A stretch of DNA of 33,330 nt from Acidobacteriota bacterium (GTDB taxonomy: Bacteria > Actinomycetota > Acidimicrobiia > Spongiisociales > UBA5794), in contig JADFIY010000006.1 in assembly GCA_022566415.1 (NCBI GenBank), positions 1 through 33,330 of the forward strand, written 5' to 3'. Within the stretch, counting starts at the first letter, position 1. Every line of letters begins with the position of its first letter. Made by a program: the position numbers and the translations under genes. Positions 1-33,330 of the stretch are shown piece by piece. The notes under the pieces are model-generated. The model was not told where the DNA came from. It was given only the letters and a program-made list of their open reading frames with translations, and searched no databases.

Positions 1-81
1 CACTCCCGAACGACACCAACACTACGCCCAACCCAGCCAACCGGCACGGGCCAACCCGCCGCGCCCAAAACAACTCCTTGA
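1..81 (+). CDS. C-terminal fragment of a truncated CDS, Pro/Thr-rich tail (HSRTTPTLRPTQPTGTGQPAAPKTTP*); possibly the tail of a 13E12/HNH-type protein
   Basis: Open frame from base 1 to TGA at 79-81; composition only, no domain visible. Confidence 0.25.
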   Translation, partial: HSRTTPTLRPTQPTGTGQPAAPKTTP

Positions 82-140
82 CACAAAGAGGCATCGATCT
101 AGAGCACTCGCGGATTTGGGCGATATGGGGCCGATTTGGT

Positions 141-170
141 GATCTGTGCCACCTTGATCTGTGCCACCTT
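141..170. repeat. Perfect 15-bp tandem duplication (GATCTGTGCCACCTT x2)
   Basis: 141-155 and 156-170 are identical. Confidence 0.9.
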
Positions 171-299
171 GAGCATTGTCTCGGACGCTCGGCATAAAGC
201 GTCACGTGGATGGCTGGTGCAAGCGGCCGCGGAGACGCGTAGGGTCTAAGGCGTTGGTCTCAGACCTGACATCTTCTGTCTGTTTGGAGGGAGGCTCCA

Positions 300-599
300 T
301 TGGTGGCCGCGACCCAGCAGCGGCCCAGCGTATTGCGGACAGTCATCGCAGGTCCTGCCGGGGCTGTGGTGGGCCTCATCATCACCTTCATCGGGTTCAT
401 GGTGGCTGATCCGATCCTGTTTGATCCCGATCTCCAGAGCGCCAAATTGATTGCCGTCTGGGACGAGACTGAGCCGCTACCTCCGGCGTCTGGCGAGGCG
501 GCGACCGGGATCATCTTGCTTCTCATCGGCATCGGTCGGGCGTTCATCTATCGCTGGCTGGCGCCAGCCTGGCCGACCTGGCCGGGAGCCCTCCGATGA
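300..599 (+). CDS. Small membrane protein, translationally coupled to the LtrA gene
   Basis: Two hydrophobic segments (AVVGLIITFIGFMVA, GIILLLIGIGRAFIY); stop overlaps the ATG at 596; TTG/GTG start uncertain (300 or 303). Confidence 0.6.
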   Translation: MVAATQQRPSVLRTVIAGPAGAVVGLIITFIGFMVADPILFDPDLQSAKLIAVWDETEPLPPASGEAATGIILLLIGIGRAFIYRWLAPAWPTWPGALR

Positions 600-2101
600 C
601 ACTCGCGCGGTGGACACCGCCGCGGCTCATCTCCGCGCGTCGTCCCGACCAGCGCACCGTTGAATGGCTGGAGCTCTTCTACGACCTCGTCTACGTTGCT
701 GCCTTGATCCAGCTCGGCCAGAGCCTCGTCGGCGATCTCACCGTACGTGGGGTTGGTCGCTTCGTTGTGCTTTTCACGCTGTTGTGGTGGGCGTGGACCG
801 GTACCACCTTCTTGATGAACCGCGTAGAGGTCGACGACCTCGTCCATCGCTCGTTGATGATCGGACAGATGCTCGCGATTGGAACGCTGGCCGTCCTGGT
901 GGACGGCGCGTTCGGTGCCCACTCGGCTGGTTTCGCCCTCGCCTACTTCTTCATCCGGTTGACGCTGGTGCTGATGTATGCCCGCGTCTGGTGGCACATC
1001 CCCAGGGCGCGGCAGCTGGCTCAGCCCTTCCTCGTCGTGTACGCGATAGCGGCGGCCTTGTGGCTGGTGTCGACCGTGGTCCCTCCTCCTGGCAGGTACT
1101 GGCTCTGGGGTGTGGCCTTCCTGATAGATGTCTCATGGATCGTTTCGCCACGGATGCGCCGACGCGTGGCCTACGAGTATCCACCGGACGAGGAGCACAT
1201 GGCCGAGCGCTATGCGCTTTTCACGATCATCGTCCTGGGCGAGTCGTTCATCAAGATCTTCGGAGCAGTGGCCGACCACGGGGTAACGATCAGCACACAG
1301 GTCCACGGCGCACTGGCGTTGCTCATCGTTGCTGGCCTGTGGTGGACCTACTTCGATGATGTGGCCGACAGCCCGATCAAGTCGCGGTCGGAAAACGTAC
1401 CGAAGGTCGCCTTGTGGACGGTTCTTCACTTGCCGATGACGATGGGCCTCACAGCTGTGGGCGTCGGCCTCGGAAAACTTGCGCTGTCCGACATCGGCGA
1501 GCCTATGGATGCTTCGGCCGCGTGGCTCCTGATCGGGGCGTTGCTTCTGGTACTGCTGTCGGTAGCCGGCCTCGACATGATCACTCGCAATCGTCACTTT
1601 GGCGTCACCGAGCGGGATCGGCTCATCCCCAGATTCGGCGCAATGGTCTTACTCGTCCTGCTAGGCCTGGCGAGCTCGGAAATGTCGGCGACGGTCTTCG
1701 GAGTGGCTGTGGCGGCGATCGTCATAGGGCAGATCGCCGTCGAAGTGGTAGTGGCCATGCGGGCCGACCAGGCGGTGCGGGTCGAGGTTGAAGAAGTGAT
1801 GCGCAGCGCCCTGGCCGACGCACGGTGCGAGCACCTCGCCAACCTGGCCGGCACGCGTCCGAAGACGGCCGGGTGCATGCAATGCATCGAGAACGGATTG
1901 GTCTGGGTTCACCTTCGCTTCTGCTCTATTTGTGGCCAGGTCGGATGCTGCGACGATTCCCAGGGCAGACATGCCTCGGCGCACTTCCTCAAGATCGGAC
2001 ACTCCACGATTCGTTCGATGGAGCCCAGGGAAGACTGGGCATGGTGCTACACAGACAGGGTCGGGCTCCGATCTGTTACCGGCGTCTCGGACAGCCGCTG
2101 A
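596..2101 (+). CDS. Low temperature requirement A (LtrA)-family membrane protein with C-terminal UBP-type zinc finger
   Basis: LtrA-like N-terminus (RTVEWLELFYDLVYVAALIQLG) and multiple TM segments; C-terminal CEHL..CMQC..WVHLRFCSICGQVGCCD..GRHASAHFLKIGHSTIRSMEPREDWAWCYTD matches the ZnF_UBP pattern. Confidence 0.85.
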   Translation: MTLARWTPPRLISARRPDQRTVEWLELFYDLVYVAALIQLGQSLVGDLTVRGVGRFVVLFTLLWWAWTGTTFLMNRVEVDDLVHRSLMIGQMLAIGTLAVLVDGAFGAHSAGFALAYFFIRLTLVLMYARVWWHIPRARQLAQPFLVVYAIAAALWLVSTVVPPPGRYWLWGVAFLIDVSWIVSPRMRRRVAYEYPPDEEHMAERYALFTIIVLGESFIKIFGAVADHGVTISTQVHGALALLIVAGLWWTYFDDVADSPIKSRSENVPKVALWTVLHLPMTMGLTAVGVGLGKLALSDIGEPMDASAAWLLIGALLLVLLSVAGLDMITRNRHFGVTERDRLIPRFGAMVLLVLLGLASSEMSATVFGVAVAAIVIGQIAVEVVVAMRADQAVRVEVEEVMRSALADARCEHLANLAGTRPKTAGCMQCIENGLVWVHLRFCSICGQVGCCDDSQGRHASAHFLKIGHSTIRSMEPREDWAWCYTDRVGLRSVTGVSDSR

Positions 2102-2127
2102 ACATCTCACGCCCGAGAGGAGCGCTA

Positions 2128-2910
2128 TTGCTCAAGGGGAAACGCATCGTCGTAACCGGCGTGCTGACCGACGGATCGATCGCCTGGCACGTGGCGCGTC
2201 TCGCCCAGGAACAGGGAGCGAGCATTGTCGTCACCGGATTCGGCAGATCAATGCGTCTCACCGAGCGCGCGGCACAACGGCTCCCCGACCCTCCGCCGGT
2301 CTTGGAGCTCGATATCACCGAACCGGCCCACATGGAGGCGCTGGTCGCAGACCTCGACGAGCGCTGGGGAACCGTCGACGGAGCTCTGCATGCCATTGCC
2401 TATGCCCCGGAAGATGCCCTCGGTGGATTGTTTCTCTCGACACCCGCGGAATCGGCGGCAACCGCGTTTATCATCTCGGCCTTCTCGTTCAAGACCCTGG
2501 CCGCGGGTCTACGTCCCCTGATGCAAAGGGCGGGCGGCGGCTCGCTGGTCGCGCTCGACTTCGACAACACGTGGGCGTGGCCCGGCTATGACTGGATGGG
2601 GGTCTCCAAGGCGGCGCTGCAGTCGGTAACGCGGTATCTGGCGCGCTACCTCGGAGCCGACAACATCCGGGCCAACGCTGTGGCCGCGGGCCCGATATCC
2701 ACGGTGGCCGCTCGATCGATCCCGGGCATCGAGGAATTCGTCGCCGCCTGGGGCGAGCGAGCTCCGCTGACATGGGACATGGAGGATCCGGAGCCGATCG
2801 CGCAGATGGTCTGTGTCCTGTTATCGGACTGGGCGCCGGCAACCACCGGCGAGGTGATTCACGTGGACGGCGGCTTCCATGCCGTCGCGTTGGCGCGTCA
2901 TGAGGAGTAG
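2128..2910 (+). CDS. fabI: Enoyl-[acyl-carrier-protein] reductase (NADH), FabI/InhA-like SDR
   Basis: LLKGKRIVVTGVLTDGSIAWHVARLAQEQGA N-terminus; YDWMGVSKAAL (Y-x6-K) motif; NIRANAVAAGPI; TTG start at 2128 preceded by GAGAGGAG. Confidence 0.85.
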   Translation: MLKGKRIVVTGVLTDGSIAWHVARLAQEQGASIVVTGFGRSMRLTERAAQRLPDPPPVLELDITEPAHMEALVADLDERWGTVDGALHAIAYAPEDALGGLFLSTPAESAATAFIISAFSFKTLAAGLRPLMQRAGGGSLVALDFDNTWAWPGYDWMGVSKAALQSVTRYLARYLGADNIRANAVAAGPISTVAARSIPGIEEFVAAWGERAPLTWDMEDPEPIAQMVCVLLSDWAPATTGEVIHVDGGFHAVALARHEE

Positions 2911-2983
2911 TAGCTGGTAGTTGGTACCAGGTGCTGCTTACCGAGATGCTGTTCCCGCCACGCCGTATCGGTAATCTTTCGCT

Positions 2984-3997
2984 ATGAGCCGAGTGCTCCT
3001 GCTATTCGGCGGCCGGTCCGCCGAGCACGAGGTGTCGTGCGTTTCGGCCGTCGCCATCTATGACGCCCTCGTCGAGGGCGGTCACCGCGTCATTCCGGTC
3101 GGGATCGGCCGTGACGGTCGGTGGTACGTTGTCGACGCGGCGCAGCGGCCCTTCCACGCCACGGGGCGGCCGGCGTCCTTCCGGGTGCCGGACGGAAATC
3201 TCGTGGTCGCACAAGACGAGGTCGGTTTCGACGTGGTGTTCCCCGTCCTCCACGGGCCGTTCGGCGAAGACGGCACCATCCAGGGCATGTTCGAGATCGC
3301 CGGCAAACCCTACGTAGGGAGCGGAGTCCTTGGCTCGGCGATTGCCATGGACAAGGACGTGGCCAAACGGTTGCTTGAAGTAGCCGGCCTGCCGACACCG
3401 CGCTGGGAGGTGGTGCGCCGTAGCGATTTTGCCGGCGATCCCGCAGGGACCGTGGAGCGGATCGGGCGCTCCCTCGGCAATACGGTGTTCGTCAAGCCCG
3501 TCGCCCTCGGTTCGTCGGTGGGTGTGGCCAAGGCGCGGACTCCTGCCGAGATCAAGGATGCCATAGACGAGGCGCTGCGCCATGGCGACAGGGTGATCGT
3601 CGACGAGTTCATCGACGGCAGGGAGATCGAGGTAGCCATCCTCGACGGGCCAAGGGCTGCGCTTCCAGGCGAGGTGCACTCGGCGAACGAGTGGTACGAC
3701 TACGACGCCAAATACAACGACGAGGACAGCATCTTCGAGGTACCGGCCCGGCTGTCGCAGCAACGAACCGCCGAGGTGCAGGCGCTGGCCGCCCAAGCGT
3801 TCACCGCCGTCGAATGCCGTGGCCTGGCACGGGTTGATTTCTTCCTCGAAGACGAAGGGCGCGGGTTTCTCGTCAACGAGGTCAACACCATGCCCGGATT
3901 CACCCCGATCTCCGGATTCCCCAAGATGTGGATGGCCTCAGGGGTGACCTACGCCGAGCTATGCAACGAGTTGGTTGAGCTGGCGCTTCGCGACTGA
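2984..3997 (+). CDS. ddl: D-alanine--D-alanine ligase
   Basis: LLFGGRSAEHEVSCVSA, HGPFGEDGTIQGMFE, KPVALGSSVGV, VNEVNTMPGFTPISGFPKMW. Confidence 0.95.
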   Translation: MSRVLLLFGGRSAEHEVSCVSAVAIYDALVEGGHRVIPVGIGRDGRWYVVDAAQRPFHATGRPASFRVPDGNLVVAQDEVGFDVVFPVLHGPFGEDGTIQGMFEIAGKPYVGSGVLGSAIAMDKDVAKRLLEVAGLPTPRWEVVRRSDFAGDPAGTVERIGRSLGNTVFVKPVALGSSVGVAKARTPAEIKDAIDEALRHGDRVIVDEFIDGREIEVAILDGPRAALPGEVHSANEWYDYDAKYNDEDSIFEVPARLSQQRTAEVQALAAQAFTAVECRGLARVDFFLEDEGRGFLVNEVNTMPGFTPISGFPKMWMASGVTYAELCNELVELALRD

Positions 3998-4269
3998 CTC
4001 CCGATCGGGAGCATGCGGTCGAGTTCGGTGCCGAACACGGCGCTGATGACCGCGGCGACGACGAACGCGGTGAACGGAGCGCGGCGGCCGGTGAGAGTTC
4101 CGGCGACGAACGCCACCGCGGCGTTGGTGAGCGGCGCAGCCACCGTGATCTCGGATGCTGTGGGCTCCTCCCCCTGTGCCTGATCGGCGTCGATCGCCTG
4201 GTGGACAGCGAAACCAACCGCCGAGCCAACCACGGCGGCAAGAGCCGTTATGAGCGCACGCTTCAGCAT
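3949..4269 (-). CDS. Small hypothetical membrane protein
   Basis: Hydrophobic segments (ALITALAAVVGSAVGFAVHQAI; APFTAFVVAAVISAVFGTELDRML); 3' end overlaps convergent ddl by 49 bp. Confidence 0.55.
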   Translation of the reverse strand: MLKRALITALAAVVGSAVGFAVHQAIDADQAQGEEPTASEITVAAPLTNAAVAFVAGTLTGRRAPFTAFVVAAVISAVFGTELDRMLPIGSQSRSASSTNSLHSSA

Positions 4270-4271
4270 CG

Positions 4272-4505
4272 TTAGAGGTGGATCACCGGGCAGGTGAGTG
4301 TGCGCACGATGCCCTCGACCGGTTGGATCGCGGTGACGACGAGCTGACCGAGGGCATCAACATCGTCGGCTTCCACAAACACGATGACGTCATAGGGTCC
4401 GGTGACCGCTTCGGTCGACATCACGCCACCGATGGCGCGCATGCCGTTGGCAACATCGGCGGCCTTGCCGGAATCGGTCTGGATCAGGACGTAGGCGCGT
4501 ACCAA
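4272..4505 (-). CDS. Stand-alone Lrp/AsnC ligand-binding (RAM) domain protein
   Basis: AYVLIQTDSGKAADVANGMRAIGGVMSTEAVTGPYDVIVFVEADDVDALGQLVV; no HTH. Confidence 0.85.
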   Translation of the reverse strand: MVRAYVLIQTDSGKAADVANGMRAIGGVMSTEAVTGPYDVIVFVEADDVDALGQLVVTAIQPVEGIVRTLTCPVIHL

Positions 4506-4544
4506 GAGTCCTCCTCATCGCCTGGTAGTTCAGTGTACCGGGCC

Positions 4545-4579
4545 GACTCGCGACGTGTGACTTGTGGCTCGCGGACCTA
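4545..4579. repeat. Degenerate heptamer array (GACTCGC GACGTGT GACTTGT GGCTCGC GGACCTA)
   Basis: 7-bp periodicity; unit is the reverse complement (rotated) of GAGTCGC at 8943. Confidence 0.6.
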
Positions 4580-4786
4580 ATACCCGTCGGAGCCGAAGCG
4601 GAGGTCGCGGGCGTAGCGCTCTCCGTCCTCCTCGTCGACCTCGAACAGGATCCGCTGGCCCTGTCGCAACATCCGGAACATGGACCCCTCGAGCGAGCCC
4701 GGGCGAAGTTGAACCTCGGTCCGGTCTTCGAGCAGGATCAGCCCGACACCGGTGATGGGGTCGTACATCTTGACGACTCCCTGCAC
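4577..4786 (-). CDS. Divergent cold-shock/OB-fold-like small protein
   Basis: GVVKMYDPITGVGLILLEDRTEVQLRPGSLEGSMFRMLRQGQRILFEVDEEDGERYARDL aligns by eye with the cold-shock domain layout but lacks canonical RNP residues. Confidence 0.6.
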   Translation of the reverse strand: MQGVVKMYDPITGVGLILLEDRTEVQLRPGSLEGSMFRMLRQGQRILFEVDEEDGERYARDLRFGSDGY

Positions 4787-4789
4787 GGC

Positions 4790-4978
4790 TCAGACCTTCT
4801 CGATCTTGCCGGCCTTGATGCAAGACGTGCAGACGCGGATCCGCTTCGAATTGCTGCCGTGCTTGACGCGCACCCGCTGAATGTTGGGCAGCCAGCGGCG
4901 GCTCGACCGTTTGTGGGAGAAGCTGACCTGTTTCCCGAACCACGGTTCCTTGCCGCACACTTCGCAGCGATATGACAT
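4790..4978 (-). CDS. rpmB: 50S ribosomal protein L28
   Basis: [62 protein letters not shown]; start trimmed to 4978 from the longer ORF. Confidence 0.95.
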
Positions 4979-5033
4979 TGTGGGAAATCCTCCTGAGGCG
5001 CCCGGGAGAGTAGCAGTGGGGGTAGGACAGTTG

Positions 5034-5082
5034 AGTCGCAAGTCGCAAGTCGCAAGTCGCAAGTCGCAAGTCGCAAGTCGCG
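5034..5082. repeat. Heptamer tandem repeat (AGTCGCA)6 + AGTCGCG
   Basis: Six perfect units plus one variant; degenerate 7-periodic continuation to about 5108 (GTGCTGA GTCTTCA GTCCTCA). Confidence 0.95.
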
Positions 5083-5142
5083 AAGAGTGCTGAGTCTTCA
5101 GTCCTCAGCAAGGCAAGAAGCTCTCGCTGGGTTCGACTTCGA

Positions 5143-5205
5143 CCGCTGGCTGACGGCTGCTGGCTGACGGCTGCTGGCTGACGGCTGATGGCTGACGACT
5201 GATGA
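5143..5205. repeat. Heptamer/14-mer tandem repeat (CTGACGG/CTGCTGG/CTGATGG units)
   Basis: About 9 consecutive 7-bp units directly upstream of recG. Confidence 0.9.
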
Positions 5206-5218
5206 CCGATGCGCCATC

Positions 5219-7414
5219 ATGGCGGGCATGACCACCTCTGCCCGCGAGCACACAGGCCGATCGCTCGCCTACCTCGCCACGCTGCCAGTCGATTTGGTGA
5301 AAGGCATCGGGCCGCGGACGGCGAAAAAGCTCGGCGAAGCGGGTATCGACTCGGTTGCCGACCTCCTGCTCCATGTGCCGCGCCGCTACCTGGACCGATC
5401 TCAGATCTTCGACCTGTCAAACGTGCCCCTCGGTGAGGAGGTGACGGTGGGCGGCACCGTGGAGAAGGTGAACCGGCGCCGCATCTCGCGCAAACGGACG
5501 ATGATCGAAGCGCGCATCACGGACGGCACCAGCACCATGACCGCCGTCTGGTTCAACCCCTACCTCAAGATCTCTGAGGGTCAGGAAGTCGCCCTATCCG
5601 GGAAAGCCGAGTTGTTCCGCGGCCGGTTGCAGATGAAGGCACCGGACCTCGACCGGCTTGACGACGATGACTCGCTGGTCACCGGCCGGGTGGTGCCCGT
5701 GCACCCCGCGGTCGGCGGCCTGAGCGCCCGCCAGATCAGGATCTCGGTGGACAATGCGCTGAGCCGGGCGACGCCGATCACCGAAGTGCTCCCCGACGAC
5801 ATGATCGATCGCCTCGATTTGGTCGGAAGGAACGAGGCTTTTCGCAACGTCCACTTCCCTGAGGAGCGCGCAGACGCCGATCGGGCTCGCGCCCGTCTCG
5901 TTTTCGACGAGTTGTTCCGCCTCCAATTGGCGCTGGCGTTGCGCAAACGACGCCAGATCGACGAGGCGCGCGGGATCGTCCTCGACGTCGACGGGGAGCT
6001 AGCGACGACGTTCTTCGACTCGCTGCCTTTCGACCTGACCGGCGGGCAACAGGCCGTCATCGACGACATCCGCTCCGATCTGGCATCCGAGCATCCGATG
6101 CACCGCCTGCTCCAAGGTGAAGTCGGTTCGGGGAAGACGGTCGTGGCCCTCGCCGCGCTGCTCGATGGTGTCGAGGCCGGCTATCAGGCAGCGATCATGG
6201 CCCCGACGGAGGTGCTCGCCGACCAGCATTATTTGTCGACGGTGGCCGCCATCGAGGAGGCCGGGTTGGCACCGGCGGGAATCGACGGCGCTGCCGGAAC
6301 CGCCAATCTGTTCGAAAAGGGCGACTCGCCCGAGGTGCGCGTCGCCCTGCTCACCGCCAACCGGGCCATCAGCAACGTCGCGTCAGACCTCAGTCGCGCC
6401 GATCTCCACGCGCTCATTGCCGGGGGCGACATCGACCTCGTCGTCGGCACCCATTCGCTCATTCAGGAAGATGTCGAGTTCGCCAGGCTCGGCGTCGCAG
6501 TCGTCGACGAGCAGCACCGTTTCGGCGTGCACCAGCGGGTTCGACTTCGGGAGAAGGCACAGGACTACGACCCGGACCTCCTCATCATGACCGCCACCCC
6601 CATCCCGCGTACCTTGGCCATGACGTTGTACGGGGATCTCGACGTGTCGGTGCTCGACGAGATGCCACCCGGCCACATGGATGTGTCCACTCGCCATGTC
6701 GGCTCCGACGACACTTCGGTGCGCGATTTGATCAGATCAGAGGTTGCCGCCGGCCACCAGGCGTTCATCGTGTGCCCGCTGGTCGAAGATTCCGACAAAC
6801 TGCAGGCCAAGTCGGCGACCGCCGAGTACGAGCGGCTGATGGGGGTGTACCCGGACCTGACTCTCGGGCTGCTGCACGGCCAGATGCGACCGGCGGAGAA
6901 GGACGACGTGATGCGTCGGTTCCGCGCCGGGGAGATCGACGTGCTCGTCGCCACCACGGTGATAGAGGTTGGGATCGATGTGCCCAATGCCACCGTGATG
7001 GTGATCGAAGACGCCGACCGATTCGGGCTCAACCAGCTCCACCAGTTGCGAGGCCGGGTTGGGCGCCCGCGCCCGGATGGGGTGCTTCCCGCATTCTGCA
7101 TCCTGGTCGCCGACCCCACCACGCCAGAAGGCAAGGCGCGCATCGAGGCGATGGTCGCCACCAACGACGGGTTCCGGCTTGCCGAAGAAGACTTGCGCAT
7201 CCGAGGTCAGGGAACGGTGTTCGGGGCCCGCCAGTCCGGGATGACCGACCTGAAGCTTGCCGACCTGCTGCGGGACCTCGACGTCCTGGTCACCGCCAGG
7301 CGGGAAGCATTGGCGCTGGTGCAGCAAGACCCCAAGCTCATCGAGCACCCCGATCTCGCCGAGGAGGTGCGGCTGCTCCTCGGCGACGATGACGAGTGGC
7401 TGCAGCGTTCCTGA
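5219..7414 (+). CDS. recG: ATP-dependent DNA helicase RecG
   Basis: Wedge domain, Walker A QGEVGSGKTVVA, DEQHRFGVHQR, MTATPIPRTLAMTLYGDLDVS, HGQMRPAEKDDVM, QLRGRVGR; start 5219 or 5228. Confidence 0.95.
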   Translation: MAGMTTSAREHTGRSLAYLATLPVDLVKGIGPRTAKKLGEAGIDSVADLLLHVPRRYLDRSQIFDLSNVPLGEEVTVGGTVEKVNRRRISRKRTMIEARITDGTSTMTAVWFNPYLKISEGQEVALSGKAELFRGRLQMKAPDLDRLDDDDSLVTGRVVPVHPAVGGLSARQIRISVDNALSRATPITEVLPDDMIDRLDLVGRNEAFRNVHFPEERADADRARARLVFDELFRLQLALALRKRRQIDEARGIVLDVDGELATTFFDSLPFDLTGGQQAVIDDIRSDLASEHPMHRLLQGEVGSGKTVVALAALLDGVEAGYQAAIMAPTEVLADQHYLSTVAAIEEAGLAPAGIDGAAGTANLFEKGDSPEVRVALLTANRAISNVASDLSRADLHALIAGGDIDLVVGTHSLIQEDVEFARLGVAVVDEQHRFGVHQRVRLREKAQDYDPDLLIMTATPIPRTLAMTLYGDLDVSVLDEMPPGHMDVSTRHVGSDDTSVRDLIRSEVAAGHQAFIVCPLVEDSDKLQAKSATAEYERLMGVYPDLTLGLLHGQMRPAEKDDVMRRFRAGEIDVLVATTVIEVGIDVPNATVMVIEDADRFGLNQLHQLRGRVGRPRPDGVLPAFCILVADPTTPEGKARIEAMVATNDGFRLAEEDLRIRGQGTVFGARQSGMTDLKLADLLRDLDVLVTARREALALVQQDPKLIEHPDLAEEVRLLLGDDDEWLQRS

Positions 7415-7950
7415 TGCGGATCATTGCCGGCTCCGCCAAGGGGCGTCGCCTCGTTACCCCGCCTACCGGCACCCGGCCGCTCACCGGATTGGTCCGCGAG
7501 GCGCTGTTTTCGATCCTTGCCGACACCATCACCGACGCCAATGTGCTCGATCTGTACGCGGGGTCCGGATCGTTCGGGCTGGAGGCGCTGAGTCGCGGCG
7601 CCGCCTCAGTCGTTTTCGTCGAACATGACCGCGACGCCGTTGCCGCGCTCGAAGGCAACATCGCCACCATTGCGCTCGGCGGGCGGGCCGTACGATCCGA
7701 CGTCGACACCTTCCTCAGCGGGTCGGAAGAACGGTTCGACGTGGTTTTCGTGGACGCTCCCTACGTCCTCGACGACGGCACCGTCGACGGCATTCTCGGG
7801 CTCGTTGCCGACCGGATCGACAATGGGGGCACCGTGGTCGTTCACCGCCGCGCGGGTGGCGGGCAACCGGCATCGGATAACCTACGACTCACGGACCAGC
7901 GACGGTACGGTGACAGCGAGCTGTGGCTGTACCAGAAGGAGGAAGGGTGA
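7414..7950 (+). CDS. rsmD: 16S rRNA (guanine(966)-N(2))-methyltransferase RsmD
   Basis: MRIIAGSAKGRRLVTPP..TRPLTGLVREALFSIL, LDLYAGSGSFGLEALSRGA, VFVDAPY; ATG overlaps recG stop. Confidence 0.92.
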   Translation: MRIIAGSAKGRRLVTPPTGTRPLTGLVREALFSILADTITDANVLDLYAGSGSFGLEALSRGAASVVFVEHDRDAVAALEGNIATIALGGRAVRSDVDTFLSGSEERFDVVFVDAPYVLDDGTVDGILGLVADRIDNGGTVVVHRRAGGGQPASDNLRLTDQRRYGDSELWLYQKEEG

Positions 7951-8420
7951 CCGTCGCCCTCATTCCGGGGAGCTTCGACCCCCCGACCAACGGCCATCTC
8001 GACGTCATCGAACGATGCGCGCGCCTGTTCGATGAGGTCATCGTCGGCGTGATCCAGAACCCGTCCAAGAAACCCCTGTTCACCGAGGCCGAGCGCATCG
8101 ACCTGCTTGCCACGGTCACCGCCCGCTGGGACAACGTCACCATCGGCGCCTTTGGCGGGCTCCTCGTCGACTACGCCGAGGAGGTGGGCGCCGACGTGAT
8201 CGTCAAGGGGCTGCGAGCCGTCACCGACTTCGACTACGAGCTCCAGATGTCCCAGATGAATCGTCATCTATCGGGGATCGATACGATGTTCGTGGCCACC
8301 AAACCCGAGTACGGGTACCTTTCATCGTCTCTGGTCAAGGATGTTTCCAGCTTTGGTGGTTCGGTCGACTCGCTCGTGCCCGAGGTGGTCGCCACAGCAT
8401 TGAAGGAGCGGTCGGGGTGA
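7947..8420 (+). CDS. coaD: Phosphopantetheine adenylyltransferase
   Basis: VALIPGSFDPPTNGHLDVIERCARLFDEVIVGV, KGLRAVTDFDYELQMSQMNRHL, SSSLVKDVSSFGGSV; GTG start at 7947 overlapping rsmD stop. Confidence 0.95.
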   Translation: MTVALIPGSFDPPTNGHLDVIERCARLFDEVIVGVIQNPSKKPLFTEAERIDLLATVTARWDNVTIGAFGGLLVDYAEEVGADVIVKGLRAVTDFDYELQMSQMNRHLSGIDTMFVATKPEYGYLSSSLVKDVSSFGGSVDSLVPEVVATALKERSG

Positions 8421-8941
8421 CCGTCGAACCTCCCGAGCACGACCAGCCGGCACCGCCCCTGCCGGGCAAGGTGCTCGACATGCTCGAACAGCTGATGATC
8501 GATGTCGAGAACGCCCGCCAAGTCCCTCTGTCCAACAGCGTCATGGTCAGCCAGGAAGAGATGCTCGACAACCTGGCCAGGATCCAGAAGGAGCTGCCCG
8601 AGGAGCTGCGGGCGGCGCGCTGGATGGTCCGTGAGCGCGAGGCGTACATTGCGAGGACGAATGAGACCGCGCGCGGTGTTTTCGCCGAGGCCAAGAAGCG
8701 TTCGGACGAGCTGGTCTCCGAGTCCTACATCGTCCAGGAGGCGGTCGAGGAGGCGAACACGCTGGTGCGCAATGCCGAGGGGGAGGCCCGTCGAATACGG
8801 CTGGAGTCCGAGGACTTCGCCGAGCGGCACCTGGCGGAGGCCGAGCAGGTGCTCGGGGAACTGCTGCGCTACGTGCGCGAGGCCCGGGCCGAGCTCCACC
8901 AGGCGCTACCCCCGGCCCCGGAACCACCGATCAGCGAATAG
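8417..8941 (+). CDS. DivIVA-like coiled-coil protein, SepIVA-like
   Basis: Coiled-coil protein (LLDMLEQLMIDVENARQVPLSNSVMVSQEEMLDNLARIQKELPEEL); position before DUF177-rpmF-rnc matches mycobacterial sepIVA (Rv2927c) context. Confidence 0.7.
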   Translation: MTVEPPEHDQPAPPLPGKVLDMLEQLMIDVENARQVPLSNSVMVSQEEMLDNLARIQKELPEELRAARWMVREREAYIARTNETARGVFAEAKKRSDELVSESYIVQEAVEEANTLVRNAEGEARRIRLESEDFAERHLAEAEQVLGELLRYVREARAELHQALPPAPEPPISE

Positions 8942-8942
8942 A

Positions 8943-8984
8943 GAGTCGCGAGTCGCGAATCACAAGTCGCAAGTCGGAAGAAGC
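8943..8984. repeat. Heptamer array (GAGTCGC GAGTCGC GAATCAC AAGTCGC AAGTCGG AAGAAGC)
   Basis: 7-bp periodicity starting 1 bp after the stop codon of the SepIVA-like gene. Confidence 0.8.
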
Positions 8985-9016
8985 GGCGTTCCCGATAGAC
9001 TTTGCGTTTCTTGCTG

Positions 9017-9520
9017 ATGACTTCCTCTCTCTTCACAATCAACGTTGCCGATCTTGTCGGGCGCGATGCCCCGGCTCGAGAAGCGCACATCGAAGCCCCT
9101 GTCGACTGGGGCGTCGAGTTGAGCAAGATTCAACGGGATCCACCGCTGACCGCCGACCTTACGCTGTCGCACTTACCCAGCGGGATTCTGGTCAGGGGCA
9201 CGCTGCGCTTTCGCGTCGAGCACACGTGCCGACGGTGTCTCACCCACTACCGAGAAGAGGCCAGCCATCACGTCACCGGCCTGTTCGAGGTGGATCCGGA
9301 CGAGGAGGCGTATCCGATCGACGGGGTCGAGATCGACCTCGAACCTTTCCTCAGGGATGAGGCGTTGCTGGCCCTTCCGCTGCTTCCCGAGTGCCCCGAT
9401 GGGTGTGCCACGGTTGTGACTACACCCGAAACGGACTTGAATACCGATCTCCCGGACCAGGCGAGCGAGGTCGATTCGCCGTTCGCGGCGCTGCGAGACC
9501 TGCTGCCGCCCGGGGAATGA
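9017..9520 (+). CDS. DUF177 (YceD-like) family protein
   Basis: Position upstream of rpmF; VRGTLRFRVEHTCRRCLTHY, DGVEIDLEPFLRDEALLALPLLPECPDGC; start 9017 (ATG) or 9002 (TTG). Confidence 0.85.
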   Translation: MTSSLFTINVADLVGRDAPAREAHIEAPVDWGVELSKIQRDPPLTADLTLSHLPSGILVRGTLRFRVEHTCRRCLTHYREEASHHVTGLFEVDPDEEAYPIDGVEIDLEPFLRDEALLALPLLPECPDGCATVVTTPETDLNTDLPDQASEVDSPFAALRDLLPPGE

Positions 9521-9538
9521 CGAAACGAGGTTCCGGCC

Positions 9539-9712
9539 ATGGCCGTCCCGAAGAAGAAGATGTCGCGGTCCAGGACGCGGCGGCGCAAGGCCCACTGGAA
9601 GGTAGCCCCACCGACGCTTGCGACCTGTCAGCAATGCGGCGCCAAGCACATCTCGCACCGCGTGTGCGCAGAGTGCGGCAGCTACAACGGCCGCGTCGTC
9701 ACCGAAGTCTGA
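9539..9712 (+). CDS. rpmF: 50S ribosomal protein L32 (57 aa; not in the supplied ORF track)
   Basis: Manual translation: MAVPKKKMSRSRTRRRKAHWKVAPPTLATCQQCGAKHISHRVCAECGSYNGRVVTEV. Confidence 0.97.
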   Translation: MAVPKKKMSRSRTRRRKAHWKVAPPTLATCQQCGAKHISHRVCAECGSYNGRVVTEV

Positions 9713-9719
9713 CGCAACC

Positions 9720-10697
9720 ATGGCCAGAATCGCCGTGGACGCGATGGGTGGCGATCATGCACCCCTAGAAATCGTCCGCGGCTCGGTCGATGCCTCCCGC
9801 CACGGCATCGACGTGGTGCTCGTAGGCGATGAGGCCGTGATTCGTCCCATCCTCGACCGATTCGACGCCGACCTCCCCATCGTTCATGCCGGTGAAGTCA
9901 TCGACATGCATCAGGACCCCTCTCGGGCGCTCCGTGAGAAAAGGGACGCGTCGGTGCTGGTGGCGGCTCGCCTGGTGGATGATGGACTGGCCGCAGGGCT
10001 CGTCTCCGCCGGCTCCACCGGGGCAACGCTGGTTGCGGGAGCGTTCATCATCGGGAGGCTCGCCGGAGTGTCACGTCCGGCGATTGCCTCGATCTTCCCC
10101 ACGCGGGAAGTGGTTGTGGATGTCGGCGCCAACCTCGAGGTTCGACCGGAGCATCTCGTTCAGTTCGCCATCATGGGCAGCGCTGTGGCCCAGGTGTATC
10201 TCGATCTCGATGAGCCGCGCGTTGGCCTGCTGAACATCGGGGAGGAGCCGGGCAAGGGCCGCCCGCTGGAGCGGGTTGCCTTCGAGCTGCTGGAGAAAGC
10301 GGAGACGATCCACTTCGTCGGCAACGTGGAGGGGAGAGATCTGGGCCGTGACACAGCCGACGTGTTCGTCACAGACGGCTACACCGGAAACATCCTTCTC
10401 AAGACCGGCGAGGGGACCGCGCAGGCGATCTACCGGATGCTGCTCGAGGCGTTGCAGGCGGATGAGTATCAAACGGCGCTCGCCACACTGAGCCCTGCGT
10501 TCATCGAACTCCGGGAACGGATCGACCCAGAGACCACTGGGGGAGCTCACCTGGTCGGCACGGAAGGTGTTGTTGTCATCGCCCATGGGGGAAGCTCGCA
10601 CCGTGCCGTCGACAATGCGATCCGGATGGCGGCCGAGGGTGTCGACCGCGGCCTGGTGGAGCGAATCGCAAACGGGCTCGACGGCGCTGGTCCGTGA
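9720..10697 (+). CDS. plsX: Phosphate acyltransferase PlsX
   Basis: MARIAVDAMGGDHAPLEIVRGS, SAGSTGATLVAGAFIIGR, GYTGNILLKTGEG, HGGSSHRAVDNAI; start trimmed to 9720. Confidence 0.95.
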   Translation: MARIAVDAMGGDHAPLEIVRGSVDASRHGIDVVLVGDEAVIRPILDRFDADLPIVHAGEVIDMHQDPSRALREKRDASVLVAARLVDDGLAAGLVSAGSTGATLVAGAFIIGRLAGVSRPAIASIFPTREVVVDVGANLEVRPEHLVQFAIMGSAVAQVYLDLDEPRVGLLNIGEEPGKGRPLERVAFELLEKAETIHFVGNVEGRDLGRDTADVFVTDGYTGNILLKTGEGTAQAIYRMLLEALQADEYQTALATLSPAFIELRERIDPETTGGAHLVGTEGVVVIAHGGSSHRAVDNAIRMAAEGVDRGLVERIANGLDGAGP

Positions 10698-11395
10698 CCG
10701 GCACTGCCGACGACCCCATTGCGGCGGTGGAGGAGGCGATGGGGTACCGATTCCAGGATCCGGCGATGCGCGACGAAGCGCTGACTCACCCGTCCTTCGC
10801 CGCAGAGCATGGGATGGCTCCAAACTACGAGCGTCTCGAATTTCTCGGCGATGCCGTGCTCCAGATGGCCGTGACCCGCTACGTGTATAACGCCATGCCG
10901 GGAGCCCCGGAGGGCGACATGACACTGGTCCGCGCCGGGGTCGTTGCCGAACCGGCGTTGGCGGCGATGGGCCGGGCGTGGGGAGTGCCCGATGCGGTTC
11001 GGCTGGGCCGCGGCGAGACGCTGACGGGCGGGCGCGACAAGGAGTCGATCGTATCCGATGTGGTCGAATCCCTGCTCGGCGCCGTCTACCTCGAAGCCGG
11101 GTTCGCAGCCGCCGAGGAGATCGTGCTCCGGCACTGGGGGGAGCTGATCGACGATCTCACGACCGCCCCCGGAAGTCGCGACTACAAGACCAGGCTCCAG
11201 GAGGTACTTGTAGCCGCGGGAACGGATGTCTCGTACGTTGTGACCGACACCGGACCACAACACGCCAAGGAGTTCACGGCGACTGCGGTCTCGGGCGGGG
11301 AGGAGCTGGCTACGGGGCATGGCAGCTCGAAGAAACGCGCCGAACAGAATGCAGCCCGCCTGGCCCTGGAGAAGGTCCAGAGTCCAGACTCCTGA
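10694..11395 (+). CDS. rnc: Ribonuclease III
   Basis: LTHPSFAAEHG..NYERLEFLGDAVLQMAV, DKESIVSDVVESLLGAVYLEAG, dsRBD; C-terminal tail QSPDS lies in a heptamer repeat. Confidence 0.95.
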   Translation: MTGTADDPIAAVEEAMGYRFQDPAMRDEALTHPSFAAEHGMAPNYERLEFLGDAVLQMAVTRYVYNAMPGAPEGDMTLVRAGVVAEPALAAMGRAWGVPDAVRLGRGETLTGGRDKESIVSDVVESLLGAVYLEAGFAAAEEIVLRHWGELIDDLTTAPGSRDYKTRLQEVLVAAGTDVSYVVTDTGPQHAKEFTATAVSGGEELATGHGSSKKRAEQNAARLALEKVQSPDS

Positions 11396-11434
11396 TACTC
11401 GTTACTTGATACTTGTTACCTGCCGTTGGTACTC
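11378..11434. repeat. Degenerate heptamer array (CCAGAGT CCAGACT CCTGATA CTCGTTA CTTGATA CTTGTTA CCTGCCG TTGGTAC)
   Basis: 7-bp periodicity spanning the 3' end and stop codon of rnc. Confidence 0.75.
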
Positions 11435-11471
11435 ACACCATTGTAATTCTCGCTGGTAAGCTCGCCGGACC

Positions 11472-14400
11472 GTGCTGCTGAAGAGTCTTACGCTCGTCGG
11501 CTTCAAGTCGTTCGCCGACCGGACCCGGATCGAATTCGACGCCGGGGTAAACATCGTGGTCGGGCCGAACGGATCGGGGAAGTCGAACCTGCTCGACGCC
11601 ATCGCCTGGGTCATGGGCACTCAAGCCACCAAATCCCTGCGAACCGAGAAGATGGACGACGTCGTGTTTGCGGGGACGGCTACGCGACCTGCGGTTTCCC
11701 GCGCCGAGGTTTCTCTCACCTTCGACAACAGCGACGGGTTTCTCCCCGTCGATCTGTCCGAGATCACCATCACCAGGCGGCTTCACCGGGATGGGACGTC
11801 CGAGTACGAGCTCAATCGAACGCCGTGCCGCCTTCTCGACATCCAGGAATTGCTCTCAGACGGCGGCGTAGGCAGGCACCAGCACGTTCTGGTTTCCCAA
11901 GGTGAAATAGGAGGGATCCTGACGGCCAGCACGGACGAGCATCGGGCGGTGATCGAAGAGGCCGCAGGAATCACCAAGCATCGGGCCAGGCGCGATCGCG
12001 CCGTTCACCGCCTCGAGGCAACCGAACTGGACGTGGAGCGCCTCAACGACATTCTTACCGAGAAACGACGGGCCCTGCGCCCGCTGAAGCGCCAGGCCAA
12101 CGCTGCGGCCCGCCATGGCGACGTCAAGGCCCTGGCCAAGTCCCTCCGCCTGTGGTTGGGTGGCGAAGAGCTCCGCCACCTCGAGGCGCGCACGACGGCC
12201 GTCACCGCGGAGCAGGCCGACCACACCGGTTCGGTCGAAAACGAGACCAAGCAACTTGCCCAAGTGGTCGAGCAGCTGAAGGAGCTGCGGGCCTCCGCAG
12301 GTGACGCCGGTGCGTCGCTCGAGCGCGACACGGCCGCGGCGGCACGATTGGAGACGGTCACCGAGCGGTTGCGGCGTTACGGCGTGGTGGCGCGCGAGCG
12401 GAGAGTCTCCATAGAAGGCCGCCTCGTCGGCGCCGGCGAGCGGAGGACCGACCTCGAATCGGAGGCGGCGGAGCTCAACGAGGAGCTGGTCGCGGTGGTA
12501 GCGGAGTCCGAGCGGGTGGCTGCCGACGCCGAGCGCCATGGCGTCGCCCTCGAAACGCTCGAGGACGAAGAACGTGCCCTTGGTGAGCAGCTGCAACTCC
12601 CGGCCGAAGGAGTCGTCGCCAACCTGCGCGGCGACCTGCGCGCCCTCGAGGTCGCGGAACAGCGTGACGCCAGAGAGCTGGCCGCGATCGGGTCGCGCCG
12701 CGAGGTCGTGGTGGCCCGCCTCGAAGAGGAAACAGCAGAGGCGGTTTCGTTGAATCGGGGGATTCAGGAGGCCGACGGGCACAGCACGAAAGCCGAGCGA
12801 ACATATGAGGTCACCAGGACCGAGCGAGAACGAGCCCACCACGAGTTCGAGCGCGACGATCGCGAGCTTGGCGATGTCCGGCTGGCGGTAGCGGCTGGCG
12901 AGGCGCGGATCGAGGCGCTGGAAGCGGCGTTGGCCGGGCTGGGGGACCCGGAAGCGCATACGATGGCGGAAGCCGGAGACGGCGTGACCGCTCTCGTTGC
13001 CACCGCGCTCGATGTCCCAGACGACCTGGCTGCGGCCGTCGATGGTGGGCTCGGAGCATGGCGCGATGCCTACCTCGTCGATGAAGGATCCGGGGTGCAC
13101 CGCCTCGCCAAGGCCCTCAAACAGCGGGGGCTGGGCGGAGTCTCGCTGGTGAAGGCGCCCGGCGGCAGCACGGTGCCCGCCAGGGAGGCTGCACAAGCGT
13201 TCGGTGCCGACGCCCTGGTCGATCTGCTCGGCCGGCGCGCAGACCGGGCTCTCGCCGAGGGCCTGCTGGGCGATGTCGTGTTCGTCGCCGGGTGGGAGCT
13301 CGGCTGGCAGATCGTTGAGCGGTTCGACGGGGTGCGTGCGGTGACGCCCGAAGGGGATGTCATATCCGCGGTGGGCATGCAGGTCGCCGAGCCGGATGGT
13401 GCAGGGCACGCTGCCCTGGACGCAGCCAGGGTGACGCTCGAGGTCACCGAGACCGAGCAGGCCCGCCTCGATGGCCAACTGACCGCGAGCAGGGCTGCGT
13501 TCGAATCCGCCATGGACCACGAGCGTGTGGCACTCGAAGCACTCGAAGAGGTCGAGGCCCGCATTGCCGGCCACACCGAGGCGCTTGGCCTCATCGCCCG
13601 CGCCCGAGCCGAAGGCGAAGCAGAGCTGGCCCGGCTCGACGATCGGGTGAGCGCGATCGACGGAGCAAAGAGCGCCCGTGCCCTACGGATCGCCGAGCTG
13701 CACAGCCGGGCTGGCGAGTTCGAAGGCGAAGAGGTAACCCGTCAGGAAGCATGGGAGGCGTTGAGTCACCGCAAGGAGCAGGTTACGGAGCGTCGCGACG
13801 AAGCGAGGCGGCTGCGCGAAGAGTCGACCGTCGCACTCGCCGGGGCCACCGAGCGTAAGGGTTTGCTGGAGCGGAGGATCGAGCAGATCGGCGGGGAGCT
13901 CGGTGAGCTGGCACACCTTCCCGAAGTTGATCCGAGGGTCGAGTCACTTCGCCAGATCGAAGCGCAGGCAAGCCGGCTGGTTGGAGTCGTTCACGGCCAC
14001 ATCGTGGTGCTTCGCGAACGGCAGCGCGAGATCCGGGAAGCAGTCGGGGACGTCGATCATGCTCATCGTGCCGCTGAGGAGCGCCGGGAGGCGTTGGCGC
14101 TGAACATCAGCGACGGTAAGGATCGGCTGGCGGTACTGGGGGTGGAGCTCGCCGAGCTGCGGGTGCGGCGGGAGGCAGCTGTGGAGCGGATCCGTCGTGA
14201 TGCGGACTCGACCGAGCAGGAGGCGCTCGACGTATCGCGACCGGAGATCGAAGACGATGCTGACCTGACCGAGCGTCTCGAGGCGCTCGAGGCCGATCTG
14301 CGTCGCATGGGGCTGATCAACCCACTCGCTGCCACCGAGCACGAGGAGTTGGCAGCCGAGGTGGCGTTGCTCGACGAGCAACTGGAGGACCTCGATGGTT

Positions 14401-14912
14401 CCCGGCGCGAGGTCGTCAAGGTCATCGATGTGCTCGATGAGGAGATGACCGGCCTGTTCCTCGGCGCCTTCGAAGAGATTTCTGCGTTGTATGAGGAGAA
14501 CTTTGCGCTGGTGTTCCCTGGAGGTCGCGGACGGCTCCGCTTGCTGGATCCGGATGACCCTCTGCGGTCCGGCGTCGAGGTGGAGGCGCAGCCACACGGG
14601 AAGAAGGTGGGCAGGCTGACCCTTCTGTCCGGTGGAGAGCGTGCGCTCGCCGCGCTCGCCTTTCTCTTCGCCGTGTTCCGGGCGAGGCCCAGCCCGTTCT
14701 ACGTGCTCGACGAGGTCGAGGCAGCCCTAGACGACTCCAATCTGCACCGCTTCCTGCGGCTGGTCGACCAACTACGCACCTCGGCACAGTTGGTGATCAT
14801 CACTCACCAACAACAGACCATGCAGGCCGCAGATATGCTGTACGGCGTAACCATGGAGCCCGGGGAGTCGTCAAAGATCCTGGCCAAGCGGATGTCGACG
14901 TCACCGGTCTGA
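11472..14912 (+). CDS. smc: Chromosome segregation protein SMC
   Basis: LTLVGFKSFADRTRIEF, VGPNGSGKSNLLDAIAWVMG, long coiled coils with hinge, LLSGGERALAALAFLFAVFRARPSPFYVLDEVEAALDD. Confidence 0.96.
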   Translation: MLLKSLTLVGFKSFADRTRIEFDAGVNIVVGPNGSGKSNLLDAIAWVMGTQATKSLRTEKMDDVVFAGTATRPAVSRAEVSLTFDNSDGFLPVDLSEITITRRLHRDGTSEYELNRTPCRLLDIQELLSDGGVGRHQHVLVSQGEIGGILTASTDEHRAVIEEAAGITKHRARRDRAVHRLEATELDVERLNDILTEKRRALRPLKRQANAAARHGDVKALAKSLRLWLGGEELRHLEARTTAVTAEQADHTGSVENETKQLAQVVEQLKELRASAGDAGASLERDTAAAARLETVTERLRRYGVVARERRVSIEGRLVGAGERRTDLESEAAELNEELVAVVAESERVAADAERHGVALETLEDEERALGEQLQLPAEGVVANLRGDLRALEVAEQRDARELAAIGSRREVVVARLEEETAEAVSLNRGIQEADGHSTKAERTYEVTRTERERAHHEFERDDRELGDVRLAVAAGEARIEALEAALAGLGDPEAHTMAEAGDGVTALVATALDVPDDLAAAVDGGLGAWRDAYLVDEGSGVHRLAKALKQRGLGGVSLVKAPGGSTVPAREAAQAFGADALVDLLGRRADRALAEGLLGDVVFVAGWELGWQIVERFDGVRAVTPEGDVISAVGMQVAEPDGAGHAALDAARVTLEVTETEQARLDGQLTASRAAFESAMDHERVALEALEEVEARIAGHTEALGLIARARAEGEAELARLDDRVSAIDGAKSARALRIAELHSRAGEFEGEEVTRQEAWEALSHRKEQVTERRDEARRLREESTVALAGATERKGLLERRIEQIGGELGELAHLPEVDPRVESLRQIEAQASRLVGVVHGHIVVLRERQREIREAVGDVDHAHRAAEERREALALNISDGKDRLAVLGVELAELRVRREAAVERIRRDADSTEQEALDVSRPEIEDDADLTERLEALEADLRRMGLINPLAATEHEELAAEVALLDEQLEDLDGSRREVVKVIDVLDEEMTGLFLGAFEEISALYEENFALVFPGGRGRLRLLDPDDPLRSGVEVEAQPHGKKVGRLTLLSGGERALAALAFLFAVFRARPSPFYVLDEVEAALDDSNLHRFLRLVDQLRTSAQLVIITHQQQTMQAADMLYGVTMEPGESSKILAKRMSTSPV

Positions 14913-14933
14913 CCCGGCCCACGAGGAGCATCC

Positions 14934-15947
14934 GTGGATCTCATCCTCATCCTCATTGCCGTTGCCGCGGTCGCCATCGTTGCGGGCGTTGTGGTGCTCG
15001 TCGTATGGGGCCGTGGTCGCGATGGGACGAGTCGTGACGGCGCGGCTCCGGTTGCGCAAGCTCCTCCTGACCTCAAAGAGAAGCTGTCCCGGACCCGGAC
15101 CGCGATCGGGAGCCGCCTCGGCTCGCTGATGGGGAGCGGCCGCCTCGACGACTCGTTCTGGGACGACCTCGAGGAGACGCTGATTGCCGCCGACGTCGGG
15201 GTCACCACGGCCGCGGCGGTGACCGAGGAGACGAGGAGCCGCCGTCCGCAGGACGGAGCGGCAGCTCGCGCTGCCCTCGAGGTCGCCCTCGTCGGCGCCA
15301 TGTCGGATGAAGACCGCTCGTTGCGACTCATCGGCAACCCCGCCGTCGTGCTCGTGGTCGGCGTGAACGGGACGGGCAAGACCACCTCGATCGCCAAGCT
15401 CGCGGCGCGGATGCGCGCCGACCAGCGCCGCGTCATCCTTGCCGCCGCCGACACCTTCCGGGCCGCGGCGGATGACCAGCTTCGAGTCTGGGCGGATCGC
15501 GTCGGAGTCGAGGTCGTGACCGGCGAATCCGGCTCCGATCCTGCCGCCGTTGCCTATGAGACGTATCAGCGGGCAGCCGCCGAGGGTTACGACACCGTGA
15601 TCGTCGACACCGCGGGCAGGCTGCAATCGAAATCGAACCTCATGGACGAGCTTGGCAAGGTGGCCAGGGTGCTGCGTCGGGAGGCGGGGGAAATCGGTGA
15701 AGTACTCTTGGTCCTCGATGGAACCACGGGCCAGAACAGCATCGGGCAGGCCAGGAGCTTTGCCGAAGCGGTTGGAGTCACGGGAATCGTGATGACCAAA
15801 CTGGACGGAACGGCGCGCGGGGGCATCGCGGTGGCAGTCGAGCACGACCTGGGGATCCCGGTCAAGTTCATCGGCGTTGGCGAGGGAGTCGACGACCTCA
15901 TCCCGTTTGACCCGACCGAATTCGTCGAAGCGTTGCTCGAGCCATGA
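14934..15947 (+). CDS. ftsY: Signal recognition particle receptor FtsY
   Basis: N-terminal TM; GVNGTGKTTSIAKLA, LAAADTFRAAADDQL, DTAGRLQSKSNLMDELGKV, TKLDGTARGGIAV, GVGEGVDDLIPFDP. Confidence 0.96.
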   Translation: MDLILILIAVAAVAIVAGVVVLVVWGRGRDGTSRDGAAPVAQAPPDLKEKLSRTRTAIGSRLGSLMGSGRLDDSFWDDLEETLIAADVGVTTAAAVTEETRSRRPQDGAAARAALEVALVGAMSDEDRSLRLIGNPAVVLVVGVNGTGKTTSIAKLAARMRADQRRVILAAADTFRAAADDQLRVWADRVGVEVVTGESGSDPAAVAYETYQRAAAEGYDTVIVDTAGRLQSKSNLMDELGKVARVLRREAGEIGEVLLVLDGTTGQNSIGQARSFAEAVGVTGIVMTKLDGTARGGIAVAVEHDLGIPVKFIGVGEGVDDLIPFDPTEFVEALLEP

Positions 15948-16321
15948 CCGACGCGTCGGATCTCCTCGAGCAAGCACGCCAGGCCGCAGCGGCCGCCTAT
16001 TCGCCCTACTCCAATTTTCGGGTCGGTGCCGTGGTGGTCACCGAGGACGGGACCGTCTTCGCCGGGTGCAACGTGGAGAACGCCGCCTACGGATCGTCGG
16101 TGTGCGCCGAGGTCACCGCCATCACAACCGCCGTGGCCAGCGGTGCGCGGTCGATCTCCACCATCGCCGTGACGTGCCTGGAGGACGACGAGTGCTTTCC
16201 CTGCGGGAACTGTCTCCAGGTGATGCGAGAGTTCGGGGTGGAGCGGCTCATCACCGAGAAGGGCGAGTACACCCTGGAGGAGTTGCTGCCGTACTCGTTC
16301 GGCCCCGAGTCATTGGCGTAG
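15944..16321 (+). CDS. cdd: Cytidine deaminase
   Basis: AYSPYSNFRVGAVVVTEDGTVFAGCNVENAAYGSSVCAEVTAI, CFPCGNCLQVMREF. Confidence 0.93.
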   Translation: MTDASDLLEQARQAAAAAYSPYSNFRVGAVVVTEDGTVFAGCNVENAAYGSSVCAEVTAITTAVASGARSISTIAVTCLEDDECFPCGNCLQVMREFGVERLITEKGEYTLEELLPYSFGPESLA

Positions 16322-16348
16322 CTCGGCTCTTCGTCGGCGAGATCTTGG

Positions 16349-17191
16349 TCACGCCTCTGCGGGTTCGAATGGCTCGTCCCAGATGTGGACGGAGAGGCCG
16401 AGTTCGAACAGCGAGTCGAGGTGATCCGCTTCCCAGAGGGGTACCCGGACACATCCATGTGAGGCGGGATGGGCAGGCACGCTCGACGAGCCATGCACTG
16501 CGTAGTACGGCGTGAAATACCACGGTTTGTACAGATTTCCGAGGTAGTTCTTCCGCCACCCGTCGATGTGCTTGAAGAGCTTGAAATCGCCTTTTGGTGT
16601 GGTCGCCTTCACGATGCCCCCGCCGGGGCCTCCGTTCTTCGACCAGTACGGCTCGCCGTTGCCGCTCGACACGGGTACGACGGCGGCGACGCTGCCGGCG
16701 CGGATGACGAACATCACCTGACGGTTGAGGTCGATTTCGATGCGATCGAGCTCGTCATCGTGACGCTGGAGAATGGCGCTGTGATCCAGCTCGATCTTCC
16801 AGTCGTCCGGAGCCCACACGTCGGTTCGGTCCAACCCGGCCAGCTTCTTGACGGCAACCACCGCGGCGGCGACCTCGCGCCCATACACGCCGTCAACCTC
16901 GCCACGGAACACACCGAGGCGGGTCAGGTGTCGCTGAAGCTGGGCGACGCTGCGGTGGTCCATGCCCGGCACCAGCAGCATGGGGTGCGTGCTCGGGTCG
17001 TAGACGATCTTCCACGCGACCACATGCCCGCTCGGGCTTGAGGTCGAAGGCTCCACGACCGCGATCTGCGATGGGAGCCAGCGCACCTGTGGCACGCCCG
17101 GGGAAGGCAGCTCACCGGTCGACGCGTCATCGAGCGTGCCGGGTGAGCCGACCGCGAGAGCGATCACTATGCCCAGAATGGGAAGAAACAT
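16349..17191 (-). CDS. L,D-transpeptidase (YkuD) with peptidoglycan-binding-like domain, exported
   Basis: N-terminal hydrophobic signal; LQRHLTRLGVFRGEVDGVYGREVAAAV; HGSSSVPAHPASHGCVRVPLWEADHL. Confidence 0.9.
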   Translation of the reverse strand: MFLPILGIVIALAVGSPGTLDDASTGELPSPGVPQVRWLPSQIAVVEPSTSSPSGHVVAWKIVYDPSTHPMLLVPGMDHRSVAQLQRHLTRLGVFRGEVDGVYGREVAAAVVAVKKLAGLDRTDVWAPDDWKIELDHSAILQRHDDELDRIEIDLNRQVMFVIRAGSVAAVVPVSSGNGEPYWSKNGGPGGGIVKATTPKGDFKLFKHIDGWRKNYLGNLYKPWYFTPYYAVHGSSSVPAHPASHGCVRVPLWEADHLDSLFELGLSVHIWDEPFEPAEA

Positions 17192-17281
17192 GTCCTAATT
17201 CGGATCGGAGGTGCGAGAGGATAACTGTAGGACCGATGCTCTCCGGCTACACGAATCGGCGAGACGCCGGCGACTGGCGAG

Positions 17282-18229
17282 TCAAGACCTCGCTTTCAAC
17301 GCTTCGATCAGCTTTGGCACTATCTGTTGGACGTCACCGACGACACCCAGGTCTGCGATGCCGAAGATCGGAGCATCTGCGTCCTTGTTGATGGCGATGA
17401 TCGTACCCGAGTCCTTCATCCCGACCATGTGCTGCATGGCCCCCGAAATCCCGGTAGCGATGTACACCGTTGGTTTCACGGTCTTGCCTGTCTGTCCCAC
17501 CTGGAGGCTGTACGGCACCCAACCCGCGTCCACCACAGCACGCGTGGCGCCGACCGCTCCATCGAGCTCGGCGGCGAGCTCTTCGACGAGGTGCCAGTTG
17601 TCTGGTCCTCCCAGACCGCGGCCTCCGGAGACGACCACGTTCGCCGCCTCCAGGTCCGGGCCTTCCTGCTCCTCGACGTGGCGTTCGACCACAACCGCCG
17701 ACCCTGACCGTCCGACGTCGGGGGCGGCGACGGCGGTGGTCGAAGGTGCCGGCCCCCCGGTGTCGTCGGCGGCAAATGCCTTCGGGCGGGCGATGACCAG
17801 CGCAGGGGGCTGGTCGGTGGCCTCGGTGATGATCTGGTGCGTGCCGCCGAGGATCTCGGAAGTCACCCGCACCGGGTCGATCGAGAGGTCGACGGCTGCC
17901 GCGAGCACCGGTCTCCCGAGGCGGGCCGACAAGCGCCCCGCGACATCGCGGTCGGTGTTGCCCATGCCGAACAATACGGCGGCGGGTGCATCGCCTCCGA
18001 CGAGGTCGGCGATCGCGGCGGCCGCGGTGGGGGCGGGGAGACCGTCTCCCGGATCCATGTGGTGGACGGAGGTAGCGCCATGAGCGCCGAGCTCGGCCAA
18101 GGCGTCTGCCGATCCCTCACCAACATGGAACACGGTGACCTCTCCGAGCTGTGCCGCTTTCGAAGTGAGCTCGAGGGCGGATGCGGAGGCATGGCCGTCG
18201 GTTTCCTCGCTGAATACCAGGATGGCCAT
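17282..18229 (-). CDS. etfA: Electron transfer flavoprotein subunit alpha
   Basis: VSGGRGLGGPDNWHLVEELAAELDGAVGATRAVVDAGWVPYSLQVGQTGKTVKPTVYIATGISGAMQHMVGMKDSGTIIAINKD. Confidence 0.95.
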   Translation of the reverse strand: MAILVFSEETDGHASASALELTSKAAQLGEVTVFHVGEGSADALAELGAHGATSVHHMDPGDGLPAPTAAAAIADLVGGDAPAAVLFGMGNTDRDVAGRLSARLGRPVLAAAVDLSIDPVRVTSEILGGTHQIITEATDQPPALVIARPKAFAADDTGGPAPSTTAVAAPDVGRSGSAVVVERHVEEQEGPDLEAANVVVSGGRGLGGPDNWHLVEELAAELDGAVGATRAVVDAGWVPYSLQVGQTGKTVKPTVYIATGISGAMQHMVGMKDSGTIIAINKDADAPIFGIADLGVVGDVQQIVPKLIEALKARS

Positions 18230-19005
18230 CAGATCACCTTTGTTTCTTCGAGGAGGGCGACGATCCGCAGGTGTGCTTCCCCGTCGTCCTCAATGATCTC
18301 GCCGGCCTGTCGCCCCGCGATGGGTGCCACCGCGGTGATGCTCTGGCCCGAGCCGGCGATCCCGACGTCATCGTCTCCGAAGCCCAGATCACCTGCGGTG
18401 AGGTTGTCGATGGGCTTTTGCTTCGCCTGCATGATCCCCTTGAACGTGGGATAGCGAGGCTCCACCGATCCTGCGGTTACGGCGAGCACGGCGGGGAGTG
18501 GCGACTCGACCACGTCATATCCGGTTGCGGTCTGCCGCTCGATCGTCACCTTTCCATCCCCGGCCTCGACCCGCCTGGCGAAGCTCAGCGCGGGCACGTC
18601 CAGTATTTCGGCGATCTGTTGCGGAACCACCCCTGTGTAGCCGTCGGTCGATTCGGTGCCGGCGATCACAAGATCGAACCCCTCCCGCTCGATGGCGGCG
18701 GCGAGAACACGCGCCGTAGTGAGAGCAGCGGATCCCCTGAGGGCCTGGTCGTCGATGAGCACTGCCTTGTCGGCACCCATGGCGAGGGCCTGGCGGATAC
18801 CCTGAAGCGAGCCCGATGGGGACATGGAGAACAGGGTGACCGTTCCCTCGTTCGCCTCGGCCAGTTGCAGACCTACCTCGACTCCGTAGCGGTCAGTGTC
18901 ATCGAGAACTTGATCCTGCGGTCGGACGACAAGGTGGCTCTCGGCGTCGAGCTCGTACGGCGTAGCCGGGTCGGGGATCTGCTTCACACAGACCGCGATC
19001 TTCAT
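18229..19005 (-). CDS. etfB: Electron transfer flavoprotein subunit beta
   Basis: MKIAVCVKQIPDPATPYELDAESHLV, LDDTDRYGVEVGLQLAE, ESTDGYTGVVPQQIAE. Confidence 0.95.
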   Translation of the reverse strand: MKIAVCVKQIPDPATPYELDAESHLVVRPQDQVLDDTDRYGVEVGLQLAEANEGTVTLFSMSPSGSLQGIRQALAMGADKAVLIDDQALRGSAALTTARVLAAAIEREGFDLVIAGTESTDGYTGVVPQQIAEILDVPALSFARRVEAGDGKVTIERQTATGYDVVESPLPAVLAVTAGSVEPRYPTFKGIMQAKQKPIDNLTAGDLGFGDDDVGIAGSGQSITAVAPIAGRQAGEIIEDDGEAHLRIVALLEETKVI

Positions 19006-19037
19006 GTGTTGTCTGCTCCTTATCCGGGTCGCGCGAT

Positions 19038-19065
19038 GTTACGGGTTTGTCGTTACGGGTTTGTC
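19038..19065. repeat. Perfect 14-bp tandem duplication (GTTACGGGTTTGTC x2)
   Basis: 19038-19051 identical to 19052-19065; 14 = 2 x 7, member of the heptamer-periodic class. Confidence 0.9.
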
Positions 19066-19076
19066 GAACCACAGAA

Positions 19077-19904
19077 TCAGGCCGATGCCAGCTGCGGGAT
19101 CAGCGACTCGAGAACGGCGGCGAAGCGCCCCATGGCGGCGTTTGCGGTCTCGGTCACCTCGTCGTGGGACAGCTCGTGGTCAGCGATCCCCGCTGCGTAG
19201 TTGGTCACCAGCGAGATCCCTGCCACCTCCACCCCCATGTGACGGAGGGCTACTGCTTCGGGCACGGTTGACATGCCGACCAGGTCGGCCCCGGCCCGCC
19301 GCGCCATCTGCACCTCGGCAGGCGTCTCGTAGCTCGGTCCGAGGAACCAGGCATAGACACCTTCGTGATATGTCGACTCGGCCTCGTCGAAGGAGGCGCG
19401 AACCATCCGGCGCAGCCTGGCGCTGTACACCTCGCTCATGTCGGGGAATCGTGGTCCGAGCCGATCGTCGTTCGGGCCGGCGAGGGGGGTCTTGCCCGTC
19501 AGGTTGAGATGGTCGGTGATGGCGACCAGATCGCCTGGAGCCAGTCCCTCTGCCACTCCTCCGGCGGCGTTGGTGAGCAGGGCGGTTCTGCACCCGCTGA
19601 GGGCGGCGGTCCGAACACCGAAGACCACCTCATCGAGCGTGAATCCTTCGTAGGCGTGGACTCTGCCCGCGTACAGCAGCGCGGCGCCGTCACCCGCCGC
19701 AACCGAATACAACGTTCCGCCGTGGCCTGCGACCGACGGTGTCGGGAACCCAGGGATGTCGGCGTAGGGGATGGCGATGGTGCCTTCCAGTTCCTTTGCA
19801 TAGCCGCTGAGGCCCGATCCCAACACAACGCCGGTGTCGTGGCTGCTGCGCCCGGTGGCGGTGGCGATGGCGTCGGCGGCTTCCTTCACCGCGTCGTAGT
19901 TCAT
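19077..19904 (-). CDS. Purine-nucleoside phosphorylase
   Basis: GVVLGSGLSGYAKEL, IPGFPTPSVAGHGGTL, GRVHAYEG, LTNAAGGVAEGLAPGDLVAITDHLNLTG. Confidence 0.93.
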   Translation of the reverse strand: MNYDAVKEAADAIATATGRSSHDTGVVLGSGLSGYAKELEGTIAIPYADIPGFPTPSVAGHGGTLYSVAAGDGAALLYAGRVHAYEGFTLDEVVFGVRTAALSGCRTALLTNAAGGVAEGLAPGDLVAITDHLNLTGKTPLAGPNDDRLGPRFPDMSEVYSARLRRMVRASFDEAESTYHEGVYAWFLGPSYETPAEVQMARRAGADLVGMSTVPEAVALRHMGVEVAGISLVTNYAAGIADHELSHDEVTETANAAMGRFAAVLESLIPQLASA

Positions 19905-21208
19905 CGCACCTCTCCCAGGATCAGGGGCACCGGTTCCTGGGACTCAGCGGAGAAGCCCCAGGCGCTGTCGAGTATCTCGAGCGAGGCTGCCAGATGCTCG
20001 GTGTCGCGGTAGCGCACTGTGGCAAGAGGGGCGCCTGCGCTGACCTCGTCGCCCACCTTGGCATGGAGCGTGATCCCGACGCCGTGATCGATGTCGTCCT
20101 CCTTCGTCTCACGACCGGCTCCCAGTCGCACCGCAGCCCTGCCGATGGTGAGCGCATCGCAACTGGCGATCGTGCCCGCCAGCGGCGAGGTTATGTCGGT
20201 GGTCTGGGGTGCGGCCGGCAACAGGGTCGGGTCGTCCAAGACAGCACGGTCACCGCCCTGGGCGGCAATGAGCTCACCGAACTTCTCCAGCGCCGCACCG
20301 GAGGCCAGGGCGGCCTCGAGCAGCCCACCGGCCTGCTCGGCATCCCCGATCCCAGCAGCCATGAGCATCTCGACGCCAAGCGCCATCGTCAGCTCAACGA
20401 CATCTGCCGGGCCTTCGCCGCGGAGGACGGCAATCGATTCGGCAACCTCGTTGGCGTTGCCGACCTCGACACCGAGCGGCTGGTCCATGGAGGTGAGCAA
20501 CACCACCACCGGTGTGCCGTAGGAGCGCCCGATCGAGACCATGGTGGCGGCGAGGAACCGTGCTTCTTCGACATCCTTCGTGAACGCACCGGAGCCGACC
20601 TTGACGTCGAGGACCAGTGCGTCGAGGTCTTCTGCGAGTTTCTTGGACATGATCGATGAGGCGATCAGCGGGAGCGACGGGACCGTTCCTGTGGCATCCC
20701 TCAGGGAGTAGATGCGGCGGTCGGCAGGAACCAGCTCCTCGGACTGGCTGGCGAGCACGATGCCGATGTCCTCGAGCTGACGAGTGAACCGTCCCAGATC
20801 GAGCTCGGTGGTAAACCCGGGGATCGACTCCAGCTTGTCCAGGGTGCCTCCGGAGTGCCCCAGCCCGCGTCCGGAAATCTTTGGGACCGCAACTCCGCAC
20901 GCCGCTACCAGCGGAGCCAGCGCCATGCTGGTCTTGTCGCCGACGCCTCCAGTCGAGTGCTTGCCGACCTTCGGCAACGGCGAACCTGAGAGGTCGAGTA
21001 CCACGCCGGAGGAGAGCATCGCGTCGGTCCAACACCCCAGCTCGACGTCGTCCATCCCCTGGAACAACACCGCCATCAGAAAGGAGGCCATCTGATAGTC
21101 GGGTAGCTCGTCATCGGTGTACGAGTCGATGATCCAGAAGAGCTGTTCTTGGGTGAGCGCCTTCCCCTCGCGCTTGGTGGCGATCAACTCCGTCATTCGG
21201 TATGTCAT
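19901..21208 (-). CDS. Pyrimidine-nucleoside (thymidine) phosphorylase
   Basis: MTELIATKREGKALTQEQLFWIIDSYTDDELPDYQMASFLMAVLFQGM, KHSTGGVGDKTSMALAPLVAACG, KISGRGLGHSGGTLDKLESIPG; start trimmed to 21208. Confidence 0.93.
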   Translation of the reverse strand: MTYRMTELIATKREGKALTQEQLFWIIDSYTDDELPDYQMASFLMAVLFQGMDDVELGCWTDAMLSSGVVLDLSGSPLPKVGKHSTGGVGDKTSMALAPLVAACGVAVPKISGRGLGHSGGTLDKLESIPGFTTELDLGRFTRQLEDIGIVLASQSEELVPADRRIYSLRDATGTVPSLPLIASSIMSKKLAEDLDALVLDVKVGSGAFTKDVEEARFLAATMVSIGRSYGTPVVVLLTSMDQPLGVEVGNANEVAESIAVLRGEGPADVVELTMALGVEMLMAAGIGDAEQAGGLLEAALASGAALEKFGELIAAQGGDRAVLDDPTLLPAAPQTTDITSPLAGTIASCDALTIGRAAVRLGAGRETKEDDIDHGVGITLHAKVGDEVSAGAPLATVRYRDTEHLAASLEILDSAWGFSAESQEPVPLILGEVR

Positions 21209-21480
21209 CGCTGCGTCCGATCGATGACACGCCCCTGGCGCACCCTCACGCCTTCTGATCGCAACAATTCTGTTTGAACCCGCTCGTGGCCGGGGGCCAG
21301 GCGCCCCGACTGTGTCACCACACGCCACCACGGCAAGCCAGGGGTGATGGCCAGCAGGTTGCCGACCGCCCGTGCTGCGCCCGGGTACCCGGCCTCCTCT
21401 GCTATCTCTCCGTACGACATGACATCGCCTGGGCCGAGTTGCTGCAGCACATCGCCCACCGCCCCGGTGAAGTCCGTCAT
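21205..21480 (-). CDS. MGMT-fold alkyltransferase-like (ATL) DNA-binding protein
   Basis: VMSYGEIAEEAGYPGAARAVGNLLAITPGLPWWRVVTQSGRLAPG; PWWR in place of the MGMT PCHR. Confidence 0.85.
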   Translation of the reverse strand: MTDFTGAVGDVLQQLGPGDVMSYGEIAEEAGYPGAARAVGNLLAITPGLPWWRVVTQSGRLAPGHERVQTELLRSEGVRVRQGRVIDRTQR

Positions 21481-21523
21481 GGCTTTCGCAGCCGGAGCAG
21501 CCGGTAGGTGTGGTCGCGGTGGG

Positions 21524-22141
21524 TCACAGCGTGCCGAACAGGCGGTCGCCCATGTCGCCCAACCCCGGCTGGATGTACCACTTGTCGTTGAGGTCACGGT
21601 CGAGGGCGGCGGCGATAATTGGCACGTCCTCGTGCTCCTCGCCCATGCGTGCGACGCCTTCGGGGGCGGTAACGACACACAGGGCGGTGATATCTATCGC
21701 CCCTGAGGATTTCGCCTTTTCCACTGCCCAGGAGAGGGAGCCTCCCGTGGCCAGCATCGGTTCGAGCACCAGGACCGTGGCGTCGGCGAGGTCCGGCAGC
21801 TTGGCGTAGTACTCCATCGGCGTGGCCGTCGACTCGTCTCGTTGCACCCCGGCGAAACCGACCTTGCATCCAGGGATCAGGTCGAGAACGGCATCGAGCA
21901 TGCCGAGTCCCGCTCGGAGGACGGCGATGGCAACGACATCGTGGATGCGGTGGCCGGTTGTCTGTTCCATCGGAGTGGTCACAGCGACCTCGTCGACCGG
22001 AAGGGCCTTGGTCGCCTCGAGGACGAGGGCGTAGGTGAGGCTTCGCGCCGCCGATCGAAACGCTTCCGGCTGCGTGTTCTCGTCGCGCAGAATGGTTAGG
22101 TAATGCCGGGCCAGCGGATGGTCGATAACAGTCAGGTTCAT
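21524..22141 (-). CDS. upp: Uracil phosphoribosyltransferase
   Basis: DHPLARHYLTILRDENTQPEAFR, VLRAGLGMLDAVLDLIPGCKVGFAGVQRDE, LEPMLATGGSL, PGLGDMGDRLFGT. Confidence 0.95.
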   Translation of the reverse strand: MNLTVIDHPLARHYLTILRDENTQPEAFRSAARSLTYALVLEATKALPVDEVAVTTPMEQTTGHRIHDVVAIAVLRAGLGMLDAVLDLIPGCKVGFAGVQRDESTATPMEYYAKLPDLADATVLVLEPMLATGGSLSWAVEKAKSSGAIDITALCVVTAPEGVARMGEEHEDVPIIAAALDRDLNDKWYIQPGLGDMGDRLFGTL

Positions 22142-22200
22142 GTCCCCGAGTCTCGCAGGAACCAATGGTCTTCCGCCACCCGCCCGGTATGGTCGCGATG

Positions 22201-23463
22201 ATGGACACTGAGGCCGAACCGATGTCCAGTCGTGCTCGTCGCGATCAACAGAACCCGCTCGAGCGCCACGGGAAGCTGTTGGTGGCCGCCCTCGCCGTTG
22301 CCGGGGTCATCGCGTTGATCCTGTGGGTCCTTTGGTTCATCGCCGTCATCCCGTCCGGCGTCGATCAGTCCGGCACCCCGGTCGGCTGGGACTTTCGGGC
22401 CTTCCACAGCGCGGCCACGTTGCTGAGCCGGGGAGAGACCACTGCCATGTACGACTCGACCTGGCCGGTAGGCCTGGACGGGCCACCGTTTGTGAATCCT
22501 CCGTTCACTGCCGTCTTTTTTCTGCCGTTTGTCGCCATGGGTGTCGTCCCCGCCTGGGTGTTGTGGGCCGTCATCTCGGTTTCTGCCATGGCGATCGGCT
22601 TCCGTGCCCTCGATGTGCCGTCCTGGCCGCTGGCCACCGCCGCCGCTCTGCTGACGGTCCCGGTCTTCTTCGCCCTCCGTCTCGGGCAGACCTCGCTGAT
22701 CGTCTTCATGCTGATGTCCTTGGGATACGCGGCGCTGCGAAACGGCCGGTTCCGCGCCGCGGGCGCCGTGCTCGGCCTTGTTGTGTTCAAACCACAATTG
22801 CTTGTCGGGTTCGTGTTCTGGTGGCTGAGCCGGTGGCGCACGATGCGGCCCGCCATCGTGGGCGCCTTCGCCACCGGTGGCGCCTTGATCGCGGTCTCGC
22901 TCATCCTGCTTCCCTTGGCCTGGGTTGGCTTTTTCGAGGCGGCAAGCAAGCTGCCCGAGCTCTACGCCTTTGGGGATTCGCCCTACTACGAGTTCGCCAT
23001 GTGGAATATGGTCGTCACCGACGGCCCAGCCAATCCGACCTTCATCTCGGCATTGTCCGTCGCACTCACGATCGGCGCCGGGCTGGCACTGGTGTGGTTC
23101 GTCAGACGCGTGCACGACGATTTGACCCTGGCATACGCCGGAGCGGTCGTCGTTGGTCTGATCGCCGCCGCCCACCTGGTCGTTCACGACTGGACGCTGC
23201 TACTCATCGCCGGGGTGCTCGTGTGGCAGCGGCTTCCCCGGCACCGCCTGGCGTGGGCATCGATGGGCGTCGCTCTCCTGCTCACCACCATCTTCTCTCC
23301 GTTCCTCCTCCTCTATCAGCTGGAAGCCTTTGGCGCCGGGTTCAATGCTGCGCCCGCGGTGTTGCTCATCTGCGCGGTGGCCGCGGCGGTGATCGCGGTC
23401 GGCGCCGTCGATGTCGAGCGGCGGGTGACCGCGGACCGGGCGGTCGGGGCCCAGGCCTCCTGA
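22201..23463 (+). CDS. Glycosyltransferase 87 (DUF2029)-like integral membrane protein
   Basis: Multi-TM; WDFRAFHSAATLLSRGETTAMYD..PPFVNPPFTAVFFLPFV, FKPQLLVGFVFWWLSRWR; start uncertain (22165, 22189, 22198 or 22201). Confidence 0.8.
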   Translation: MDTEAEPMSSRARRDQQNPLERHGKLLVAALAVAGVIALILWVLWFIAVIPSGVDQSGTPVGWDFRAFHSAATLLSRGETTAMYDSTWPVGLDGPPFVNPPFTAVFFLPFVAMGVVPAWVLWAVISVSAMAIGFRALDVPSWPLATAAALLTVPVFFALRLGQTSLIVFMLMSLGYAALRNGRFRAAGAVLGLVVFKPQLLVGFVFWWLSRWRTMRPAIVGAFATGGALIAVSLILLPLAWVGFFEAASKLPELYAFGDSPYYEFAMWNMVVTDGPANPTFISALSVALTIGAGLALVWFVRRVHDDLTLAYAGAVVVGLIAAAHLVVHDWTLLLIAGVLVWQRLPRHRLAWASMGVALLLTTIFSPFLLLYQLEAFGAGFNAAPAVLLICAVAAAVIAVGAVDVERRVTADRAVGAQAS

Positions 23464-23510
23464 ACACGGCAGATCGGGATGCCGCCGGTGACCCGTAAGC
23501 TCTAGCTTCG

Positions 23511-24851
23511 ATGTTCGAGGCGCTCTCCGATCAGTTGAATGACACCTTCGCCCGTCTGCGTAGCAAGGGCAGGCTCAGCGAAACCGACGTCGACGCCGCC
23601 CTCAGGGAGGTCCGCATCGCCCTGCTCGAGGCAGACGTGAATGTCTCGGTGGTCAAGTCGATGCTGGCGAGGGTCAAGGAACGAGCGGTAGGCGCTGAGG
23701 TGATGAAGAGCCTCACCCCGGCTCAGCAGTTGATCAAGATCGTTCATGAAGAGCTGATCGTCACCCTGGGTGAGGATGAGGCGCCGTTGGCGAGACCAGC
23801 AGCTCCGCCGCTGGTGATCCTCATTGCCGGTCTGCAAGGATCGGGGAAGACGACGACCGCAGCCAAACTCGCCAGGCACCTGAAATCGAAAGGAAGGCGG
23901 CCGATGCTCGTCGCCGCCGACCTACAGAGGCCGGCGGCCATCGACCAGCTGGAGAAGTTGGGTGTGCGCATCGGCGTTCCTGTGTACACCGACCGCGGCG
24001 TCAAGGCACCCAAGCTGGTGAAGGGTGCGCTGAAGGCGGCGCGAAGCGATTCGTTGAACGTGGTCATCATCGACACCGCGGGCCGGCTCCAGATCGACGA
24101 AGACCTGATGAAGGAGCTCGCTGCGGTGCACAAAGCGGCGGATCCCGATGAGGTGCTGCTGGTGCTCGACGCCATGACGGGCCAGGAGGCGGTCAATGTC
24201 GCCAATGGCTTCCTCGACTACATCGACCTGACCGGCTTGATCCTCACCAAGCTCGACGGCGACGCCCGGGGTGGTGCGGCCATATCGGCGAGGGAGGTAA
24301 CGGGCCGGCCGATCAAGTTCGTCGGGGTCGGGGAGGGTATCGACGACCTGGACGCCTTCTATCCGGAGCGGATGGCGTCGAGGATTCTGGGCATGGGGGA
24401 CGTCCTGAGCCTCATCGAGAAGGCAGAAACCGTCTACGACGAGCAAGAGGCGGAGCTGGCCGCGGCGAAGATGCGGGATGCGTCGTTCGACCTCGAGGAT
24501 TTCCTTGATCAGTTCCAGCAGATCAAGAAGATGGGGCCATTGCAGCAACTGGTTGGTATGCTCCCCGGCGCTGGAACGGCGTTACGCGACGTCGAGATCG
24601 ACGACCGTCGCCTCGGTCGGGTCGAAGCGATCATCCGGTCGATGACGCAGACAGAGCGGCGGGATCCGAAGCTCCTCAACGGAAGCCGCAAACGCCGGAT
24701 CGCGTCCGGCTCGGGGACTCGGCCGCAGGATGTCAACATCCTGCTCAAACAGTTCGCCGAGATGCAGAAGATGATGAAGGACATCGCAGGTGGGAAGAGC
24801 CCCATCCCGGGGCTGTCCCTGCCGGCGATGGGCAGGAACCAAAAGAGGTAA
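23511..24851 (+). CDS. ffh: Signal recognition particle protein Ffh
   Basis: [53 protein letters not shown] domain [24 protein letters not shown]. Confidence 0.97.
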
Positions 24852-24853
24852 CG

Positions 24854-25390
24854 ATGCCGGTGAAGATCCGCCTGACCAGGGTGGGCAAGAAGAAGCAGCC
24901 TTCGTACCGCGTCGTCGTCATGGACTCACGCAAGCCCCGCGACGGCAAGTACATCGAACAAATCGGACGCTACGACCCCCGCCAGGAACCGTCCCTCATC
25001 GAGATCAACAACGAGCGCGCCCTCGACTGGCTGCACAAGGGAGCCCAGCCGACCGACCGTGCCAGGAAGCTGCTCGAGATAACAGGGGCCTGGGCGCAGT
25101 TCCGCGTCGACAAGGGCGAGATTCACACCGTTGGCGAGCATGCGCCAACGGCGTATCCAGAGAAGGCAGAAGAAGTTGCCAGTGACCAGTCGCCAGTTGC
25201 CAGTTCCGAAGAGGAGGCAGGCGGAGAAGTGGTCGGTGACGAGCTGCCAGCTGCCGGTTCCGAAGAAGAGGCAGCCGATGCCGCAGAGACCGCTTCCGAA
25301 GGGTCGCCAAAGGAAGCAGAAGACACCGCAGAAACTTCGGCCGAGAAGGCAGCTGACGTGGCCGAGGAAGAGAACTCGGAGGACGCATGA
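24854..25390 (+). CDS. rpsP: 30S ribosomal protein S16 with long acidic/Ala-rich C-terminal extension
   Basis: [43 protein letters not shown]; extension after about residue 95 ([39 protein letters not shown]...). Confidence 0.95.
25175..25263. repeat. Heptamer-periodic repeats inside the rpsP C-terminal extension (GTTGCCA GTGACCA GTCGCCA GTTGCCA GTTCCGA; later GCTGCCA GCTGCCG GTTCCGA)
   Basis: Two blocks, 25175-25209 and 25243-25263, with 54-nt-spaced similar ends GTTCCGAAGARGAGGCAG. Confidence 0.8.
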
Positions 25391-25638
25391 AGCAGGGCGA
25401 GATCGTCGAGAAGGTCGTCAGGTATCTAGTCACCGAGATCGTCGACGATCCGGAATCGGTAAAGGTTGAGATCGTGTCGGATGGCGACGACTCCGTCGTC
25501 GCTGAGGTCCGCACCGCCAAATCCGACATGGGCCGCGTCATCGGTCGCCGCGGGCGGGTTGCTCGTGCCATTCGATCGGTGGCGAGCATTGCCGGTGAGG
25601 AGGAAGGGCTGTCCGTCGACGTGGAGTTCCTCGACTGA
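25387..25638 (+). CDS. khpA: KH-domain RNA-binding protein (KhpA/YlqC family)
   Basis: [23 protein letters not shown] (KH GxxG-type motif); position between rpsP and rimM. Confidence 0.92.
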
Positions 25639-25639
25639 C

Positions 25640-26140
25640 GTGGATCTCGTCGATGTCGGTTATGGCCGTCGCGCTCACGGGATCGGCGGCGAAGTCGTCG
25701 TGAGACCGCAGACCGACGACCCCGACCGCTGGGTGGTCGGAGCCTCGTTCATCACAGACGAATCTCCACCCCGGACCCTCGAAGTGACCGCGCTGCGACC
25801 GCACCATGATGATCTGCTGGTCCGCTTCGCCGGGATCGACGATCGAGATGGCGCCGACGCCCTCCGCGGCACCGTCTTCCAGATACCGGCCACCGACCGT
25901 CGCCCTCTTGGTGATGCGGAGTTCTGGCCGGACGATCTGATCGGTGCCACCGCGTTGGGGCCCGAAGGGCAGACCCTCGGCACCGTGACCGGTGTGGAGT
26001 TCGGCGACGCCCAAGATCGATTGGTCATCGAGACCGCCGATGGTTCCCGCGTCGAAGTCCCGTTCGTGTCCGCCATCGTGCCTGCGGTCGACCTCGAGGC
26101 ACGAGTGATCACCGTTACCCCTCCCGACGGGTTGTTCTGA
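25640..26140 (+). CDS. rimM: Ribosome maturation factor RimM
   Basis: DVGYGRRAHGIGGEVVVRPQTDDPDRW, ALRGTVFQIP, EFWPDDLIGATALGPEGQTLGTVTGV, PFVSAIVPAVDLEARVITVTPPDGL; GTG start at 25640. Confidence 0.9.
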   Translation: MDLVDVGYGRRAHGIGGEVVVRPQTDDPDRWVVGASFITDESPPRTLEVTALRPHHDDLLVRFAGIDDRDGADALRGTVFQIPATDRRPLGDAEFWPDDLIGATALGPEGQTLGTVTGVEFGDAQDRLVIETADGSRVEVPFVSAIVPAVDLEARVITVTPPDGLF

Positions 26141-26179
26141 AATAGTCGTTTGGTCTGCCGTTTCGAGCCTCACGACTGG

Positions 26180-27412
26180 TTAGGGGGGCCTACCGCTGGT
26201 GGTGTAGGTGTGGCCGAGTTTGGTGATCCATTGGTGGTCGCCGTTGGGGAGGGGTTGGTGGGTCCATCCGGCTTGGTGTCGAATGCGGTGGTCGTGGCGG
26301 CACAGGGGTGCGAGGTTGTCGATGGTGGTTTCTCCGCCGTCGACCCATCGGGTCCGGTGGTCGAGGTCGCAGTCGATGGCTGGCATGCGACATCCGGGGA
26401 AGATGCAGGTCTGGTTGTGGGCTAGGACTGTTCGGCGTTGTGAGACAGTGGGGCGGCGGCGGGTGGTGCCGTTGTAGAGGGCCTGTCCGGTGGCGGGGTC
26501 GGTGATGGTCCAGCGCCACTGTGCGCCGTCTTGTTCTGCGGCGACTTGGCGGGCAATGTCGGCGATGACCGGGCCGTAGCCGGCGAGTTCGCCGGGATGT
26601 GTAGCAAGCCCAGCCAACGTGTCGAGGTCGGTTTGGATATGCACCCCACCAGCAGAACTGTCGGCGTTGCCGGTGAGGAGATCCAAATAGACGTCGGCGC
26701 GGAGTTGATCCATCGACCGGGGGTCGTCCCTGGTGTTCAAGCTGCGAGCGAGGTGGTTGATCCGTCGCGACACGGCGCTGACTCGATGTGGCGGCAGCTC
26801 CAGCCCCATCAGGTTGGCGGTCCCCGACGTGGTGCGTTCTACCACGAGGCGGCGGTCTTTGACTGCATCCTCATACCGTTCCTGGGCCCCGTCGGGGTCG
26901 GCTTCCATTGCTACCCGGTCGAGGCGGGCCTTCAACTCGCCGGTGGTGAGCTGTCCAGCGACATCGATGACACGGTCCACCACCCGTCGAGTCGTAGCGT
27001 CGGAGAGATGGGTGGTGGCGTAGCTGAACGTCTTGGCCCGCCGGATATCGATGTTCCCGGCGACCAACGCGTCCCACACCCGGGGGAGGCGCTGCCGCAA
27101 TTCCAACGCAAACGACAACTCGGTGTCGGTGGCGCGGCGGGTCAAACGCAACGCGACCCTGATCTCAGCAGCGGCAGATTCTGCGGCCCATTGCGGGTCG
27201 CCATCTTCCATGACGTCGACGACCGCTGCCATATCGCGGTACACCTGTGCGTCGTAATAGGACCGTTGCCTGTGGTGGGCTTGGAGCACGGTGATTCGGT
27301 CGTGGGGTGACACTTCGGTGACGTCGATACAAGCCAGGATTCCCCCCAGCTCAGGGCCAGGTTCGAGATCGGCCAATATCGTTGGAATCGGTTCATACAC
27401 TCTATCGAACAT
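26180..27412 (-). CDS. 13E12-repeat family (DUF222) protein with C-terminal HNH endonuclease domain
   Basis: DUF222-like N-terminus; HNH CIFPGCRMPAIDCDLDHRTRWVDGGETTIDNLAPLCRHDHRIRHQAGW. Confidence 0.92.
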   Translation of the reverse strand: MFDRVYEPIPTILADLEPGPELGGILACIDVTEVSPHDRITVLQAHHRQRSYYDAQVYRDMAAVVDVMEDGDPQWAAESAAAEIRVALRLTRRATDTELSFALELRQRLPRVWDALVAGNIDIRRAKTFSYATTHLSDATTRRVVDRVIDVAGQLTTGELKARLDRVAMEADPDGAQERYEDAVKDRRLVVERTTSGTANLMGLELPPHRVSAVSRRINHLARSLNTRDDPRSMDQLRADVYLDLLTGNADSSAGGVHIQTDLDTLAGLATHPGELAGYGPVIADIARQVAAEQDGAQWRWTITDPATGQALYNGTTRRRPTVSQRRTVLAHNQTCIFPGCRMPAIDCDLDHRTRWVDGGETTIDNLAPLCRHDHRIRHQAGWTHQPLPNGDHQWITKLGHTYTTSGRPP

Positions 27413-27419
27413 ATGTTCG
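27406..27419 (-). promoter_or_regulatory. LexA/SOS box, perfect palindrome CGAACATATGTTCG overlapping the HNH gene start codon
   Basis: 14-bp perfect palindrome matching the Gram-positive LexA consensus (GAAC-N4-GTTC); -10-like TATGAT on the minus strand at 27421-27426. Confidence 0.75.
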
Positions 27420-27428
27420 TATCATACA

Positions 27429-27440
27429 TCACCGCGGTGA
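27429..27440. promoter_or_regulatory. 12-bp perfect palindrome TCACCGCGGTGA upstream of the HNH gene
   Basis: Sequence is its own reverse complement; directly upstream of the -10-like element. Confidence 0.4.
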
Positions 27441-27587
27441 CACAAATCAGAGGGATATGCACACTCCAAGCCGCGCTACCACTCAACGCGGGTCCCTGGG
27501 ACTCGCACGCCGAGGTGGCTTCGTTATGGACGTGCCATCGTGGTGAAAGCGCGCTGGGTCGTGTCTTGGTCGCTCGTCTCGGTATCG

Positions 27588-27613
27588 AGGTCAATTAGGT
27601 CTTGATTGACCTA
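27588..27613. promoter_or_regulatory. Inverted repeat AGGTCAAT-N9-ATTGACCT (with nested TAGGTC-N6-GACCTA)
   Basis: 8-bp perfect arms at 27588-27595 and 27605-27612, overlapping a -35-like TTGACC (27606-27611); -10-like GATACT at 27630-27635. Confidence 0.5.
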
Positions 27614-27641
27614 GCTCCGTTTCGTCGCCGATACTGAACCG

Positions 27642-28433
27642 ATGTCTGACGAATCCAGAGACCTGATCGAGGAGTTCGACGCCCGCTACCGCATCGGTGA
27701 AGAGCCGGTGATGCTCCGCATCGAGCGCGCCGTGACGGGATCCGACTACGGGGCGACCAGCTACACGACACGCGGGCAAGCGGACCGGCTCGCCGACCTG
27801 CTCGATCTCGCGCCCGGGAAGCGTCTCCTCGACTTCGGGAGCGGCGCAGGGTGGCCCGGCATCCACCTCGCCCGCTCCACCGGATGCGATGTCGTACTCA
27901 CCGACTTGCCGCTCGAGGGCCTGCGCACGGCCAACCGGCGCATGCGGGACGACGGAGTACGAGGCACCGTGATCGCCGCCACTGCCGCTTCGCTACCGCT
28001 CCAGGACCAACGGTTCGATGCAGCGACGAGCTCGGACGTGCTGTGTTGACTGCCTGCCAAGCTCTCCGTGCTGAGAGCCTGCAGCAGGGTCCTCAAGCCG
28101 GGTGCGCTGCTGTCATTCTTCGTTGTCGCCGCCGCTGACGGCGTCTCTGCCCGAGACATTGCGGCAGGGCCCGAATACGTCGATGCCGAGCCCGGTTACC
28201 CGCTCCTCATGACGGCGGCCGGATTCGACAACGTCGACCTCGCCGAAGTCACCGACGAGTACGCGGCGACGCTCTCGACCTCGATTCGAGCCAGAGACGC
28301 CGAATCAGCCGAGCTCGAGGATCTCCTCGGCGCCGACGAGTTCGCCGAGGGTCAGTCCAGCCGTCGCCAAGAACTGGCCGCCGTGCGCGACGGTCTTCTC
28401 GTGCGTTATCTGATCTCCGCCGTCCGTCCGTGA
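27642..28433 (+). pseudogene. Class I SAM-dependent methyltransferase interrupted by one in-frame TGA (28047-28049); possible selenocysteine recoding
   Basis: Both halves (27642-28049 and the downstream frame to 28433) lie in the same frame: RLLDFGSGAGWPGIHLA ... FDAATSSDVLC*LPAKLSVLRACSRVLKPGALLSFFVV. Confidence 0.8.
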
Positions 28434-28515
28434 GCCGGGGTGCCACTCATGTGGTGGCGCATCTCGACAATATGCGTCCTGCTGAACCAACGGACGCGTC
28501 GTATCCTTTGGGTAG

Positions 28516-31500
28516 ATGGCCTATCAACCGAACCATCACATTCGGATCGTGACCGCGACCTCGCTGTTTGACGGGCACGACGCCACCATCAACATCATGC
28601 GCCGGATCCTGCAGGCGACCGGCGTCGAAGTGATCCACCTGGGCCACGACCGATCCGCCGCCGACATCGTCAAGGCGGCCATCGAGGAGGACGCCCAGGC
28701 CGTCGCCATCACCTCTTACCAGGGCGGTCACATGGAGTTCTTCCGTTACGTGCGCCAGCTGCTCGACGAAGGCGGCGCCGCCGACGTCAAGATCTTCGGG
28801 GGCGGCGGAGGGACGATCCTCCCCTCCGAAGGTGAGGAGCTGGAGCGATCCGGGATAACCAGGATCTACTCACCCGATGATGGGCGCACTCTCGGCCTTC
28901 AGGGCATGGTCGACGACCTGGTCGAGCAGGCCGACTTCCCGGTCGTCGATCCGGACGCCACCTTTGACGTCGCCACCTTGACCACAGCGACGCCGCGGCT
29001 GCTGGGACGGATGATCTCGGTCGTGGAGCACGACCCCGATGGCCAGCTGGTGGCGGAGGCTCGCCTAGCTGCATCGCGGCGCAACACCCCGGTGGTCGGC
29101 ATAACGGGTACCGGGGGAGCGGGCAAGAGCTCGCTCGTCGACGAGATGGTTCTGCGCTTCCTTGCCGATTTCCCCGATCGCACGGTGGCGATTATTTCTG
29201 TCGACCCTTCGCGGCGCAGATCCGGAGGAGCCCTTCTCGGCGACCGGATCCGAATGAACTCGATCGGCGACGAACGGGCGTTCATGAGGTCGCTTGCCAC
29301 CCGGCAGGCCAACCTGGCCCTCTCCCCGTACGTCGCGTCTGCCATCGATCTGGTCAAGACTGCCGGGTTCGATCTGATCATGCTGGAGACGTCTGGCATC
29401 GGGCAGGCCGACACCGAGATCGTCGACCACTCCGACCTCTCCGTGTACGTGATGACTCCCGAGTACGGAGCGGCCAGCCAGTTGGAGAAGATCGACATGC
29501 TCGACTTCGCCGATCTGGTCGTCATCAACAAGGCCGACCGCAGGGGAGCCGAAGATGCCTTGCGTGAGGTGCGCAAGCAGTACAAGCGAAATCACGAGGC
29601 GTTCGAGGTCGCCGATGAGGACCTCCCGGTGTACACGACTATCGCCTCGCACTTCAACGACGCCGGGACCAACCGGTTCTACCAGGTGCTGATAGCGGCA
29701 GTCGCCGAACTGACCGGCGATGACCTTGTTCCATCCCAAGACCTGCCGACCGATCTGGGTGGGGTCCGCTCGATCGTTCCCAAGGATCGGGTCCGCTACC
29801 TCTCTGAGATCTCACAGGTGGTGCGCGACTACAACACCAAGGTCGCAGAACAAGCCGAATTGGCTGTGCAGGCACAGGCGCTGACCATCGCTGCGCGGGA
29901 GGTCGACGAGCCGGCGGTGCACGAGGCGCGAGACCGTGTCCTCGCGCAACTCACCCCCGAGGCCGCCAGCCTGCTCGACCGTTGGGACACCGACGTCGAG
30001 GCGTACCGCGGCTCGCGAGCCTCTTACGAGGTACGGGGCGAAACCGTCGAGGTCGAGGCCACTACCACCACGCTGTCCGGCACCGAGATTCCCAAGGTGA
30101 TCCATCCTCGATTCTCGGGATGGGGCGATCGAGTGCGGTGGGGGATGCAGGAGAACCTTCCCGGCCGCTTCCCGTTCACCGCGGGGGTGTTTCCTTTCAA
30201 GCGCACCGAGGAAGACCCCACAAGGATGTTTGCAGGCGAGGGAGGCCCGGAGCAGACCAACCGCCGCTTCCACTACCTGTCTGCGGGGATGGCGGCGATC
30301 CGGTTGTCGACCGCGTTCGACTCGGTGACCCTGTACGGGCAGGATCCTGCCGTCAGGCCTGACATCTACGGCAAGGTGGGGAACTCGGGGGTTTCGGTGG
30401 CCACCCTCGACGATGCCAAGAGCCTGTACAGCGGTTTCGACCTGCTCGATCCCGCCACCTCGGTGTCGATGACGATCAACGGACCGGCCCCGATGATCCT
30501 GGCCTTCTTTCTCAATGCCGCCATCGATCAACAGTGCGAGCTGTACATCGTCGAGCACGGACTCGCCGACGACGTCGAGGCAGCCATGCGGGCCAAGTAC
30601 GAAGACCGCGGTCTGGAGCGGCCCCGTTACCACGGCGACCTTCCGCAGGGCCATGACGGGAGGGGGCTGATGCTGCTCGGCATGCTCGGTGACGAGGTGC
30701 TGCCGCCGGAGGCATACGAGCAGATCAAGGCCGACGTGCTGTCACGAGTCCGGGGAACGGTGCAAGCCGACATCCTCAAGGAGGACCAGGCACAGAACAC
30801 CAGCATCTTCTCCACGGAGTTCGGGCTGAGGATGCAGGGAGACATCCAGGAGTACTTCGACGCTCACCGGATACGCAACTTCTACTCGATGTCGATCTCC
30901 GGCTACCACATGGCAGAAGCCGGGGCCAACCCGATCACCCAGCTGGCGTTCACGCTGGCCAACGGCTTCACCTTCGTTGAGTACTTCCTCTCCCGCGATA
31001 TGCCGATCGACTCGTTCGCTCCGAACCTGTCGTTCTTCTTCTCCAACGGCGTCGACGCCGAGTATGCGGTGATCGGGAGGGTGTCGAGGAGGATCTGGGC
31101 CAAGGCGATGCGCGACAGCTACGGCGCCGACGAACGGTCGGAGAAGCTCAAGTACCACATCCAGACCTCTGGCCGGTCGTTGCACGCCCAAGAGATCTCG
31201 TTCAACGACATCAGAACCACCCTCCAGGCCCTGTACGCGGTGTACGACAACGCCAACTCGCTACACACCAACGCCTACGACGAGGCGGTCACCACCCCCA
31301 CAGAGGAATCGGTTCGGAGGGCGATGGCGATCCAACTCGTCGTCAACCGCGAGCTCGGGCTGACCAAGAACGAGAACCCATTGCAGGGCAGCTTCATCAT
31401 CGAAATGCTCACCGACCTCGTCGAGGAGGCGGTGCTCGCCGAGTTCGATCGGCTGACCGACCGCGGCGGGGTGCTCGGGGCCATGGAGCGCATGTACCAA

Positions 31501-31851
31501 AGGTCGAAGATCCAGGAGGAGTCGCTGCTGTACGAGCGCATGAAGATGTCGGGTGAGCTTCCGCTCATCGGGGTCAACACGTTCCTGTCGCCGGAGGGTT
31601 CACCGTTTGTCATTCCAGACACGATCATCCGCTCGACTGACCAGGACAAGCAGCGTCTGATCGAGGCGGTGCACGCCTTCCAGCAGCGCAACGCCAAGGA
31701 AGCCGAGGCAGCACTCGACCAGCTGCAAAAGACGGCTCTCGAAGGCGCCAACACCTTCGAAGCGTTGATGGACGCCACCAAGGTGGCGTCGCTGGGCCAG
31801 CTTTCCCACGCCCTGTACGCCGTCGGGGGCCGGTACCGGCGGAACATGTAG
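28516..31851 (+). CDS. icmF: Fused isobutyryl-CoA mutase (B12-binding, G-protein chaperone and mutase domains)
   Basis: B12-binding [25 protein letters not shown]; MeaB/ArgK-like [21 protein letters not shown]; mutase [40 protein letters not shown]. Confidence 0.95.
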
Positions 31852-31981
31852 ATCCGAAGGGGCCTGTCGGCCGCTCGGTAGGCTCCATCTGGCTTGGACC
31901 GAACATCTTCCCGGTGCCCTCGACTGGTTCGTCAACCTCGGGGCGCGCGCAGACGACACCCAGCGGGAGCGGACCGAGAAG

Positions 31982-33205
31982 ATGGCACTCGTTCTGATCG
32001 TCGCCCTCCCCACACCGATCGTCCTGGTGTGGTCGGTGGTCTTCGGGTACCTCGGCCTGCCGATAGCGGCAGCGATCCCGGTCGTGTACGGTGTGGGATC
32101 CGCGGTCGGCCTCGTCGTGCTGGCCCGCACGAAGCGCATCGGCTTGTTCCGGGCCTCCCAGATGCTGATGGTGTTGACGCTGCCTTTCCTCATGCAGTGG
32201 AGCCTTGGTGGCTTCGCCAACGGAAGTGCCGTCGCCATGTGGGCGATGGTGGCCCCGCTGCTGGCGCATGTTGCCGGTGCCTCCCTGTGGCCCTGGTTTG
32301 CCGGCTTTGCCGGCTTGTCCGTCTTGTCCGGCCTGATCGATAGCTCCGTCGCCGAAACCGCCCCTGAGATCCCTACAGGGGTGATCACCACCTTCTTCGT
32401 GCTCAGCTTTCTTGGGGTCGCACTCGTCATGTTCGTACCGCTCTTGTTCTTCATCGGCGAGCGGGAGAGAGCGCGCATCGCCCTCGACGAGCAGACCCGG
32501 CTGCTCGCGGTGGAGCAGGAGAAGTCGGAGCGGCTGCTGCTCAACGTCCTGCCCGCGGCGATCGCGCAACGACTCAAGCGAGGGGAGGAGCCCATCGCCG
32601 ATCGCATCCCGGAGGTGACGGTGGTGGTGGCGGACATCGTGGGATTCACTCCGATGTCCGAGCAGGTGGCACCTACCGACGTGGTCCACCTGCTCAATGA
32701 GCTGTTCTCGAAGTTCGACGACCTCACCGACGAGCTTGGCCTCGAGAAGCTGAAGACCATCGGCGATGCCTACCAGGCCATGGGAGGGTTACCTGGCACG
32801 GATCCCGACCACACCGCGGCCATTGCCGACCTGGCGCTCGCCATGGGTGCCGAAGCCGATCAGCACACCGTCCCCGGCTTTGGGCGCCTTCAGCTGCGGA
32901 TCGGGATCGACGTCGGACCGGTTGTGGCTGGGGTCATCGGCAAGCGAAAGTTCAGCTACGAGATCTGGGGAGACACGATCAACACCGCCAGCCGAATGGA
33001 GTCGCACGGCGTTCCCGGACACATCCAGGTCACCGAACACGTCTACGAGAAGCTGCGCGACCGCTACCTGTTCGAACCCCGCGGCGTCATTCCCGTAAAG
33101 GGCAAGGGCGACATGCCGACCTATTTCCTCCGGGGGCGGCTACCGGATCCACCAACCGCGGTGCCTGGGTCAGAGCAGGCATCGACCAGCACACCGATCG
33201 GGTAG
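31982..33205 (+). CDS. Membrane-anchored class III adenylate/guanylate cyclase (adenylate-type substrate residues)
   Basis: Multi-TM N-terminus; VTVVVADIVGFTPMSEQ, LEKLKTIGDAYQAMGG, RIGIDVGPVVAGVIGKRKFSYEIWGDTINTASRMES; frame continues open upstream so the start may be earlier. Confidence 0.92.
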   Translation: MALVLIVALPTPIVLVWSVVFGYLGLPIAAAIPVVYGVGSAVGLVVLARTKRIGLFRASQMLMVLTLPFLMQWSLGGFANGSAVAMWAMVAPLLAHVAGASLWPWFAGFAGLSVLSGLIDSSVAETAPEIPTGVITTFFVLSFLGVALVMFVPLLFFIGERERARIALDEQTRLLAVEQEKSERLLLNVLPAAIAQRLKRGEEPIADRIPEVTVVVADIVGFTPMSEQVAPTDVVHLLNELFSKFDDLTDELGLEKLKTIGDAYQAMGGLPGTDPDHTAAIADLALAMGAEADQHTVPGFGRLQLRIGIDVGPVVAGVIGKRKFSYEIWGDTINTASRMESHGVPGHIQVTEHVYEKLRDRYLFEPRGVIPVKGKGDMPTYFLRGRLPDPPTAVPGSEQASTSTPIG

Positions 33206-33258
33206 TTCAGCTCCCCGCGCCGCTCGGTGAGAGGTTTGGGCTCGCTACGCTCGACTTG

Positions 33259-33330
33259 GTGCGACGGAGCCTGATTGCTGTTGCCATGTTTGCCTTGGTG
33301 GCTGCCGCCTGCGGCGTCGAAGACGCCCCC
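33259..33330 (+). CDS. N-terminus of a lipoprotein, truncated by the window end
   Basis: GTG-initiated MRRSLIAVAMFALVAAACGVEDAP: lipoprotein signal peptide with VAAAC lipobox; start 33256 or 33259. Confidence 0.6.
   Translation, partial: MRRSLIAVAMFALVAAACGVEDAP

Follow-up and report, generated by a model that had tools for sequence, protein, structure and literature searches.

What does a LexA operator do when it lies on the start codon of the gene it would control? The question arises from a 33,330-nucleotide stretch of DNA (the window), in which an intact DUF222/HNH endonuclease gene of the 13E12 type, encoding 410 aa, occupies positions 26180–27412 on the minus strand. The protein has a DUF222 domain (PF02720, E=2.1e-22) followed by an HNH domain (PF01844, E=5.1e-7), the order by which the 13E12/DUF222-HNH family is recognized, and its relatives align across the full length at 51–71% identity. 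Because searches of PADLOC, NCBIfam and PDB sequences returned no match to it, the protein has no defence-system label or solved structure.

A preliminary description of this locus had reported a perfect palindrome on the start of the gene, an ATG inside the palindrome, a near-consensus −10 element just upstream and a near-leaderless geometry, and all four hold. The predicted LexA (SOS) operator CGAACATATGTTCG, a perfect palindrome at 27406–27419, is of the same box type as those at SOS genes. The ATG (27410–27412, minus strand) sits at box offset 6 and opens the 410-aa frame with M-F-D (N-terminus MFDRVYEP). The −10 element TATGAT (27421–27426, minus strand) ends 8 nt 5′ of this ATG, and since the TGA within it is in frame, no translation start is possible upstream of the −10; within the gene, a GTG at codon 5 and a TTG at codon 13 are possible alternatives. 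This spacing fits a predicted transcription start site at or within ~3 nt of the ATG. The description was nevertheless incomplete. In place of a TTGACA at −35, the promoter has TGTC at a fixed distance, 12 nt 5′ of the −10 (27439–27442, minus strand), the core of a PafBC-type −26 element reading TGTCAC-N10-TATGAT, which the description overlooked. Also missed were the alternative register of the box, the promoter classes of the same family that lack a box or have TTGACA, and the occurrence of this promoter at peptidase genes of phages.

Is the palindrome a LexA operator at all? Within the window, CGAACATATGTTCG occurs once, the closest other match having three mismatches. The core GAAC-N4-GTTC is found three times against 0.58 expected, the other two copies having GC-rich centres, and so frequent a core leaves room for a chance palindrome or the site of another factor. 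The core by itself is weak evidence, and support for LexA comes from the genome and its relatives. The source genome (2.57 Mb in 272 contigs, 92% complete) has one copy of lexA, without which the preliminary description could not have stood, and also has recA. The 14-mer CGAAC-N4-GTTCG occurs 15 times genome-wide, compared with 4 for a reversed-pattern control. AT-centred copies lie at recA, at a LysM-nrdR locus that adjoins lexA and has three boxes, at dnaE2, at an imu operon encoding an ImuB-type polymerase (IMS domain), at a DEDD/GIY-YIG-type exonuclease gene and at DUF222 genes. The window gene thus has what marks a member of a LexA/SOS regulon, namely a CGAAC-N4-GTTCG operator at its promoter in a genome with lexA and recA that places the same operators on core SOS genes. 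Given this company, together with the massive recurrence at DUF222 starts described below and the complete absence of reversed-control matches in 398 genomes, we regard a chance palindrome or a site for another factor as having almost no probability.

DUF222 genes occur in several copies per genome in the genomes sampled. In the source genome, two further ones (MFDTRYRP and MFDRRFDV, on contigs C175 and C168) start inside the box with the register seen in the window gene, and so does a 144-aa ORF (MFDHSDHH, contig C54) that looks DUF222-like by eye and has no Pfam match. The fourth Pfam DUF222 gene, on contig C212, is without a box. The preliminary description had also staked itself on homologues having the box at their starts, and they do: it lies over the start codon in 48 of 121 DUF222 genes sampled across the order and phylum, and in 51 of 76 close homologues, all or nearly all of which come from Acidimicrobiia MAGs. 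In 45 of the 48 (register A6), the ATG is at box offset 6 and the protein begins MF[D/E...]; the other three (register A4) read GAAC-ATG-NGTTC and begin M[R/S]S. Two of these three (G151, G097) are from family f35, which is probably mycobacterial. Class C comprises 37 genes with TGTC-N12-TANNNT-N6-ATG and no start-codon box, a few having a box elsewhere nearby; these are 37 of the 66 genes lacking a start-codon box, against 0.06 expected. In the seven genes of class B, a TTGACA is followed by a LexA box inside the 17-bp spacer, a −10 and, 6 nt on, the ATG. In the other 29 of the 121, several of them cut by contig ends, a box lies elsewhere or no element is present. Control is therefore not universal, since all of these elements are missing from 19 of the 121, some of which are also cut by contig ends. 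The start-codon box is scattered over a protein tree, requiring at least 12 changes on well-supported branches. A further arrangement was seen at a DUF222 promoter (L121) in an f35 genome that is probably a Mycobacterium (G129), where a LexA box with one mismatch encloses TATGTT, the −10 of a perfect PafBC motif, and the ATG follows 6 nt on.

The element upstream of the −10 recurs as well. Alignment of DUF222 start regions from the order and phylum gave the strong consensus TTTCTGTC..., then TANNAT, then CGAACRT-ATG-TTCGA. In 31 of 44 promoters TGTC and TANNNT are separated by 12 nt, and no other separation occurs more than once. TGTC-N12-TANNNT was present in 77 of 96 promoters of a pooled sample against 0.03 expected from shuffles, a sample that mixes two partly overlapping sets (e.g. 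L074, L278), so that its counts are not fully independent. Among close homologues, the TGTC element accompanies the box in 44 of 50 A6 promoters. A relaxed pattern, TTNTGTC-N12-TANNNT, finds only five sites in the source genome: one at each of the four Pfam DUF222 genes, with or without a box (the window site is 27421–27445), and one at the LexA-boxed exonuclease gene. The strict mycobacterial form TGTCRGT-N9-TANNNT was tried as well and set aside, giving only two matches in the source genome with no clear repair gene adjoining.

In Mycobacterium tuberculosis, the PafBC motif is TGTCGG, TGTCAG or TGTCAC followed by N10-TANNNT (PMC8151990); PafB contacts the −26 element, PafC holds domain 4 of sigma-A, and ssDNA activates PafBC (PMC11804915). 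The window promoter and its homologues carry TGTC[A/G]N-N10-TANNNT, the sequence mark of the PafBC (RecA-independent) promoter class, and the source genome has pafA, pafB and pafC contiguously (PF03136, E=3e-72; HTH_PafC, E=6e-30; two WYL proteins). Each of the 20 other genomes that were checked and have these promoters also has PafC, which is consistent with a PafBC role and is not discriminating, as PafBC is widespread in the phylum. The recA gene of the source genome (L026:2550-2670), missed by the relaxed pattern owing to its TT prefix, has a LexA box at −119 and, separately, TGTCAC-N10-TACGTT at −51, and provides a positive control for this motif within the lineage. Its layout resembles the two-promoter layout of mycobacterial recA. 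Could the window promoter be a plain SOS promoter, with a real and repressing LexA box and a TGTC that is a general sigma-A feature or belongs to another activator? PafBC binding here is predicted, and class B, with TTGACA and a LexA box in the spacer, indicates that LexA alone can suffice within this same gene family. Against this, TGTC-N12-TANNNT is the published motif in its known variants, the TGTC lies near −26 where PafB touches DNA, and the motif recurs at recA in a genome that has pafBC. We therefore consider a promoter with no PafBC role unlikely, and favor a PafBC-type promoter.

If the combination of elements is a genuine signature, it should find these genes without being told where they are. 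The composite pattern TGTC-N12-TANNNT-N-GAACNNATGTTC was sought across 398 genomes of the phylum with gene positions ignored. Matches turned up in 22 of them, and the reversed-pattern control gave none. Of 40 composite sites examined, 31 are in-frame starts of DUF222 genes, two lie at DUF222 genes out of frame (likely frameshifts), one is at a gene that is DUF222-like in its N-terminal part, and six are at other genes. Matches include five f35 genomes (G097, G201, G417, G433, G441). One genome from the same taxonomic class, complete at 2.5 Mb (G075), has 30 composite sites, and the ten examined (L227, L247, L255-L262) are all at DUF222 genes. The box alone was also sought, as TCGAACRTATGTTCGA, in 60 relatives; of the 70 loci examined, 16 have the TGTC-N12-TA element and all 16 are at DUF222-type genes. 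A second cellular family (RWERRE..RELR..G.SY.EI...KGTLS.WCRDL) starts at the ATG of the composite (L245:1530-2267, L263, L264:330-1052), with no Pfam match in the two loci searched. At another locus (L171, match at 1500) the ATG within a LexA box opens the frame of a UvrD/PcrA-type helicase-like gene (MFDTDAEVPRYLEGLNSRQRQAVL), and this box is not accompanied by the TGTC element.

The same scans bear on whether the ATG in the box is the start codon or an incidental part of the operator. LexA may simply prefer ATATG-like cores, in which case translation would begin at the GTG of codon 5 or the TTG of codon 13. Class B promoters and boxes at genes other than DUF222 do contain such a core out of frame, and the lexA gene of the source genome is of this kind: its one-mismatch box TCGAACATATGTTTG (L022:2431-2490) holds an ATG out of frame with lexA, which probably starts at a later ATG preceded by a Shine-Dalgarno-like AGGTGGAG. 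However, the ATG is in frame in 31 of the 33 DUF222 genes with the composite, where chance would give one third, and in 9 of 45 genes the first 20 codons offer no alternative start. The distance to the −10 argues the same way. TANNNT begins at −13 in 70 of 92 homologous promoters and at −14 in 11, and in register A4 the box has moved by 2 bp, yet the −10 still starts 13 nt from the ATG as in A6, with nearly the same spacing in the box-free class C. An incidental ATG is thus very improbable in our estimate. The constant is the leaderless promoter–ATG geometry rather than the box, since this distance is kept in both registers, and the palindrome appears to be fitted over whichever ATG it can include.

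With the ATG taken as the start codon, the preliminary suggestion that the box shapes the first codons of the family can be judged. MF[D/E] does track the box (the window gene reads MFDR), and phenylalanine is found at position 2 in only 3 of 53 class C genes; two of these three box-free genes (L064, L066) retain a GTTCGA half site. The suggestion was too narrow at residue 3, which across relatives is D in 62, E in 12, A in 11, G in 5, S in 3 and V in 2, in partly overlapping samples. Since the operator extends over codons 1 to 3, M-F-[D/E] is best read as its by-product and not as a signature of the protein.

The promoter also extends beyond cellular genes. A search of 2.9 million viral contigs gave 23 matches to the composite, none of them at a DUF222 gene. 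Six of the sites are in-frame starts of M78 (ImmA/IrrE-like) peptidase genes beginning MFE or MFD (L385:10535-10953, L386:1289-1716, L387:8421-8818, L389:12503-12918, L392:4-422 and L397:4-416). The first of these shares its gene order, an HTH protein, the M78 peptidase and a tyrosine integrase, with Glutamicibacter phage BIM BV-113, where TGTC-N12-TATCTT is accompanied by a degenerate box covering the ATG. A box-free version, TGTC-N12-TATGTT, is present in Arthrobacter phage TripleJ.

The sequences themselves show the box and its placement over the ATG, the constant TGTC/−10/ATG spacing, the recurrence at actinobacterial DUF222 genes and the presence of lexA, recA and pafBC. From these features we think it probable that the window contains a LexA operator overlying both the transcription start and the translation start of a leaderless DUF222/HNH promoter of the PafBC type, or one with a leader of 1–3 nt. 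In the mechanism we propose, LexA across the start point would block RNA polymerase. Upon DNA damage, RecA–ssDNA would remove LexA, and ssDNA-activated PafBC would recruit sigma-A RNA polymerase to the TGTC element without a TTGACA, the mRNA being predicted to begin at or beside the AUG. Two-key switching follows in this proposal from the LexA block and the PafBC recruitment: the layout of the sites suggests that full expression would need both LexA cleavage and PafBC. Since both sensors read ssDNA by independent routes, such a lock would open only on sustained damage. LexA could also dominate, with the TGTC element merely setting promoter strength. A DNA-cutting enzyme kept under tight lock is a plausible reason for two keys; overexpression of the Mycobacterium smegmatis HNH nuclease MSMEG_1275 kills the cell by cutting chromosomal DNA (PMC9416677), the likeness to the window gene product being that of an HNH nuclease.

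How general might this be? From these sites, a DUF222 nuclease family in many actinobacteria appears to be double-locked until DNA breaks. More tentatively, and with somewhat less than even confidence, we propose a widespread actinobacterial two-key promoter, in which leaderless transcription is driven from the PafBC −26 element and held shut by a LexA operator on the start codon. It would have arisen repeatedly, the spacing being kept while the palindrome shifts register, and would be used by possibly dangerous or selfish genes, namely DUF222/HNH nucleases and the M78 peptidases of lysogeny cassettes in actinobacterial temperate phages. The two DNA-damage responses of actinobacteria, until now mostly treated as distinct pathways, would then meet on one 50-bp promoter. 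The composite signature finds such genes blind and with no control matches in 398 genomes, the conserved MF[D/E] N-terminus would be explained as an operator read through translation, and the promoter offers a concrete entry point to the role of the abundant and functionally obscure DUF222/HNH genes.

Mobility of 13E12 genes has been claimed in the literature (PMC5005354). The window gene lies directly after rimM (25643-26137) and is convergent with it. No DUF222 gene was found downstream of rimM in relatives having 1.5 kb of sequence there, and one relative contig (L357) terminates in a DUF222-like piece at the matching position. An insertion between rimM and trmD was considered as proof of mobility and rejected, as a trmD signature lies near rimM in only one relative genome and the premise of adjacency fails. 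On the plus strand of the window, at 27642–28433, a SAM-methyltransferase-like frame is broken by a single in-frame TGA at 28047–28049 (DVLC*LPAKLSVLRACSRVLKPG), which may reflect a pseudogene, an assembly error or recoding.

How does this promoter compare with known ones? That LexA controls 13E12 genes is established: such genes are documented in the LexA regulon of M. tuberculosis (PMC5005354, PMC4181829), in line with the preliminary description, and five HNH genes there are RecA-dependent (PMC8151990). Rv0515, Rv1702c, Rv3074 and Rv3776 are, like the window gene, of the 13E12 family and come under LexA control after DNA damage, but the literature searched mentions neither a start-codon box nor a PafBC element on the same promoter. 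Neither the start-codon operator nor the PafBC fusion is described there, although Davis 2002 and Smollett 2012, where the boxes are tabulated, and Adefisayo 2021 may list part of it, and both features look new. Among M. tuberculosis genes with a primary transcription start site, 26% are leaderless, with TANNNT centred 7–12 bp upstream of that site and the site within 5 bp of the start codon (PMC3898074). The window geometry is alike, except that its transcription start is predicted only and that an operator occupies the start codon itself. Class B promoters share the gene family, the LexA box and the leaderless geometry with the window promoter, and differ in having a canonical −35, no TGTC element and a start ATG outside the box. 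Mycobacterial PafBC promoters (TGTC[GG/AG/AC]-N10-TANNNT) have a core and −10 spacing identical to those of the window promoter, and pafBC is present here. Unlike them, the window promoter has a LexA operator fused at +1, whereas recA of the same genome keeps the two elements apart, at −119 and −51.
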